Virus record (IMG/VR): IMGVR_UViG_3300009506_000035
Location: 1 to 58,440 of that record
Length of the DNA stretch: 58,440 nucleotides
Origin: a virus
Direction: 5' to 3' (one strand)
Shown: one piece after another, positions 1-58,440 of the stretch
Layout: the number at the start of each line of letters is the position of its first letter
Numbering within the stretch: the stretch's first letter is position 1
Notes under the pieces: model-generated
What the model saw: the letters and a program-made list of their open reading frames with translations, nothing else
What the model was told of the DNA's origin: nothing
The model's database searches: none
Program-made: the position numbers and the translations under genes

Positions 1-49
1 TGGTGTTCATCGATCCGGCCTTTCGTGGTGGTTGGGCTGGGTGGCGTAC

Positions 50-81
50 GGGACCGCCCCATCGGGGCGGTCCCGTTTTTT
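50..81 (+). terminator. Rho-independent terminator
   Basis: A perfect 11-bp inverted repeat (GGGACCGCCCC, loop ATC, GGGGCGGTCCC) is followed by G and six T on the plus strand. It would end a plus-strand transcript entering from outside the window. The minus-strand lipoprotein gene stops 54 bp away and could use the stem as well, but there is no T-tract in that direction. Confidence 0.85.
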
Positions 82-134
82 GTTGCTGGGTCCTAGTCTA
101 GACCTGCCTGTCTGGTCCGTGGGTTGTCACGGGG

Positions 135-767
135 TTACTGCAAGAGTGCCGTGTCGGTTTTGGTGTAGGACCCTCGTGAGATCCACACATAGCCCGTGGT
201 GCCGTTGTGTTTGACCATGAACATTGTGGATTTGGCAACGTCGGTGCCAAATCCACTGATTGTCCCTGCGAAGGCCATGACTGGGTTGTTCCATTGGTCG
301 CATACCTGGACTACGGCTGCGGTGCCGACAAATTGGTCTTTGACTTTTCGCCATGCAAAGTTGACGAGCGGTACGCTACGGTCGTTGTTACTTATGCGCA
401 GTTTGGCGAATTGTTGTGAGTTGGCGAATAGCGCTCCTTGCGCACTGTCGGAGACATAGACGGTGGTGAATCCCACAGTCTTGATGATGCCACCGCCACA
501 GGACAGGGAGATCACTGAAGAGTCGCCGATCTTCTTTCCGTCTTCGTTGTACCGGTCGAACTCGGTGTCGCGCTGAAAGCCGAGACTGCGGCAATGCGCT
601 TGGTACACGAGTTGGCCGTCGGGTCCGAAGTTGTAGACGGTTCCGGGCGTTGCGCCGAGTGCGCGTCGGGCTGCTTCGATCGTGTTGGCGCCTTTGGCGC
701 AACTTGTGAGGGTCACAGCGCAAAGGATCGCGGCGGTAACGGTGATTAGCCTTTTCATGACATCCAT
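135..767 (-). CDS. Putative secreted lipoprotein
   Basis: The product is 210 aa, or 207 aa if translation starts at the second Met (758). The N-terminus has Lys-Arg, a hydrophobic stretch and the lipobox LTSC, so the mature protein would be anchored to the outer face of the membrane at Cys23. The mature part has further Cys residues (for example around CRSLGF and SLSCGGG), which could form disulphides, and I recognise no domain. It is the last gene of the minus-strand early operon and starts 4 bp after the preceding stop, so translation is probably coupled. A surface lipoprotein in a prophage could act in superinfection exclusion, but that is only inference. Confidence 0.7.
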   Translation of the reverse strand: MDVMKRLITVTAAILCAVTLTSCAKGANTIEAARRALGATPGTVYNFGPDGQLVYQAHCRSLGFQRDTEFDRYNEDGKKIGDSSVISLSCGGGIIKTVGFTTVYVSDSAQGALFANSQQFAKLRISNNDRSVPLVNFAWRKVKDQFVGTAAVVQVCDQWNNPVMAFAGTISGFGTDVAKSTMFMVKHNGTTGYVWISRGSYTKTDTALLQ

Positions 768-771
768 TCAA

Positions 772-1125
772 TCATCGAGAGTGAGTGTCGTCGATTTCCC
801 ATAGGTGGAAGGTGGTCGAATGTACGTTGACCCATTCCTCCCTGGGCGGGAGGAGCATCGCAACGTGTACCTCGTTGGGGATGAATCGGTAACGCGCGTC
901 GACGATTTCCTCCCAGGTCGGATATCGGCCGGGCTGTGGTGGGTGGTCGTTGGTGCGGTGCGAGATGGACAGGTGCCACATTGGCCGCTCGAAGCGAGGC
1001 AGGTCGGGCTCGCGGCCGACGAATATGGTGAGGTGCCCGTCGCCTGTGTCGCGTTGGTAGGCGCGGGTACCGGGGTAGGCGGCGCGCATGATTTCGCCGG
1101 TTTTGACGCGGTGCCAGTTGGGCAT
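772..1125 (-). CDS. Small phage protein of DUF7694 type
   Basis: The start at 1125 was chosen because AAGGAG lies 7 bp upstream; the frame is open further upstream but without a ribosome site. The 117-aa product holds YPTWEEIVDARYRFIPNEV followed by MLLPPREEWVNVHSTTFHLWEI-type residues near the C-terminus. I associate this pattern with a small conserved actinophage protein family of unknown function (DUF7694, assigned from memory). It sits between the RusA resolvase gene and the lipoprotein gene in the early operon, 28 bp after the RusA stop. Confidence 0.75.
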   Translation of the reverse strand: MPNWHRVKTGEIMRAAYPGTRAYQRDTGDGHLTIFVGREPDLPRFERPMWHLSISHRTNDHPPQPGRYPTWEEIVDARYRFIPNEVHVAMLLPPREEWVNVHSTTFHLWEIDDTHSR

Positions 1126-1153
1126 CAGGGTTCTCCTTGGTAACGGTGTGCCT

Positions 1154-1657
1154 CTAGACCAGCGGTGTGATGACGATCTGCGCGCCTGGTCGGTCGAGCG
1201 CCAACGGGTCCTCGCCAACGTAGACTTTGGCGAGGCGCCGATACTCGACAATCTGCGCGTCGTCTTTCCAAATAACGCCGGTGAGCGCGTCTTCGGTGCT
1301 GCGAGCCAGCTTCGACAAGTCTGGCGTGCTTGCCGGTCGAGTTGGTGCGCTGTCGCGCAACAGGTGCGCGTTGCGTCCGGTGCGGTAGTGATTTTTCGGT
1401 CTGGCTGCGCTGAACACCATCGTCACCGCGAGTGGTCCGCACAGCAAGTCGCGGGGCCCGCAGTGGTCGAGCCATCCTTGCGCCACGTTGCGGACGTCAT
1501 CACGCCAGAGTTTGATGTTTGCCTGTACCTGCTCTATGAGCATGGCTTTGCCTGTGCGGGGGTGGGTGAATGCGCGTTTGCTGCCTTGCGGTGCTGGCCT
1601 GCCGTACACCACAAACGTGATGGCTTCATTCGTGGTGGGAGGGACTGTCAGGGTCAC
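1154..1657 (-). CDS. rusA: RusA-family Holliday junction resolvase
   Basis: RusA is a small dimeric endonuclease that resolves Holliday junctions and branched phage DNA. The 167-aa protein shows the family layout: an N-terminal PAPQGSKR strand, a central RPKNHYRTGR segment, then PDLSKLARSTEDAL and GVIWKDDAQIV, which supply the conserved Asp residues and the basic residue of the metal-dependent active site. Length is normal (about 120-170 aa). The gene start overlaps the upstream zinc-protein gene by 32 bp. It belongs with the RecB-like and DnaQ-like nucleases of the same operon and probably processes replication or recombination intermediates before packaging. Confidence 0.9.
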   Translation of the reverse strand: MTLTVPPTTNEAITFVVYGRPAPQGSKRAFTHPRTGKAMLIEQVQANIKLWRDDVRNVAQGWLDHCGPRDLLCGPLAVTMVFSAARPKNHYRTGRNAHLLRDSAPTRPASTPDLSKLARSTEDALTGVIWKDDAQIVEYRRLAKVYVGEDPLALDRPGAQIVITPLV

Positions 1658-1934
1658 TGTCGGCCTCTTCTCCGTAGTAGTGTTCGGTGGCGGTTGTGTT
1701 GCCGCGGATGACGTCTAGTGGCAGGTGGCCAATGTGCCACATGCTGCAGTTGCCGCAGTGGTAGGGGCGTAGATGGCCGGGCATGTTTGCTGAGGCTCGG
1801 CGGGCTTGGCGGCGGTTGTGAAATCCTACTTTGCCGCATTCGCCAGCTGATGGGGGCGCGTCGCGTGACTTGTCGCGTTGGATTGCTGGGCGTCGCCAGC
1901 ACTGTTGCCGTTGTTTTGGTTTTTGTCTGGGCAA
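1626..1934 (-). CDS. Small zinc-binding phage protein
   Basis: The start is a TTG at 1934 with AAGGA about 8 bp upstream, giving 102 aa. The core has one Cys in GECGKVGF and a C-x2-C pair in YHCGNCSMWHIGH, with a final Trp-His. This Cys-Lys-x2-Phe ... Cys-x2-Cys-x2-Trp-His pattern is a common single zinc-finger layout in small actinophage proteins. The N-terminal 30 residues are strongly basic and fit nucleic-acid contact. It lies in the early operon directly ahead of RusA. No precise function is known to me. Confidence 0.65.
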   Translation of the reverse strand: MPRQKPKQRQQCWRRPAIQRDKSRDAPPSAGECGKVGFHNRRQARRASANMPGHLRPYHCGNCSMWHIGHLPLDVIRGNTTATEHYYGEEADSDPDSPSHHE

Positions 1935-2015
1935 CGGTTTTCCTTCAGGGTTTGGCCCGGCGTCCGTGCAAGGGGCGCAGTCTCGGACGGACGCCGGGAG
2001 TCTCGGATGGTTCCG

Positions 2016-2351
2016 TTAGCTGGATTTGCGCGTCGACAGAGCGTTTTTGATCCGCGACGCGCGTTGCCGCCAACGTTCGTCGACATCGACCGCGCGAAAT
2101 ATCAACCAGCCCGTAGCCATTGCCAGCTCGGAGACGGTGATGTAAGCGAGGTCAATGAGGTTGGTGTATGTGAAAATTCCTAAGACTCCGTACAATGTCC
2201 ACATTGGCCAGAAGAAGGGACGCAACTCGGCCCACACCCAGCGGGCGTGACGGTCCAGGGGCCGCCTGTAGACACGCGCGTGTAGCAACACCATGGATGC
2301 GGCCATCCAAACAGCAATGATCAGAACGGGAATTAGTCTCACAAAAATCAC
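2016..2351 (-). CDS. Small membrane protein
   Basis: A GTG start at 2351 overlaps the TGA of the upstream exonuclease gene in a GTGA arrangement, which argues for translational coupling and against the longer in-frame extension. The 111-aa product has a hydrophobic segment at residues about 5-22, another at about 45-65 (FFWPMWTLYGVLGIFTY) and a weaker third, with a basic C-terminal tail. It probably sits in the cytoplasmic membrane. I recognise no family. Its place among nucleic-acid enzymes gives no clear hint of role. Confidence 0.6.
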   Translation of the reverse strand: MIFVRLIPVLIIAVWMAASMVLLHARVYRRPLDRHARWVWAELRPFFWPMWTLYGVLGIFTYTNLIDLAYITVSELAMATGWLIFRAVDVDERWRQRASRIKNALSTRKSS

Positions 2352-3205
2352 GGCGTGTCCTCTCGCGGCATGGCCCGCTGTATCGGCCATTCACCATTGC
2401 AGTCGGGGGCATCTTTGCGGAGCTTGCCAGCTTTCCGCAGATAGCTGGTTAGGGATTTTTGCTGCTCGGCACGCCATTTGCGCTGCCAGCCGTGCAGCCT
2501 GCCGGGATCAGCGGCGCCTATGGCTTGCATCCGTTGGGCAGGCTCTTTCGGGTTGCGCCGTCCCCGTTCGTGTGCACCGTGTGCACCGCCACACCAGTAG
2601 AAGCCTTCCAGCTTCGGCAGGGGCCACTGGCCCATCAGTGCCATGCGGTACGCGATCCGCGCCGCGGCCAGTGCGTCCGCGGTCGCGTCGTGTGCCCCGT
2701 CGATACGTACGTCGTAGTGTTCGCACAGGTCGGTAAGCCGACGCCCTCCAGGACGATAGGGGTCGATGGCCTTGTCGAGAACGTACACATCCACCACGGG
2801 GCGGATGCCGCTGACGCGCTCGGTCAGGCTGGACATGTCGAGGTGCCGCAGGTTGCGATCAAGGATCGTGAAATCGTAGGCCCCGTTCATGACAACGATG
2901 GGACGCTCGGCGGCGATGTGTGTGGCGAGGAGTCCTGCGATTTCGTCACAGACCTCCCATAGGTCGCGGCCGTTACATTGCGCATGTTCGGTGGTGATGC
3001 CGTGCACCTGTGTGGCTTCGGCCGGTATGGCGATGCCGGGGTCTGCGAGCCATGTTTCGTGTTCGACCTTCCACGAATCGCCGGGAGTGATCACGGCGAT
3101 CGTGGCGGTGACGATCCGGTCGACCTCAACGTCAATGCCGGTCGTCTCCAAATCGAAGGCAACGAATGGCGCAGTCAGAAGGAACCTCACAGTGACTCCG
3201 ATCAT
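2348..3205 (-). CDS. DnaQ-like 3'-5' exonuclease (DEDDh)
   Basis: The ATG at 3205 overlaps the upstream stop as ATGA; earlier in-frame codons lie inside the upstream gene. In the 285-aa product the exonuclease motifs are visible: Exo I FDLETTG (DxE), then VHGITTEHA, Exo II NGAYDF, and Exo III HDATADALA with the catalytic His and Asp five residues apart. The C-terminal part is basic, with a Trp-rich segment, and falls outside the exonuclease fold. The family comprises DNA polymerase proofreading subunits and stand-alone exonucleases. No polymerase gene is in the window, so this enzyme may work with the host replisome or in recombination. Confidence 0.88.
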   Translation of the reverse strand: MIGVTVRFLLTAPFVAFDLETTGIDVEVDRIVTATIAVITPGDSWKVEHETWLADPGIAIPAEATQVHGITTEHAQCNGRDLWEVCDEIAGLLATHIAAERPIVVMNGAYDFTILDRNLRHLDMSSLTERVSGIRPVVDVYVLDKAIDPYRPGGRRLTDLCEHYDVRIDGAHDATADALAAARIAYRMALMGQWPLPKLEGFYWCGGAHGAHERGRRNPKEPAQRMQAIGAADPGRLHGWQRKWRAEQQKSLTSYLRKAGKLRKDAPDCNGEWPIQRAMPREDTP

Positions 3206-4446
3206 TTGAGCAGTTCGAGAAATTCGGCTATGTCCCATCCTGTCGCGTCGCTGGGGTTGTTTGGCGCTTTATTGCCGTATTTTCCCCATAGCCATTGACT
3301 GAATTGCTCGGTCACCTTAGGTAGGTCCCATCCATGGCATTGGTACCCAGCCGTCAGGACCATTTGCCAGCAAGTCATCCGGTCGGGTTCTGTTTCTCCG
3401 GGGACGTCCTCTGCGGGCAGTGAAACGTCCACTGTACGCGGTGGGGGCGCCATATCTTCGCCGGCGGCCTGCTGGCGTAGTTCACCGCGCCGTTGCCACC
3501 AGACCTGTCGCAGCGCAGGGTTGCCTCGCACTGCATCCCATATCCTTGTGAGATAGTCCCAGTTTCCTGCGGCTATTGCGTCCGGGTCTGGCGTGACGGC
3601 TGTCGGCTCGTCTGGTTCTTCCGGCTGTTGCGGTGGTGCCGGATCGGGCGCGGCGATTGCAGCGCGTTCCGGAACTGGCGCGTCAAGAGCAACCGCCAGC
3701 GCGGCGGGCGTGGCGCCTAGTGCGCCACCCCCGACTGTCGGGATGACACCGGACAGGATATCGATGGTGGTCGCGTCGGCTAGCTCAATGACCACGACCG
3801 GGAACCGTTTGATTCTCCCGGCCACGACCCGCTCACGGGGGTCGATCCGTAGACGTACCCGTACGCCTACGTTTGCGCCTCCAGTTTTCGCAGCGATCGA
3901 CGCTTTGATCAAGTCGACCGTGGCGGTCAATTCCATGGCCGCATAGAATGACTTCGTATCGAGCCGCCAGTACCCTATGTCGGGCAGCCCAAGAAAGAAA
4001 TTGATGCGCGTCTGCGGCCGACACACCTTCGTAGGTGGCAGCAGATACCACTCTTCGCCATACTCAGCCCGACACAGGCACGACCTGCGGCTAAGCGTGT
4101 CAGTCTCGCCATCACAGCGACGTACACATCCGCCGCGGTTCCAAAGCTCATACGCCTGAGTGACTGAGTCACCAGGCGGCAGGACAGCGTCCAATGTGGG
4201 CGACTCAGTGATGAGACGATACTCGGGTCCTCCCTGGCCGAGAGGCTGCCATTGTTCGGCCGTGCCGCCATACCGCTCGGCGGCGGTGGTGAGGTAGGCA
4301 GGATTTGGTGACGTCAGGACAAAGGTCCGTGACCGGACAGGGCGCTGGGTTGTCTTTCCGTCTTTGGTGTATGGCTCGGAGTAGCCGATGCGGATCCGGC
4401 CAAGCTCGCGTAGTTGACGCTGCAGGGTGACGATGCGACTGCCCAC
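3202..4446 (-). CDS. Gp3-like recombination directionality factor family protein
   Basis: The gene starts with GTG at 4446 after a GAAAGG ribosome site. The 414-aa product opens with LRELGRIRIGYSEPY and later has a Cys-rich stretch GGCVRRCDGE...CLCRAEYGEE and KVCRPQTRINFFLGLP followed by GYWRLDTKSFYAA. I recognise this order from the phiC31/phiBT1 gp3 family, whose founder switches serine integrase from integration to excision. The four to five Cys probably bind zinc. The C-terminal third is Pro/Ala-rich and ends in a Trp-rich segment. Many actinophages carry this family beside replication genes, so a replication role is also possible. No serine integrase gene is visible in this window. Confidence 0.8.
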   Translation of the reverse strand: MGSRIVTLQRQLRELGRIRIGYSEPYTKDGKTTQRPVRSRTFVLTSPNPAYLTTAAERYGGTAEQWQPLGQGGPEYRLITESPTLDAVLPPGDSVTQAYELWNRGGCVRRCDGETDTLSRRSCLCRAEYGEEWYLLPPTKVCRPQTRINFFLGLPDIGYWRLDTKSFYAAMELTATVDLIKASIAAKTGGANVGVRVRLRIDPRERVVAGRIKRFPVVVIELADATTIDILSGVIPTVGGGALGATPAALAVALDAPVPERAAIAAPDPAPPQQPEEPDEPTAVTPDPDAIAAGNWDYLTRIWDAVRGNPALRQVWWQRRGELRQQAAGEDMAPPPRTVDVSLPAEDVPGETEPDRMTCWQMVLTAGYQCHGWDLPKVTEQFSQWLWGKYGNKAPNNPSDATGWDIAEFLELLK

Positions 4447-4467
4447 GGTGTGGCCTTTCAGTGGTGG

Positions 4468-5670
4468 TTAGAACGGTATGTCATCGCTTGGTGGTGCTGC
4501 GGTGGGTGTCCGCATAGATGCGAGGGTAGCTGATTGGCGCCGGCCGACCTCGGCGATATTCAGGCTGTCGGGCAAGGACGGCTGTTTTGGTTGTCCTGAC
4601 GTCTTTTTCGCTGGCGCACGCTTCGCGGTGGCCTTGGTGGTCTTGGTGGCCTTAGCTGGTTTCGACGACTTCGCGGACGCGTCTACATCCACCCCAGCCA
4701 CGGACACCGCTTTCCGCGCGCGTCCAGCGGCCAGGACAGCACGACGGTGCTGCGGCGCCGCCAGCGGCGATACCTCAGCGGTCGACTCGGTCGCCATCCA
4801 CTCCGCCAGCCCGCCGGCGAGCAGGAACGCATCGAATGCGTCCTCATGGTTACGCGTCGGGCGAAGCGTGTAGCCGTGAGGACGCAACTGCAGCACCGCA
4901 GCGGCATGGATGGTCGGCATGGGCAACTCGGTCCCATCGGGCAGCATGACTGCCTCCCCGCGTGCGTAGGCAGCCAGCTGCAGCCCATGCTCGGGATACA
5001 CCTTCGGGGTGATTTCATCCTCTTCGCGGTCGCGCGTTTTGTAGTCGACCAGCAGGTGCAATTCGTCCACGCCGTGATCAGCGCACAGTCCTGCGGCTAG
5101 GTCGGTTGTTGGCCGGACTGTGACAATCGTGTCCAAGGTTCCCGCGTAATTGTGGGTGCGGTTGATGACGGTCGCTTCGGTCATCTCCCACGAGTCGGGG
5201 GTCAGTCCGTAGTCGGCTACCCACTGGAGAAACTGGGCCACATATGGTGCGGCGTCGACGGTGTGTGGCCGGATGAATCCGTCGTCGAGTACCCACTGGC
5301 GGATTACGTCGTGGACTTCGCTGCCCTCGTGTTTGCGCTGCTCTGAGCGGTCATTGTGGCGGTTTGTGAGCCACCACACTGCGCATGTGGGGCAGTCTTT
5401 GCAGGGGCACCGTGGGCAGCGTTCTTGCCAATGGTGGGAGCATCGGTTTCCAGTGTTCCCACACGGTGGTTTCATGGTGGTGTTGATCAGCCAGGGCAGG
5501 TTATCCAGCGCCGCCTGGGCGGCTAGTCGCGCAGCCCACACTTTGAGCGCCGGTTTGTCGATGATCCCCAGGCAGCTGGTCACTGATACGAACTGCTCGC
5601 CGGTGACGGGGTGCGGGTAGACGCGTTGTCCCGTGGTGGCGGTGGTGGTGGCGGCTGGTCCGGTGGTCAT
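4468..5670 (-). CDS. RecB/Cas4-like PD-(D/E)XK exonuclease with SSB-like C-terminal tip
   Basis: The 400-aa product has the RecB-family nuclease motifs: HEGSEVHD (His120), AGTLDTIV (Asp180), LLVDYKTR (Asp209 and Lys211) and the QLAAYARG motif near residue 231. An insertion at about residues 70-97 carries seven Cys, probably a metal site as in Cas4-like and AddB-type nucleases. After residue 325 comes a Lys/Ala/Thr-rich flexible stretch, and the last residues are PPSDDIPF, the same as the acidic tip of bacterial SSB. By inference, the tip could recruit SSB-partner proteins. The gene overlaps its upstream neighbour as ATGA. It probably supplies a single-strand-generating nuclease for phage recombination. 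Confidence 0.85.
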   Translation of the reverse strand: MTTGPAATTTATTGQRVYPHPVTGEQFVSVTSCLGIIDKPALKVWAARLAAQAALDNLPWLINTTMKPPCGNTGNRCSHHWQERCPRCPCKDCPTCAVWWLTNRHNDRSEQRKHEGSEVHDVIRQWVLDDGFIRPHTVDAAPYVAQFLQWVADYGLTPDSWEMTEATVINRTHNYAGTLDTIVTVRPTTDLAAGLCADHGVDELHLLVDYKTRDREEDEITPKVYPEHGLQLAAYARGEAVMLPDGTELPMPTIHAAAVLQLRPHGYTLRPTRNHEDAFDAFLLAGGLAEWMATESTAEVSPLAAPQHRRAVLAAGRARKAVSVAGVDVDASAKSSKPAKATKTTKATAKRAPAKKTSGQPKQPSLPDSLNIAEVGRRQSATLASMRTPTAAPPSDDIPF

Positions 5671-6059
5671 GGAAGGTCACCTATGTTTGCTGGGTCTAGC
5701 CACGTACGCACAATAGGGATGATGTGCGTTGCCGAACTCGCGTCGCCATTACCGGTGCGGCGATGCGTCATGCAGTGCCGAGCTAGGCAACTGCCGTCGG
5801 GGCGAGGCTCGTGGTCGCACCAGCTGTGGACAGGCGTATGGGTGCTGTCAGCCTTAGAGCCGTCCTCCAGCCGCTTACATAAGCGTGCAATTGTCATGTC
5901 ACGGGACTGGATGGCGCCTCGCGCGGCGGCGTCGAGTTGCGCGAGGTGCGCCTCGAGCTCGGCGATTCGGGCGTTGGCCATGTCGAGCTGCTGGCGCAGT
6001 GTCCCCTGTCGTAGTGATCGATCCTGCTGGGGTGTGTGGCCCCGTCTGCCAATGATCAC
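5667..6059 (-). CDS. Coiled-coil protein of unknown function
   Basis: The GTG at 6059 overlaps the upstream regulator's TGA (GTGA) and the stop overlaps the nuclease ATG (ATGA), so the three genes are tightly coupled. The 130-aa product has a heptad-rich helix (LRQQLDMANARIAELEAHLA, about residues 20-60). It ends with a segment holding Cys and His residues (WCDHEP, CLARHC). I do not recognise a family. Its position directly before the RecB-like nuclease suggests an accessory or partner role, without direct evidence. Confidence 0.55.
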   Translation of the reverse strand: MIIGRRGHTPQQDRSLRQGTLRQQLDMANARIAELEAHLAQLDAAARGAIQSRDMTIARLCKRLEDGSKADSTHTPVHSWCDHEPRPDGSCLARHCMTHRRTGNGDASSATHIIPIVRTWLDPANIGDLP

Positions 6060-6484
6060 GCGTCCTCCGTCGGGTGATGTGCATGATCGGTGTGTGGAGT
6101 GGTGGCGTCGAGATGGTCTATCGCCCGTTTCGCGGCACCAGGCACTCGCCGTGGTAGGCGTGGACGAGGTTGAGGGCTTGGGTCGGGGCTGGTTGGCTTC
6201 GGATTGTCGGGCCATGTGGTCACTTGTTGTCTGCCCTCCAAAATGTGATCAGATGTGTTGGTCCTTAGTCGTTGTCCCTCAAGCAGCCACCCATGAGGCA
6301 TCGAGAGAGCGTCAGCCAACGCCACTGCATCAGACAGGCGCAGCTCCTGACCTAGGCGCACCACACGGTAGATCCACCCGCGGCTCTTGCCCAGCATGAG
6401 TGCCAGTTGGCGCTGTGAGATGCCCAGGTGGGTCATCCTGGCCCGTATCGCCTCCTGCGTGTATGTAGCTGTCACGCCGACCAT
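6056..6484 (-). CDS. XRE-family helix-turn-helix regulator
   Basis: The 142-aa product has an N-terminal HTH at residues about 10-62: IRARMTHLGISQRQLALMLG is followed by SRGWIYRVVR and a scaffold helix SDAVALADALSM, the Cro/CI-type layout. The C-terminal half is Pro/His/Arg-rich and unordered. It is the first gene of the minus-strand early operon. TGTCA half-sites surround its start, so it probably represses or tunes its own operon. It could be the phage repressor or a Cro-like antirepressor. Confidence 0.82.
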   Translation of the reverse strand: MVGVTATYTQEAIRARMTHLGISQRQLALMLGKSRGWIYRVVRLGQELRLSDAVALADALSMPHGWLLEGQRLRTNTSDHILEGRQQVTTWPDNPKPTSPDPSPQPRPRLPRRVPGAAKRAIDHLDATTPHTDHAHHPTEDA

Positions 6485-6511
6485 GACAGCATGTCACGGC
6501 CAGCGTGTCAA
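6470..6511 (-). promoter_or_regulatory. Operator cluster at the XRE gene start
   Basis: Four copies of TGTCA or its complement fall in about 42 bp around the start codon (near 6470, 6484, 6492 and 6506). The central pair forms the inverted repeat TGACA-GCA-TGTCA. A TTGACA element reads in the minus direction at 6506-6511. Autoregulation by the XRE protein is the simplest reading. No convincing -10 box was found. Confidence 0.5.
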
Positions 6512-6522
6512 CATTCGTTGGA

Positions 6523-7302
6523 TTACGCCTCGAACGGCCCCGAAAATGTACGCATCGTAAGCCCCGCCGGAAACACCGTGTAAGCCACCTCTATCACCAC
6601 TCCGCTACGGCTAACGGAGATTTGGGCGCTTTCTAACACCGGCTGATGTGCCGCGACTCCCAGTCGCCGACACTCAGCGCCATCTACGGCCAGTCTCGCG
6701 ACGATCCGCTCGATGGTGCGCTCGATCGGGTGCCCTAGGTGCTGCAGCACTTTGATCGATCCCTCTGGGATGTCCGCAGGTGACACCAGCGGTGTGTCGG
6801 CAACCAGGTCATACGGGTGCAGCGAATCGACGCAGGAGTGGAGTTGAGTCCCGTTGAAACGATCGCGCCGTCGGGCGAGTACCTGGGTCCCCTCCGGCAC
6901 TCGCAGCAGATCGGCAACATCTCCAGTCGCGTCGCACTGCTCGATCCAGATCATTTCAGACGGTGTGCCTCCCGCCGCCCTGATCATGCGGGACCACATG
7001 TCTTCCGTAGGCGCCGCGTGGGCATACTCGGCGTTGCCCATGAGGTAAACCATATGTGACGGTATGTCCGCCACGTAGTGCCCACTCCGACGCCCCACCT
7101 TGTGCGCCGGACGCGCGAGCAGTCCCTCATTGGTGAGTAGTTGGAGCGCCTGCCGCACGGTCGAACGTGCCACGCCGTGCCGTTTGCACAACGTGCTTTC
7201 GCTGGGCAGCCTTTCGCTCGGCGCTAGCGTGCCCTCCATGATCTGCATGCGCAGAGCGTCAGCTATTTGCTGGTAGAGGGGTCGGTTGTTGTGGTCAGGC
7301 AT
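6523..7302 (-). CDS. GntR/HutC-family repressor (KorSA-like)
   Basis: The 259-aa product has a GntR winged HTH at residues about 8-75 (LYQQIADALRMQIMEGTL, LPSESTLCKRHGVARSTVRQ, ALQLLTNEGLL). A UTRA effector domain follows to the C-terminus. Length and domain order match HutC-subfamily regulators. In pSAM2-type integrative conjugative elements, the homologous KorSA represses transfer and replication genes. Here the gene is divergent from a DUF2637-to-TraB operon across a 134-bp gap, so repression of that operon and of itself is the likely role. Confidence 0.85.
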   Translation of the reverse strand: MPDHNNRPLYQQIADALRMQIMEGTLAPSERLPSESTLCKRHGVARSTVRQALQLLTNEGLLARPAHKVGRRSGHYVADIPSHMVYLMGNAEYAHAAPTEDMWSRMIRAAGGTPSEMIWIEQCDATGDVADLLRVPEGTQVLARRRDRFNGTQLHSCVDSLHPYDLVADTPLVSPADIPEGSIKVLQHLGHPIERTIERIVARLAVDGAECRRLGVAAHQPVLESAQISVSRSGVVIEVAYTVFPAGLTMRTFSGPFEA

Positions 7303-7435
7303 GTGATCTCTTGTCCTTTCGGTCGGGCGAGGGGTGGCCCGATAGCCCGTAACTGTAGGTGTATCAGGTAGACACTGCTATGCTGTCCGAACCTGTGTGT
7401 ACAGGTCCAGACAAGCCAAGCATAGAAGGTCCAAC
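7303..7435. promoter_or_regulatory. Divergent promoter region between GntR gene and transfer operon
   Basis: The gap holds the inverted repeat ACCTGT-GTGT-ACAGGT (7391-7406), a plus-strand TATGCT -10 candidate at 7379-7384, and an octamer TGTCCGAA at 7384-7391 that recurs in the 14.7-14.9 kb repeat region. The inverted repeat lies just downstream of the -10 candidate, where a repressor would block transcription. The GntR protein is the likely ligand, by position. Confidence 0.55.
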
Positions 7436-8647
7436 ATGAGCAGTCCACCACCCCTAGGTACCCAAAACACCCAAGATGCAACTTGCACAGTAAACGGCCA
7501 CGCCGCCGGGCACCTGCTACCAGCGGCAGTAGTACCTGCCATACCTCCAACCAGCAGGGCACCGACCGCACCCTCCCCAACGCGCGACACCGAAACCGAA
7601 CCAAAGCCAGACGACAGGACCGAAAACGGTCCACTCCGCAAAATCGTCTCCGTTGCCACCGTCACCGGCCTCAGCATCGTGTTTTTTGGACCCATCGGCC
7701 TAACCAGCCAGCAACTCGTCCGCTGGGGTGCTGACCCCAACGGACTCGGGCTGCCCGGCTACTGGCCGTTGCTGGTCCCCACCGCAGTCGACCTGTCCGC
7801 ACTGGTCTGCATCGGCATGACCGTAGCCGCAGCATTCCGCCGCGACCCCCCCGGCATCTTCGGAGTCCTCGTTTGGACATTCGCGCTCGCCGGCGCCTAC
7901 GTCCAATACGCCAACGGCCAACACGAACGCGCCGCCGGAGGTGCACAAGACGCGTGGTGGGCCATGCCAGCCATGTCCCTGCTCGGTCCCGCGCTATTGC
8001 ACTTCGCGCTCCACCGCCTACGCCGCTGGTGGCGAGAGGACAACGAGGAGGTACTCACCGGTGCCGCTGGTTTTGGTGTCCGCTGGGCCGTAGCGCCTGT
8101 CTCAACCCTGCGGGCATGGGCAGCCTCGCGACGTATGGGCATCACTCGCGCGCAAGACGCGATCGCTTATGTAGCTGAGCGTGACTATCTGCGTACGATT
8201 ATTCATGGGAGTGGAATCGGACGGCACAAGCCAACCCCGACAGGCCGAGCCGACGCGCTGCGCTACGCGTTTCGCGCACTCGATGTCGTCGACGTCAACG
8301 CCGCGATCAGATGGCTATTCGCCCGCGGGGTGACCGTGACCGAAACGGACATCATCCAGGCCACCGACTCAACCTCGGCCAAAACGATCCAGAACCGTCT
8401 GCCACCCGCAGGCCGAACCGAAACCGAAATGCGGACCGAACCAAAACCGGCCGCCGACCGACACGTAGCCGAACTGAAGAAGTGCCGGACGAAAAGCGCG
8501 CGGGCCCGCTACGCGATCCAAGTCGCCAAGGCGCGGGGGCGTCCGCTGACACCGAAGACCGTGACGGACTTCCTGTCCGAATACGGCTACCAAGTGTCTC
8601 CGTCTGAGCTGACGCGGATCTTGCGAGAAGGATCGAGCACCCAATGA
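7436..8647 (+). CDS. DUF2637 membrane protein of conjugative-element type
   Basis: The ATG at 7436 was chosen because AGAAGG lies 6 bp upstream; an in-frame GTG at 7397 lacks one. The 403-aa product has a low-complexity Pro/Thr N-terminus and then four hydrophobic segments between residues about 75 and 190 (VTGLSIVFFGPIGLT, YWPLLVPTAVDLSALVCIGM, FGVLVWTFALAGAYVQYA, AMPAMSLLGPALLHFAL). The soluble C-terminal half is basic, with HTH-like segments. DUF2637 proteins are typical of actinomycete plasmids and integrative elements. It is the first gene of the transfer operon and overlaps the next by ATGA. The exact role is unknown. Confidence 0.78.
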   Translation: MSSPPPLGTQNTQDATCTVNGHAAGHLLPAAVVPAIPPTSRAPTAPSPTRDTETEPKPDDRTENGPLRKIVSVATVTGLSIVFFGPIGLTSQQLVRWGADPNGLGLPGYWPLLVPTAVDLSALVCIGMTVAAAFRRDPPGIFGVLVWTFALAGAYVQYANGQHERAAGGAQDAWWAMPAMSLLGPALLHFALHRLRRWWREDNEEVLTGAAGFGVRWAVAPVSTLRAWAASRRMGITRAQDAIAYVAERDYLRTIIHGSGIGRHKPTPTGRADALRYAFRALDVVDVNAAIRWLFARGVTVTETDIIQATDSTSAKTIQNRLPPAGRTETEMRTEPKPAADRHVAELKKCRTKSARARYAIQVAKARGRPLTPKTVTDFLSEYGYQVSPSELTRILREGSSTQ

Positions 8648-8910
8648 CCGAAAACGACACCACGCGTCTCTACCTCATACGTGTCATGCGAGAGCAACGG
8701 CAGAAATGGGGCCGCACGGAGACCGTCGAGCTGTTCTCCGGTGAAGAGATCGGACTGGCACTCAACTTCGCCACGGACGCGCGTAACGCCGCCGCCAAGC
8801 TCGATCTCCTGCTCTTTGACCAGGCACAACGCGCTGGCGTATCGGTGAGGCAATGCTGGCTCGCTGTGCGCACGCAGGACGGGGCGCTGCGGTTTCGGTG
8901 GTGCCCGTGA
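8644..8910 (+). CDS. Small hypothetical protein
   Basis: The start overlaps the DUF2637 stop (ATGA). The 88-aa product is mixed alpha/beta with no membrane segment. It contains LFSGEEIGLALNFATDARNAAAKLDLLLF and ends in RWCP. I do not recognise a family. Its coupling on both sides places it in the transfer operon. Confidence 0.6.
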   Translation: MTENDTTRLYLIRVMREQRQKWGRTETVELFSGEEIGLALNFATDARNAAAKLDLLLFDQAQRAGVSVRQCWLAVRTQDGALRFRWCP

Positions 8911-9101
8911 ACCGGCAGACAAAACGTCGCCGACGCCGTGACCTGCTACTACACCAACGGCTGGCCGACGCCGCGACGCCGCGACGACGTCTACAAGCCG
9001 CATGTGACCACCTCGTGGCCGTATGCGCAGACCTAGGAGAGGAGCGCACGACGACCGCCGTCAGCGAGGTGCTCGGCCTCGCGGAAAGGATCCAGACATG
9101 A
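8907..9101 (+). CDS. Small basic hypothetical protein
   Basis: A GTG at 8907 overlaps the preceding TGA (GTGA) and was preferred to an ATG at 8853 inside the upstream gene. The 64-aa product starts with a strongly basic run (NRQTKRRRRRDLL) and continues as predicted helix. The stop overlaps the next gene as ATGA. No function can be assigned. Confidence 0.55.
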   Translation: MNRQTKRRRRRDLLLHQRLADAATPRRRLQAACDHLVAVCADLGEERTTTAVSEVLGLAERIQT

Positions 9102-9556
9102 CCACTGACACGGTGCCGCACCCCAGTACTAACAACCACATCCCGCAAATGCCGCCACCGCCGGATGCCTGGGACAGCCCGCCTACGCGCGTATCCGCGC
9201 GCGCGAGAGTAACTACCACCCACGCGTTGCGTCTAGCCCGGCTGGCCACGGCGGCGAGGACCGCCTGCCTGCAGTGGTGGGTGTGGGTGGCGAGGCCGCC
9301 GTCGCTGCGTGCGGTGTGGCGGATGTCGGCCGTGGACCGCACGCGTGTGCCTGCAGAGTCGCGGGCGCTGCTCATCGCGTGGCATTGGAGTAACGCGACC
9401 GATCGTTTGATCTTGTTTGGTTTGCTGCTCATCGCGCCCACGGTGGTTGCCGGCCCGCTGCGGTGGATCACGGCTCGGCCCACGCGTCGGTGGGCCGTTT
9501 ACGGACTCTTCGGAGTCGTTTCGGTCGCGTTTCGGATTGCTTCGGAAAGGAGCTGA
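9098..9556 (+). CDS. Small membrane protein of the transfer operon
   Basis: The ATG at 9098 overlaps the preceding TGA. The 152-aa product has a Pro-rich cytosolic start and a basic amphipathic middle. Its main hydrophobic segment is at residues about 100-122 (LILFGLLLIAPTVVAGPL), with a second near the C-terminus (WAVYGLFGVVSVAFRI). Small integral proteins encoded beside traB in Streptomyces plasmids are often Spd (spread) proteins. A similar role is plausible but not shown by sequence. Confidence 0.6.
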   Translation: MTTDTVPHPSTNNHIPQMPPPPDAWDSPPTRVSARARVTTTHALRLARLATAARTACLQWWVWVARPPSLRAVWRMSAVDRTRVPAESRALLIAWHWSNATDRLILFGLLLIAPTVVAGPLRWITARPTRRWAVYGLFGVVSVAFRIASERS

Positions 9557-9558
9557 TC

Positions 9559-9981
9559 ATGCTTAGTACGGGTTTGGCGATGTTTTCGCTGGGCTGGGCA
9601 GTCGAAATAATGATCAAGCGACGGATTATGCGCACGTCAAATTCCGGCGCGGCCGGCGCACGCGGATCAACGAAACTGATCAAGCCATACTCGTGGGTCG
9701 CATGGACCTGCGCCTTCAGCGGAGCGCTGTTGATGGCAACCGTCGTCGGCAACCCCTTCGGGATTCACCCCATCTGGGCAACTGCCATTTCAATCGCGGG
9801 CGCCATGTTTGTCTGGATTGACATCAAGGACGGGCGTCCCGACCTGCCTGCCTTTTTCATCATTTCGGGACTGCCGTTCATCCTGCGCATCCCCGGCGGA
9901 CAGGCACACACCGTCATCAACGCCATCGCGCACGCCGTCGGGCAGGTCGTCACCGGCTTTGGCCACATAGTCGGAGCGTGA
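9559..9981 (+). CDS. Polytopic membrane protein of the transfer operon
   Basis: The start at 9559 has AAAGGAG 6-12 bp upstream and lies 2 bp after the previous stop. The 140-aa product is strongly hydrophobic, with segments at about residues 2-20, 40-60, 68-88 and 95-110. It has no recognised enzyme motif. Size, hydropathy and position before the TraB gene resemble Spd proteins, which help plasmids spread through the mycelium. This is inference from context. Confidence 0.62.
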   Translation: MLSTGLAMFSLGWAVEIMIKRRIMRTSNSGAAGARGSTKLIKPYSWVAWTCAFSGALLMATVVGNPFGIHPIWATAISIAGAMFVWIDIKDGRPDLPAFFIISGLPFILRIPGGQAHTVINAIAHAVGQVVTGFGHIVGA

Positions 9982-9985
9982 CAAC

Positions 9986-10891
9986 GTGGACCCTCTAGGC
10001 GGCATCCTCACCATCTACCTCATGGTCAAGTTGCTCCAACGGCTCGCGGAGCGCGCTGACGATGTGACCGCTGACCTGGAACAAGACAAAATTGAGCCAA
10101 TCCAAACAAACCGGCCTCTGCGCGACCGTGCCACAAACGCGTGGCGTGCCGCATGGGCTGACCTGCGACGAACTGCGGCACGCCGCGCCAAAGCAGGCGC
10201 GCAGGTCATCTCATCGTCGCCGGGGCGGTGGGCGCGATGGCGTCAACAGGCAACAGAACGCGCTGAGCGTGTCGCCGCAGACCGGCTACGTCCCTGGGTG
10301 CGGTTCGATCCAGATCGTGATACGGACCGAATCCGGGAAGAAGCCCAACAGGCTGCGGCGGAGTACACAGCGCCGCGAAGATCCGCAGGGACCGAACACA
10401 AAGACACCGAGATCCCGACCTCTCCGCCGCACGCCACATCAGGGCAGAAGGGCACACCAGGCGGTGACGCCGCTCCTGGGCCGCGGGAACCCATCCGAGT
10501 GCCACCGACCACAGTCACCAAACCGCAATTACCGACAACGCCAGTCTCAATCGAAGGGAGCGCCGCCGTGAGCGGAACCGTAGCGACCACCACAGACGTC
10601 ACGGGGGTGGTGTCCGGCCAACAGGCCGCGATGCGTATCGCTCGCAGTGTCCAGAATGCGACCGAAGCGTACCGACTTGCCCTTCGGCGGGCCATTGTTG
10701 CCACGTCTGCGTTGGGGGACCAGGCCACATCGTCGCGTGTGGGCTTTTCTCCGAATTCCACGGTCATCGTGAGTCTCCGTGAGGCCGCAGAGGTACTGGC
10801 CGCCGAGATCCCTAACGCCCACCGGGCTTGCGCCACGGTGGCACCAATGTTCGGCCGCGTGGCGCAAGAATTCGCCCGCCGAAACAGTTGA
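9986..10891 (+). CDS. Hypothetical protein upstream of TraB/FtsK
   Basis: GTG start at 9986, 4 bp after the previous stop. The 301-aa product begins with a short hydrophobic segment (PLGGILTIYLMVKLL). A long Arg/Ala-rich helical region (to about residue 120) and a Pro/Thr-rich linker follow. The C-terminal helical part ends near ATVAPMFGRVAQEFARRNS. One N-terminal membrane anchor with a cytosolic coiled or basic region is the simplest topology. No family is recognised. It ends 9 bp before the TraB gene, so the two are probably co-translated. Confidence 0.6.
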   Translation: MDPLGGILTIYLMVKLLQRLAERADDVTADLEQDKIEPIQTNRPLRDRATNAWRAAWADLRRTAARRAKAGAQVISSSPGRWARWRQQATERAERVAADRLRPWVRFDPDRDTDRIREEAQQAAAEYTAPRRSAGTEHKDTEIPTSPPHATSGQKGTPGGDAAPGPREPIRVPPTTVTKPQLPTTPVSIEGSAAVSGTVATTTDVTGVVSGQQAAMRIARSVQNATEAYRLALRRAIVATSALGDQATSSRVGFSPNSTVIVSLREAAEVLAAEIPNAHRACATVAPMFGRVAQEFARRNS

Positions 10892-10900
10892 GGAGACGCC

Positions 10901-12940
10901 ATGAGTGCCGACGTTGAGCGGCCCAGCCGGACGCGCATCATCACCCAAGATGCGTGCAGCATGTATATGCAGAGTCTTGCGCCGTGGGGCGCGCTGGCAG
11001 CCATGACTGTAGGTGGCGTGTGCGTGCAGGCTGCCAACGTCGGTGTTGGGGATGTGGTGGGTGTTGTTCCGATCGCTGCAGGCGGTGCGTATTTCCTCGT
11101 GACGGCGATCGCGCGTAGGCGCGCGATCGCCGCTGGTCGGATCGACCGGCGGCAGCGTGATGGCAAACGGGTGAAGCGTATCGCGCGTAATGCGCGGCGT
11201 GCTGCTGGTGCTGCGGCGGCTGGTGCCACGTGGCTTGTGCTGACTGCGGCCACCGATCCGACATCGGTCGCTGGGCATGTGGTCTGGCTCGTTGGGATTG
11301 CTGGGTGGGCGGTCATGTCCTATCCGTGGTGGCGCCATGTTGATCAAAAACTGGAACGTTCGGCGGTGACTACAGTGGCGGTGCCGCCACCGTGCCCGAC
11401 CCAGCCACCTGAGGATCCGCTGGCGATCCGTGTTGCCGAAGTGTGGGCGCAACGGATTGGCAACGCGACGGGTCCGCTGGCCGGGACGCGGTTGGTCGAC
11501 TTCCGGCGGCTTCCGGCGTGTGCCGCCGGTGATCAGTCTCGGCAGCGGCGTACGAATTGGACGGCGCGGGTGGTTGCGATTGAATCCGGTTCGATCAATA
11601 TGCGTGAGCTGCGGCCGTTGCTGCTGGGTCGGATCGCCGCAGCGTACGAGTGCGGCTACGGCGATGTTGCGTTTTTCACCGATCCGTACAATTTGTCTCG
11701 CGCTGACGTGCGTGTCCAGCCAGACAACCTACTGGCCGAGGTGCGCATGTGGCCCGGGTACGACGCTACCGACTGGTCATCCGGAGCGTCCCATGTGGGC
11801 TGGTACGACGACGGTCAGCCAATGATCTATCAATGGTGGAAGCGGGGGTATGGCGCACTGCACGCACTGCTGTCTGGCTGCACCGGATCGGGCAAGTCAG
11901 AGCTGGTCGCGCAGCTGCTTTTGATCTCGCTGCATTCTGGTGGTCTCGTCTTGGACTGGGTTGGTGACCCGCAAGGTGGGCAGTCATACGGGCAACTTAA
12001 GGATCTTGTGGATTGGTTCGCCGGCACTCCGACAGAGATCAAACTTATGTTGTTGTCCGCAAAGATCGAAATGATCCGCCGAAACCAAATCCTCGCCACT
12101 GCGTACACCAAAACATGGACGCCGTCACAAGAGATGCCGCTGCTGGTTGTCACGCTCGACGAGGTGCAATCGTACATTGACGACCCAGACACCCTGCAAC
12201 TTGTCACCGACCTTGCCGGGCAAGCGAGAAAATGCGGAATTTCGCTGCGACTCCTCACCCAGGTGCCAAGCGCCGGCAACCTAGGCGGATCCATCTACAT
12301 CAAGGACCAAGTCCGCACCCAGGCATTCATTGGCCGCGCGGCAACAGGCATCGCTGGGCATCTTGCCGTTGATTCAGACTCCCCATTTGATCCGTGTGCG
12401 CTGCCTGCCACCTGGGGCCCCGAGACAAGCAGCCCCGACGGGACAACGGCGGGACTGATGGGTGTGCAGGGGATGCGAGGCCGCGATCTGTACGGGCGCG
12501 TCTACTACACGGGGGATGACATGTCGGCGTGGCTGACTGGTGAGCTGACTCCCGGCACGTTCGGCCTGGACGCGCAGGCCGCACCAGGACAAGCGCAGCT
12601 GTGGGGCGAGCGGCATCGGCGTGCTGCTGCGCAATGCGGGATGACGCTGGAGGACTTCCTGCCTGCTGGCAAGGCCGTTGAGCTGGTGGAGCTTGCGGCG
12701 GGTAATACTGACCCGCCGCTTGCGCTGGACAGCGCGGCGCCGCAGGAGATGACCGCGCGCGACGTCGTGCTCGCTGCAGCACGCGAGGCAGCGGTGGACG
12801 GTGTCGTCACGCGGCAGGCCATCGTGTCCGCAACATCAGGCATGCCGTCATCGACACGAGACCGGGCAATCACGGATCTGCTGATGGGGGGCCATTTGGC
12901 CCGTGTGGAGGGCCAGCGGGGATCGTACCGACTTCTGTGA
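10901..12940 (+). CDS. TraB/FtsK-SpoIIIE-type DNA translocase
   Basis: The 679-aa product has membrane segments at about residues 26-70 and 104-142, then an FtsK-type motor. Walker A is GCTGSGKS (326-333) and Walker B is LLVVTLDE (414-421), followed by RKCGISLRLLTQVPSA. The last about 70 residues form a predicted winged helix (MTARDVVLAA ... RQAIVSATSG ... RVEGQRGSYRLL), as in FtsK gamma and TraB. In Streptomyces plasmids and AICEs, TraB moves double-stranded plasmid DNA between mycelial cells and recognises 8-bp repeats at clt. This protein matches that class better than cell-division FtsK because of its length and plasmid-type neighbours. Confidence 0.88.
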   Translation: MSADVERPSRTRIITQDACSMYMQSLAPWGALAAMTVGGVCVQAANVGVGDVVGVVPIAAGGAYFLVTAIARRRAIAAGRIDRRQRDGKRVKRIARNARRAAGAAAAGATWLVLTAATDPTSVAGHVVWLVGIAGWAVMSYPWWRHVDQKLERSAVTTVAVPPPCPTQPPEDPLAIRVAEVWAQRIGNATGPLAGTRLVDFRRLPACAAGDQSRQRRTNWTARVVAIESGSINMRELRPLLLGRIAAAYECGYGDVAFFTDPYNLSRADVRVQPDNLLAEVRMWPGYDATDWSSGASHVGWYDDGQPMIYQWWKRGYGALHALLSGCTGSGKSELVAQLLLISLHSGGLVLDWVGDPQGGQSYGQLKDLVDWFAGTPTEIKLMLLSAKIEMIRRNQILATAYTKTWTPSQEMPLLVVTLDEVQSYIDDPDTLQLVTDLAGQARKCGISLRLLTQVPSAGNLGGSIYIKDQVRTQAFIGRAATGIAGHLAVDSDSPFDPCALPATWGPETSSPDGTTAGLMGVQGMRGRDLYGRVYYTGDDMSAWLTGELTPGTFGLDAQAAPGQAQLWGERHRRAAAQCGMTLEDFLPAGKAVELVELAAGNTDPPLALDSAAPQEMTARDVVLAAAREAAVDGVVTRQAIVSATSGMPSSTRDRAITDLLMGGHLARVEGQRGSYRLL

Positions 12941-12952
12941 GAGGTGCGGCTG

Positions 12953-13003
12953 GGGGCAAACCCCTCTTGCCCCACTTGCATGTCCGCATGTAAGGTGATA
13001 GGT
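12953..13003 (+). promoter_or_regulatory. Palindromic operator and leaderless promoter, copy 1
   Basis: A hairpin GGGGCAA-ACCCCTC-TTGCCCC follows the TraB stop. Next comes the near-palindrome TTGCATGTCCGCATGTAA (12976-12993), which overlaps a TAAGGT -10 box ending 7 bp before the ATG at 13004. The palindrome and its 10-bp spacing to the ATG are repeated at 13334. No Shine-Dalgarno is visible, so the transcript is probably leaderless. Confidence 0.6.
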
Positions 13004-13351
13004 ATGTCAAAAAAACCCAGCACCATTGCGGACCTTAACCGTCCGCCCCTCACACGCCCCATCCCGCGTAGACTGCGCGGGCAGCAAAGACGCGACGAAG
13101 TGGCTCGGCGAGTGGCAGCACTCGCCGATAACCACCAGCTCCTACTGATTGATCTGGCATTGACGTTGGGTGTCGCTGCCGCGTCCCTGCCGCGGATTTT
13201 GGCGGTGGGGGACGGACCCCCGGAGGTTGGTGGGCGCGTTCAGGATCGGGGGCACTCGCGTCCCTGGTACCTGGGCGTTGAGATCAAGGCGTGGTTCGCG
13301 AATCGGCCGGGGCAGGGTCGCCGCACTGGCACCTTGCATGTCGACATGTAA
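13004..13351 (+). CDS. Small hypothetical protein with HTH-like region
   Basis: The ATG at 13004 is placed by the promoter/operator 7-10 bp upstream; an earlier in-frame ATG would overlap that element. The 115-aa product is basic at its N-terminus (PIPRRLRGQQRRDEVARRVAAL). A segment LLLIDLALTLGVAAASLPRIL could form an HTH, and the C-terminus holds WYLGVEIKAWFANR. The last codons (LHVDM and TAA) are themselves the second palindromic operator, so this gene's end and the next gene's control site are the same DNA. Confidence 0.6.
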   Translation: MSKKPSTIADLNRPPLTRPIPRRLRGQQRRDEVARRVAALADNHQLLLIDLALTLGVAAASLPRILAVGDGPPEVGGRVQDRGHSRPWYLGVEIKAWFANRPGQGRRTGTLHVDM

Positions 13352-13361
13352 AGTAGTGGGT
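13334..13361 (+). promoter_or_regulatory. Palindromic operator and leaderless promoter, copy 2
   Basis: TTGCATGTCGACATGTAA (13334-13351) is an 18-bp near-perfect palindrome with a TAAAGT -10 candidate at 13349-13354. The ATG at 13362 follows after exactly 10 bp, as in copy 1. Its TAA is also the stop codon of the preceding gene. Confidence 0.62.
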
Positions 13362-13682
13362 ATGACGAACAAGACCACAGCACAGCAGTTGGCCGCGAAG
13401 GTCATCGCCCGCGCCCGCGAGGCATACGGCAAAGGCGCGGCGGCATTCGACTACGAGGTCGGGGGGACTCGCCCCAACACGGCCACCGACATACTGTCCG
13501 GGGAACTGTGGACCCTCGCGAACGAGGGCTACGACGACGGGTACCTTCCAATGCTTGCCCGCGCGCTGGCACTCCAGGCCATGATCGCCGACGAGTTGGG
13601 CGCGTACCGGCAGCGGTGCCGAACCCGCAAATACACCGGCTGGTCGGGTTGGTCGACCGGGCCGATCCGCTATGCCGACTGA
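13362..13682 (+). CDS. Small hypothetical protein
   Basis: Start fixed by the operator/-10 element immediately upstream. The 106-aa product is helical: TTAQQLAAKVIARAREAYGK, then TATDILSGELWTLANEGYDDG and LARALALQAMIADELGAY. The C-terminus is basic and aromatic (RKYTGWSGWSTG). I do not recognise it. It is controlled like its upstream neighbour and probably belongs to the plasmid-type module. Confidence 0.6.
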   Translation: MTNKTTAQQLAAKVIARAREAYGKGAAAFDYEVGGTRPNTATDILSGELWTLANEGYDDGYLPMLARALALQAMIADELGAYRQRCRTRKYTGWSGWSTGPIRYAD

Positions 13683-13772
13683 CGCCACGCACTGGATAGC
13701 CCGGCCGGTCCGGCGGACACCGAGGCGAGTCCTCGGCGGGCACGAGAAACACCACATCCTGAGGAGGACAAG

Positions 13773-14237
13773 ATGAGCGACTACGGAATCCTGACCGACC
13801 TGCAGACCGGAGCGTCTCTCAGGCCAGCCACGCGTGAGGAGTGGCTGACTGGTGTGCGCCTGGTAGCTGCCGGCCGGCCCGAGGGAGCGTTCGATGATGA
13901 GGACGGCCGCGCGGTCTTCGTGGCGGGCGGCTGGGAGACCGAGGACGACGAGCCCAGCTGCCTCTGCGGCGCTGTCCGCGGGCACGCCGACCGCCTGGAG
14001 CTGGACGAGGACGCCGCCGCAGAGCTGACCGCCGACCAGGTTGCCGAGCTACGGCGCATCGCCGCATGGTTGGGGCGTGAGCACAAGCGCGACCCGTGGA
14101 CAAAGCCGGAAGCGGCGTACGCGGCGGCTGTGGCGTACATGGGTGGACATACAGATATCGGAGCAGACCGAGGCATCCTGGTGGATCGATCACTTCGTCC
14201 CCGTCGTAGACACGACAGGACGCCGCGGCAGCGTTGA
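13773..14237 (+). CDS. Hypothetical protein of conjugative-element type
   Basis: GAGGAGG lies 6 bp before the ATG, one of the stronger ribosome sites in this region. The 154-aa product begins SDYGILTDLQTGASLRPATR and has a motif near DEDGRAVFVAGG, which resembles small proteins seen in actinomycete integrative elements. It is acidic in the middle. After about residue 130 the sequence becomes Arg-rich and shadow-like (LRPRRRHDRTPRQR), while another frame gives a more natural tail. The last part may therefore be frameshifted. Confidence 0.65.
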   Translation: MSDYGILTDLQTGASLRPATREEWLTGVRLVAAGRPEGAFDDEDGRAVFVAGGWETEDDEPSCLCGAVRGHADRLELDEDAAAELTADQVAELRRIAAWLGREHKRDPWTKPEAAYAAAVAYMGGHTDIGADRGILVDRSLRPRRRHDRTPRQR

Positions 14238-14314
14238 CGACCGGCCCGGCAGCACGATCGTGCGGACCTTGACCGGTGACGACCGTTCCGCGATCAGAGC
14301 TTTGCGCGGCTGAC

Positions 14315-14378
14315 CTCCCGGGTAGCGCATCCGGCCCAGCACCCCGAGTGGTGCTGGGCCGGATGCGCTACCCGGGAG
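14315..14378. repeat. Perfect 28-bp inverted repeat
   Basis: Arms at 14315-14342 and 14351-14378 are perfectly complementary around the 8-nt loop CCCGAGTG. The arms begin and end with CTCCCGGGTAGC / GCTACCCGGGAG. There is no T-tract, so it is not a standard intrinsic terminator, although the RNA would fold strongly. The right arm enters the promoter of the next gene (TATCGT at 14379-14384), so it may also bind a protein. Confidence 0.9.
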
Positions 14379-14390
14379 TATCGTAGTGGC

Positions 14391-14657
14391 ATGGTAGACG
14401 TGTCCTTGATCCAGCAGACCCGCGCGCTCGCCGGGGAGCTGTCCCGCCTCGCCGCAGCCGTGGCTGCAGAAGCCGATGCGGCGGTGTACCAGGCGACGCG
14501 GGATCATTCTGCGGCTGAGGTGGCCGAGGCGTTGGGGGTGTCCGTGCCGACTGTGCGTAAGGCGGTACGCCAGCACGGTGAGCGGCAGTTGCCGTTCGAA
14601 CTGGCGGCCGAGAAGATGCGAGCCAAGCGGCGACGGTCGGCGCCAAAGCCTGCCTGA
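14391..14657 (+). CDS. Small HTH protein
   Basis: The start follows a TATCGT -10 candidate by 6 bp without a ribosome site, suggesting a leaderless mRNA. The 88-aa product has a helical N-terminal half (SLIQQTRALAGELSRLAAAVA) and then an HTH: HSAAEVAEALGVSVPTVRKA, continuing RQHGERQLPF. The C-terminus is basic. It may be the regulator that binds the repeated elements just downstream or the inverted repeat just upstream. That link is positional only. Confidence 0.68.
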   Translation: MVDVSLIQQTRALAGELSRLAAAVAAEADAAVYQATRDHSAAEVAEALGVSVPTVRKAVRQHGERQLPFELAAEKMRAKRRRSAPKPA

Positions 14658-15103
14658 TTTGGGCGTTTAGCCAGTATGGAGCGCGCCCGTTTTGGGCGAT
14701 ACCTGTGTGGTCTGTGCCACGGGTGTCCGATTTGGATCCATTTAGTGGTCGTACTTTCGGGCAGTGTCCGATATCCGGGGGTATCTGCATGACCGTCTTG
14801 TCCGAATCCACTTCGGACAGTCCATAGTAGATAGCGCCATCTGGGGATACATCTGTACCGTATGTCCGATTGTCTCGGCGGACCCCGAGATCTCGACGCC
14901 AAATGCCTCCAATCAGCCTCGCGTTTTCGCAGGTCACAACCTGGTTGCCCTACCGATACCCCGGGGTATCCTCATGTGCATGAGGAACGCGCCGAGTCTC
15001 CGGCCGACCTCGCCCGTTACGGACACGACAAGCCACAGGCCGGGACGGTAGAGCACCCCGCAAACGCGGCGAGTGCTCCCAGACACACGAGAAGGAGCCA
15101 GTC
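14658..15103. other. Non-coding repeat-rich region: candidate clt, origin or operator array
   Basis: This 446-bp gap holds octamers TGTCCGAT/TGTCCGAA at 14724, 14765, 14799 and 14863, an inverted copy at 14812 making TGTCCGAA-TCCAC-TTCGGACA, and an imperfect inverted copy near 14756. It also holds 16-bp palindromes GATATCCGGGGGTATC (14770) and GATACCCCGGGGTATC (14955), and CCTCATG-TG-CATGAGG just after the latter. TraB proteins bind 8-bp repeats at clt, so a transfer locus for the TraB at 10.9 kb fits. An iteron origin or regulator array are alternatives. A possible 23-aa leaderless ORF starts at 14980. Confidence 0.55.
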
Positions 15104-15691
15104 ATGCGCAAACCAACCAAACCCCAGATCGTCAAAAGCCTCGTCCTGCTCCAGTACGCCGGATCCATGGCCATCTCGTTCATGCACATCGTTGCCGTCG
15201 GCCACCGCTACGGCCTGACCTGGGAGGCATGGACCGCCCCGTTCCTAATTGATGGCTTCATGATCCTTGGGGCGATCGGCCGAGGCTCCCAGTTCGCCGC
15301 GACCACCCGCAAAACCGGCCTGAAGCTGATGGTCGGTGCCGGCCTGGTTAGCCTCGCATGCAACGTCACCGCTGGCACCAACCTCGGGCAGCGCATTTTC
15401 GGCGTCCTGGTGGTAGCCGGAGCGCTAACCGCCGAGTGGTACGCCGCGAAGTTGGAAGCCGCGCCAGCACCCACCGAGACCCCCACGCGCAAGCTGGACC
15501 CGCAGGTAGCCGCCGAGCGCGCCCGCAAAGCCGCCGCCACCCGCGAGCGCAACCGGCTAGCCAAGTTGACGCCGGCCGAGAAAGCGGCCGAGACGCGCAA
15601 GCGCCGCGCCGCCGCCCCGGTCAGCCCGGGCCGCCCCCCGGTTGACGCGCCAACCGCCGCACAGCTTGACGAGCTGGTCACCACCGCCTAG
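15104..15691 (+). CDS. DUF2637-like membrane protein
   Basis: GAAGGAG lies 6-7 bp before the ATG. The 195-aa product has four hydrophobic segments within residues 10-115 (SLVLLQYAGSMAISFMHIVA, APFLIDGFMILGAIG, LKLMVGAGLVSLACNVTAG, IFGVLVVAGALTAEWYA). The tail is basic and Ala/Arg/Lys-rich (QVAAERARKAAATRERNR). The arrangement resembles DUF2637 proteins and a shorter version of the protein encoded at 7436. A strong terminator follows, so it ends the plus-strand plasmid-type block. Confidence 0.7.
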   Translation: MRKPTKPQIVKSLVLLQYAGSMAISFMHIVAVGHRYGLTWEAWTAPFLIDGFMILGAIGRGSQFAATTRKTGLKLMVGAGLVSLACNVTAGTNLGQRIFGVLVVAGALTAEWYAAKLEAAPAPTETPTRKLDPQVAAERARKAAATRERNRLAKLTPAEKAAETRKRRAAAPVSPGRPPVDAPTAAQLDELVTTA

Positions 15692-15704
15692 CAGTAACAA
15701 AGAG

Positions 15705-15736
15705 AACCCCCCGGTTTCGGCCGGGGGGTTTTTCTT
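15705..15736 (+). terminator. Rho-independent terminator
   Basis: The stem AACCCCCCGG / CCGGGGGGTT with loop TTTCGG is followed by a T-rich tail (TTTTTCTTT). It sits 13 bp after the stop of the DUF2637-like gene and closes the plus-strand block before the convergent late operon. Confidence 0.92.
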
Positions 15737-15871
15737 TGCCCACAATCCATGTGAAGGCCGCCGGTGTGCCAACTTGGAAGAAAGAGATCGATCATCGCTG
15801 CGGCCTGTGCCTGCACTGCCCAACTCGGGGGTCGAGCCGCTTTCGTTTGGATGCGGTGCGCTCCGAGGCCC

Positions 15872-16174
15872 TCAGGGGCCGCCCTCTCGCTCGGGTCGGG
15901 AGCGCCCGGCGATCGCGACGACCGCCGCTACCGCATCATCTAGGTCACCGTCGCCGCATACACGCAGATCCGGATGCTCGGGCGGCTCGTAAACCTGGCC
16001 AACTCCGGTCAGATCAGCCAACTCGCCAGAGGCAGCCTGGGCGTACATGCCCTTGATATCGCGGCCTTGGCACACGTCAAGCGTTGTGTCGACGAAGACT
16101 TCGACGAACTCTCCGGGCCCGAACAGGTCCCGGGCCGCCTGGCGGTCAACGCGGAGCCTGCGGCGCTTCGTAAT
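15872..16174 (-). pseudogene. cysC: 3' fragment of adenylylsulfate kinase (cysC)
   Basis: The minus strand encodes about 100 residues matching the C-terminal half of APS kinase: RVDRQAARDLF, GEFVEVFVDTTLDVC, RDIKGMYAQAASGEL, LTGVGQVYEPPEHPDLRV. The P-loop half is absent and there is no start codon in frame, so the fragment is non-functional. Its 5' end overlaps the 3' end of the holin-like gene in another frame. Between 15737 and 15871 I see no gene. It could be a recombination scar with a host or phage cysC-like gene, or an old integration footprint. Confidence 0.75.
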
Positions 16175-16475
16175 CGTTCGGCTCCAACCCCTGCGCCGTC
16201 GGCGGGTAGATCGGTGGGCGACTGTTTCCGAACATCAGCAGCTTAGCGACCCTTCGAGCGGCGGATGGCCACATGCCAGATCCCTTGCGGGTTTCCAACC
16301 AGTGCACGGCGGCGGTCCACACCCCGATGCCGATACCGGCAACGATCACCTTTACCAACCAATCTTGCGTGGACGTCGGGATGTCCAGCCCATGCGAGAC
16401 GGCGTACCCGACCAGTAGCGCGACAACCGCCTGTACACCGGTACGTACTGCCGCTAGGAGCGGGGCGGGCATCAT
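16146..16475 (-). CDS. Putative holin
   Basis: The 109-aa product has two hydrophobic segments at residues about 5-28 (LLAAVRTGVQAVVALLVGYA) and 40-58 (LVKVIVAGIGIGVWTAAVHW), then a polar C-terminus. Size, topology and position directly after the endolysin gene (ATGA overlap) are those of a small class II-type actinophage holin. The last residues (LEPNDYEAPQAPR) overlap the cysC remnant, so the gene's 3' end may have been replaced by recombination. Confidence 0.72.
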   Translation of the reverse strand: MMPAPLLAAVRTGVQAVVALLVGYAVSHGLDIPTSTQDWLVKVIVAGIGIGVWTAAVHWLETRKGSGMWPSAARRVAKLLMFGNSRPPIYPPTAQGLEPNDYEAPQAPR

Positions 16476-17431
16476 AGTGTTGTCTCCGGGTCGATCGCGT
16501 CGGCCGCGGCGCGTTGGGCCGCAGCGAGACGCTCCTCCAAGTCAGTTACCTGTGCTTGCAGGTCGGTGACGAGTTGGCGCGTTTCGGCGGCTGCGTCCTG
16601 GATGGCCGCGACGATCGGGGCAGCCTCCACGCCACCGCTGGCAGACAGAGCCTGGATCGCCGCGAGCATTACTGCGTCGCGCGTCTCATCCGCGGCAAGC
16701 GCGGCGAGGGCCGTGTCCAGCTGCCTGCGGCAGATATAGGCGTCCTTCCACAGATCGCCAAGCCGTCGGGTTCTGCCTGGCCATAGGGCAGATCCGATAT
16801 CTGCCGTTATGAGAGCATTGGTGATCTCGGCAGTTGTTGGCATAGTCGTGTCTCCCTCAAAGAGTGCGCGCAGTTCGGAAATCGAGCCGCGGTAGGCGTT
16901 GTAGTCGACCGCAGCGCCGTTGAAGTGTTGCGCGTTCGTGTATTGCAGGATCGATGGCGTCACACCGCCGTACGGGTCCCAGCCGGGGCCGTCTCCTGGC
17001 CCCCAGCCATACCAGGATGCGACCAGGGCGAGGCCGGCGTCGGCGAGTGGTCGAAGGTCTGGTTGGCCTGAGTTGAGCCAAACCCAATGCGGTGCGTACT
17101 CCAGCGTCACCCGGCCGCCGAGCGCTCGGTAGGCGGCGACGAACCCGAGCGTGTGCGCCACGTTGATGACGGTCTGCTCGTCGTCGATCATCAACGGGGT
17201 GTGCGGGCCGACGACCGAGTAGCAGTGACGCGCCTGGGCGTAGGAGTCGGTCGTGTCGAGCCAGTGGTATGCGGCGAACGGCACACCAAGGCGGGCGGCC
17301 TCACCCCTGTACCAGGTATAGGCCGGATCCGTGTAGCCGGTGCCCTGGGTTGCCTTCGCGACGATCGCCGCAGCGCCGTCCATCCGCATACGTCCCTGCC
17401 AATGTGACACGTCAGGATAGGTCACGGGCAT
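16472..17431 (-). CDS. Endolysin, GH25 lysozyme
   Basis: The 319-aa enzyme should cleave the MurNAc-GlcNAc bond of peptidoglycan. The GH25 barrel covers residues about 4-195: YPDVSHWQG with Asp7, AAYHWLDTT, LMIDDEQT (D83 and E85 form the DxE pair), ASWYGWGPGDGPGW and SILQYTNA. A linker follows, then a C-terminal helical region with a coiled coil (VTDLQAQVTDLEERLAAAQR) that could bind the cell wall or form oligomers. No signal peptide is present, so release depends on the adjacent holin. Confidence 0.92.
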   Translation of the reverse strand: MPVTYPDVSHWQGRMRMDGAAAIVAKATQGTGYTDPAYTWYRGEAARLGVPFAAYHWLDTTDSYAQARHCYSVVGPHTPLMIDDEQTVINVAHTLGFVAAYRALGGRVTLEYAPHWVWLNSGQPDLRPLADAGLALVASWYGWGPGDGPGWDPYGGVTPSILQYTNAQHFNGAAVDYNAYRGSISELRALFEGDTTMPTTAEITNALITADIGSALWPGRTRRLGDLWKDAYICRRQLDTALAALAADETRDAVMLAAIQALSASGGVEAAPIVAAIQDAAAETRQLVTDLQAQVTDLEERLAAAQRAAADAIDPETTL

Positions 17432-17455
17432 GCGTGTCCCTCCAATTCGGCAGAT

Positions 17456-17989
17456 TCATAAATCACAAACCCAATAGACCACCATGCATGACTGATAGCC
17501 AGGGCTCACGTCAGTGTTTAGCGCCCCCCCGCTCGACTGGTAGCCCTGAATCGTAAGCCAGTCGGTGGCTCCATTGACAGCGACAACGAACGTCTTGCAG
17601 GGAACTCCCGACGGGGCCCCATTTATGGGATTGGACAGAACACTCGAATAGGTACGCGTACCATTTAGGGCAGATGCCGCTCCGCGGATACCTGCTACAT
17701 TGTTGACGAAAGACACCCCGCCAGCGATGACTAAGTACCCCGCAGTTGGCGACGTGTAACGTTCGGTATTCGTGACGAGTGAATGACCGCCGTCTCGGTC
17801 AATCACCTCTGCGTCAAAAAGGATATTGGTCCAAGTCGCGTGTGATGTGGACTGACCTGATCCTTGATAGAGGACCGCCAGTGGACGGGCTAGCCAGAAA
17901 TTGCCCGCATCGCGGATGTTGGTGTTCATCTCATCTGCGGTGACAACTTCGCCAGCTACCCATGTCCGGTAGGTTGGGATGGCAGCCAT
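17456..17989 (-). CDS. Minor tail protein
   Basis: The ATG at 17989 overlaps the preceding TAA by one base (TAATG) and is preferred to an upstream in-frame codon inside the neighbour. The 177-aa product begins AAIPTYRTWVAGEVVTADEM, a start common to phage tail-tip or fibre proteins, then NTNIRDAGNFWL. The rest is beta-rich, with many Ser/Thr/Gly residues. It probably forms part of the distal tail or receptor-binding region. Confidence 0.75.
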   Translation of the reverse strand: MAAIPTYRTWVAGEVVTADEMNTNIRDAGNFWLARPLAVLYQGSGQSTSHATWTNILFDAEVIDRDGGHSLVTNTERYTSPTAGYLVIAGGVSFVNNVAGIRGAASALNGTRTYSSVLSNPINGAPSGVPCKTFVVAVNGATDWLTIQGYQSSGGALNTDVSPGYQSCMVVYWVCDL

Positions 17990-18393
17990 TAGGTCCTCTT
18001 TGCAATTCGTGGCATTGGCCTGTTTCGACTCTGCCAGTCCAGCGGTAGCCAGCCCGGCGACCCGCGTAGGCGTGCCTCTCGCGTCTTCACTCGGCCGTAG
18101 CCGTGTGCGCGCAAGGTGAGCAAGGGCCACGGGTCTACTGCCGGTACCCAGATCGGCATGCCTTCTGGTCCGTCAATGTCTGACCACAAATTTGGGTCTG
18201 CCATGTCCTCAAACGGCTGCACATGCAGCACGTCAGCAGGTACTGGAGGCTCCCATGGCGCGTGACGGTATAGCACCTCATCGCCAACAGACGGGATCGG
18301 CGTCCGGTCAGCGACGGGACGCTGGCGGGCCCATCGGTATTCGCCAGCGCTGTAGGGGACGTGGCAGGTGGCAAGTTCATCAATCTGATGCAT
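17989..18393 (-). CDS. Hypothetical tail-region protein
   Basis: The 134-aa product lies between the large tail protein and the minor tail gene. It is Pro- and Trp-rich, with a beta-like core (VGDEVLYRHAPWEPPVPADVLHVQPF) resembling an SH3-like barrel, and a basic C-terminus. I recognise no family. It starts 6 bp after the preceding stop and is coupled to the next gene. Confidence 0.6.
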   Translation of the reverse strand: MHQIDELATCHVPYSAGEYRWARQRPVADRTPIPSVGDEVLYRHAPWEPPVPADVLHVQPFEDMADPNLWSDIDGPEGMPIWVPAVDPWPLLTLRAHGYGRVKTREARLRGSPGWLPLDWQSRNRPMPRIAKRT

Positions 18394-18399
18394 CTGATC

Positions 18400-21321
18400 T
18401 CACCATCCGAGCACGGTTGTCGTCCCGAGGACCCCGTACGTCGCGTCTCCGAGTATCCACGGCTGGAATGTTGCCCCGGCAGATGCCGAGCCGATGGGCG
18501 AAACGTAGAGGGTTGTGGTCCACTCCCCGGCCTTTATGTTGATGTTGTCGTGGGTGACCTGTTCGACAAAAAACTCGCCCGAGACGGTCAGTCCGGCGCC
18601 TTGGTTGGCGGCTGTCGCGCGCCGTACGACAGTAATGCGCATGCCGATCAACAGTGACAATGCCACACGCCATAGGCTGAGGTTGCCGGCCGGGTTGAGC
18701 GTGATCGCTGCTATACGCAGCAACGCCTGCTTGTGTGTGTTGAAGATCCAGTTTGCCTCATCCTGTGCTTGGCTATTACTGGAAAGGTCAACACTGGCCT
18801 GGTAGGACCGCGGAAAGTAGCGGCGAGCGGCTGCGGCAATGTCGTCTTGTGTGCCGCCGACCGCGATGCCGAAGTTGTTGCGGGTGATGCGCACGTCAGA
18901 GTAGACAAACTGCGGGTCAAGGTCCATCGCGATGTCACCAACGTACGGGATTTCGCCATTGGCAACGTCTTCACCGAGCGTATAGGAGGACGTCAATCGA
19001 AGAAACCGGGCGTTGCGGTCTTCAAAAACAAACACGCCGTCCGGTGCCATCCATATGGTGCCCTGCTCGACAACCGCAGTGTCTTGGCAGTCGGTGAGCA
19101 GATTGATCGTACCTGTCCATGTCGGTTCCTGAAGCGTTGACTGGCCCGTAGAAATCCGAGTCAACCCGGTGTAACCACCGCGAGTCAGGTGCCGTGTGAC
19201 GCGCGTTCCCGTCGTTTCGCCGCTATAGCCCGTGTTCCCGGCGTTCCACAGATCGGCAACCTCGGCTGACGAGAGTTGTCGATTCCACAACCCCACATGC
19301 GCGATGATGCCGTCGCATCCGCTGAATGCGTAGCCGCCGATGATGTCACCGCCGACGATGAAGGTTGTGGGCACTGTGGATGGCAGGCCGCCGAGCGACG
19401 CTGTGGTGGCCGTTCCGTTGTAGGTTGTGCCGTCTACGCATATGCGCGCTTCGGTGTCGCCACCGTCCACTTGGTACAGGCTGCTGACCAGCAGGTGGGG
19501 GCTTCCATCGAAGATGTTCGTTCCATAGACGGATGTAGTGACAGTCAGTGTGTAACCAGCATAGTTGTACTCGACGAACGGGCTGCCGCTCGCGTCGACG
19601 TAAATGTCGAGCGTCAAAATATCAGTGCCAATGTAGCGGTAAAGTCGCGCGACGCATTGCGTGTTGCCTGTCGACGTTAGCGTCACCCATGCTGAGATGG
19701 ACAGTCCCCAGTCGTCGACAATGGCCGGGGGAAAAGCAAACCCGGGCACGTCGGTGCCCACGCCGCAGCCGATGACCGTGATTGCGTCATAAATGCCGCC
19801 CGCGCCTGGAGTGAAGGTAATTCCTGTGCCGCCCGGGTCACCTGTGATCGTCATTGTCGCGCCGGGAGCTGGTAGTGTGCCCGTGCCGTATTTGCTGGAG
19901 ACGTTCACCAGCGTCGTGTTGGTGACTTGCGCGACGGCGGGTAGGTAGACGGTCGAGTCGGTGCCATCCGCCAGTGGCCAGTAGTAGTCGGGATCGGTGT
20001 AAAGGATCGCCTCTCGGCATTCGGTTTGCAGTGTGATGGCGTTGATGGCGGCGAATCCGTCTACGCACGGGACCTGTGTGTACCCCTCGAATCCTGCTCC
20101 GGCGTACTGGCGGGGCCATCGTTCGGCGTAGTTGCGCATGACGGGGTACACAACGGCACCGGTCGTTGCGAATGCACTCGCTGACGCCGCCTGCTCTAAT
20201 TGGACATTGTCCATGCCAGTCATGGACGGTACGACGGTTCGGTATTCCGGCACGAGGACCGCGAAAGTGTGTGATGGTTGTGTTGCGGTGAAAGTGATCG
20301 ACAGTCTTGTCCAGGCTAGTGGCAGGTTAGCCACTGTCGAGTCGATTTGTGTTGCCGTGTAGACAAGGTAGCTCTTGAACGGTGTGGCGAATGGAAGGGT
20401 GTTTGTGTTGCCCACGTTGAGGAAGCTCATTGTGCCGATGGCGCCTGGTGTTACCAGGTCTGTCGACGTGTCTGTGTAGGTCACTTGCCATGTGAGGGAC
20501 GGCTCTGGTGTTCCAGCTAGCCACATTCGGGCGGTTAGGGTTGTTCCCGTTCGGCCTTGGTCGTCCGCTCCGGACGTCTCGAATCGCAGGCTGTATTCAG
20601 TGTTTGCGGTGTGGGTGAATGCGGTGGTGGTCGTGGCGAGTGTGGTTACCGATCCGGCCACGCGGCTCTGAATGGTCAGATCCACCGTCTGGTCAGTATT
20701 GAAGTATATGAGTGCCCGATAGTAGTTGTTGGTATCTATATAGCGCGACAGCAGTCCAACTCGGATCTCCGAGCCTGACGCCACCTCCGGCGTGGACACA
20801 GTGACCACCTGAGACGCGTTCATCAACTGTGCCCCGATGTAGGTGTACCGGGCCGCATTAATGGTGGTGTGGGTAACAACCCCCGTACCACCCGTCGACG
20901 CCGAGACAGTCGAGTACTCGCTGGCTCCAACACCGCCCGCTACCGACCACGCGCCACCCGCACCAGCGGTACCCCATCCGTTGCTGGTGTCACGCTGGAA
21001 CGTGTCGCCCAACGTCATATCTGTAATTGCCGCCTGCAGGGGATTGTTCAACCCCTGGACCACGTAAGCGCTCGCGGTGTACTCCTGGCCGGGCACACAT
21101 GGCACAACAACACCAGCGCCCTGTGAGTCTGGCACCGATGTGGCGGTGCCCCAACGCAACAGTTGGTTCGGGTCGCCACCTGCAGTGTGGTAGTGCCCTG
21201 CGGGGAAAAACGCTGATGCGGCAACATAGGCGCCTGCGGCGCTCGTGGACAGTGGTGGGCTAAACGCGCCTGGCCTGAACACCTCGCCTAGAAGTCGCTC
21301 GTAGCCCGCTACCTCAGCCAT
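18400..21321 (-). CDS. Large minor tail protein with concanavalin A-like lectin domain
   Basis: The 973-aa product is Thr/Ser/Gly-rich and beta-rich. Two carbohydrate-binding-like parts can be seen: residues about 110-380 (jelly-roll with repeated SLRFETSG/SLTWQVTYT patterns) and a LamG-like fold at about 440-660 (YWPLADGTDSTVYL, LSISAWVTLTSTGNTQ, HVGLWNRQLSSAEVADLW). The C-terminal 250 residues resemble a tail-hub or baseplate type region (TVEQ..IWMAPDG). It lies in the tail-tip cluster downstream of the tape measure and is the best candidate for host cell-surface binding. Confidence 0.82.
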   Translation of the reverse strand: MAEVAGYERLLGEVFRPGAFSPPLSTSAAGAYVAASAFFPAGHYHTAGGDPNQLLRWGTATSVPDSQGAGVVVPCVPGQEYTASAYVVQGLNNPLQAAITDMTLGDTFQRDTSNGWGTAGAGGAWSVAGGVGASEYSTVSASTGGTGVVTHTTINAARYTYIGAQLMNASQVVTVSTPEVASGSEIRVGLLSRYIDTNNYYRALIYFNTDQTVDLTIQSRVAGSVTTLATTTTAFTHTANTEYSLRFETSGADDQGRTGTTLTARMWLAGTPEPSLTWQVTYTDTSTDLVTPGAIGTMSFLNVGNTNTLPFATPFKSYLVYTATQIDSTVANLPLAWTRLSITFTATQPSHTFAVLVPEYRTVVPSMTGMDNVQLEQAASASAFATTGAVVYPVMRNYAERWPRQYAGAGFEGYTQVPCVDGFAAINAITLQTECREAILYTDPDYYWPLADGTDSTVYLPAVAQVTNTTLVNVSSKYGTGTLPAPGATMTITGDPGGTGITFTPGAGGIYDAITVIGCGVGTDVPGFAFPPAIVDDWGLSISAWVTLTSTGNTQCVARLYRYIGTDILTLDIYVDASGSPFVEYNYAGYTLTVTTSVYGTNIFDGSPHLLVSSLYQVDGGDTEARICVDGTTYNGTATTASLGGLPSTVPTTFIVGGDIIGGYAFSGCDGIIAHVGLWNRQLSSAEVADLWNAGNTGYSGETTGTRVTRHLTRGGYTGLTRISTGQSTLQEPTWTGTINLLTDCQDTAVVEQGTIWMAPDGVFVFEDRNARFLRLTSSYTLGEDVANGEIPYVGDIAMDLDPQFVYSDVRITRNNFGIAVGGTQDDIAAAARRYFPRSYQASVDLSSNSQAQDEANWIFNTHKQALLRIAAITLNPAGNLSLWRVALSLLIGMRITVVRRATAANQGAGLTVSGEFFVEQVTHDNINIKAGEWTTTLYVSPIGSASAGATFQPWILGDATYGVLGTTTVLGW

Positions 21322-21324
21322 GGC

Positions 21325-22137
21325 CTACGTCTGCGCGTAGGTGATGTCAGCAACCACGACCCCACCAGCTGTGCCAGACAGGCTGTACACCATCCACGGC
21401 ACCGAACTGTTGTACATGATCGGAAGGCCGATCTCGCTCCACCCCTGACGCTGAGTCACATTCGCCGTCGGCACCGGCACGACCGCAATGGGCCGGTAAC
21501 ACACGAGACTGATCGCCCCCGACACGAGCGATGTGCCGAGTGTGATCGAATCCACCGACTGGACACCGACGTCACCCGCGGCGAGCGTGAAAGGCAAGAA
21601 AGTCCCCGCAACGGCCGCCGTGGGGATGCTGGCCAGTGTTGCTGTCTGCGCCGCGGTGCCGAGCGTGTCGGTGTAGCTCACAGTGCAGGTGGTCACTGGC
21701 GCCGCAGTGCCGAGAACGGTGGTGATCTCCATGGCCAGCAGGACCCCGTCGCCTGTCGCGGCACCGTTCATGTCTCGCGATGGGAGTCCGGGAAAAGTGA
21801 TCGCCTGCGCGGTGGTGGTGGTGACCACCACGCCGGAGTTGTGCCAAAGTCTATCCATCAGGTACACACCACCGACGTTGGCCGCCTGGGTGGCATTCAT
21901 GCCAGCTAGGTAGATCGTGGTGGTGCCTGATGTTGCGGGAAACGGGATCTGGCCCGCGTAGGAGGTCAACGCGGCACCGTTGATGCCTGGTGTCGGTGCC
22001 GCTGCGGCACCGGGCAGCCCAGCAATGTAGAGGCTGGAGTGCAATTGGCCTGCCGCCTGCCCCGTGAATGATGTTTTCAGCAACGGCTGCGGCGGAAGCA
22101 GGGACGTGACGAGATCATTGTAGCCCGTTACGGCCAT
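21325..22137 (-). CDS. Minor tail protein
   Basis: The 270-aa product begins AVTGYNDLVTSLLPPQPLL and is beta-rich, with few charged residues (runs such as TTTIYLAGMNATQAANVGG and TCTVSYTDTLGTAAQTATL). Composition and position between the tape measure and the lectin-domain tail protein suggest a structural tail component. I cannot name a family. Confidence 0.65.
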   Translation of the reverse strand: MAVTGYNDLVTSLLPPQPLLKTSFTGQAAGQLHSSLYIAGLPGAAAAPTPGINGAALTSYAGQIPFPATSGTTTIYLAGMNATQAANVGGVYLMDRLWHNSGVVVTTTTAQAITFPGLPSRDMNGAATGDGVLLAMEITTVLGTAAPVTTCTVSYTDTLGTAAQTATLASIPTAAVAGTFLPFTLAAGDVGVQSVDSITLGTSLVSGAISLVCYRPIAVVPVPTANVTQRQGWSEIGLPIMYNSSVPWMVYSLSGTAGGVVVADITYAQT

Positions 22138-22154
22138 GTGTGGCGCCTCCTCCG

Positions 22155-22607
22155 TTAGGTGCGAGCGTCGGCAACGATGGGGGTGTTGTCGGGGTACCCG
22201 ACGGTAGCTGTCCAGTCTGGTGAGGGCACGGCCGCCGTTGTGTAGCGTTCGAATGTGGGGTCATAGTTCAGCCGCCACCCGTCGGCGTTGAGTAGGTTCC
22301 CGGACACCGTGTTGATCAAATTGGTGGGGTCCCACACGCCCTGCCAAAGGATCTCACGGTAGGGTCGCACGTCAGGCGCATACGGACTGGACCCGTTGGC
22401 AGAGTTGAAGTACTCGTCAACATCCCGGATCGTCACCGTTGGCTGGGCTGCTTGCGTCTGCGCCAGCTCGTACTGCCGTCCGCGGGCGATCGCGGATGCA
22501 GCCATCACGTGCTCGGTGATGACGGTCCATATCGGTGCGGCGAATGTGTCGTTCGGGTCGGCGTTAAATGCCACCTGAATGATCCAGTCCGGGCGGTTGG
22601 CTGGCAT
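22155..22607 (-). CDS. Tail-tip associated protein
   Basis: Start and preceding stop overlap as TGATG. The 150-aa product has the pattern WIIQVAFNADPNDTFAAP, GRQYELAQTQAAQPTVTIRD, DEYFNSANGSSPYAPDVRPY. I associate this with the N-terminal region of actinophage tail-tip proteins that lie directly after the tape measure. It may be a distal tail or tail-hub subunit, split here from the downstream gene. Confidence 0.68.
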   Translation of the reverse strand: MPANRPDWIIQVAFNADPNDTFAAPIWTVITEHVMAASAIARGRQYELAQTQAAQPTVTIRDVDEYFNSANGSSPYAPDVRPYREILWQGVWDPTNLINTVSGNLLNADGWRLNYDPTFERYTTAAVPSPDWTATVGYPDNTPIVADART

Positions 22608-25405
22608 CAGGACAGCCCGGTTGTCCCGGTACGGGTCTTGTACCTTTGCGCGACCGGCACTAGTTGTGCATGGATAATGGCCATTTGGGCGCCTCCGAGG
22701 TTGACCTGGATTGGCACGTACTCGACTCCTCCGCCCGCGCCGCCCATCGCATATGCGCCACCGCGCCCGCCGACACCTACGGTGCCAGCACCGGTAACCC
22801 CGGACAGCATCCGTGATGCTGCTACGACGGCGTGCTGGGAGTTCCGGTCAATGCCCTGCACTAGACCAGCTACGATGTCTGCACCGTGCGCGGCGAACAC
22901 GCGCGACGGTGACGAGATGCCGACCGCGCTCTTGAATCCATGGACTATGTCGCTACCCAAGGATTTGATGAACCCTACAGCGTGGTCTTTTACGTTCTTG
23001 AATCCCTGGATCAGTCCGTGGATGACGTTTTCGCCAGCGTGCACAAGCCATGTCTTCGCGTCGCCTGCTAGGCCTTTGACTTTGCTGACGAGTTTGCCCA
23101 GTTCGACGCCGGCACGGTGTGGTAGCGAAGTGATGAATCCGATCACTGCCGCCACGCCGTCGGAGAAGTTCTTTTTTGCCGTGTGCCACATGTCGGCGAC
23201 AACGTTGGTCGCGTTGGTTCTGGCTGTTGCGAACGAGTTGGCCACCCAGTGCCAGAGTCCTTTGAGGATCGCTACGACTCCGTTCCACATTGAGGTGAGG
23301 ATGTTCCACACCTGTCCGGGGAGCACGAGCAATTCTCCGATCCACCACCCGATGCCCCTGAAAATCAGGTGTGTTACGCCTGTGATGGCGTTGAGGAAGG
23401 TAGTCCACAGCAGGTGCGGCAGTGCTTTGATGCCGTCAAGGATGCGGCCAGGTAACGCTTTGACCCACCCGACGATGGTGTCGAATCCGCTACCGATTGT
23501 GTGCCATAGGTCAACGAAAAAACCGCCGACGGCTTTCCATGTGTCGGCCGAGTCCAGGAGCCGTAACAGCCAGCCGACCAGTTCGGCGATTGGAGTGATG
23601 ACCAGGACTATGACGTCGGCCAGCACTGTCAGAATCGGTGTCATCGACTCGATGATCGGTGTCAAAATCTTGATCACTGGAGTGAGGATGTCAGCCAACA
23701 ACTTGATCAACGGGACAAGCACAGGCATCAGCGCGGCAAAGATCTGCCCGACTAGGCCAACGATCGGAATTAGTGGAGGCAAATATGCCGTCGCGAGTTG
23801 CACAACGACAGGTAGCAGCTGCTCAAAGACAGGCATTAGCGCTGTCAGTGCCTGCACCAGGACATCGCTGATGACCTGCGCGACGGCGGCTAGTATTGGC
23901 GCCAGCACCTGAATCACTGTCACAAGTTGCCCCGCAATGATGTCAATCACTGGGGCGAGTGCTGCGACGAGTGGGGTGATCGCGTCAACGATCGCATTGA
24001 AAACCGGTATCAACGGCGGAAGTAGAGACGTGACCAGATTCAGGACAGATCCGATCAGCGGTGCCAACGCCGTGACAAGCTTGCCGACGACCGGCAGTAA
24101 CAAACTGATCGCGGTGCCGAACACGCTTGCAAGCTGGCCCAGTACTTGGAAAATGGCTGTGAATGCTTGCATTCCTTCGGCCGACTTCGCAAAACCCGCC
24201 AGCGAATGGACTAACTCGCCGATCGGCCCGAGCGCGCTGCCGCTGGCTGCACCCATGGCCTGGACCAAGGACACGACAATCGATCCAAGGTCTTTGAACA
24301 GCGCGCCGAGCTTGGACAGTGCTTCGAGTCCCGTCGATATCCACTGTTCGAGTTGGCCAGACCCAGCAACGCGCGCCATAAACGCGGAGAACCTGTTAGC
24401 CAGTCCAGTAAATCCCGCGCCGAGTCCTGGCAGGAATTTCGAGCCGACCTCGACGAGGTCGTTGAACCCTGACATGAGCGCCACCAACGCACCGGACGCG
24501 TTCGCGATCCCCTTGCCCATATTGGACAGTGACGTAGTGATGCTGTTGAGCGTGTCAGGTACCCGTAGCCAGCCCGTAAGTCCGCGCAGGGTCGCATTGA
24601 GTCCATCGGCGACACCGCCGAGTTGGGTGCGCAGCATCGGCAGGTAGGAGCTGCCCAGTGCTTTGATGTCGCCTGCAAATCCGGCGAAAAATCGTTGTTG
24701 TACCTCCATGCGCACACCAGTTAACGCCGGTTTCAGGCCGACCATCGCCTTGACGGCTTCTTGCGCCGACGGGGCCAGCTTTTTGAGCGCTTCAGCGAAT
24801 TTCGCTGGATCGCCCGCATTTTTTAACGCTTCGCCAACACCGGTAAACGCTACCTTGAGTGTCCCAAGCGCAACGACAGCCGAGGATATGGCCGCAGGGA
24901 TGAGCGACCCGAGCGCTACGGCAGCAGAACTTACTAGTGGCACCAGCGGAGCCAACGCACCGATCGCGCCAGCGATCAGGCTAGGCATCGAGACGAGCAT
25001 CGTGATGCCGCCGCCCGCGACTTTGCCGACCCCGGACAGGCCGCCGCCGATGCTGGACGCGATAGAGCCGGCGTGTGCGCCGATGCTGCGTAGAATGCCC
25101 CTGACTAGGCTTTCGCCAGCATGCTCTCCGGCAGCGACGAACCGGCCGCGCTCATCACGGAGGCGCCCCTCCACCGAATGGCCGACGCGGGACGTTTCAC
25201 GGTCGGTTACGTCGACAAGTCCACGCACCAGCGACTGGCCTGCACGTTGACCTTCGGTGTGCATCGTTGGCGCGACTGATGCCGTTGCGTTAGGTAGTGT
25301 CCGCGCCCACGCCTCAATTGCTAGATTGGCTTCCGTCAGACCTTTGATCAAGTCGCCGATGGATGCCTGTAGTGGGAGTATGACGGGAGGCAAGAAGTCA
25401 CTCAC
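22607..25405 (-). CDS. Tape measure protein
   Basis: The 932-aa product is Ala/Val/Leu/Ile-rich, with long hydrophobic helical stretches (about residues 115-190 and 420-660) and a Gly-rich C-terminus ending near the sequence EYVPIQVNLGGAQMA. It contains FGDGVAAVIGFITSLPHRAGVE-type segments and a late SPSRVFAAHGADIVAGLVQGI motif, typical of actinophage and Siphoviridae tape measures. Using the general rule of about 1.5 angstrom per residue, the tail would be near 140 nm. It fixes tail length and probably ejects with the DNA. Confidence 0.93.
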   Translation of the reverse strand: MSDFLPPVILPLQASIGDLIKGLTEANLAIEAWARTLPNATASVAPTMHTEGQRAGQSLVRGLVDVTDRETSRVGHSVEGRLRDERGRFVAAGEHAGESLVRGILRSIGAHAGSIASSIGGGLSGVGKVAGGGITMLVSMPSLIAGAIGALAPLVPLVSSAAVALGSLIPAAISSAVVALGTLKVAFTGVGEALKNAGDPAKFAEALKKLAPSAQEAVKAMVGLKPALTGVRMEVQQRFFAGFAGDIKALGSSYLPMLRTQLGGVADGLNATLRGLTGWLRVPDTLNSITTSLSNMGKGIANASGALVALMSGFNDLVEVGSKFLPGLGAGFTGLANRFSAFMARVAGSGQLEQWISTGLEALSKLGALFKDLGSIVVSLVQAMGAASGSALGPIGELVHSLAGFAKSAEGMQAFTAIFQVLGQLASVFGTAISLLLPVVGKLVTALAPLIGSVLNLVTSLLPPLIPVFNAIVDAITPLVAALAPVIDIIAGQLVTVIQVLAPILAAVAQVISDVLVQALTALMPVFEQLLPVVVQLATAYLPPLIPIVGLVGQIFAALMPVLVPLIKLLADILTPVIKILTPIIESMTPILTVLADVIVLVITPIAELVGWLLRLLDSADTWKAVGGFFVDLWHTIGSGFDTIVGWVKALPGRILDGIKALPHLLWTTFLNAITGVTHLIFRGIGWWIGELLVLPGQVWNILTSMWNGVVAILKGLWHWVANSFATARTNATNVVADMWHTAKKNFSDGVAAVIGFITSLPHRAGVELGKLVSKVKGLAGDAKTWLVHAGENVIHGLIQGFKNVKDHAVGFIKSLGSDIVHGFKSAVGISSPSRVFAAHGADIVAGLVQGIDRNSQHAVVAASRMLSGVTGAGTVGVGGRGGAYAMGGAGGGVEYVPIQVNLGGAQMAIIHAQLVPVAQRYKTRTGTTGLS

Positions 25406-25421
25406 GTGCGCTCCTCACTGG

Positions 25422-25880
25422 CTACTTGGGGCGGGTGGCGCGACGCATGGCTTCCCGAAATCGGATCTCAGTCCCCGGTTTCACGATCTGCCACGCAGGG
25501 GCTAGGTATGGCCGTGGTGGCAGGTAGGACGCGTGATTACGGCCAGCCAAACCTCCGCGTTCCTGGATGCGCGCGTAGACCTTGTCCGCTCCAACGTGGC
25601 CACGCCACGCCACGCCACGCCGGCCGAACGTCAGGCGCGGCTCGCCGACTCCCACTGACCTGCTCAGCGCGCCGCTGATCCGCCACGGAGGAGACGGCGG
25701 GACCGACCCCGTTGGCGTGCCGGGCGGGTGGTAGCCGAGCGACAGCATGACGCGCGTCTGCCGTGCGATCGCATGCAGTTCGTCCGACAGCTGCCGCCGC
25801 GCTGCAGTGACTACCCGCACCTGCATGAGTGCTAGTGCCGCCGTTACCTTCCCAACGCCCTCCGCGTGGATGCCGGCCAT
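25422..25880 (-). CDS. HK97 gp10-like protein
   Basis: The 152-aa product has the features of the HK97-gp10 family (head-tail joining or tail completion): an N-terminal helix, ARQTRVMLSLGYHPPGTP, PPSPPWRISGALSRSVGV, IQERGG and LPPRPYLAPAWQ. These proteins normally lie between the connector and tail terminator genes. Here it lies between the chaperone frameshift gene and the tape measure, an unusual place. A purine repeat (CCACGCCACGCCACGC) occurs inside it and may be length-variable. Confidence 0.72.
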   Translation of the reverse strand: MAGIHAEGVGKVTAALALMQVRVVTAARRQLSDELHAIARQTRVMLSLGYHPPGTPTGSVPPSPPWRISGALSRSVGVGEPRLTFGRRGVAWRGHVGADKVYARIQERGGLAGRNHASYLPPRPYLAPAWQIVKPGTEIRFREAMRRATRPK

Positions 25881-25883
25881 GTT

Positions 25884-26178
25884 CTATCCCATCGATCCTG
25901 TGCGCAGATTCCGTCCTGGTGATGCTGGCGACGATTGGGACTCGTTGTTGAGTGCTGTTACCACCTCTTCGATCGACAGAAGTCCCTGCATGATGAGACG
26001 CGACTCGCTGTCAACCACGGACGGCGGGAATCCGAAGAACTTGGCGGCGGGATAGTACTTGCCAAGCACTGTGTCCAGTAGGCGCTCGTAGCTTGATTCC
26101 GCGTCGCGGACACGACTGCGTCCCCCCAGCTGTGCTCTCAGTCGCTGGAGGGCACGGTAGGGGATCCGGGTTTTCCGG
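25884..26178 (-). CDS. Tail assembly chaperone, -1 frameshift extension (gpT-like)
   Basis: This frame has no plausible own start near its 5' end and is open from the slippery site at 26168-26176 through IPYRALQRLRAQLGG, SSYERLLDTVLGKYYPAAKF and VVTALNNE. It would extend the gpG-like protein by about 95 residues, giving the long gpGT-like chaperone. A GTG at 26069 could start a short free product, but the upstream frame is open and protein-like, which favours frameshifting. Confidence 0.75.
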
Positions 26179-26584
26179 CCTGATCAGGTGATGGTGGCTG
26201 CGGGAATAGCAACTGTGCGGCTGGGCTGACGGCCGTGATGATGGTGTTGTAGTCGCGAAATCGGAGTTTCCCTAGGATCGCGCTGTCGGCCCGCGGAATT
26301 GGTACCTCCCCGGGAGGGTAGGCGGTGTCGCGGGGTGTGTAGGGTATATCCCATGCATTGATCATCATGCAGGCGACGCCGCAAACCAGATCCATGCTGG
26401 CCGCAACCTCGCGTTCAGTGATGGTTGCCATTTCGCCTTTGATGGACGCTACGACTTGACGGTGGTCGTCGCCCGTCAAATCCTCCGGGTCACAGAATTC
26501 GACACTTCCGCCGGATGGCAGGTCGATGTGTCGGACAAACTCAGCTTGTCCGGTGCTGGTGGTGTCGGGATCCTGTTCGTCCAT
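26138..26584 (-). CDS. Tail assembly chaperone, short form (gpG-like)
   Basis: The 148-aa product starts acidic (DEQDPDTTSTG) and contains DLPSGGSVEFCDPEDLTGDDHR and a long helix SIKGEMATITEREVAASMDL. It lies between the tail tube and tape measure genes, the constant place of G/GT-type chaperones, which bind the tape measure during tail assembly. Near its end is A-AAA-CCC, where ribosomes would slip by -1 to make the long form. Confidence 0.82.
   Translation of the reverse strand: MDEQDPDTTSTGQAEFVRHIDLPSGGSVEFCDPEDLTGDDHRQVVASIKGEMATITEREVAASMDLVCGVACMMINAWDIPYTPRDTAYPPGEVPIPRADSAILGKLRFRDYNTIITAVSPAAQLLFPQPPSPDQAGKPGSPTVPSSD
26168..26176 (-). promoter_or_regulatory. Programmed -1 frameshift site
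   Basis: On the minus strand the site reads GGA-AAA-CCC in the chaperone frame. A -1 slip gives AAA-ACC and joins the downstream frame (K-T-R-I-P-Y). P-site re-pairing is perfect (AAA to AAA) and the A-site is not, so efficiency may be low, as expected for a few percent of product. Confidence 0.62.
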
Positions 26585-26610
26585 TGTGGTATCTCCCTAG
26601 TGTTGGTGCG

Positions 26611-27843
26611 TCAGTAGGACAGCGGCGCTACTGCGTTTTGAACGGTAACGACAACGGGACCGAAACCGCCTGAATAGCCAACGTTGGTGGTATTGGCGAC
26701 GGCGTCGAAATTCGCGGCATACTCAACGGCCGCTTTGCCTCGTGAGATTTTGCTGTCTCGGAACGCGGCTTGCAGAATGTCGATCTGGAGTGACAGCAGG
26801 TTTGCGCCACTGAGGCCATTCGAAATGATCATTTGAAGTTGGGGCTGAGTGTTGCTGTTCAGGTACGTCAGAAACGTCTCGTCGCTGACCACGGCGTTCA
26901 GCTTTCCGGATGCGGTGAGCTTGCCGCGCTGAATAAAATAGGGGTTTTGGCTGTTTTGTGCTGTATAGATCAGCTCCAATTCACGCTTAATGCTGACCTC
27001 AAAATCATTCACCGTCAAAATCTGCGCGGCACCAACCGTTCCAGCCAAACCGATTGTCGTCTCCCACGAGGGTTGCAACGTCACCGTCGACGGTGACGAC
27101 GTAAACGCCGCCGCAGACGCGGACGGCCAGCCGGAAACCTTCGCGGTGTAGTCAACACCAGTCGACTCAGTCGTACCCTTGATGGTCAACTCAGAGATGC
27201 AGCACCCCGGGTAGGCACGCGTCCCGGTCGATGCCGTCGGACCCTGATAGTCGGTGATAGTCATCGAGGACGGCTGTCCCGTGCCAGCGTTGTAGACCGC
27301 GAACGCCGACGAATACGGGTAAGTGATCGGCTGGACTGTTGCGCCAGTGAGGTGTGCGCTGGTGAGCCCGCCAGTAAATGACAGCGTGTACGGGCCGGCG
27401 CCAGCGATGCTCGTGATGGTGCGCACTTCCGAACCGGTGCCCGTGTCTATTTGCACCAGGATTGGCGCGGTTCCGGGCGATGCGACCGTATCCACTGATG
27501 TGGCGCCGATGGCGCTGTCCGATGACAGTGTCGTTGTGCCCGTGCCCGTGTAGGTGCCCGAGTAGACGATGTCGCCGAAAACGTTACTCAGCAGGTACGG
27601 GAAGGTGTCCAGGTAGGCGGGGCCGCTGAAGTCGGCCTCGGTATGTTTGACGCCCTGCACAACCCCGTACAGGTCGACCATGCTGCCCCGAAGCGACTTG
27701 TCGTCAATCCAGGTCGGTTGGTCGAATGGGTCGAACTTTTCAACTGGAACCGTGACGGCAGGCACCACTGCAGTGCCCTGCGTGGTCTCCACGGCAAAAC
27801 CCACGTACTGCCGCGGTGAGGCATAGGTGGTCGGATCGGGCAC
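26611..27843 (-). CDS. Major tail tube protein
   Basis: The 410-aa product begins with PRQYVGFAVETTQGTAVVPA, typical of siphophage tail tube subunits, followed by beta-rich sequence. Residues about 100-170 look like an inserted domain (TTLSSDSAIGATSVDTVASP ... VRTITSIAGAGPYTLSFTGG). The C-terminal part has KAAVEYAANFDAVANTTNVG. Position directly before the chaperone gene supports the call. Length is above the usual 200-300 aa because of the insertion. Confidence 0.88.
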   Translation of the reverse strand: MPDPTTYASPRQYVGFAVETTQGTAVVPAVTVPVEKFDPFDQPTWIDDKSLRGSMVDLYGVVQGVKHTEADFSGPAYLDTFPYLLSNVFGDIVYSGTYTGTGTTTLSSDSAIGATSVDTVASPGTAPILVQIDTGTGSEVRTITSIAGAGPYTLSFTGGLTSAHLTGATVQPITYPYSSAFAVYNAGTGQPSSMTITDYQGPTASTGTRAYPGCCISELTIKGTTESTGVDYTAKVSGWPSASAAAFTSSPSTVTLQPSWETTIGLAGTVGAAQILTVNDFEVSIKRELELIYTAQNSQNPYFIQRGKLTASGKLNAVVSDETFLTYLNSNTQPQLQMIISNGLSGANLLSLQIDILQAAFRDSKISRGKAAVEYAANFDAVANTTNVGYSGGFGPVVVTVQNAVAPLSY

Positions 27844-27846
27844 AGG

Positions 27847-28134
27847 TCAGCCCTCCTGGTGCTCGGTGGCCGGTTCGGCGGCGGGTGGGATTGGTGGGGG
27901 GTCGTTGGTGTGGGGAAAAATCTGCTCTGTAGCCCGGTAGTTGTCAGGTTTGCGTGTTTCCGGGTCGGTGGTGGCGATCCAGCACCCATCGTCAGCTGGC
28001 ATCTCAGGCCACGTGATGACATCCCCGACGCGTACGGTCACAGGGATGTTGGCGTAGATCCGCTCGGGGATGTGGCCGACGTATCGCCAGCGCGTAGGTT
28101 TGTGCGGGGGTGGCTGGCTGGTTTTGGCGGCCAT
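27847..28134 (-). CDS. Small hypothetical virion-region protein
   Basis: The 95-aa product is Pro-rich at both ends, with a beta-like centre (RWRYVGHIPERIYANIPVTV, VGDVITWPEMPADDGCWIAT). It lies between the tail terminator-like gene and the tail tube gene. Small proteins of this type occur there in other actinophages, but I know no function. Confidence 0.65.
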   Translation of the reverse strand: MAAKTSQPPPHKPTRWRYVGHIPERIYANIPVTVRVGDVITWPEMPADDGCWIATTDPETRKPDNYRATEQIFPHTNDPPPIPPAAEPATEHQEG

Positions 28135-28146
28135 AACTCTCCTAGA

Positions 28147-28656
28147 TCAAGATTGGGTGATCTCGACAATGTCTACGGTCAGCAGCGCATCCTGGCGCAT
28201 GTACCGTTGGTCTGCGGTGGCACGAACGGGACCGTATTCCCAACTCATGTCTTCGCCGAGTTTTGCGATTTGAGACGCCTGCCCGGTGATCGGGTCATAA
28301 ACGTGCTGATCTCCATCGATCAACGGCGCATTACGCAGCCTTGCCATCACTGCGTCGATAACACCAGGAAATCGGATGTCCTGCTGCGCGTCCTCAGTGG
28401 ACACAAACCACACCAGCCACACGCTCAGCCTGTGCGTCAGCTCCTTGTCGCCGCCAGTCGTAAGATCCCCGAACTGCGCACGCGGCAACGTCAACCGCCG
28501 CTCAGCGCCATGCGACCCCCATACGTAAGCCGCCGGCGTCGGATCGTCGCGTGGGTTTGGTGGCGAAATGAACGCGTCGAGCCGACCCATCCCGAGCGGC
28601 AAGATCGTCCCATCGAGTTGGTCCCTGACGTACGCCTGCATCGTATTGATCGGCAT
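28147..28656 (-). CDS. Tail terminator-like protein
   Basis: The 169-aa product starts INTMQAYVRDQLDGTILPLG and has LTHRLSVWLVWFVSTEDAQQD and a C-terminal strand DALLTVDIVEITQS, compatible with the minor tail protein U / tail terminator fold. It lies between the connector and the tail tube gene, where tail terminators are found. It would cap the tail tube and join it to the head. Confidence 0.65.
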   Translation of the reverse strand: MPINTMQAYVRDQLDGTILPLGMGRLDAFISPPNPRDDPTPAAYVWGSHGAERRLTLPRAQFGDLTTGGDKELTHRLSVWLVWFVSTEDAQQDIRFPGVIDAVMARLRNAPLIDGDQHVYDPITGQASQIAKLGEDMSWEYGPVRATADQRYMRQDALLTVDIVEITQS

Positions 28657-28659
28657 GTG

Positions 28660-29616
28660 TCACAGCACCCTGCGGTAGGGGTGGACCAAGTCATTTGCCA
28701 TTTGGATGTAGTCCTGCTGGGTTTTCGTGCCGCCACCCGACGCGCCACCCGAGACGGTTTGTACCGCCGTCGAAGTCGCTCCGCGGGTCAACGCCTGCGC
28801 TACGGCGTAGTAGATGGCCGCCTGCTGCACCGACGCCGGCAAAGCGGACAACATCGTGCCCGCCTGATGCCCAAATGACAGGGCACTGGACAGGGTTAAC
28901 GTGCCTGGACCCGAAATCGCGCCCGAGGTAGCCGGAGTGACGGACGAGACCGTCACGAACTCCTGAATCCCGCCGTCGTCGTACAGTGTCCCGGACGCGC
29001 CGTCCCAGCCTGTAATGTCGTCCACCGTGACCGTAGAGGCGGCCTCAGCAACAGACGCTGTCAGAGAGCAGTGGGGCCAGCCGTTGACGTACGTAACTTG
29101 AATCCGGTACGCACTCCGGCCGAACATCCACGTGACCCATCCAGGAGCAAGCAGGATCCCGGCACCACCGGCACCGGACGAGCTGGGTGCGCTGGTGCCG
29201 TACATGCCAATTACGGGGATCTCAACATCCCAATAGTCGGAGGACACCGTCGACCATGAGCGCGGAAACGCGCCCGCCGACGACACTTTTCCACTTACAA
29301 TGGACGTAACGGGAAAACGTGACGCCAGCAATCGCGCGACACCGGTTGGCTGCAGCTGGCAGCGGAAATCACCCGGACCAACGAATTCCTCGGTGTCCAC
29401 TGTGGCGCGTAGCGGCTGGTCGCAGTGCCCGTCAACCATCGCAGTTGCCCGGACGCAAATGTTCGTGATCTCGGCCAGTTGCTGCTCGACGGTAGCGCCC
29501 ATTTTCGGCAGGTTGGACCAGGCGATACCGGTCGACGCCTGCCGGAGCATCTCAGGCGTGATGTAGGGAGTGCCGGGGCCAGCGATAGGCACCAGCGACG
29601 GATTGGTCAGCGCCAT
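28660..29616 (-). CDS. Head-tail connector (gp6-like) with inserted domain
   Basis: The N-terminal part (TPYITPEMLRQASTGIAWSN, IGNICVRATAMVDGHCDQPL type residues) and the C-terminal part (ASVQQAAIYYAVAQALTRGA ... QMANDLVHPYRRVL) match the helical head completion or connector fold. Between them, a beta-rich segment (about residues 75-250) includes ASTVTVDDITGWDGASGTLY. At 318 aa it is longer than typical gp6-like connectors (about 100-200 aa). It probably forms the ring under the portal. Confidence 0.76.
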   Translation of the reverse strand: MALTNPSLVPIAGPGTPYITPEMLRQASTGIAWSNLPKMGATVEQQLAEITNICVRATAMVDGHCDQPLRATVDTEEFVGPGDFRCQLQPTGVARLLASRFPVTSIVSGKVSSAGAFPRSWSTVSSDYWDVEIPVIGMYGTSAPSSSGAGGAGILLAPGWVTWMFGRSAYRIQVTYVNGWPHCSLTASVAEAASTVTVDDITGWDGASGTLYDDGGIQEFVTVSSVTPATSGAISGPGTLTLSSALSFGHQAGTMLSALPASVQQAAIYYAVAQALTRGATSTAVQTVSGGASGGGTKTQQDYIQMANDLVHPYRRVL

Positions 29617-29637
29617 CCCGGCACACCCTCCCGGCTA

Positions 29638-30201
29638 CTAGCTGGCTGGCGGGGGAACATTCTTGCGTGGCCTTCCTGGCCTGCGGCGCTCCGACGCCGA
29701 CGCGTCTTCTGCGGAATCGTCGTCGGCACCTTCGCCGCCGCCCTCACCGTTTTCCTCATCGTCGGGCTGCCCGTCGGCCAGCCCCGACTCGGCCAACATT
29801 GCCGACAATGCGCGCTTTTCGTTTGGCGACAATGCGGCGATCTGTTCCAGCAGAGACGGGCCAGTGGTCGACACAGCTGGCGGCATCGCCATCTGCGCGC
29901 CCATCACCTCCGCAAACGCCTTCCCCAGCGCCTGCGGATCGCCCCAGGTCCGATTACGCTCGCGCTTGGCGCGCGCCTCGTCCGCCTCGACGACCGCGAG
30001 CTCGTCCGGGGTCAGATGCACACCCTCAGGCGTGTGCGCCCATCCCGTCGCTGCGGCGATGATGTGCGGCTCGCACGCCGGGCAGGTGACGGAGAACCGC
30101 TCACCATCGGCGAGGTCACCAGCGGTATGCGGCTGCCCGCAGCCGCCGCGAGTTGGCGAAATCGAGATTGAACGGGTATCACTCGGTGCGTAAACGGTCA
30201 T
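29638..30201 (-). CDS. Small head protein with AT-hook-like C-terminus
   Basis: The ATG overlaps the preceding TAA (TAATG at 30201). The 187-aa product has a Cys pair in SVTCPACEPH and an earlier CGQPH that could bind zinc. A helical middle (QALGKAFAEVMGAQMAMPP, LLEQIAALSPNEKRALSAML) and a long acidic run follow. The C-terminus is RRRPGRPRKN, which has the GRP core of an AT-hook, a minor-groove binding motif. By inference, it may touch DNA in the head or neck. Confidence 0.68.
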   Translation of the reverse strand: MTVYAPSDTRSISISPTRGGCGQPHTAGDLADGERFSVTCPACEPHIIAAATGWAHTPEGVHLTPDELAVVEADEARAKRERNRTWGDPQALGKAFAEVMGAQMAMPPAVSTTGPSLLEQIAALSPNEKRALSAMLAESGLADGQPDDEENGEGGGEGADDDSAEDASASERRRPGRPRKNVPPPAS

Positions 30202-30488
30202 TATTCGGGCCTCTCTTTCGTTGTCGTGGCCCCGCATCGCGGACAGGTGAAAGTCCACGCCTGCCACGCACGGCCGCCTGGTGTGCAGTCACACCAGCGG
30301 GTCGACTTGGTGGCCAGCGTTGTCGGGTCGGTGGCGGTCATCAGCCCGGACTGGCCATACCAACCCCGGCGGATATGCGCGGCGTGTGTGTCACCGACCT
30401 GGACTCGGCCGTTCCGGTCGGCGTTGTATCGGGTGCCGTCAGCCATGTCCAGGCCCGTGCACCCTGGTGGCACGCTGACTGTGGTCAT
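30201..30488 (-). CDS. Small hypothetical protein with zinc ribbon
   Basis: The 95-aa product starts TTVSVPPGCTGLDMADGTRY and has a C-terminal four-Cys set: WCDCTPGG and FTCPRCGATT. The first part matches a short region common in actinophage head genes. Overlaps of TAATG and ATGA with its neighbours show tight coupling. Function unknown. Confidence 0.66.
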   Translation of the reverse strand: MTTVSVPPGCTGLDMADGTRYNADRNGRVQVGDTHAAHIRRGWYGQSGLMTATDPTTLATKSTRWCDCTPGGRAWQAWTFTCPRCGATTTKERPE

Positions 30489-30745
30489 GTTTGCAGCACC
30501 GACACCGTTGCGGTGCCCGACGCGGTGATCGCGTAGACCACGTCACCGTTGTGTAGCGTCACGTTGAGCGGCGCGTCCTGTTTGGCGAGCAGTAGCCCGT
30601 TCGAGCTGCTGACATTCGCCGCACCCAGGTAGATCGATGCTGTGCCGCCGTTGACGATCCACACGTTGCCGTCGTTGTAAGTGTTGGCGATGGCAACGGC
30701 GGTGGTGCTTACGGTGTATTGCTGGGATCCCAATGACATAGACAT
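30485..30745 (-). CDS. Small beta-rich structural protein
   Basis: The ATG at 30745 has AAGAAAGG 4-5 bp upstream; the in-frame GTG upstream has none. The 86-aa product (SMSLGSQQYTVSTTAVAIAN, IYLGAANVSSSNGLLLAKQD) is almost free of charge and beta-rich. It resembles small virion proteins found beside capsid genes. A decoration or minor structural role is likely. Confidence 0.66.
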   Translation of the reverse strand: MSMSLGSQQYTVSTTAVAIANTYNDGNVWIVNGGTASIYLGAANVSSSNGLLLAKQDAPLNVTLHNGDVVYAITASGTATVSVLQT

Positions 30746-30813
30746 TGACCTTTCTTGCACGTCGGTGTGGACACGCGTCTTGGCCGTGCGCCCACACCGA
30801 CGTGGGGCAATCG

Positions 30814-31698
30814 TTAGCCGATCAGTCGACCGATGAGCTGGGCGCAGTAAATGCTCGACGCCGTAGCGTTAGCAATCGCATTGATCGTCACCGACGTTGC
30901 GCCGTCCAAAGTCACGATGACCGGCCCAAACGTGGCCGAGCCGGGCGCACCCGCCGTGCTCTCGACACCAATCGGGATGGCCGTCAACAGCGTGGCCGGT
31001 GCCGACGTCCGCAATGACATGTTGTTGCTGTCCGCTGTTGCCACCGTCGTACCGGCGATCGACAACGTACCCGTGAGTTCGTACGTTCCAGCTGCCGGAG
31101 TGGTCAACGTCGCGACCGCGGCATCAGCGGCAGGAGCGGCAGCGGTTGCCGAATCCTGCACTGTTGCCGCAGCGTCACGCACCAGATCCGCATAGGTGCG
31201 TAGACCACCTGCGGTCGTCAATGACAAAGGACTCGTCTGCGCAGTGGTGTAGGTGGGTGCCGTGGTGGTTACGGCGCCTTGGGTGAGACCACCGACTTGG
31301 CCGGACGTGGTCGACCCCTGCGCAACGGTGGCCTCGTCCAGAGTCCGGAGAGACCCGTCAGTTGTCAACGACAAGGGGTCGGTCTGCGCAGTGGTGTAGG
31401 TGGGCGCGTTTGTGGTGACCGCACCCTGGACCAGCGGACCAGTCTGTCCGGACGTGGTCGACCCCTGCGCGACTCCGGTTGTGGCGACCGTGCCGGAAAC
31501 CGGCAACGCCGTCCCGGACGCAGTACCTTGCACAGTCAGGACCGCCGCCGATTCGCTACCTGCGGCGGCGGCCAACGCGACACCGTCGGTGTGTGACAGG
31601 GTGACGATCGCGCCCGTAACACCAGGTCCCGGCTGGATGTAACCACCCTGTACCGGGTAGTCGGAGCTCTCTTGGTTGTATGCGCTGTCGACAGCCAT
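30814..31698 (-). CDS. Virion decoration-type protein with two internal repeats
   Basis: The 294-aa product carries two repeats of about 44 residues, each beginning VAQGSTTSGQ and continuing through APTYTTAQT, DPLSLTT/SPLSLTT and LRT. The C-terminal part ends in hydrophobic beta-rich sequence, with ATASSIYCAQLIGRLIG at the very end. Start and preceding stop overlap as TAATG. Low charge and position three genes after the capsid fit a capsid-surface or fibre-like protein. Confidence 0.72.
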   Translation of the reverse strand: MAVDSAYNQESSDYPVQGGYIQPGPGVTGAIVTLSHTDGVALAAAAGSESAAVLTVQGTASGTALPVSGTVATTGVAQGSTTSGQTGPLVQGAVTTNAPTYTTAQTDPLSLTTDGSLRTLDEATVAQGSTTSGQVGGLTQGAVTTTAPTYTTAQTSPLSLTTAGGLRTYADLVRDAAATVQDSATAAAPAADAAVATLTTPAAGTYELTGTLSIAGTTVATADSNNMSLRTSAPATLLTAIPIGVESTAGAPGSATFGPVIVTLDGATSVTINAIANATASSIYCAQLIGRLIG

Positions 31699-32003
31699 TA
31701 CGCGATGTTCCCTTCCGTGCGCACATACACCGCAGTGACCGGGGACGTAAGCGACGTGTCCGGTGCGATGATGTTCAGGACAGCGTCAAGGACCATGTCG
31801 TTACCGGCGCGTACTTGGGTTGTGGGCGTCCAGTAGATCGTCACGTCGGCGGTCGACGTTGACGCTACGGCCGTGCCGACAACGTCGACAGCGGCGATGG
31901 TTTTGCCGTTGAATTTCGCGGCAATGGTTGTTGCGTCACCTGCAGACGCGGCCGTTAGGTTCACCACGGTCCTGTAGGTGATCGTCCCTGCTAGGGCAGC
32001 CAT
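31698..32003 (-). CDS. Small capsid-associated protein
   Basis: The 101-aa product is beta-rich (AGTITYRTVVNLTAASAGDA, DVTIYWTPTTQVRAGNDMVL) with few charges. It is the first gene after the major capsid gene and is separated from it by a hairpin. A capsid decoration (cement) role is likely from position and composition. Confidence 0.65.
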   Translation of the reverse strand: MAALAGTITYRTVVNLTAASAGDATTIAAKFNGKTIAAVDVVGTAVASTSTADVTIYWTPTTQVRAGNDMVLDAVLNIIAPDTSLTSPVTAVYVRTEGNIA

Positions 32004-32038
32004 TTCAGTACCTCACACGATGGTTTTGGAATTTTGGA

Positions 32039-32079
32039 GGTGTCTCTGTGCCCCTAGGGAGAAAAGACACAGAGACACC
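32039..32079 (-). terminator. Hairpin downstream of the capsid gene
   Basis: A perfect 12-bp stem (GGTGTCTCTGTG / CACAGAGACACC) with a 17-nt loop lies 21 bp after the capsid stop. There is no T-run after the stem on the minus strand. It is probably a partial terminator or an mRNA 3'-end stabiliser that raises capsid expression relative to downstream genes. Confidence 0.6.
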
Positions 32080-32099
32080 GGCCTAGAAGAGTACGGAAC

Positions 32100-33950
32100 T
32101 CAGGACCAGGTGCCGGTCGAGCCCGACCGGTCGGTTTGCTGCAGACCCTGGATGATGCCGGAGTACTGCGGCGCGTTGGCTGCCAACGCGCCATAGGTGA
32201 ACAGGCTGTAGCGGAATGTGGCGTCAATGACGGGCCACGAAATGGTCAGGTAGTCCTGGACGAGGTTGTACTCCCAACAGTTGGCTACGTTGCTCCATGC
32301 AAATGGCAACTGGTAGGACAAAAGCAAAGCGGTGCCCTGCGTCAACCACGGGTGCACCACGATCCGGACAATCGACCGCGTAACCGGGTTGACAAACTCC
32401 GACACCGCCGCGCCAGCGCGAACACCCGGGGTGTCGGACGGTTCGATAAACAGGCGGTAGTTTGTTGATGCTCCGCTGGTGACGATGTCATTGGACAGGC
32501 GCAGAATGTCCGAACCTTCACCGATCAGTTCGGCTGGGTCGGCACGGTAAGCGCCGGATCCGCTCCACAGTCCTTGCAGTGCGGTGTTGATGACCGAGAT
32601 CTGCAGTGTGTCGCCTGCGGACTGGTTGACATAGCCGCCGTTCCAGCCGCTGGGGTAGACGTTGCTGCCGCCCTGGCTGTGTGCGGCCAGGACGGGGACG
32701 ATTCCCTCGGGACGGTACGACGAGTATGTGCCGGAATCGGCGGTTGGGGCGGTCGTGCCTGAGGTCGGCACAGCACCACCCAGGGTGTAGTTTTTCGCGC
32801 CAACGGATGTTACGAACTGGTAGTAGGTCCCGGGGACTGTCCCGACGGCGGCGTAGATGTTGTACCAGAGCGCGCCGGGTACGGGGGCGATTTGGACGTC
32901 CACAACGGATGTGCCGGAAGTGACGCTCGTGCCGGCCGTGGCGGATCCGGCAGCTGTCTCGCCGTAGTAGTTGCATGCGGTGATTTTGACGTTGAGTGTG
33001 CTGTTGGTGATCGTGCCGCTGAGTGCGGTTTCGCCGGAGTTGGCGTTGCGGACGGTGAGCGTCGGCGCGCCCGGGGTGGACAGCGCGGTTGATGTAGCGG
33101 ACAGGATCAGTGCCTCCTCGTTGAGCATGAACTCCTGGAGGAGGATGAGGTTGGCCAACGCGGAGACGTCCTCAAATCCCTGACCCGCGAACTGCGCCAG
33201 CCAGGAGACGTTTTCGGACAGGCCAGCGAACCGGTACGGCACGCTGATGTCGACCGAGTCCTGATTGCCGCTTGCGGGCAGGTTCAACGGCCAGTTGCTC
33301 ATGGACCCGCCACCCGACAGTTCCGGGATAGCAATATCAACAAACGACCCGCCCGACGACCCGGTTTGGCTGCCGCTGATACCGGTGACGATCTTTGCCC
33401 GGTAGCTGGTGCCCTGGCCCTGCGTGCGGGGGAGCTTGTTACGGATGGGACTGTAAACGGGGTAGATCAGTCGGGATGGCGCAACCAGGTTGAACGGAAC
33501 CAGTCCGCTCGACAGTGGCGACGTGAGCGTGATGCTCTTACCGATCGCGGCGCTGACTTGTTGCTGCAGGCTCGCCACGACCTGGCTCATCATCGCGGTC
33601 TGCGGGTTCGCGGCCAGGAACGCGCCAAACTGTGACGCGAACTGTGGCGACAGCGATTTGAAAACCGCGTCAGGGTTGCGCAAAGACGTGCCGATGGCGG
33701 ACTTCCATGCCTTTTCAGCGCGCATGGCACGGTTGAAGATCCGGTCGGGATCGACCAGAGGCGCGTTGCCGCCTTGTCCGAACGCGGTTGCCTTGTCGGT
33801 GTTGGCGTAGCCAACGCCCTTGACCAGGGTGGTCATTTTGTCGGCAACGGCGGTGCCCGCCGAGTCGTATTGGGTCAGGTCAGTCTCGGAGATGATCATA
33901 TCGGGATCGTTCGCTCCGTGTGCTTTGACCAAATCCACGGTTTTGCCCAT
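32100..33950 (-). CDS. Major capsid protein (HK97-like fold) with inserted Ig-like domain
   Basis: The 616-aa product has the position and composition of an HK97-fold capsid subunit. An N-terminal delta-like region, SLSPQFASQFGAFLAANPQT (about 99-118), is followed by a core holding PSRLIYPVYSPIRNKLPRT, VPYRFAGLSENVSWLAQF and a C-terminal part ending in beta-rich sequence. Residues about 300-410 look like an inserted Ig/fibronectin-like module (STPGAPTLTVRNANSGETAL ... APVPGALWYNIYAAVG), which explains the length. Residues 138-155 share a peptide with the upstream protease protein. Confidence 0.9.
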   Translation of the reverse strand: MGKTVDLVKAHGANDPDMIISETDLTQYDSAGTAVADKMTTLVKGVGYANTDKATAFGQGGNAPLVDPDRIFNRAMRAEKAWKSAIGTSLRNPDAVFKSLSPQFASQFGAFLAANPQTAMMSQVVASLQQQVSAAIGKSITLTSPLSSGLVPFNLVAPSRLIYPVYSPIRNKLPRTQGQGTSYRAKIVTGISGSQTGSSGGSFVDIAIPELSGGGSMSNWPLNLPASGNQDSVDISVPYRFAGLSENVSWLAQFAGQGFEDVSALANLILLQEFMLNEEALILSATSTALSTPGAPTLTVRNANSGETALSGTITNSTLNVKITACNYYGETAAGSATAGTSVTSGTSVVDVQIAPVPGALWYNIYAAVGTVPGTYYQFVTSVGAKNYTLGGAVPTSGTTAPTADSGTYSSYRPEGIVPVLAAHSQGGSNVYPSGWNGGYVNQSAGDTLQISVINTALQGLWSGSGAYRADPAELIGEGSDILRLSNDIVTSGASTNYRLFIEPSDTPGVRAGAAVSEFVNPVTRSIVRIVVHPWLTQGTALLLSYQLPFAWSNVANCWEYNLVQDYLTISWPVIDATFRYSLFTYGALAANAPQYSGIIQGLQQTDRSGSTGTWS

Positions 33951-33979
33951 GGAGATTGCCCTCCTTGAAAAAAGAGTCG

Positions 33980-36526
33980 TCAGTGTGTCGCGGGGATGAG
34001 ACGACGCAGCCTGTCCTCCGCCTGCTCACGCATAGCAGGATTCGGATGGTTCAGGAACGGTCTGAGAAACTCGACTTCCTCCCGCACTGCGTTGCTCGCC
34101 GGGTCCGCTTGGACTTTCTCGACCTTTGGAGTCGTGGCCGTCCTGACAACTCCCCGCAGCGGGGCCTGTGCCGGGTCTGGCTGCGCACCGAGACGGTCGA
34201 TCTCGTTTTGCATTTCGGCGATAGTGCTGTCGTATGACTTCGCGGCCTTGGTGACGGCGGTCCTCACGGCTTTCCGAATGTCCCGACGCCGCTCCTTAGC
34301 CTTCTTCTTGCGGGACTTCGTCACCGCCGCGCCTGGTACCGGCGGCACGGTCAGCCCGCTGCTGCGAGTCGGCCGTGCGGTGGCGTGCAGATCAGCCGGC
34401 ATCACATGCCGGCTGGGTGCCATGGGACACGTGTCTGGCGACGTGGCTGCGATATGGTCGTGCAACGCCGCGAGCGCGTTGACTGCGGCAACTTTCGCCG
34501 CTCCTGCGTAGATGTCACGGCCAGATCCGGTCGTCGGCAACACTGGATTGTTGTTGCCTGCAGCGGATGGCGATCCAGCCTGGTGACCAGCAGTGATCAG
34601 ATCCCGATGAAACTGGGTCGGGCTGGGCACATGCGTCGCGGCTGGTGCCTCCACAGGCACACCGCCGGTCGCGTTCAATGGCGCGCGGCCGACCTGAATG
34701 TAAGGACGCCGGAACTGGCCGGGTGTGATCTGGGTTGCTGGGTGCAGGCTTACGTTTGGGTATGCGTCGGTGAACGTTTTGCGGATCTGACGGCGCGCCC
34801 TGTTGAGAACCTTCGCACTGTGCGCACGGCGCAGCGCGGCAACGTCGTCACCGAGTGCACCGCTGAACGCCTTGCCTGTGAGCGCGTCGGCAACACTGGC
34901 CATGGCCGGGTAGGTGGCGGCCACGTCCCGCCAGTCGTAGGCAGCACACAATGCGTCGTGTAGGCGCTTGACGGTATACGGGTCAGAGACCGTCTTAGTG
35001 GCCGGGGACTCGCTGTCGAGGTCAAGATCGCCGATGTATTCCGGCTCGTCGTCGGGCTCGTCGTCGAGGTAGCCGGTGAACTCTGAACGGGCTGGCTTCT
35101 TGCGTGGTTTTTTGCCAAATGGAGGAGCCGCACCAGGAAACGGACTGCCGCCCTTGACTGAATCCGGGATGTCATCCGGGTACCTGTCCAGCGCGGTCGG
35201 CAATCCGGCATCACGCTCAAACGCCTCGACCACTCCACCGTCCGGTTCGCGGTGCTGTCCTGCAGGCCTGACGCTGGACGGCAACGGGCGGCGCTTCTTA
35301 TTCCTCTTCCTCACGGGGACTCCTGACGATTTGACGGTTGTGGGGATCTTTCGGCCGCAGCCCCGGCAGCGCTTTCCGGCCGTCCCGACCTCGCCGCAGT
35401 GAGTGCAGGAGACGCCTTTGGTGAGGTCAGGCTCGGCAACGTCGTCTTTGTCGTTTCGGCCCTGTCCCTGCAGGTTGAACGGCACCAGCCCGCTTGACAG
35501 CGGCTGCGTCGTAGTGATGTTCTTGACCGCCTTTTCGACCTTTTCGACATGCCACGATTCAGGCAACCGAGCCACAAACTCTGGACCCTTGCGGCGCGCG
35601 ATGGAGATCAGCCGACGACGGAACCGCTTCATGGGGATCTGTGGACGGGCGCGCCCGTAACTCGACACCGCATCCGGCACGTCGGCTGGGGTGTGGATCG
35701 GGAACCTGCGTCTCTGCGGATCGATGAAGTCTTCAGCTGGCATCGTGTCGACGTCGACACCCCCGCCGACCTCGGGGCGCACATCACGTTTGGCCAGCCA
35801 CGCGCTCAGGCTGCCGTAGCCGTGCTGATCGCCCTCGTGACTCCACGTCTGCCACTGGTCACGGGCGGCCATTTTCGCCAGAAACGCGGTGCCGGTCATG
35901 GCGGAATGCGCACTCAACCGCGGTTCCCGTGCCAGCCAGTCCGCGCGCTCAGCCTCGTACGTTTCGCGTAGGTCGTCATGTTTTCGTGTCGCTTTTTCTG
36001 CCTTCGCGAGCTGTTTCTGCAGATCGCCGTAGGTCCACGGCACATCAAGATCAGCTGACTTGGCCAAAACCAGCCCGCAATTTTTGTTCGCCGGCCGATC
36101 GACCAGCGAAACCTCCATCAACTCGCCACCAACGATGCGCCCGCCCGGCGCAGCGGCGTCACGCTGGATAACCGGGTTAGCGATCCCAACCGAATAAGCG
36201 CGCAGCACCCGGTTTTTGACCAGCCGTTTGGCCTGGTCCTCAACAACGAGCGCTTTGAGCTGATGCGCATTGTCGCCCAGCTCCACCTTGAGACCCCGGC
36301 CAGCCGGTAGGAGCGTCGGCGAGTGCATGACGCGCACGTTTGGCCCGCTACTCATCCATGTTTGCAGCGCCTTGGCTGACCAGCCCGAATCGACGATCTG
36401 CTTGTCGGAGTCAAGGGTGTTGTCAGTTACGGTGCCGTAGACAACAAGGTTTCCGTCCTTGTCCTCTTCCCATTTTTTGATCGGAAAGCTGACGTGTGTC
36501 AGCTCATCGGATAGCAAGGTCGCCAT
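33980..36526 (-). CDS. Prohead protease fused to long scaffold-like region
   Basis: The 848-aa product has an N-terminal prohead protease domain at residues about 10-155: LDSDKQIVDSGW, VRVMHSPTLL (His), LRAYSVGIANP (Ser) and GGELMEVSLVDRPANKNCG. A helical region and a four-Cys zinc ribbon (C374, C377, C387, C390) follow. The long, charged, low-complexity C-terminal half ends in a coiled region (YDSTIAEMQNEIDRLGAQ). Protease-scaffold fusions cut themselves out during capsid maturation. Residues 335-352 repeat a capsid peptide. It lies immediately before the capsid gene. Confidence 0.82.
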   Translation of the reverse strand: MATLLSDELTHVSFPIKKWEEDKDGNLVVYGTVTDNTLDSDKQIVDSGWSAKALQTWMSSGPNVRVMHSPTLLPAGRGLKVELGDNAHQLKALVVEDQAKRLVKNRVLRAYSVGIANPVIQRDAAAPGGRIVGGELMEVSLVDRPANKNCGLVLAKSADLDVPWTYGDLQKQLAKAEKATRKHDDLRETYEAERADWLAREPRLSAHSAMTGTAFLAKMAARDQWQTWSHEGDQHGYGSLSAWLAKRDVRPEVGGGVDVDTMPAEDFIDPQRRRFPIHTPADVPDAVSSYGRARPQIPMKRFRRRLISIARRKGPEFVARLPESWHVEKVEKAVKNITTTQPLSSGLVPFNLQGQGRNDKDDVAEPDLTKGVSCTHCGEVGTAGKRCRGCGRKIPTTVKSSGVPVRKRNKKRRPLPSSVRPAGQHREPDGGVVEAFERDAGLPTALDRYPDDIPDSVKGGSPFPGAAPPFGKKPRKKPARSEFTGYLDDEPDDEPEYIGDLDLDSESPATKTVSDPYTVKRLHDALCAAYDWRDVAATYPAMASVADALTGKAFSGALGDDVAALRRAHSAKVLNRARRQIRKTFTDAYPNVSLHPATQITPGQFRRPYIQVGRAPLNATGGVPVEAPAATHVPSPTQFHRDLITAGHQAGSPSAAGNNNPVLPTTGSGRDIYAGAAKVAAVNALAALHDHIAATSPDTCPMAPSRHVMPADLHATARPTRSSGLTVPPVPGAAVTKSRKKKAKERRRDIRKAVRTAVTKAAKSYDSTIAEMQNEIDRLGAQPDPAQAPLRGVVRTATTPKVEKVQADPASNAVREEVEFLRPFLNHPNPAMREQAEDRLRRLIPATH

Positions 36527-36550
36527 GCTGGTCTCCTGGTTTGGGGCATG

Positions 36551-36583
36551 AAAAAACGCCCATGGTCAAAAGACCGTGGACGC
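36551..36583 (-). terminator. Rho-independent terminator in the late operon
   Basis: On the minus strand the arms CGTCCACGGTC and GACCATGGGCG pair with one mismatch and wobble pairs around TTTT, and six T follow. It lies between the small gene at 36604 and the protease gene and probably lowers read-through or marks a promoter boundary before the capsid block. Confidence 0.72.
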
Positions 36584-36603
36584 TGATGGCGGGATGCGAC
36601 GAC

Positions 36604-36888
36604 TTAGGGCAGGACAGCCGCGTGATTGGTGGTGTCGGCCAGACGCGTCTCCAGCACCTGCCGCGCATCCTCATCGCGGCCATGCATTCGTATCCTTGCC
36701 GCGACCGCAGCCCGCAGCTCATCCTGCGCGCTCTGGCGTGAGCGGAAGTCTGTGGTACCGCGACGAATGATCGGGAACCGTCCTCCCGTCTCAGGTGACG
36801 TTTGGATCAAATGCCAGGTGCCCTTACGCCGACCAGGCTCGACGTGGTACTCGGATCTGGTCCGCAAGCGGGGAGTCCCGATTGACAT
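36604..36888 (-). CDS. Small hypothetical protein
   Basis: The 94-aa product is basic, with TWHLIQTSPETGGRFPIIRR and TTDFRSRQSAQDELRAAVAA, suggesting a short beta sheet followed by a helix. The ATG overlaps the upstream gene by 65 bp; a GTG at 36843 would shorten this to 20 bp and may be the true start. A terminator follows. The family is unknown. Confidence 0.6.
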   Translation of the reverse strand: MSIGTPRLRTRSEYHVEPGRRKGTWHLIQTSPETGGRFPIIRRGTTDFRSRQSAQDELRAAVAARIRMHGRDEDARQVLETRLADTTNHAAVLP

Positions 36889-38221
36889 GCCGCTGCAGAT
36901 CCAGCGCAGCCTCGTTGATCTGGTTACGGTCGGCCAAATCGGCCCTGCTGGCCTGCTCGCGTAGCCGCGCCACCGCGTCGGGTCCTGTGATGTCTCCAGA
37001 TTTCAAATCGTCGGCGGCCTCGCGCAAGTACCGTTCCGCTGCGCTGTCCTTTGGCGTGCGCATCGCGGCTGATTCGAGCCCCACCCCGTAGTTGTAGCCG
37101 CCTCCGGGCGTAGGCTTCGGCCTGGCCGCGAGCCGATCGACGATGTCGGACTTCTTCGCGCGGGCTGGTAGTCGTATCCTCTGCGCTGCGGCGATGTCGC
37201 GTAGTTCTGGGACTTTCTTGTCCGCGAGAATCGCACGAGCGTCGTCGGCTGTCTCAGCGCGGCGCAGGCGCGCGGCTACCTCATGCGCGGTTTCTACTGG
37301 CTTTGCTGGTGTGGCCCGGGGGCGTGGCAGCTTCAGGGGTTCGATGGGCCGACCGATGTGGCCCATGCCGCGGCGCAAGACACGCCGGCGGTGTTCCATG
37401 ATCAGGTCCTTGACGGCCTTGTCGGGAGCGTCGTCAAGTGCCACAAGGAGCGCATTGGCTGCCTCAACGTACTTCCCTGCAGCCACGTGCTGGTTCGCCT
37501 CATCAACCAGCTTCTGGTACTCCCGCCGCGGCTTAGCCGTTGGAGCCGCTGGGGGCACCGCTGCTGTTTCCTGCGGCTTCCGCGACGCGCGTGGCTTTGT
37601 AGGCCGAAAATGCTCGGCAGCGGCGCCTGGCTTACCTCGCCGGAAGGTGTGTTGTGCGCCGCCCTCAAATTCAACACGAGTCGTGGTTTTGCCAGCGCGC
37701 TGGACAACACCGCGGCCGAGTTCCGGATGATGCACCGTCTCGCCGACGTCTCCACCGATGTGCAGCCACCCGGGAATGCGCACCCACCTACCGCGACGGT
37801 CGCGCGGCTGGTTGACGTCGAACTTCTTCGCGGCCCACCTTGCACCTCGTCGAGATTTGCCTCGTGCGTGCCGTTCCATGGCGGCGTGGGTGGCTGGGTA
37901 GTAGCCAAGCGCGCCGTGATGGCGAAGGTTGCAAAACCCTTTCGCCTGTTCCGGCGTCATGTGTTCGGATGCGATCGCAACACATCTGTCGAAGTCGTTA
38001 GGAGCGCCCCAGCCGATTCGCGCTGCGCCTTTGCCTCGCTCAAACCAGCGGATCAGGTGCCGCGCACGCCACCGACCGTAAGCGCCCTCGTCGGCCTTCT
38101 GCACTGCGTTGATGGCGTCGGTGAACTTGATGCGACCGGCATCGTCGAAAAGAGTGGACAGGTAGGCGCGCGCTTCGGGCGAGAGTCCGTCTCCTCGCTT
38201 TGGTGTCTGCGTTTTCGGCAC
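36824..38221 (-). CDS. Virion-region protein with maturation-linker motif and SAP-like domain
   Basis: The 465-aa product has a conserved-looking first part (FDRCVAIASEHMTPEQAKGF, CNLRHHGALGYYPATHAAME). At about residue 133 comes the motif KFDVNQPRDRRGRWVR, a version of the linker also found twice in the portal polyprotein. An SH3-like stretch (LHIGGDVGETVHHPELGRG) and a long helical part follow. Residues about 335-370 (KVPELRDIAAAQRIRLPARA then KKSDIVDRL) look like a SAP or Rho-N DNA-binding helix pair. It may be an internal head protein or cargo. The function is inferred only. Confidence 0.66.
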   Translation of the reverse strand: MPKTQTPKRGDGLSPEARAYLSTLFDDAGRIKFTDAINAVQKADEGAYGRWRARHLIRWFERGKGAARIGWGAPNDFDRCVAIASEHMTPEQAKGFCNLRHHGALGYYPATHAAMERHARGKSRRGARWAAKKFDVNQPRDRRGRWVRIPGWLHIGGDVGETVHHPELGRGVVQRAGKTTTRVEFEGGAQHTFRRGKPGAAAEHFRPTKPRASRKPQETAAVPPAAPTAKPRREYQKLVDEANQHVAAGKYVEAANALLVALDDAPDKAVKDLIMEHRRRVLRRGMGHIGRPIEPLKLPRPRATPAKPVETAHEVAARLRRAETADDARAILADKKVPELRDIAAAQRIRLPARAKKSDIVDRLAARPKPTPGGGYNYGVGLESAAMRTPKDSAAERYLREAADDLKSGDITGPDAVARLREQASRADLADRNQINEAALDLQRHVNRDSPLADQIRVPRRAWSA

Positions 38222-38248
38222 GACTTCACTCCTGCTCGACGCTGCTGG

Positions 38249-38554
38249 TCATTCCGGCGGTGGTTGATGTTGCGCTAGTGCTATGGCAGCCGCCATATCA
38301 TCCAATGCGGTGCCGTCGGCATCCAATGTGACGGAGTGCAGGTTGTAGTCGGACCCATCCGGCCGACCTTGCGGGTGGAATGGTGCGTCACCCTTACGGA
38401 GTTGGTTGTCGACCCACGCTGTGTGGACATCCACGATGTGTCTCTGGGCTGCCACGACCTGCGGGTCAACTTCATCCCACTCAAATGCTGAGGGATCTAC
38501 AGCCGGTAGACCCCTTTCCAGTTTGACCGCATCATCAACATTTTTCCGATCCAT
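38249..38554 (-). CDS. Small hypothetical protein
   Basis: The ATG at 38554 has AGAGGA 4 bp upstream and overlaps the end of the portal gene by 58 bp. The 101-aa product contains LPAVDPSAFEWDEVDPQVVA, then QRHIVDVHTAWVDNQLRKGD and a C-terminal acidic/His/Pro region. It lies between two large head genes. I do not recognise it. Confidence 0.6.
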   Translation of the reverse strand: MDRKNVDDAVKLERGLPAVDPSAFEWDEVDPQVVAAQRHIVDVHTAWVDNQLRKGDAPFHPQGRPDGSDYNLHSVTLDADGTALDDMAAAIALAQHQPPPE

Positions 38555-41500
38555 GTGTCCTCTTTCCCTGCCCCATCCCACCTGCCAGCTTGGCTGAATT
38601 CGTAAGCGGTGGGGTAGCCGGGCTGTCCGTACTCAAACGTGTCTGCGCGTTGCAGCAATTCCTGCAGTGCGGCGGTTTGCTGCTTACGGTCCACTCCGGG
38701 TGCGTTGAGTGGACCTCCAGAGTACCCTTCTTCCAGGAGATTAAGGGATCCACGAAACTTCGAGATCATCCTTTCTGCCTCGGCTTTAGTGGCGAAGTCA
38801 TAGCCCGCACTAGCCCAAGCATACCCACCGACGTCAATATCGGCTTGCAGCGTGATCGCGTACACGCCCGACTGCCGGTACCAGCTGATGAGATGGCTGT
38901 TGAAGTTGTTAGAGAACCCGCTGCCCTGCACCTGCGGGTGAAGCGCTAGGTAAGAATGGAACGCAGTCAATTTGCCGTCCACGTTCCGGTAGTACCTAGC
39001 AAACGCGCCCACCGCAGCACCATCCGCAGTGTGGATGGTGCCCTCCACGGCCATGTCCGTACGTATGCCGTCGCCGCGTGCCACTTCGGTGATGGTGGTA
39101 GTCAATCCGCCGAATTCGCCTTCAAAGATCGGTCGGGCCAGCCGGCGTAAATCGGAGTCGGTTTTAGCCTTGAACAGTTCACCAACTGGCGGCAACGTGT
39201 CATTTTTGCTGCGGCGCTCTCTCGCAATCGCGCCGACACTGTCATACAGCGCCTTACGCATCTCCTGTTCGGTGGCGCCCCGACGTACCGTCACGCCGGG
39301 TCGGGCACGGATTGCATCCTGCAGTTGCCGCCGACTGAAGGATGCTAGTGGGTCATCTTCTTCTGTTCCGTTCGCCCAGTCGTTGAGCAGCATCGATATG
39401 CGCAGGCTAGCCGATGGCTTGCGTGCTGCAGGTCGATGGCTAGCCGGGGCGGCGGCCCCACGTGCGCGTAGTCGCCGCAGAAGAGCATCGCGTGACAGCT
39501 GCCTATGATCCGAGATCATGTATTCTGCCGCAAGATCGTGAAGCTGGTGATCTTTGAGTCGGTCTAGATCATCAGTCGGCGATACACCACCGCGCGACGC
39601 GTGACTCACCAAGACACGCGCAATCTCCTTGTCCGGTGTACCACGCGCGACGCGTACATTGTGCCGTCGCGCGGCGGCAAGGAGGTGACGCCGCTCGACA
39701 CCGTGCAGCGGGTCAGGCGTGCCTTTACCTGCGGCGGCAAGCTCCAGCGCGCGGTCGATTGCCGACCGGATCGATCGGAACTGGCCACCGTGCGCGTCAC
39801 CGGCTGGCAGGCGTGGATGCAGTGCCGGGTTCCATGCACGTTTTTCGATGGGTGATGTTTGGTGCCACTCACCGGGCGCAGTGTCGATCGCGTCCAGCAT
39901 CGCATCGAGACTGGCGATCAGTTCCGGGCGTACCGCCGGATTACCGTCAAGGTGCGCGGGTACCCACCACGCCAACGATTCGACCTGGTCGCCGTCTGGG
40001 TCGTCGGGGTTGGTTACGTCGTCCCGCTCGCCCGTGATGTCGACGTTGTCTTCAGCTGGGACGGAGTAGACATAGCCGCGGTATTTGCCATTAGCAGATC
40101 TCCACTTTCCGGTGTATTTCCCGGCGGGCAGTTCAATGCCAGTTTCTTCCTGCCACTCGCGAACTGCGGCGTCCTTGGGTTTCTCGTCGTCTTCGAGACG
40201 TCCACCTGGAAATTCCCAGTAGCCTGAGGCCGGATCGTTGTCGTCAACTGCACGTTGCAGCATGAGGATCCGGCCAGTGTCGGCGGCACGGACCGCGATC
40301 CCGGCAGCAACCGCCGTCTTGGCTGATTTGTTTGCTGGGTCGCTTCCCCGGTGGACCTGAAACAGGTGCGTCTTGTCCCATGGTCCGCCATTTGAGTCCA
40401 CAAACCCGATGTAGGCAGGAACAGGTCGCCCCAGCTTGCGGTATGCCAGGGTACGGTGGTGCCCATCAATGATTTTGACGGTACTCTCGCCCGGTTCCTG
40501 CACAGCGACCACGGGATTTGGAGGGTCATCCGCCTGGATGCGGTCGGCGAAATGCTGCACGTGCGCCTTGTCGCGTGTTGCGGCCCACGATTGGATTGCG
40601 GCATCGTTGATGTCGTCCTGCGCGACCGCTGTGGGCCCGACCCAGTGCACGCGACGCATCCACTCGATGGCCTTCGGGGGGTAGTTGACTCGCATTTGCG
40701 CCATGACGTGCTCGGCGTCGACTGGACTTGGATCGTCCAGGCCAGACGCGCCTTTAGTGGCTGTAGCGTTCCCTCCTGCGAGCCAGCGCCGCAACGCCCC
40801 AGCTCCACGCGTGATCGCGGCGAGGACGTCCTGCAGCAGTCCCATCAGATAGCCGCGTTGCCGTTCAGCCTTCTGTGTGGCCAGCTGGTGCAACGCGGCG
40901 TCAATGCGTGCGGGGCTGCCTGTCTGGACTGCGGCAACAACCGCCTGCGTGGCTGGATCTACCGGTTTTGTAACCACCACAGTCGAAATAGGCACATGTA
41001 GATACGAGAGAGTGCAGCGGCAACGAGGACCCCCACGGCAGATCGTGGCGTGTTCGCCAAACCCTCCGTCGCCAGGGTATCCAGGTAGCTCGCCGACGGT
41101 GAACACAATTCCGTCGCGCTGGTCGCACAATTCACACGCGCCCGGTTTGGCGTTCCAACGGATGGCGATGCTGTCCGGGTTGTCGGCTTGGCCGATCGTT
41201 GCCAGCCCGTAGCCTTGCTCGTAGGCCAACGAGACTTGGCCGGCATACAGCCCAAAACGTCCCCCCAGGTTATCGACAAACGACGGGCCGGTGCTCGTGC
41301 CCGCTTTCAGCGCCTTGGCTGGTCCGTCTGTTAGCGCGTGGCGTACTCCGATGGCCAGCCCGTCTCGAATGGCGTCACGCATCAACGTGACACCGCCGTC
41401 CACAAAGTCCGCTGTTGACACTGCACCCGCGGCAAGGCGCAGTGTGAGATCGCGCAATTCGGTCTTGACCTGCTGTTCCAGGTGTGCGATTGCTTTGGCG

Positions 41501-44421
41501 CGGCGTTGCCGTTGTGTCCCTGCTGGCGAGTCGGACTTGGTGAGGTGCGTTGTTGCTGCCTTGTCGAGCCCTGCCGCGGAGGAAAGAGCAGACAGGAAGG
41601 GACCCCACTGGGTGTAGTTGGGGCCGCCAAGCACGATCGGGTCTTTGCCGGCAACACGGAACGTGGTTTCTTCGTCCTCGCCGACAACCGTCACCGTCGC
41701 GTCGCCGAGGCTGGTCGAAACCGTACGCGACTCAACCACTCCTGATGTGCGCAGGTCGCGCCCTTCTTCTTCAGTCAGGTCAGACCACGCATCATAGAGG
41801 CCTCGTGCATCTTTGACGCTCAGGCGCCACTCATCGCTGCCGTTGGGGTGGATAACGACAAGGCGGCCGTCACGGTAAACGTCAACGGGTCCACTCTGGA
41901 CGTTGACCCGCTCTGCGATGAGATCCTGTGCCGTTTCCGCCAAAACACCAAGCTGATGGGCCGTCATGGTTGCGATGGGCGCGGAATCGATAAACTCTTC
42001 GTACGTCTCGTGTTTGTCGTCGTCCCACTGGTGTAACGACAGTGACGTCCTACCTGAGTTGTCGGAAGACTCTCCGATGACCTTAATGCCCAGTAGCGGG
42101 TCACGCGCTACGCTGACAACCCGCCCAGTAGCGTCTCGGTTTTCAACGCTGCGGAAAACGGTGTGACTCTCACCAGTTGGTAGTACATCTGCCTGGTAAG
42201 AGGTGCGGCGTAACTGCTCCAGCTCTCTCCGATCCATTCGGATCGGGCGTCCATGTGGGAAGGTCAGCGTGCGGGATTCGTCGTCGTGGGCGGTGATGGT
42301 GATGTCGTGGCCACCGAATCTGACCAACCTATGGAAGATTGCAGATGGGTCGTGTGTCCACCGACCGTGATCGTCGCGTGGCTGTGTCGGATCGAATCGC
42401 TTCACTGCGGCGCGTGCGTGGTCTATCTCGACCAGCGTCGGATTTGTGATCAGACCAGCGAAGACGTCGGCGGGTACATGCTCGGGTGTCCAGTTCTGGA
42501 TGCTGCGGCCTTTGGCGATGCGTCGGCGCATCAAGTCCAGTTCCCGCAGAGCGGCGTGTATGGCGACTGGTTGCTGTACGGCTTTGGTCTGATGCTGGAC
42601 GGTGCTGTTTGTGCGTGTCGCGTGGCTGGCGGATAACGCTGTCTGTGCGCCTGAGTGTGCTGGTGTGCTTGTCGCGTTGGGTGGTGGTGGGGTGGGAGGC
42701 TTTGGTTGTGGCGGTTCTCCGGAAGGTGGTGGGCTTGGTGTGGTCCCTGGAGGTGTTCCTGGCTGTTCTGGCGGTGGGGGACGGTGCCCGGTCTCGGAGT
42801 CGATCGAGCCGATTGGGACAACACCGCCGGCGGTGAAGTAGACCGGAACTGAGGTGATCGGTAGTCCCCAAGACTGTTCGCCACGAGCATTGCGCGCTTC
42901 GTCAATCGACATAAGCCCATGACCCACTTGGGTGACGAGCATGTCGACATTGGCGCGTTCGTCCTCGTCCTGTTCGAGGCCTTCCCACATCCACCGAGCG
43001 TCTCGCTGGCCGCAGATTTCCTGAATCACGAAATCGAAAATGGACGATTTTAGCCAGGTCAGGAGCGGTTTCAGCGCTTTACGTTCGTTGATCGTTTCCG
43101 CCTGTTTGGCCATCTGATTCGCCGCCCCAGCAGAATGCCCAGACGTCGACGCGCGCGGAGTGATGCCCAGCTCCTGCGGCTGGATATCAAACGCCATGCA
43201 TACCTGGTTCATCAGCAGCTCGTCAAGCTGGTCCGCTAGCGGCACAGGACGTATCGGGTCAATCCGCGAATCCTTCGGCAACACGATGATCTTATGTTTC
43301 CACGCTGGATCGCCCGCCATCGCGTTAAGCGCATCTTGCAATTGCCGCAGCTGTGTCGGCGTAGCGTTTGGGTCACCCGCCGAGATGAAAATCCCTGGAA
43401 CGGACCCCTCGCTGAAGTAGTTAAGCTGATATTGCTGACGTTGAATGCCGCTCAGAATGGGCACCAACGCACGCTCGATCGGCGGGAACCCGTACGGCGT
43501 CCACGACCTAGTGACATAGGGCAAGTACATCATCTGATCGCCGCGATACCGGGCCACCAGATTGTCGCCCATATCCTCGATGTCGTCGCCCGACAGTGCG
43601 GTCATCAAATCGACGCGAGGCACACCAAAGTTGTAGACCTGAAACGCTGGGTTTGGTGGCGTGGGAATGCTGCCCTGCATGTCCAGCAACGGGCGGACCG
43701 TGTCACCTGCAACTAGGCACAGCGCGGCCAGATTCGAGCCAAGCACACCCTTGCCTTTGACCCGCGGCGGCTGCATATACAGCGCGAGCGCGTCCACCAC
43801 GAGAATGTCCTCGAGCAACGCCGCCAACCATGCGCCGAAATTGTGGTACTTGCCGGGGTCGGGCCGGTTAAAAAACCGCTGCAGCTTGACACGACGCTCG
43901 TCGAAATCCCTACGTGCCGCCTTGTCGCCTTGCATGGCCTTTTCGGCGTCTTTCGTTGGGACGATCTCCCAATCCAGGCCGACGATCTCCTGGATACGGG
44001 TCTGCACACATGCACGGGCAACACTGTACGAATCAGCGATTGTCCGCAGTTGAGAAAAGCTGGCGAGCTTCAGACCCTCGTCGCCGGGCACACCGTGCGG
44101 CAGGTTCCATGACACGGGGTAGGTGTAGCGGCGCGGCTGCGGTCCCTCCCCTTCGGACTCGGGTGCGTCAATCGGAATCGGCAGCATCGGCGACAGCGGG
44201 CCGAACGATCCAGACAGGAACGTTTGCCAGTCACGCGGCAGTGCATACCGGCCAGTCTGCGCCAACCGGCCACCCGCCCACTCGTTGTAGGACGCGACCA
44301 GCGGAGACGGACCCCCGCCTACGGCGGGCATGAGTGCGCCTCCGAATCCGCCTGGACCAGCCTGTCCTGCTGGTGTGTTAGCGCGAAGGACTGCCTTTGC
44401 GAGTGCCCGTCTGCTAGTCAT
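38497..44421 (-). CDS. Giant portal-MuF polyprotein with ParB-like, NUDIX and acetyltransferase-like domains
   Basis: The ATG at 44421 is preferred over a TTG at 44466; the frame then encodes 1974 aa without a break. Domains in order (approximate residues): portal 85-525; Pro-rich linker 545-590; linker motif FDPTQPRDDHGRW 676; MuF head-morphogenesis domain 960-1145 with CELCDQRDG; ParB/sulfiredoxin-like IDGHHRTLAY 1318; NUDIX hydrolase 1365-1505 with GGRLEDDE...REWQEETGI; second linker motif WNPALHPRLPAGDAHGGQF 1530; SAP-like helical repeats 1575-1735; and a GNAT-like domain 1780-1890 (QGSGFSNNFN, DVGGYAWASAGYDF). Portal-MuF fusions are known; this chain of enzymes is unusual. Cleavage during maturation would release internal proteins. 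Confidence 0.85.
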   Translation of the reverse strand: MTSRRALAKAVLRANTPAGQAGPGGFGGALMPAVGGGPSPLVASYNEWAGGRLAQTGRYALPRDWQTFLSGSFGPLSPMLPIPIDAPESEGEGPQPRRYTYPVSWNLPHGVPGDEGLKLASFSQLRTIADSYSVARACVQTRIQEIVGLDWEIVPTKDAEKAMQGDKAARRDFDERRVKLQRFFNRPDPGKYHNFGAWLAALLEDILVVDALALYMQPPRVKGKGVLGSNLAALCLVAGDTVRPLLDMQGSIPTPPNPAFQVYNFGVPRVDLMTALSGDDIEDMGDNLVARYRGDQMMYLPYVTRSWTPYGFPPIERALVPILSGIQRQQYQLNYFSEGSVPGIFISAGDPNATPTQLRQLQDALNAMAGDPAWKHKIIVLPKDSRIDPIRPVPLADQLDELLMNQVCMAFDIQPQELGITPRASTSGHSAGAANQMAKQAETINERKALKPLLTWLKSSIFDFVIQEICGQRDARWMWEGLEQDEDERANVDMLVTQVGHGLMSIDEARNARGEQSWGLPITSVPVYFTAGGVVPIGSIDSETGHRPPPPEQPGTPPGTTPSPPPSGEPPQPKPPTPPPPNATSTPAHSGAQTALSASHATRTNSTVQHQTKAVQQPVAIHAALRELDLMRRRIAKGRSIQNWTPEHVPADVFAGLITNPTLVEIDHARAAVKRFDPTQPRDDHGRWTHDPSAIFHRLVRFGGHDITITAHDDESRTLTFPHGRPIRMDRRELEQLRRTSYQADVLPTGESHTVFRSVENRDATGRVVSVARDPLLGIKVIGESSDNSGRTSLSLHQWDDDKHETYEEFIDSAPIATMTAHQLGVLAETAQDLIAERVNVQSGPVDVYRDGRLVVIHPNGSDEWRLSVKDARGLYDAWSDLTEEEGRDLRTSGVVESRTVSTSLGDATVTVVGEDEETTFRVAGKDPIVLGGPNYTQWGPFLSALSSAAGLDKAATTHLTKSDSPAGTQRQRRAKAIAHLEQQVKTELRDLTLRLAAGAVSTADFVDGGVTLMRDAIRDGLAIGVRHALTDGPAKALKAGTSTGPSFVDNLGGRFGLYAGQVSLAYEQGYGLATIGQADNPDSIAIRWNAKPGACELCDQRDGIVFTVGELPGYPGDGGFGEHATICRGGPRCRCTLSYLHVPISTVVVTKPVDPATQAVVAAVQTGSPARIDAALHQLATQKAERQRGYLMGLLQDVLAAITRGAGALRRWLAGGNATATKGASGLDDPSPVDAEHVMAQMRVNYPPKAIEWMRRVHWVGPTAVAQDDINDAAIQSWAATRDKAHVQHFADRIQADDPPNPVVAVQEPGESTVKIIDGHHRTLAYRKLGRPVPAYIGFVDSNGGPWDKTHLFQVHRGSDPANKSAKTAVAAGIAVRAADTGRILMLQRAVDDNDPASGYWEFPGGRLEDDEKPKDAAVREWQEETGIELPAGKYTGKWRSANGKYRGYVYSVPAEDNVDITGERDDVTNPDDPDGDQVESLAWWVPAHLDGNPAVRPELIASLDAMLDAIDTAPGEWHQTSPIEKRAWNPALHPRLPAGDAHGGQFRSIRSAIDRALELAAAGKGTPDPLHGVERRHLLAAARRHNVRVARGTPDKEIARVLVSHASRGGVSPTDDLDRLKDHQLHDLAAEYMISDHRQLSRDALLRRLRARGAAAPASHRPAARKPSASLRISMLLNDWANGTEEDDPLASFSRRQLQDAIRARPGVTVRRGATEQEMRKALYDSVGAIARERRSKNDTLPPVGELFKAKTDSDLRRLARPIFEGEFGGLTTTITEVARGDGIRTDMAVEGTIHTADGAAVGAFARYYRNVDGKLTAFHSYLALHPQVQGSGFSNNFNSHLISWYRQSGVYAITLQADIDVGGYAWASAGYDFATKAEAERMISKFRGSLNLLEEGYSGGPLNAPGVDRKQQTAALQELLQRADTFEYGQPGYPTAYEFSQAGRWDGAGKEDTWIGKMLMMRSNWKGVYRL

Positions 44422-44668
44422 GCGTCCGGTTGCCTGCCTCCTCCTGCTCAGTGTCTTCAGCGTCAAGGGCTTCGGGCCAGATCACGTGGCTTTCCGACCA
44501 CCTACCATCGGGCCAGAATTCGACCTCGGCGAGTTCGCCGTTTGGGTGCCACGCCATGCGGCGTACACGAGGACATGCTCGTGCATGACGTCCACCGCAG
44601 TGCGCGCATGCGGGGACGTCTGCGAGTTTGGCGAGCACGTCGGCGGGAATCTCATCGATGTCCATCAC
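44414..44668 (-). CDS. Small zinc-motif protein between terminase and portal
   Basis: The 84-aa product overlaps the terminase stop (GTGATG, with GTG or the following ATG as start) and the portal start by 8 bp. It has one C-x2-C and a following Cys (PACAHCGGRHARACPRVRRM) and MAWHPNGELAEVEFWPDGRW. It is acidic at both ends. Small proteins of this pattern often sit between terL and portal genes in actinophages. The function is not known. Confidence 0.65.
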   Translation of the reverse strand: MMDIDEIPADVLAKLADVPACAHCGGRHARACPRVRRMAWHPNGELAEVEFWPDGRWSESHVIWPEALDAEDTEQEEAGNRTHD

Positions 44669-46245
44669 GCGACCTCGCTGTGTCCGCCATTATGTGGCTT
44701 GCGGCAGTGCGGGCAGTGAGTCGGATGCAATGCGGCCAGAAGCGGTGCCGAGCAGTGCTCACATGTCACAACGCCGTAGGTCTCAGTCCACCCGCCGGAC
44801 TGCGGCCACAGTGCCATGACCACTGCGTCCCCGTCGTCGGTGGACCGGCCGATCCGTTTATGGATTTCGTCTTTCGATTCGACCTGTATCTTCCCACCGC
44901 TCAGTACGCGCCAGTGCGGTGCGGTCAGATCGCCAGTGAGCAGATCGTTGGGGGGGAGTGCGATGTTTTCGCCGTTGGTCGGGTCGAGCAGTTCCCGCAC
45001 ATGCCACCATGCCGCGCTGCGGCAGTTCGAGAATCCCATTTCACCTGATCGGTCGCGCCGCGATGTGCGCGCCGACGCGTTGAATCCATCGACTTCGATG
45101 TTTTGCTCGCGTAGCCGGTCAACCACTCCTGCGCCGATGCCGATCACGTCTACCACTGCCTGCGCCTGGGGCATACTGTCCACAATGCTCTTTACTCGGC
45201 CCGTTGTTTGCATCGTGTCGGCTTTTGACGTGTGTCGCAGGTCCGTGACAACCGATCCGGTGCGGATCGCCAGGACCGTCTTGTCGGCGCCTGTGCGGGC
45301 CACGTCCACGCCAACAATGCGTAGCCCATCAACTGCCGGCCGTCCGGCTTCGTCCCACGCCCTCCACCGCTCATTTGCCTCCTCCACCCAGGCGAGCGGG
45401 ATGACACCGTCTTCGTCGCTTGAGTGAAACTCGCCTTCGACGCGGTTGTGGTAGACAGCGGAGTCTCCCCACTGTTCACGGCGTTTTTCGCACCATTCAC
45501 GACTGATACGTCCGGCACAGATGGCCTCACCTTTGGTGACGTGCCGAGGCCACCAGTCATCGAGCCCGGGCGCTCTACGGTGGATGTCGTAGAAGCGTCC
45601 GTTTGGCTCGCCGGGGGTGGACATTGCCAGCGCGTATGCCTCATTTTCGTCACCAGTCCCGGCACCGGAAAACGCGCCTTCAGCGGCGTCGAACGTCTCG
45701 GCTGAGATGGCTTTCGATTCATCGAACACATACATGACAGAGTCGGCATGTGCGCCTTCGATCAGTTCGGGGTTATCGGAGGCGACCGCGAACGCAGATC
45801 CATGGCGGAGCTTGATGTTGAGGGTGAGGAGTTCGGTGCGGGTGTCGAGTGGTTCGCGTCCGAGCATGGTCCAGCGGATCAGCCGCGCCCACTTGTGGAT
45901 CTCCGGCCAGAGGTAGCGCTCCAGCTGTCGCCACGCGCCAGCGGTTGTGACGCACTTCCAGTCCCGCATCGCCGCTTCGCGCGTCAGCGCGAACCACAGG
46001 ATGGCTATGGCCGAGGTCGTGGATTTCCCGAGCCCGTGCGGACCGCGGACGGAGACCCGGCGGCGTGTGGGGATCGCGGCGAGAATCTCACGCTGGTATG
46101 GGGCGAGCATCCTGCCGGCAGGCCATGCGATGCATTGGTCGGCGAACAGTACGGGGTCGTTGTAGTACCGCACGCCTTGACGTGCGGTATCGGCCGGCGG
46201 GTCGAGCCGGTCAGCCAGAGATGAGGCGAAGGTGTCGGGCAACAC
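44665..46245 (-). CDS. terL: Terminase large subunit
   Basis: The 526-aa ATPase-nuclease packages phage DNA. Motifs: Walker A RGPHGLGKST (67-76), adenine-motif region LAPYQREILAAI, Walker B VMYVFDESKA, coupling segment YALAMSTPGEPNG, and RNase H-like nuclease residues in VGVDVARTGADKTV, AVVDVIGIGAG and TDDGDAVVMALW. A four-Cys ribbon (CEHC, CPHC) is added at the C-terminus. The GTG start at 46245 overlaps the small subunit gene by 35 bp. Confidence 0.95.
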   Translation of the reverse strand: MLPDTFASSLADRLDPPADTARQGVRYYNDPVLFADQCIAWPAGRMLAPYQREILAAIPTRRRVSVRGPHGLGKSTTSAIAILWFALTREAAMRDWKCVTTAGAWRQLERYLWPEIHKWARLIRWTMLGREPLDTRTELLTLNIKLRHGSAFAVASDNPELIEGAHADSVMYVFDESKAISAETFDAAEGAFSGAGTGDENEAYALAMSTPGEPNGRFYDIHRRAPGLDDWWPRHVTKGEAICAGRISREWCEKRREQWGDSAVYHNRVEGEFHSSDEDGVIPLAWVEEANERWRAWDEAGRPAVDGLRIVGVDVARTGADKTVLAIRTGSVVTDLRHTSKADTMQTTGRVKSIVDSMPQAQAVVDVIGIGAGVVDRLREQNIEVDGFNASARTSRRDRSGEMGFSNCRSAAWWHVRELLDPTNGENIALPPNDLLTGDLTAPHWRVLSGGKIQVESKDEIHKRIGRSTDDGDAVVMALWPQSGGWTETYGVVTCEHCSAPLLAALHPTHCPHCRKPHNGGHSEVA

Positions 46246-46801
46246 CGATGCGCGCCTCCTGTTGTTGGACGGCGTCCATGCCCTGCTCTGCCATCCAAGC
46301 GGACAGTGCCCTGGTCATCAGGTCGAGTTGCGACTCGGACACGCGCACAAGCCGCTCGTCAATGTTAAGCTTCGCGATGGCGATCAAAATCTGTGCACAC
46401 CGGTCGAGCGCGCGCTCAAATAGGACGATTTCGCCTCGGATGGCTTCGCCGCCATCTGTGCCGTATCGCATCGTGGTGAGTTGGGAAACGGCTTCGTGAC
46501 ACACCTGTTTCCATGCCCGTGTTTCGCCGGCGAGCGCCTGCAGTTCGGCGAGGGGGTTCTCGATTGGGACGACCTTCAGCGCACCGAGTGTTTTCCGCAT
46601 TTTGTCCTCGGCTACCCGATTGGCCACCGCAGCCAACGAGCGCGGCGCCCGGCCGCCGTGGGATGCGCAGACTTGCTGGCCGGTCATCGGCATACTGTGA
46701 CACTGTCCGCCTGATTGTGCCTTAGCGTGTGCTTTGCACCGCTTCGGGTCATGTATCGCATTGCATTTCGGACAAATCTCAGTCTCTGCGGATCCGGCCA
46801 C
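46211..46801 (-). CDS. Terminase small subunit-like protein
   Basis: The 196-aa product has a Cys/His-rich N-terminus (CPKCNAIHDPKRCKAHAKA, GGQCHSMPMTGQQVCASHGG), a pattern frequent just upstream of actinophage terL. Helices follow (TLGALKVVPIENPLAELQAL) that could form the oligomerisation region. It would recognise the packaging start site and deliver DNA to TerL. It is the first gene of the late operon. The mobile-element relic begins within 87 bp upstream, so the original promoter may be lost. Confidence 0.78.
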   Translation of the reverse strand: MAGSAETEICPKCNAIHDPKRCKAHAKAQSGGQCHSMPMTGQQVCASHGGRAPRSLAAVANRVAEDKMRKTLGALKVVPIENPLAELQALAGETRAWKQVCHEAVSQLTTMRYGTDGGEAIRGEIVLFERALDRCAQILIAIAKLNIDERLVRVSESQLDLMTRALSAWMAEQGMDAVQQQEARIGVARHLRLISG

Positions 46802-46888
46802 GACGCACCCCTCTCTGTCAACCTGGTGTGAGGCACCCGCCCCCTGACAATTACTGAACTTGAGGGCGGGAGTAGGAGACTCCCAGGT
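46802..46888 (+). mobile_element. Left end region of the IS3-type relic
   Basis: This 87-bp stretch carries an imperfect dyad (CCGCCCCCTGACAATT ... TTGAGGGCGGGAG) just before the transposase ATG, which resembles an insertion-sequence end. It also holds whatever remains of the terS promoter. I see no clear target duplication because the right end is lost. Confidence 0.45.
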
Positions 46889-47401
46889 ATGACGAGCAAG
46901 GCGACCCCGTCCGGTCTAGCGCCGAGGTCCGGTGGCTCCTCTGGCGCCTCGTCCTCGACGCGGGCTGCGGCCGGGTCCGGTGTGGACGGGACTGCTCCTG
47001 GTCGACCGGAGCGGCCGGACCCGGAGGTGCCCGAGCGGGCGCGTCGGCGTACGTTCACCGCGAAGTACAAGCTGGACATCCTCGCTGCTTATGACGCTGC
47101 GGCGGAGGGTGAGAAGGGTGCGCTGCTGCGTCGTGAGGGCTTGTACTCCAGCCATATCACCGAGTGGCGTCGCGCCCGTGACGCCGGCGGCTTGGCCGCG
47201 TTTCGGAACACTCGGGATATGCAGGCCATCGCTGGGCAGGTCGGAGCCACTGCGTTCGACGTTGGCCCAGCTGGCGTGGGCTTCCCTGCCTCCTTCACCG
47301 CCGACCGCTACCCCGAAGATGGCGGTGGCGAATCGGAGCCGCCGTGGCATCCGCCCCAAATTCGGGTTCACCGCGTTGGACAACGGGTTCGCCGCTTGTG
47401 A
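46889..47401 (+). pseudogene. Truncated IS3-type transposase orfA
   Basis: The first about 105 residues (RRRTFTAKYKLDILAAYDAA, LLRREGLYSSHITEWRRARD, GGLAAF) match the HTH-bearing OrfA of IS3-family elements. After about 47204 the reading frame runs into unrelated sequence, and no OrfB with a DDE domain follows, so the element cannot transpose by itself. GC is high, like the host. It marks an insertion between the late operon and the accessory region. Confidence 0.78.
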
Positions 47402-48419
47402 GGACCCGCGCCGATTGCAGGGCATCTGTGACCGGCTGTCGGCGGCGAAGATCGACGCTCTGCTGCGCAAATGGCTGCGCCGCCTGCCGCACCCGTTCAC
47501 CCGCGCCGACCGGGCTGCCGGCTACCGCTACGACGTGTCGATCCTGCAGGCGGAGTTCTCGTTGACGCAGGTGCTCGACCGGCCGGTCACCGGGCGGATC
47601 TTTTTCGAACAGGTCATCTGCGACAACCTCGACCTCGCCACGCCCGGACTGGGTCGGGCTGATCTTCGATAGGCGCATCATCACCCGGGGAAAGAACAAA
47701 ACGCCCGGTCGGTTCCGTACCCGGGTAATCACCGCGGGGGTGACCCCGAGTCTGCACATCGACGACAAGACCAGCAAGATCAAGCAGTATCACAAGTTCG
47801 ACCAAGCCCTACATACTTAGACAACCATCAATGACAGTCGCGACTTCGGTATCGGAAAGCGACTGGTGAACCTGCCCGCACTGCGGCAGGTCGACTTCAC
47901 CGCCAACCGACGGCTGCTGGCCGTCCAACGTCTCAGCCACGACCCCACCATCGGCGCCGACGCGATCGACGCCCTGACCAGCCCCACCATCACCGACACC
48001 GGCAACCGCATACCGGCCCTACCGTTCAACTCACACCGCACCCAAGCACTGCTCGCCGCCCTGGTCATCTTCAGACTGCTGCCCAACGGGTTTCGCAACC
48101 GCGACCTACGCGCCCACCTCACCCCCCCTGCTCGGGCATCCCCGCCGAGACCATGACCCCAGGACAGCTCAGCTACGATCTACGCCGCCTGCGCCACCAC
48201 GGACTCGTGCAACGCATCGAAGGAACCCGCCGCTACGCCGTCACCGACTACGGTCTTCACCTCGCCCTGTTCCTCACCCGCTCCCATACCCGACTGCTGC
48301 GCCCAGGACTGAGCGACATCCTCGACACCGCAGCCATGCCTACACCGATCCGCCGCCACCTCACCCGCCTGACCACCGCAGTCGACGACTACGCAAAAGG
48401 TCTGGGACTTGCCGCATGA
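47319..48419 (+). pseudogene. Multiply broken actinobacterial gene of unknown function
   Basis: Pieces in different frames line up as one former protein: FTALDNGFAACEDPRRLQGI, GYRYDVSILQAEFSLTQVLD, (frameshift near 47650) PGRFRTRVITAGVTPSLHID, an in-frame TAG at 47818, SRDFGIGKRLVNLPALRQVD, ANRRLLAVQRLSHDPTIGAD, (frameshifts near 48130) TPGQLSYDLRRLRHHGLVQR and GLHLALFLTRSHTRLLRPGL. I recognise the order from large actinobacterial proteins often found near transposases, with a DNA-binding winged-helix-like C-terminus. The function is unknown and the gene is dead here. Confidence 0.75.
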
Positions 48420-48484
48420 AAACCTGACTCAGCAAGACAAGTTGGAGAACCCAAGACCTCTAGCCAAGGTATCGTGCTGATCCA

Positions 48485-50503
48485 TTAGTTACGGCCTTGG
48501 CAGAGGGGTTCGGCTGCGATATCGAGGTCATCTTCGGGGGTGTTGTCGGGCTCGGCTATCTCTGCGAGCAGGCTTGGTTGGTTTGCCTTCATCTCCGCCA
48601 GACCCTTGATGTGAGACTGGCACTGGGCATGCAGCGGGCACAAGTCACACGCAGGTGCTGTTTCACGGCAGATTGCGACCCCGATCAGTCGGAGCGCTGC
48701 GCTGCGGAGAGGGGCGTCCTTGCCATGGCCAACCAAGCGGGCGATGTCGACGCGGCCATCGGTCAGGCGGTTGGTGCGGTGTGACTTGGTTCCGGCAACT
48801 CGGGCTGCAACCCGTACAACGCACTGGTTGGACAGCAGCACATCCCGATCGCAGAGAAGTTGCAGCAATCGCTGTTGTGCGGGTTCAAGCTTCAGCGCGT
48901 CAGCGAGATCGTCCGCATGGGCCCAGACTCGTCGAACAGTGACGAGCGGTGCGAGTTTGTCCAAGGCACGGCGACCTGCGCCTGTTTCTAGGTACGGCGC
49001 GATGGAGTCGAGGTCCCGTTGGGTCAGTCGTTCCTTGCCCTGGACTTCGGCCACGATGTTGTGAAGATTCTGTATAGGCGTTGCATGGCTGAGCAACAAG
49101 GCAACCAGCGCAGCCACAGGATTGGTCATTCGTGGTCCGGGCAGTACATACCAGCGCGATGTTCGTCGTTGCCTCTTGGCCCATTTGGCTAGCGCGTCAT
49201 GGGCATTGCTCCATCGGGTAGACGAAGCCACGCCAGTACCTGGGACGCCAGGTGTCAGCGCGGTCGCGGCGGCTCTTCCTAGCAGTGGCGGAACGGCGTT
49301 GCCGATCTGGCGGAAGGCATCGCTTCGGGTGCCCGCAAAACGGAAGCGGTCAGGGAACGTCTGTATGCGGGCGGCTTCACGCACGGTAAGGGTCCGTGGC
49401 TGTTCAGGGTGGATGTACCAGTAGCCGTCCTTTGCGATATGGGCAGTAATCGATCGACTCAGGCCGTTCCAGTCCAGCTTCTTGTATTTATCGTCGAACG
49501 TGTTGGCTGTGTATCGGCGCAGGTGACGAGGCACGTCGGTGTAGAGCATCTGCGGATGCATCAGCGTGAAGATTTCTCGGTCATCGTCGCGAACCGGGCG
49601 GGTCATATGGTCCCAGACGACCTGCTCACTCATTCCCTTCCGCATGCTCTGCATGAACGGTGACAAAGTGCGCGGCATGTGATACGGAAGCTCGCGGCCG
49701 CCGATGTCGTTGTGCTCGACGTCCAAGGACGGGAGGTCCTTGATGGCATCGGCCAGCGTGGTCGGCTCAGGATGTGGATCGGGCCAGGTGAACGCGTCCG
49801 CATCGCGGCGCCCCAGCAGGATCAGGCGCTTGCGGTGCTGGGGGACTTCGTATTGCCAGGCGTCTACAAGGTTGATCTGAGTGTGGTAGCCACGCCGCTC
49901 CAGTTGGTCAACCATCTCGCGGGCAGCCTGGAAGTCATCGCCGAGGGCCATGTCTGGCACGTTTTCCATCAGGATGGCCCGAGGATTTAGCTTGACCGCG
50001 ATGTCGAGGAATGAACGCCACAGCTCGCGCCGATGGTCATGTTCGGCCCGATGCCCGCTCTCCACGAGGCTACGTATTTTGCTGCGTCCGGCGCGGCTGA
50101 ACGGCTGGCAGGGAGGGCCACCGGCGACTAGGTCAATCTCGGCGGTGGACAGCAGCTTGATGAGTCGGCCCCGTTGGCGCACGTCACTCAGGTCGCAGGA
50201 GAGCGCCAGGCCTGGAAAGTTATGGCGGTGGGTCTCAAGCGATTTGGGATCGTTGTCGACTGACGCTGCCACCGTCCAGCCGGCCTCCTCCAGCCCCAGT
50301 GAGAGTCCGCCGGCGCCGGAGAATAGGTCCACCGCAAGCCGCTGGCCGACGGCCTTGCGCGCTGCGCACCATTCCGCGAAGGTGACCTCGGTGCAGTAAT
50401 CCGGGTGGTCGTCGAGGCGCAGGTCGTCGCTTCGTTGCAGGTTCACGCCGTACTGGACCACGTTGCTTGCCTTTCCGGAGCTGCCCGAGACCTCTTGGAT
50501 CAA
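48485..50503 (-). CDS. Cytosine-5 DNA methyltransferase fused to endonuclease III-like [4Fe-4S] domain
   Basis: The 672-aa product has a complete C5-methyltransferase at residues about 50-415: motif I AVDLFSGAGGLSLGL, IV GGPPCQPFS with catalytic Cys132, VI ENVP, VIII QHRKRLILLG, IX RTLTVREAARIQTFP and X QIGNAVPPLLG. Residues about 455-632 resemble a HhH-GPD glycosylase, with NPVAALVALLLSHAT and the exact iron-sulphur spacing C612-x6-C619-x2-C622-x5-C628. By eye, the endonuclease III catalytic Lys and Asp are replaced (Gln/Arg region near 543 and Asn559). The domain may be a DNA reader or a monofunctional repair partner. No restriction gene is adjacent. It lies beside mobile-element relics. 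Confidence 0.9.
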   Translation of the reverse strand: MIQEVSGSSGKASNVVQYGVNLQRSDDLRLDDHPDYCTEVTFAEWCAARKAVGQRLAVDLFSGAGGLSLGLEEAGWTVAASVDNDPKSLETHRHNFPGLALSCDLSDVRQRGRLIKLLSTAEIDLVAGGPPCQPFSRAGRSKIRSLVESGHRAEHDHRRELWRSFLDIAVKLNPRAILMENVPDMALGDDFQAAREMVDQLERRGYHTQINLVDAWQYEVPQHRKRLILLGRRDADAFTWPDPHPEPTTLADAIKDLPSLDVEHNDIGGRELPYHMPRTLSPFMQSMRKGMSEQVVWDHMTRPVRDDDREIFTLMHPQMLYTDVPRHLRRYTANTFDDKYKKLDWNGLSRSITAHIAKDGYWYIHPEQPRTLTVREAARIQTFPDRFRFAGTRSDAFRQIGNAVPPLLGRAAATALTPGVPGTGVASSTRWSNAHDALAKWAKRQRRTSRWYVLPGPRMTNPVAALVALLLSHATPIQNLHNIVAEVQGKERLTQRDLDSIAPYLETGAGRRALDKLAPLVTVRRVWAHADDLADALKLEPAQQRLLQLLCDRDVLLSNQCVVRVAARVAGTKSHRTNRLTDGRVDIARLVGHGKDAPLRSAALRLIGVAICRETAPACDLCPLHAQCQSHIKGLAEMKANQPSLLAEIAEPDNTPEDDLDIAAEPLCQGRN

Positions 50504-50586
50504 CGAACCGACCGAACAGCCAGAGGAGGATGCTCAGTAAATTCCGCGATCCGGTGCCTCAAACAGGTTGACACGTTCCGCACCCC

Positions 50587-50991
50587 TCAAACGATCTGGA
50601 TGGCGCCCACCTGCATCACTGGCACCTCAGGACTGTCCGTGATCTTAACCCATACAGCGTAGGTGCCGCGATCAAGCGTGACGGTGCCGCCAGGCCCGAC
50701 GAGACACTGCGCAAGGTATCTGCCGGTGCCTACGTCAGTGGTCCATGATCCGGTCTGCCAATCACCGCCCACTGGGTCGGTGCCGACGACAGGAAAGGCG
50801 AACTGTACGACGTCGCTGGTGGGATCGTAGATGACCCCGGCCGCCTTGGCTGTAACGTCGACTTGCACATAAGCCAGCGAGAGCGAGGATTGGATCAATG
50901 CCCCTCCGGGTGCTGTCATACCATCGCTGTTGACTGTCTCCCCAAAAACCCATTTCGGGTTAAGCGTACCTACCGTAAACTCGACGATCAC
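50587..50991 (-). CDS. Hypothetical phage protein, beta-rich
   Basis: The 134-aa product contains LAYVQVDVTAKAAGVIYDPT, VQFAFPVVGTDPVGGDWQTG and TVTLDRGTYAVWVKITDSPE, an all-beta pattern like an Ig or C2-like fold often seen in virion-associated proteins. It is the last of three coupled minus-strand genes (50.6-51.6 kb) that look like displaced structural genes. They may once have belonged to the head cluster upstream of terS. Confidence 0.68.
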   Translation of the reverse strand: MIVEFTVGTLNPKWVFGETVNSDGMTAPGGALIQSSLSLAYVQVDVTAKAAGVIYDPTSDVVQFAFPVVGTDPVGGDWQTGSWTTDVGTGRYLAQCLVGPGGTVTLDRGTYAVWVKITDSPEVPVMQVGAIQIV

Positions 50992-51353
50992 GGTAGATGT
51001 CCGCCAGCGCGTAATGATGCCACTAACTCAGCCGGGTCAATGCTCTCCAGAAATGCAACCGTAGCCGCCTGCTTCTGCGCGGTGAGTCTATCTGCACGCT
51101 GTTGTACAGTCAGCCCGTCATGATCCCCTGGTCTGCACAGCCACTGGATAGGATCCCCACCGACGGCGACTGCCATATGTGGCTGGGCCGGACCATCCGC
51201 AGCGTCAGGATGGGCCGCACGTGCACAGGCCAGGGGCCCATGGCATCCCTCGTCGCACACCTTTCCACACGCACGCGCACCACTCGCCACATTGGCCTGC
51301 TCCGCCTGGATCTGGGCAAGTAGTTCATCGCGCCGTGTGGAGGGTGCAGTCAT
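50988..51353 (-). CDS. Hypothetical protein
   Basis: The ATG at 51353 was chosen by protein-likeness; it overlaps the upstream gene by 29 bp. The 121-aa product is helical (PSTRRDELLAQIQAEQANVA), with a Cys-rich centre (GARACGKVCDEGCHGPLACA) that could bind metal. A C-terminal helix (LTVQQRADRLTAQKQAATVA) follows. The stop overlaps the next gene as ATGA. The function is unknown. Confidence 0.6.
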   Translation of the reverse strand: MTAPSTRRDELLAQIQAEQANVASGARACGKVCDEGCHGPLACARAAHPDAADGPAQPHMAVAVGGDPIQWLCRPGDHDGLTVQQRADRLTAQKQAATVAFLESIDPAELVASLRAGGHLP

Positions 51354-51645
51354 TGCCCAACCCTTCCGTCTTGTCCGTCCTGTAGGGATCTTGTACTCGG
51401 AGAGTCGCTGTGCGCTGGTCGTCGACCAGCGCGCAAATGAGCACTCCGGCATCGGCAAGGTCGATCGACTCGTAAACCACATGCCCGCCGACCACTATGC
51501 GGTTTTGCGGCGTCACCGCATAGTGCGGGTTGGCGGCCACAGTCCAGAGGCTGATGCGTGTTGCCGGGGGTGCCTCGATGACTCTGCCTGCAGAGTCGAT
51601 GTAGATGTCGCCGAATGCGACACCGGCAGAGTTGAGTGTTGGCAT
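51325..51645 (-). CDS. Hypothetical phage protein
   Basis: The 106-aa product is beta-rich: GVAFGDIYIDSAGRVIEAPP, TRISLWTVAANPHYAVTPQN, RIVVGGHVVYESIDLADAGV. It is the first gene of the three-gene minus-strand group. No family is recognised. The group looks virion-related because of composition. Confidence 0.6.
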   Translation of the reverse strand: MPTLNSAGVAFGDIYIDSAGRVIEAPPATRISLWTVAANPHYAVTPQNRIVVGGHVVYESIDLADAGVLICALVDDQRTATLRVQDPYRTDKTEGLGNDCTLHTAR

Positions 51646-51693
51646 GGTGTGGTGGGCATAGTGGTGCTGTTGGCAGTTGATGTTACACCTTTG

Positions 51694-51930
51694 TCAGGTG
51701 TGATCAACCGGGGTGCTGGCGTGTTTTTCGAGCTCACGCAAATCGAACAGGACGCGAATGCGTCCGGTCGGGTCGACGATGGGGTGTCTGGTGACGTGGC
51801 CCCGGTTGGCCCACTGGCGGATCTTGCCTGCCCACCGCCGGATTTCATCGGGGGTGGGGTCCGGGCGGGCATGGATTCGCGCGAGGTGCCCGGCGGCGGC
51901 TTGCGCATCTACTAGGACGGGCTTGATCAC
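51694..51930 (-). CDS. Small HTH protein, excisionase/MerR-like
   Basis: The GTG at 51930 was chosen because longer starts would run through the divergent plus-strand gene. The 78-aa product has VDAQAAAGHLARIHARPDPT, then EIRRWAGKIRQWANRGHVTR and DPTGRIRVLFDLRELEKHA. This is a winged-helix layout of the MerR/excisionase type, with the typical final strand and helix. It is divergent from the 51982 gene across a 51-bp gap that holds the 22-bp operator, so it may be the factor that binds this site or be controlled by it. Confidence 0.7.
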   Translation of the reverse strand: MIKPVLVDAQAAAGHLARIHARPDPTPDEIRRWAGKIRQWANRGHVTRHPIVDPTGRIRVLFDLRELEKHASTPVDHT

Positions 51931-51953
51931 GTGTCCAGGATACAAAGACGCAC

Positions 51954-51975
51954 GTAACACGCGGCGTGGTACGCT
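51954..51975. promoter_or_regulatory. 22-bp operator/promoter element, copy A
   Basis: The sequence GTAACACG-CGG-CGTGGTAC is followed by GCT, so TACGCT (51970-51975) can serve as a -10 box. The ATG of the next gene follows after exactly 6 bp. The inverted repeat overlaps the -10 box, which is typical of a repressor site. It lies between divergent genes. Confidence 0.72.
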
Positions 51976-51981
51976 AGGGGT

Positions 51982-52176
51982 ATGGAATTCGCGGAATTCA
52001 TGACAGAAATGATCAAACAGGGTCTTGGGCAATGCCCCACATGCCGGCGTTGGCGACAGGTACGCAAGACCGGCGTGATACGGCAACACCGCCCACCTCG
52101 CGACTCGCGCCCATCGGTCTACATGCCAACCTGTGCCGGATCCGGACAACAGCCTTACCACGAGACAAACGCATGA
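51982..52176 (+). CDS. Small zinc-motif protein
   Basis: The start lies 6 bp after the shared operator, without a ribosome site, so the mRNA is probably leaderless. The 64-aa product has CPTCRRWRQVRKTGVIRQHR and later a Cys in PTCAGSGQQP, a C-x2-C ... C layout with a conserved-looking GSGQ. I recall this from small actinophage and actinobacterial proteins. It is coupled to the kinase gene by ATGA. Confidence 0.7.
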   Translation: MEFAEFMTEMIKQGLGQCPTCRRWRQVRKTGVIRQHRPPRDSRPSVYMPTCAGSGQQPYHETNA

Positions 52177-52616
52177 CCACCCTCATCGTCTACCGCGGCC
52201 TGCCGGCAAGCGGCAAAACCACCGCAGCCAAATTGTGGGTAGCCGCCGACCCAGCCAACCGCGCCAGAGTCAACCGTGACGACCTGCGCGCAATGTTCCA
52301 CGATTCAACCTGGCTTGGCCGCGTCACCGAGCAACACGTCGTTGCCGCCCGTGACGCGTTGATCACGCTACTGCTCGCACGTGGTGTGGACGTAGCCAAC
52401 GATGACACCAACCTGCCCTCGCACACCGTACAGAGTCTTCAGCAACTCGCGGCCACAGCTGGCGCTATGATCGAAATAGTGGATCTCACCAACGTGCCAG
52501 TCGAACTGTGTGTCATGCGCGACATCCACCGCGCGCGCACTGTCGGCTCGAGGGTGATCTGGGACTTCTGGGATAAACACCTGCGCAACGAGCCCTCGCC
52601 GCTGCCTATCCCCTGA
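52173..52616 (+). CDS. Polynucleotide kinase-like protein (T4 Pnkp kinase domain)
   Basis: The ATG at 52173 overlaps the preceding stop. The 147-aa product has P-loop GLPASGKTT (residues 9-17), VNRDDLRAMFHDSTW, DDTNLPSHTVQSL and ELCVMRDIHRARTVGSRVIW, which correspond to the 5'-kinase domain of T4 polynucleotide kinase. The 3'-phosphatase domain is absent. It would phosphorylate 5' ends of RNA or DNA, for repair of nicked nucleic acid or of tRNA cut by host defences. Confidence 0.85.
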   Translation: MTTLIVYRGLPASGKTTAAKLWVAADPANRARVNRDDLRAMFHDSTWLGRVTEQHVVAARDALITLLLARGVDVANDDTNLPSHTVQSLQQLAATAGAMIEIVDLTNVPVELCVMRDIHRARTVGSRVIWDFWDKHLRNEPSPLPIP

Positions 52617-52620
52617 GCAT

Positions 52621-52654
52621 GTGGGGGGTTGGTGTCGCCACACCAACCCCCCAC
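52621..52654. terminator. Strong hairpin after the kinase gene
   Basis: A perfect 15-bp stem (GTGGGGGGTTGGTGT / ACACCAACCCCCCAC) with loop CGCC starts 4 bp after the kinase stop. No T-run follows. It probably terminates or protects the plus-strand transcript. The 79 bp up to the convergent lipoprotein gene hold nothing else I can identify. Confidence 0.78.
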
Positions 52655-52733
52655 GCCCATGTCACCGGCGTCACCCTGGATGACACCAACCGCATCCCCT
52701 GGAGATGCGTGTGACTCTCACGGTACCAGCCCC

Positions 52734-53198
52734 TCAAAGCTCCTCAACCGCTAGGCGCACCTGTGTCGTGATCGTCTGCGGTACGCGCCCAGCAACACGC
52801 ACCAAGATTCGCCCATGGAGGTAGTCACTCTCGGTGCCAAGAATCGGATCGGCAACCAGCAGCGCCATGATGTAGTCCCGTCGCGCTGCGGCATCGGTCG
52901 CGCTGTCGAACACCTCGACAACACCACCGCGGTCGACGTGGCCCGGCGGTGCTGATGTATCGCCGCTAGGCAAGTCAAAGCTGACGCGTGACGTGTATTG
53001 GCTCGGCCGGCCAAGGAGATGGTTAGGGTCGGTGCTGCTGGTCTGCACGAATGTGTTTGTCGCTGGTATGCCAGCATCAACGAGTTTGGCGAGGACAGCT
53101 CTGGCATCCAGGTGCGGGTCTGTGTGGGAAGAGCATGCGGACCCGATGAGCATGAATGTGATGAGCATGAACGCGATGAGTGTGCGGCTTGTGAACAC
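52734..53198 (-). CDS. Putative lipoprotein
   Basis: The 154-aa product has a signal segment (LIAFMLITFMLIGSAC) with a lipobox-like GSAC at about residues 19-22, then a small alpha/beta domain (LDARAVLAKLVDAGIPATNT, HVDRGGVVEVFDSATDAAAR). It is probably exported and lipid-anchored. It lies 14 bp after a small gene in the same operon. The function is unknown. Confidence 0.72.
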   Translation of the reverse strand: MFTSRTLIAFMLITFMLIGSACSSHTDPHLDARAVLAKLVDAGIPATNTFVQTSSTDPNHLLGRPSQYTSRVSFDLPSGDTSAPPGHVDRGGVVEVFDSATDAAARRDYIMALLVADPILGTESDYLHGRILVRVAGRVPQTITTQVRLAVEEL

Positions 53199-53211
53199 GT
53201 CGGGATCTTAC

Positions 53212-53364
53212 CTAGGTGGTGCTGTCGGTGTGCTTTAGGAGGGGTCGATGGCATCGGTAGGCGAGTTCGCGCAGGGCTTTTGCCGTCACGGGGTGAGTTT
53301 CGAAAAACCGCAGATCAGGATCCGGGGAAATATTGCCAGGATGATCGGCTATGGCGTTCAACAT
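53212..53364 (-). CDS. Small hypothetical protein (50 aa)
   Basis: This short frame starts with ATG at 53364 after AGGAAGAAG and ends with TAG. The product (LNAIADHPGNISPDPDLRFF, ETHPVTAKALRELAYRCHRP) is helical, basic and natural in composition. It is transcribed with the lipoprotein gene that begins 13 bp downstream. No family is recognised. Confidence 0.55.
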   Translation of the reverse strand: MLNAIADHPGNISPDPDLRFFETHPVTAKALRELAYRCHRPLLKHTDSTT

Positions 53365-53456
53365 AGTCACTTCTTCCTAGTAGCCCGCCCCGGGGTGACT
53401 CGGTGCGGTTGGTCGAAGCCCGGGGCGGGGGCTGGGGATTTGTGGCGTTGCGCCAG

Positions 53457-53498
53457 CTACTTCTTCGGCGGTGGCGGTGTTGGCGGCTTCCCAGGCAT
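53457..53498 (-). CDS. Micro-ORF with strong ribosome site (13 aa)
   Basis: GGAGGAAAC precedes the ATG, the best Shine-Dalgarno in the neighbourhood, and the frame encodes only MPGKPPTPPPPKK. A proline-rich micro-ORF can stall ribosomes, so it may be a leader peptide for the downstream operon. Upstream, GTCTAC occurs twice in about 14 bp (53521-53550) and may be an operator. Confidence 0.35.
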   Translation of the reverse strand: MPGKPPTPPPPKK

Positions 53499-53558
53499 CG
53501 TTTCCTCCAAATGTCTCCACTTGTCTACCGACGTCAGTCTACAGACATGCACGTCCGT

Positions 53559-54338
53559 TTATGCCCACGCCTGTCGGTCCGCCGACGTCCCCCACACGTC
53601 ACGCATGCGCTGCGCCAGCCACAGCAGGCCGCTCTCATCGGTTACTGTGCCGCACTCGGGACAACGGACCTCGCCTACGCCATAGCGGACGAGGCGTGCC
53701 CCGCAAGGGACGCTGTCGTCTGCGGTCTCCGGACATCGACCGAGATAGGTGGAACGGTTGCCGAGTGTGGCGCGAAGCGTTGCGGCCAGCCTCGCTAGGC
53801 CGGCCACGAAGTAGCTCATGTCCTGGTAGATGGTCCACGCGTAGTCAAGCCAGTCTCTGAGGTATGTCGCGTCAACTGCTACGCGGTGGGGGATGCGGTA
53901 GTGGCCGAATCGGGCGATCCAGCGTGCTGTGACAGGGTCGTCTGCGGGGAGGCTGCTGGTTGTTGGCTGGTGGCCGTCGGTGGTGAGGCTGGGCTGGTGG
54001 TGGTTGTTGCGGCGGCGCCAGACCGCGGCCCACGAAATGATCCATATTGGAATGGACGCGTCGTAGGTGGGTGGTGTGGGGTGAGTGATGACGCGGATGA
54101 TCGCGACAGGTGTGGTGGCGGTGAGGGAAAGCGCGTGGATGGATAGGGGCGGGCGAGATGTGAAGGTGCCGCCGCTGACGTATTCGCTGATGCCCGTAGG
54201 TGGGTTGAGTGGTGCTTGGGCTATGTCGGCGAGTTGGGTGGTGAGGCTGGCGAGCCGCGTAGCCGTTTTTGTGCGGCATGCGTGGCATATGCCGTCGCTG
54301 TCTGTTTGCCGGTGCTGGCAGGTTGGGCATCGTGCCAT
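53559..54338 (-). CDS. Protein with two zinc ribbons
   Basis: The 259-aa product begins with one ribbon (CPTCQHRQTDSDGICHACRT) and ends with another (GRCPETADDSVPCG ... VRCPECGTVTDESG). The middle has a helical stretch and YLRDWLDYAWTIYQDMSYF, a pattern I recall from actinomycete prophage proteins with no assigned function. Zinc ribbons suggest nucleic-acid or protein binding. It lies downstream of the tiny membrane protein gene at 54369-54506. Confidence 0.7.
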   Translation of the reverse strand: MARCPTCQHRQTDSDGICHACRTKTATRLASLTTQLADIAQAPLNPPTGISEYVSGGTFTSRPPLSIHALSLTATTPVAIIRVITHPTPPTYDASIPIWIISWAAVWRRRNNHHQPSLTTDGHQPTTSSLPADDPVTARWIARFGHYRIPHRVAVDATYLRDWLDYAWTIYQDMSYFVAGLARLAATLRATLGNRSTYLGRCPETADDSVPCGARLVRYGVGEVRCPECGTVTDESGLLWLAQRMRDVWGTSADRQAWA

Positions 54339-54368
54339 GGGCGAGTCCCTGCGGCTGGTTTTGGACGT

Positions 54369-54506
54369 TTACCTGATCATAACTGTGTAAATGCCGATGG
54401 CGACGGCGAGTACTCCGATGGCGATGATGCCTAGGCCGCCTAGGACGCCTCCGATCACTTCGCTGACTGTTGTGCCGGTTTGTCTACGTTTGGTGTGTCG
54501 TGGCAT
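54369..54506 (-). CDS. Tiny single-span membrane protein (45 aa)
   Basis: AGGAGG stands 6 bp before the ATG. The product starts PRHTKRRQTG (basic) and has one membrane segment (GVLGGLGIIAIGVLAVAIGI). It is divergent from the 54554 gene across 47 bp that contain operator copy B. Such tiny phage membrane proteins may act in exclusion or lysis timing; there is no direct evidence here. Confidence 0.62.
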   Translation of the reverse strand: MPRHTKRRQTGTTVSEVIGGVLGGLGIIAIGVLAVAIGIYTVMIR

Positions 54507-54525
54507 GGTATTCCTCCTTGCTCTT

Positions 54526-54547
54526 GTGACACATCGCGTGTTACGCT
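54526..54547. promoter_or_regulatory. 22-bp operator/promoter element, copy B
   Basis: GTGACACA-TCG-CGTGTTAC followed by GCT places TACGCT (54542-54547) 6 bp before the ATG at 54554, the same geometry as copies A and C. It is shared by divergent genes. Confidence 0.72.
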
Positions 54548-54553
54548 GTTGTC

Positions 54554-54808
54554 ATGGCCAACCACCACGTGCTTCCCGTCGACGGCGCCATCACCTGGAC
54601 ATCCCCCGATGGTCGCACCCACATCGAAGTTCGCCGCATCCGCGAGTCCGTGTGGCGCGTCAACGTGCTACACGGCACGGTTGCCCGAATCCTCGACGAG
54701 GAGCTTAGCGGCTCATGGGACAGCGAGCAGGTCGCGCGTAGCGCCGCACGACTCTACGCGACCCTGGCCCGCGACGAATGCCGCGCCGCCAGGGGCGTGG
54801 ACGCGTGA
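54554..54808 (+). CDS. Small hypothetical protein
   Basis: The start follows operator copy B by 6 bp with no ribosome site. The 84-aa product has VDGAITWTSPDGRTHIEVRR, WRVNVLHGTVARILDEELSG and a C-terminal helix. It may be a small beta-sheet protein. It overlaps the methyltransferase relic as GTGA, so the two are co-translated. Confidence 0.62.
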   Translation: MANHHVLPVDGAITWTSPDGRTHIEVRRIRESVWRVNVLHGTVARILDEELSGSWDSEQVARSAARLYATLARDECRAARGVDA

Positions 54809-55053
54809 ACGTCCTATCGTTGTTTGCTGGCATCGGCGGGCTTGACCTCGGCCTGCAGCGGGCCGGGATGACCGTGAGGCTGGACGGATCTGGAGGACCG
54901 TGGGTAGCCGAGTGGCCAGACACGCCGCGGACATCCGCCAATACTCCGGACCGCGCAGATCGGTTGCGCGGACTCGGGAACGCTGTCGTGCCGCAGGTTG
55001 CCGAACACATCGGAAAGCTGATCATGAAAATGAAAGGGGACGGTCATGCTTGA
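54805..55053 (+). CDS. Miniature cytosine-5 methyltransferase relic (motifs I and X only)
   Basis: The 82-aa frame starts with GTG at 54805 and contains motif I (VLSLFAGIGGLDLGLQRAGM) and, after only about 35 residues, motif X-like RLRGLGNAVVPQVAEHIGKL. Motifs IV (PCQ), VI (ENV) and VIII, which hold the catalytic residues, are missing. This is an in-frame deletion of roughly 200 or more residues from a normal enzyme. It cannot methylate. It is still in a translated operon, so it might be a SAM-binding fold fragment or simply decaying. Confidence 0.75.
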   Translation: MNVLSLFAGIGGLDLGLQRAGMTVRLDGSGGPWVAEWPDTPRTSANTPDRADRLRGLGNAVVPQVAEHIGKLIMKMKGDGHA

Positions 55054-55315
55054 ATGGGCAGCCAACTGGTACGCAACCCGGAAGCACCTGACAGAGAATT
55101 TGGGGTCACAGCCAGCGCCAACCAGCGGGGGTCGCGCTGGTGAGTCACTCTGCCGCTCCGCTGGCATGCACGTAGGCGTGTGTGACCAAGAGGCGATCAC
55201 CGTGCTTGAAGAACTGTGGGGATCATCGCGGAAACGGCACGTTGTGACGGAACTGCAGCCGTGCCAATTGTGCCTCCGCGCCGCACGAAAAGCTGGGCTG
55301 ACTATTCCTAAATAG
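55046..55315 (+). CDS. Small hypothetical protein with Cys motif
   Basis: The ATG overlaps the preceding gene by 8 bp. The 89-aa product contains GESLCRSAGMHVGVCDQEAI and a C-terminal pair LQPCQLCLRAARKAG, giving four Cys that may bind zinc. It is the last gene of the plus-strand operon that begins at 54554. The function is unknown. Confidence 0.6.
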   Translation: MLEWAANWYATRKHLTENLGSQPAPTSGGRAGESLCRSAGMHVGVCDQEAITVLEELWGSSRKRHVVTELQPCQLCLRAARKAGLTIPK

Positions 55316-55331
55316 GAGGCAACGGCCCAGT

Positions 55332-55370
55332 TGCGGGGGTTACCACAGATGTGGTAACCCCCGCATTTTT
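55332..55370. terminator. Bidirectional Rho-independent terminator
   Basis: A perfect 15-bp stem (TGCGGGGGTTACCAC / GTGGTAACCCCCGCA), loop AGAT, is followed by TTTTT on the plus strand. It lies between the convergent genes ending at 55315 and 55374. The minus direction has no T-run, but the stem may still act. Confidence 0.9.
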
Positions 55371-55373
55371 GGC

Positions 55374-55982
55374 TCAGGCAAGCAATTCCCGCATCGCGTT
55401 GGTGTAGGCGGTCAGGCCGGCTGGGGTGTCCTGGTCGTGGTCGGTCTCTGTGCACCACTCCTTGATGTGCGGATCGGATCCGATGGGCCGCAATAACACC
55501 AGCCGGTCCTCGTAGTCACGCACTCTGGCGTTTACATCGTGCAGGAGCGCGGCAAACTGCCGGTCAGCGTCGGTGTTCTCGGCAAGCGCAGTCTCCAGCG
55601 CGGCGATCTGTTCCAGGATACTTCTGGCAAGCTCACTGGTGGCCCGGTTTTCGCGGCCGGCGGTGAGTGTCTCCTCGATGGATGCCTGTTTTGGTTGGGA
55701 TGCCCAGCGGCCTCGCGCGTCGCGGCGGGGTGGGGGTGTCTGCGCTTCCGCATCCCCTGATTCTGGCGTGTTAGTCATTGACCACGGCCAGTAGTCCGGT
55801 TCTGCCCGCATTTTGGCGGCAACATCTTTGGCGGCGCTGTGGTGGTCTAGCACTTCTGCGCGGCTGAGTGTGGCTTCAACATCCTCAATGCGGAAGCCTT
55901 GGGTTTCCGCGATCGCTTCGGGGGTGTTTCTGCGTCCGTGGGCCGCGATGACGTTGATGATGTTTTCGCGGTTTGGGTCCAT
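55374..55982 (-). CDS. Hypothetical protein with N-terminal HTH-like region
   Basis: The 202-aa product starts DPNRENIINVIAAHGRRNTP and EAIAETQGFRIEDVEATLSR, a helix set that could bind DNA. A flexible linker with RRDARGRWASQP follows, then a coiled coil (SELARSILEQIAALETALAE) and a C-terminal helical part. The GRW linker resembles those in the head proteins. The gene is divergent from the 56038 gene across the region with operator copy C. Confidence 0.62.
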   Translation of the reverse strand: MDPNRENIINVIAAHGRRNTPEAIAETQGFRIEDVEATLSRAEVLDHHSAAKDVAAKMRAEPDYWPWSMTNTPESGDAEAQTPPPRRDARGRWASQPKQASIEETLTAGRENRATSELARSILEQIAALETALAENTDADRQFAALLHDVNARVRDYEDRLVLLRPIGSDPHIKEWCTETDHDQDTPAGLTAYTNAMRELLA

Positions 55983-56009
55983 TGCTTTCTTGGTTTCCTC
56001 TCTTTTGCC

Positions 56010-56031
56010 GTAACACGCTCCGTGTTACGCT
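56010..56031. promoter_or_regulatory. 22-bp operator/promoter element, copy C
   Basis: GTAACACG-CTC-CGTGTTAC is a perfect inverted repeat with 8-bp arms. With the following GCT it makes a TACGCT -10 candidate (56026-56031). The GTG at 56038 follows after 6 bp, exactly as in copies A and B. Confidence 0.75.
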
Positions 56032-56037
56032 TTACAT

Positions 56038-56250
56038 GTGACGACCTGCGAACAACTTGGATGCCTCCCCACATCCCACACCGTCAACAGCAACGGCATC
56101 ACCTCCGGATGCCCCGAATGCGCCAATGGCTGGCGCTGGATCCCCACCGAGAGTGCAACGATCACCATGCGGCACGACCGTGTTCCCTGCTGGCACTGCA
56201 ACCCCAGCGGACGGCACGCGGTGCCCGCAGCGGCCTTCCCGTCCGCTTAG
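56038..56250 (+). CDS. Small Cys-rich protein
   Basis: GTG start 6 bp after operator copy C. The 70-aa product has seven Cys in two clusters: TTCEQLGCLP, then SGCPECANGWRWIP and VPCWHCNPSG, a zinc-binding look. The CPECANGWRW pattern is common in small phage zinc proteins. It is convergent with, and overlaps, a micro-ORF at its 3' end. Confidence 0.65.
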   Translation: MTTCEQLGCLPTSHTVNSNGITSGCPECANGWRWIPTESATITMRHDRVPCWHCNPSGRHAVPAAAFPSA

Positions 56251-56306
56251 GTGATGGTCGGCGGCGCGGCAATCATAGGCATTGCTGCGCCGCCGTAGCT
56301 GGTCAT
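56247..56306 (-). CDS. Micro-ORF with strong ribosome site (19 aa)
   Basis: GAGGAGGGG lies just before the ATG at 56306. The frame encodes MTSYGGAAMPMIAAPPTIT and stops inside the convergent gene's stop region. Whether it is translated for its peptide or is a leader is unknown. The remainder of 56251-56396 shows no other gene. Confidence 0.35.
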   Translation of the reverse strand: MTSYGGAAMPMIAAPPTIT

Positions 56307-56396
56307 AACCCCTCCTCTGTCTGCGCGGGTAGCATGTCCTGTCCTATAGCAGTAGCGGCTGGGCGGCGTCGGGATCCTATACAATGTCGACGTTCA

Positions 56397-56612
56397 TCAG
56401 TCCGCCTTCCATCGCAGCCGACCACTCTGGTCGCGTACGCAGGTCATTGGCTGGCCGTTGACGGTACTGACCGCCCTACTTCCGATAGGTCCGCAGAATG
56501 ATCCTGGATGGCGGACGTCTAATGTTGCCGATATACTGGGCTTGGTGGCCGGATCGCAGGCAGTCAAGGCAAGTAGCGCCGTAGCGCCAAGAATGAGATG
56601 ACGAGCGCTCAT
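56397..56612 (-). CDS. Small putative lipoprotein
   Basis: The ATG at 56612 overlaps the BldC-like gene's stop (ATGA). The 71-aa product has a signal peptide with lipobox (LILGATALLALTAC). A short mature part with two Cys follows (GSFCGPIGSRAVSTVNGQPM, TCVRDQSGRLRWK), which could pair. Secreted and anchored; the function is not known. Confidence 0.68.
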   Translation of the reverse strand: MSARHLILGATALLALTACDPATKPSISATLDVRHPGSFCGPIGSRAVSTVNGQPMTCVRDQSGRLRWKAD

Positions 56613-56803
56613 CGTCCCTCCGCCTTCCCTCCAAGCAAACGGCGTATCTCGGACTTGCGATAGCGGCGGTGCCCGCCGAGAGTGCGGATCGCACTCAACC
56701 TGCCAGTCTTGGCCCACCTGGTCACCGTCTTGGGGTCGACGCGGAACATCGACGCGACCTCTTTCGGGGTGAGTAGTGGCTTGGGGGCTTGTTGAATCTG
56801 CAT
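56609..56803 (-). CDS. BldC-like MerR-family HTH protein
   Basis: The 64-aa product reads LLTPKEVASMFRVDPKTVTR, WAKTGRLSAIRTLGGHRRYR and ends at IRRLL, which is nearly the consensus of BldC, a small MerR-type regulator controlling development in Streptomyces. BldC binds direct repeats cooperatively. On a phage or plasmid it could act as an excisionase-like factor or redirect host development. It is coupled to a lipoprotein gene. Confidence 0.88.
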   Translation of the reverse strand: MQIQQAPKPLLTPKEVASMFRVDPKTVTRWAKTGRLSAIRTLGGHRRYRKSEIRRLLGGKAEGR

Positions 56804-56857
56804 CTCTTCATCCCTTCCGTCCTGTTTGCGTATACTAGCGCCTTAACGCGAAGCGTG

Positions 56858-57001
56858 TCAGCCATGTCCGCGAAACGCGCGGTCTTGATACGGCAGCCGA
56901 AAGCGGCACCGACTCAGACGGCTCTGATCCGGCCGGTGTCCACCGCGGGTGCGGGCGAGAGCCTCGACCGCTGCGGCGATACGGGCCGGATCGGCGCTCA
57001 T
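56858..57001 (-). CDS. Small hypothetical protein (47 aa)
   Basis: The ATG at 57001 has GAGGGG upstream and lies 4 bp after the stop of the Gp37/Gp68 gene. The product starts SADPARIAAAVEALARTRGG and turns basic (SRLSRCRFRLPYQ). It looks like a coupled downstream gene. The function is unknown. The 54 bp to the BldC-like gene hold a TATACT box in the plus sense, of uncertain meaning. Confidence 0.5.
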   Translation of the reverse strand: MSADPARIAAAVEALARTRGGHRPDQSRLSRCRFRLPYQDRAFRGHG

Positions 57002-57005
57002 CGGG

Positions 57006-57881
57006 TCACCCCTCGGGCTCGGGGGTGACGACCGGGCTCGTCGCGGGCGGCTGGATGGGTACCGGGTCGTTCGCGGTCGGGTATTGGTTCCAGGTTCGGC
57101 CGTCTAGCTCGCGTCCACGCGCTTTCGGCGCCCGCCCGCCCCACTGTTTGAAAAAAAATGGAACATTGGCATCGACGCACTGGTCTCGCAAGGACTGCAC
57201 CCACTCGTGGTGCACCGGTCGAGCGCTAGCGCCGGATTCTCCGCCAGCAACCACCCAATCTGGACGGTCGCGCCGACAGATCCATCTATCTAGATCGACT
57301 TTACCGAGGAGCGGCTCGCATGACAACCACCGCACTGCGGCCGGAGTGTCCAGTAGGACAGGGATACGGATGTCTGCCCACTGTTGGGTTTCGACCGACA
57401 CGCCGACCCACACGTTCGGTAACGGCCAGTGCTCCCACGGGTTCGGGCCCGTGACGATGTCGACGCCCTCGTGGGCGAGGGTGGCGACCTCGCTACACAC
57501 CATCTGGCGGAACTCGTCGTCACCGAGCAGGGACCGCATCCGGGCGTGCCGCTTGGTCAATAGTTGGAACGTGTGCCAGTGCGCGGTGGCCATCACCGCG
57601 AAACACTCCACAATGAACTCGTCGGACACCTGGTCGTGGAACAGGTCCCCCATGGAGGTGACGAAGATCCGTCGGGGCCGGCGCCACCGAAGTGGCAATC
57701 CGACCTTGTTCTGGCGGAGTGTGACGGCGAATCCGTCGGGGAAGCCGGCCACTGCCGAGCCAGCGAATCGGTTGGCGAGTGTCTCCGCGTAGCAGTGATC
57801 ACATCCGGGTGACACTTTGGTGCAGCCGGTCATCGGGTTCCACGTCGCGTCTGTCCAGTCAATCTTACTTTTGTCAGCCAT
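57006..57881 (-). CDS. Phage Gp37/Gp68 family protein (DUF5131)
   Basis: The ATG at 57881 was chosen because GGAGG lies 6 bp before it. The 291-aa product has the family start KIDWTDATWNPMTGCTKVSP followed by GCDHCYAETLA, giving Cys residues in a C-x6-C-x2-C arrangement as in SAM-dependent iron-sulphur enzymes. Later come FVTSMGDLFHDQV, VWVGVSVETQQ, RWLSCEPLLG, WVVAGGESGASARP and FFFKQWGG. The family is widespread in phages and integrative elements, with no firm function. Confidence 0.92.
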   Translation of the reverse strand: MADKSKIDWTDATWNPMTGCTKVSPGCDHCYAETLANRFAGSAVAGFPDGFAVTLRQNKVGLPLRWRRPRRIFVTSMGDLFHDQVSDEFIVECFAVMATAHWHTFQLLTKRHARMRSLLGDDEFRQMVCSEVATLAHEGVDIVTGPNPWEHWPLPNVWVGVSVETQQWADIRIPVLLDTPAAVRWLSCEPLLGKVDLDRWICRRDRPDWVVAGGESGASARPVHHEWVQSLRDQCVDANVPFFFKQWGGRAPKARGRELDGRTWNQYPTANDPVPIQPPATSPVVTPEPEG

Positions 57882-57960
57882 GATCATCCTCCGATCTCCA
57901 TCTTGTCGGCGCGACCATCACCGCTACCTCGACCACCACACCGTGCTGATCGGTCAGCAC
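57874..57960 (-). CDS. Possible small ORF ahead of the DUF5131 gene
   Basis: A GTG at 57960 with GAGG about 8 bp upstream would encode 28 residues (LTDQHGVVVEVAVMVAP and a charged tail), overlapping the next gene's start by 8 bp. The frame upstream of the GTG is also protein-like (WNYNEVTHV) back to two close TAG codons after the Gly/Tyr repeat gene. It may be a remnant or a read-through extension. Confidence 0.3.
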   Translation of the reverse strand: MLTDQHGVVVEVAVMVAPTRWRSEDDHG

Positions 57961-58029
57961 GTGCGTGACCTCGTTGTAGTTCCATCTCGCGCCCCCGACC
58001 GCTCCATCGGAGCAGGCTTTCTGCTAGAA

Positions 58030-58260
58030 CTAGCCGTCGCCGAAGCCGGCACCGTCGCCGTAGCCGAAGCCGAAGCCGACGCCGTCGCCGAAGCCGGTAC
58101 CGTCGCCGTAGCCGAAGCCGTAGCCGTCGCCGTAGCCGAAACCGTCGCCGTCGCCGTAGCCGAAGCCGGAGCCGTCGCCGTCGCCGACGCCGTCGCCGTA
58201 GCCGTAGCCGTAGCCGTCGCCGAAGCCGACGCCGTAGCCGTCCTCTATGGACGCGTCCAC
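58030..58260 (-). CDS. Gly/Tyr/Asp repeat protein
   Basis: GGAGGGG stands 5 bp before the GTG at 58260. After DASIEDGYGVG, the 76-aa product consists almost wholly of GYGDG, GFGDG and GDGDG units. The DNA is an array of the 6-bp unit GNCGNC with regular third-base pattern. Such flexible acidic-aromatic proteins could form condensates or stick to surfaces. Similar runs occur in phage proteins, with no known role. Repeat number could vary by slippage. Confidence 0.68.
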   Translation of the reverse strand: MDASIEDGYGVGFGDGYGYGYGDGVGDGDGSGFGYGDGDGFGYGDGYGFGYGDGTGFGDGVGFGFGYGDGAGFGDG

Positions 58261-58440
58261 GTCGTCCCCTCCGCCACCTCGAGCTCCGCGACAATGGCCA
58301 GCCGGTGGATATGGACCGTGCCCGCCGGATCCAACACCGTCCTCGGCGTCGGACCGTTCTGCGCCAACTCACCCAAACCTCGGCTGGTGCCCCAGCGGCG
58401 GATGACCACCGCATCGGACAGCACGATCTTGTCTCCGTCC
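58242..58440 (-). CDS. Partial small phage protein (5' end outside window)
   Basis: The minus strand is open from the window edge to the TAG at 58242 and encodes KIVLSDAVVIRRWGTSRGLG, then NGPTPRTVLDPAGTVHIHRL and AIVAELEVAEG. I recognise this pattern (RxWGTTRGLG ... VLDPxGTVxxPRxxLI) from a small phage-borne family of unknown function. It overlaps the start of the Gly/Tyr repeat gene by 19 bp. Confidence 0.72.

Follow-up and report, generated by a model that had tools for sequence, protein, structure and literature searches.

A phage-borne cytosine-5 methyltransferase fused to a putatively non-catalytic HhH-GPD domain: a probable orphan of mza-like defense islands

What could a phage do with a cytosine-5 (C5) methyltransferase that carries a domain resembling a DNA repair glycosylase? 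The window, by which we mean the whole stretch of DNA that was analyzed, is a virus record of 58,440 bases, whose genes include those for terminase, portal, tape measure and DNA metabolism and in which one open reading frame (ORF) joins these two domains (Table 1). The nearest relatives of the window terminase among named phages were the terminases of Streptomyces phage TurkishDelight and Actinoplanes phage phiAsp2 and, judged from its sequence, the window is an actinophage. Its portal domain shares a single frame with a NUDIX domain in a 1,989-aa ORF (38497-44466, minus strand), unusually long for a portal gene.

Table 1. Coordinates of the features discussed in the text (positions of the window)
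Feature	Position	Strand	Evidence
Phage terminase large subunit	44665..46245	-	phrog_2; relatives in TurkishDelight and phiAsp2
Inserted segment, 3.8 kb, mobile-element remnants and methyltransferase	46802..50586		Between gene 50587..50991 and gene 46211..46801; sister-phage comparison
C5-methyltransferase/HhH-GPD fusion ORF	48485..50503	-	Open over 672 codons
C5-methyltransferase domain, residues 55-416	49256..50341	-	Pfam PF00145 (6e-60), TIGR00675, invariant motif columns, AlphaFold2/Foldseek
Predicted catalytically altered iron-sulfur HhH-GPD (MutY/Mig/EndoIII) domain, residues 430-640	48584..49216	-	Profiles, AlphaFold2, Foldseek
Arg545, at EndoIII Lys120 position; variable across family	48869..48871	-	hhalign, family alignment
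Asn559, at catalytic Asp position (EndoIII D138, Mig D144)	48827..48829	-	Gap-free alignment through conserved Arg564; column never D
Family-specific conserved element NRLTDGRVxLARLVGxG, residues 576-592	48728..48778	-	Family alignment
Iron-sulfur signature C612-x6-C619-x2-C622-x5-C628	48620..48670	-	Kept in 63/72 rows

The start of the fusion is more likely the GTG at 50461 (residue 15 of the frame as first read), giving a protein of 658 aa, because a GGAAAGG sequence lies ~8 nt upstream and the alignment with most relatives begins at about residues 10-18; the first 14 codons are probably untranslated. In the methyltransferase half, motifs I, IV (PPC), VI (ENV), VIII (QxRxR) and X (GNxxxP) follow each other in order, and F-SG-GG, GPPCQP (C132), ENV (180-182), QxRxR (Q222, R224, R226) and GNAVPP are all unbroken and invariant in an alignment of 72 rows. 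A second PF00145 match of the window, in two stretches (2.8e-7), falls in a 91-aa ORF (54778-55053, plus strand) that opens with C5-methyltransferase motif I and closes with a stretch resembling motif X, apparently an internally deleted remnant of another methyltransferase.

The C-terminal domain is all-helical. It went undetected when the window protein was searched with PF00730, so that Pfam alone would miss the HhH-GPD half, while the NCBIfam mutY model matched residues 560-634 (2.8e-5). The family profile aligned with a profile of endonuclease III (EndoIII) and MutY with an hhalign probability of 98.2, and an hmmsearch of the PDB with a 37-member profile gave Mig.MthI (1kea) as the best match (2.8e-7), followed by MutY and then EndoIII. 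The AlphaFold2 model of the domain had a mean pLDDT of 94.5; its top Foldseek matches were MutY, Mig and EndoIII, and all 50 matches listed were HhH-GPD glycosylases. The TM-scores with 1kea (0.60/0.63) were moderate, suggestive of a diverged member of the fold. Four concordant lines of evidence, from profiles and from the predicted structure, thus establish the domain as an iron-sulfur HhH-GPD fold, with the 4Fe-4S cysteine motif present in the window protein. This upholds an earlier, sequence-only reading of the locus, which had described complete methyltransferase motifs, the exact C-x6-C-x2-C-x5-C signature and an EndoIII-like fold. A BFVD fold search with the domain returned nothing credible. 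TAL-effector matches to the domain were discarded as sums of weak repeat matches, with only one listed TAL-type entry having any stretch that passes the threshold alone.

The catalytic residues of this fold have not been retained. Between the catalytic Asp of Mig and the conserved Arg, Mig and the window protein align gap-free (VDANFVRV and SNQCVVRV, respectively), which sets Asn559 opposite the Asp; hhalign with EndoIII gave the same placement and set Arg545 opposite Lys120, a position at which Lys is not conserved across the family. These alignments bear out Asn559 as assigned by hand in the sequence-only reading and, of its Gln/Arg for the Lys, the Arg. Neither an Asp at the catalytic position nor a lack of similarity to the HhH-GPD fold, either of which would have contradicted that reading, was observed. 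The Asp column was occupied by S, G, T, N, Q or R in the 72 aligned sequences (window included) and by A, S, R, K or T in seven further relatives, with the catalytic Asp found in none of the 79. The hairpin of the LPGVGxxTA type is also missing: LKLEPAQQRLL stands in place of LPGVGRKTA, and the element is absent family-wide. The iron-sulfur cysteines are missing in nine of the 72 sequences, in a Microbacterium/Leucobacter/Rothia-type group. The most conserved element of the domain is instead the family-specific NRLTDGRVxLARLVGxG, which is partly kept in the members without cysteines. Loss of glycosylase catalysis is strongly supported by these comparisons.

The earlier reading had also suggested that the fusion could couple methylation to repair. 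Such a bifunctional enzyme would remove or flip a base (the T of T:G, 5-methylcytosine or another modification) in a non-canonical way, by which methylation would be linked to repair or to suicide cleavage. It would be in line with the T:G glycosylase Mig being the closest solved relative and with the retention of the fold and of the iron-sulfur loop in most members. The D138N and D144N mutants of MutY are, however, catalytically dead. Their structures are among the Foldseek matches (PDB 1mun and 4ypr) and bear the same Asp-to-Asn change, which argues against this proposal, as do the Asp missing from all 79 sequences, the unconserved Lys, the lost hairpin and the clade devoid of a cluster. Moreover, Vsr, the usual T:G endonuclease, is encoded separately in 50 of 80 chromosomal loci (the best 80 of 147). 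Active repair by the fusion is therefore judged unlikely, and the bifunctional enzyme as a whole highly improbable.

The 147 relatives came from a scan in which each species was represented by a single genome; it used peptide patterns of the window protein and is hence biased to the relatives of that protein; the best 80 loci were kept, nearly all of them actinobacterial. An even draw from the phylum of one relative (396 genomes) gave six genomes with a match, that relative's own among them; in a draw of 199 genomes from the phylum of a Vicinamibacterales MAG, the genome at the center of the draw was the only one with a full-length match. A plasmid search with the C-terminal domain had no match, nor did viral scans with the single window protein or with the C-terminal alignment. 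Two viral scans led by the methyltransferase half yielded one record as their sole full-length match (L082/L203), and the fetched stretch of this record has partner genes of the chromosomal type; the window phage was the only phage with an orphan fusion found in the viral scans. Across the family, purifying selection acts on the C-terminal domain (median dN/dS of 0.17 versus 0.096 for the methyltransferase). In Nocardia africana, another orphan copy of the fusion has a fragment of a phage-type integrase (PF00589) close by (L005:4646-5023), a further hint of mobility.

Gene clusters beside the chromosomal relatives encode a Z1 helicase, a MORC-type GHKL ATPase, AIPR, a DUF4420 nuclease, Vsr, and paraMORC with an RR-like protein, and PADLOC labels four of the neighbor families MzaB-E. 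At least one partner gene was present within ~5 kb in 78 of the 80 loci (best 80 of 147), the other two having little flank and contig ends nearby. By its gene neighborhood, the fusion is a regular component of actinobacterial Z1/MORC/AIPR/DUF4420/Vsr islands that match a predicted mza-like defense system, and the chromosomal systems would depend on its methylation. Five islands hold two fusion copies each (L009, L018, L047, L049 and L058); in all of these except L018, one copy is of the window type and the other is diverged, with an EndoIII-like N-terminal half. Such pairs might serve an asymmetric site, with each copy methylating one strand. The group without cysteines (L050-L067) is found in paraMORC loci, often with the RR-like protein and Vsr.

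One alternative is that the C-terminal domain docks defense partners (Vsr, or the MORC or paraMORC ATPase) and makes no contact with DNA, in which case the phage orphan could also bind or redirect the host complex as a decoy. The helix-hairpin-helix is the main DNA-binding element of the HhH-GPD fold, and its loss throughout the family fits such a role. So do the family specificity of the most conserved element, part of which outlasts the cysteines, and the confinement of cysteine-less members to loci that have paraMORC but lack Z1, AIPR and DUF4420. The cysteine-less members nevertheless form approximately one clade, so that the correlation with partners amounts to a single event, and the phage retains the domain without any partner genes. 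We regard docking without DNA contact as possible, though somewhat unlikely. With lower probability still, and clearly unlikely in our estimate, the fused pseudo-glycosylase might read the site of its own methyltransferase (5-methylcytosine, hemimethylated or deaminated T:G) by flipping or probing bases there without excision; it would report whether the site is methylated, unmethylated or mutated to MORC, Z1 or Vsr, or to the methyltransferase, and the phage copy would present a "self" signal.

The partner families were also sought in the linear, possibly fragmentary record of 58,440 bases: none was found, and one Z1 match was at chance level. Within this record, the fusion is a solitary phage methyltransferase without a cognate nuclease, as in anti-restriction. 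In the sister phages L288 and L291, ~330 bp separate the homolog of gene 50587..50991 from the small terminase-adjacent gene, and no methyltransferase is present; this gap holds one ORF of ~100 aa, with a weak relative in the window at 51412-51615. The window has the 3.8 kb insert (Table 1) in place of the gap. Positions 47362-48278, within the insert, are ~71% identical to a sequence that some Rhodococcus plasmids carry in several copies, unannotated or hypothetical there, and probably represent an uncharacterized mobile element. A placement of the fusion gene in a host flank was rejected, as phage-type genes lie on both sides and the genes adjacent to the insert are common to the sister phages.

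The trees of the methyltransferase and C-terminal domains were congruent, with the phage copy nested in a partner-associated chromosomal clade as sister to L051. TRD identity to the closest relatives was 63-69%, against 70-74% for the core, and with values this close the phage copy and its relatives may well have a common target site. Compared with host pairs of equal methyltransferase identity, the phage C-terminus shows no excess divergence, an indication at the sequence level that the phage copy of the domain is not undergoing decay.

The insert could also be a mere passenger, host DNA brought into the phage by the mobile element and of no benefit to it, as the gene adjoins degraded mobile-element sequence and is missing from the sister phages. 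This is quite improbable given the 672-codon frame with all catalytic motifs intact, a C-terminus that is undecayed relative to the host pairs, and a codon-position GC of the coding-gene type.

Taken together, the data are best accommodated by a phage-borne orphan modification enzyme that derives from mza-like islands, protects phage DNA and carries a non-catalytic binding module, a reading that we favor and consider fairly probable. Orphan capture is supported by the partners in almost all chromosomal loci, by their absence from the window and by the position of the phage copy within the partner-associated clade; that it was the phage that acquired the gene is supported by the lack of the insert in both sister phages. 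A host actinobacterial Z1/MORC/AIPR/DUF4420/Vsr island, mza-like and of the restriction-modification type, would have been the source of the methyltransferase, which the phage would keep alone, without the partner genes. The enzyme would then methylate phage DNA at the site checked by the host system, and the methylated DNA would escape that system. The C-terminal pseudo-glycosylase would not cut glycosidic bonds. Its role would be that of a binding module that docks partner proteins or keeps DNA close to the methyltransferase; the lost hairpin and the conserved family-specific element favor partner docking, and the retained fold and iron-sulfur loop favor DNA contact. The sequence-only reading had also considered a role in defense: this agrees with the family's occurrence in defense islands, but since the window copy stands alone in a phage, counter-defense fits it better. 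If correct, a repair fold that is constrained and stripped of its catalysis family-wide, inside the methyltransferase of a little-understood defense system, would show how MORC/Z1 systems recognize or assemble on DNA, and the phage orphan would offer a natural counter-defense whose methylation site points to what the defense system checks.

A predicted mza-like defense system composed of Z1, DUF4420 and a cytosine methyltransferase, with AIPR and MORC in addition, is described in the relevant section of PMC9523054, and MORC/paraMORC restriction-modification systems in the main text of PMC2292703 and PMC8011034. None of these texts mentions a glycosylase or HhH domain on the methyltransferase, and our literature search, with subscription papers mostly outside its coverage, found no described C5 methyltransferase/HhH-GPD fusion. 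The chromosomal relatives are accompanied by the same gene set as these systems (Z1, MORC, paraMORC, AIPR, DUF4420, Vsr and RR-like), whereas the window copy lacks all partners and thereby departs from the adjacency seen in the 78 chromosomal loci. The methyltransferase half is similar to DISARM DrmMII, its best PADLOC match (2.4e-85), and to other type II C5 methyltransferases; however, no DISARM gene was found among the scanned neighbor proteins, and the fusion has the extra C-terminal domain. With MutY and EndoIII, the window domain has in common similarity over the full domain and the iron-sulfur cysteine spacing, but it lacks their catalytic Asp, Lys and hairpin and is ~15% identical to them. 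Mig.MthI, the closest solved relative by sequence profile, has a similar fold and an iron-sulfur cluster, and on an archaeal plasmid its gene adjoins that of a GGCC methyltransferase; it is as apt a precedent as the sequence-only reading had suggested. Mig.MthI is nevertheless a separate and active enzyme with the catalytic Asp, whereas the window domain lacks the HhH hairpin, carries Asn559 and is fused to its methyltransferase.
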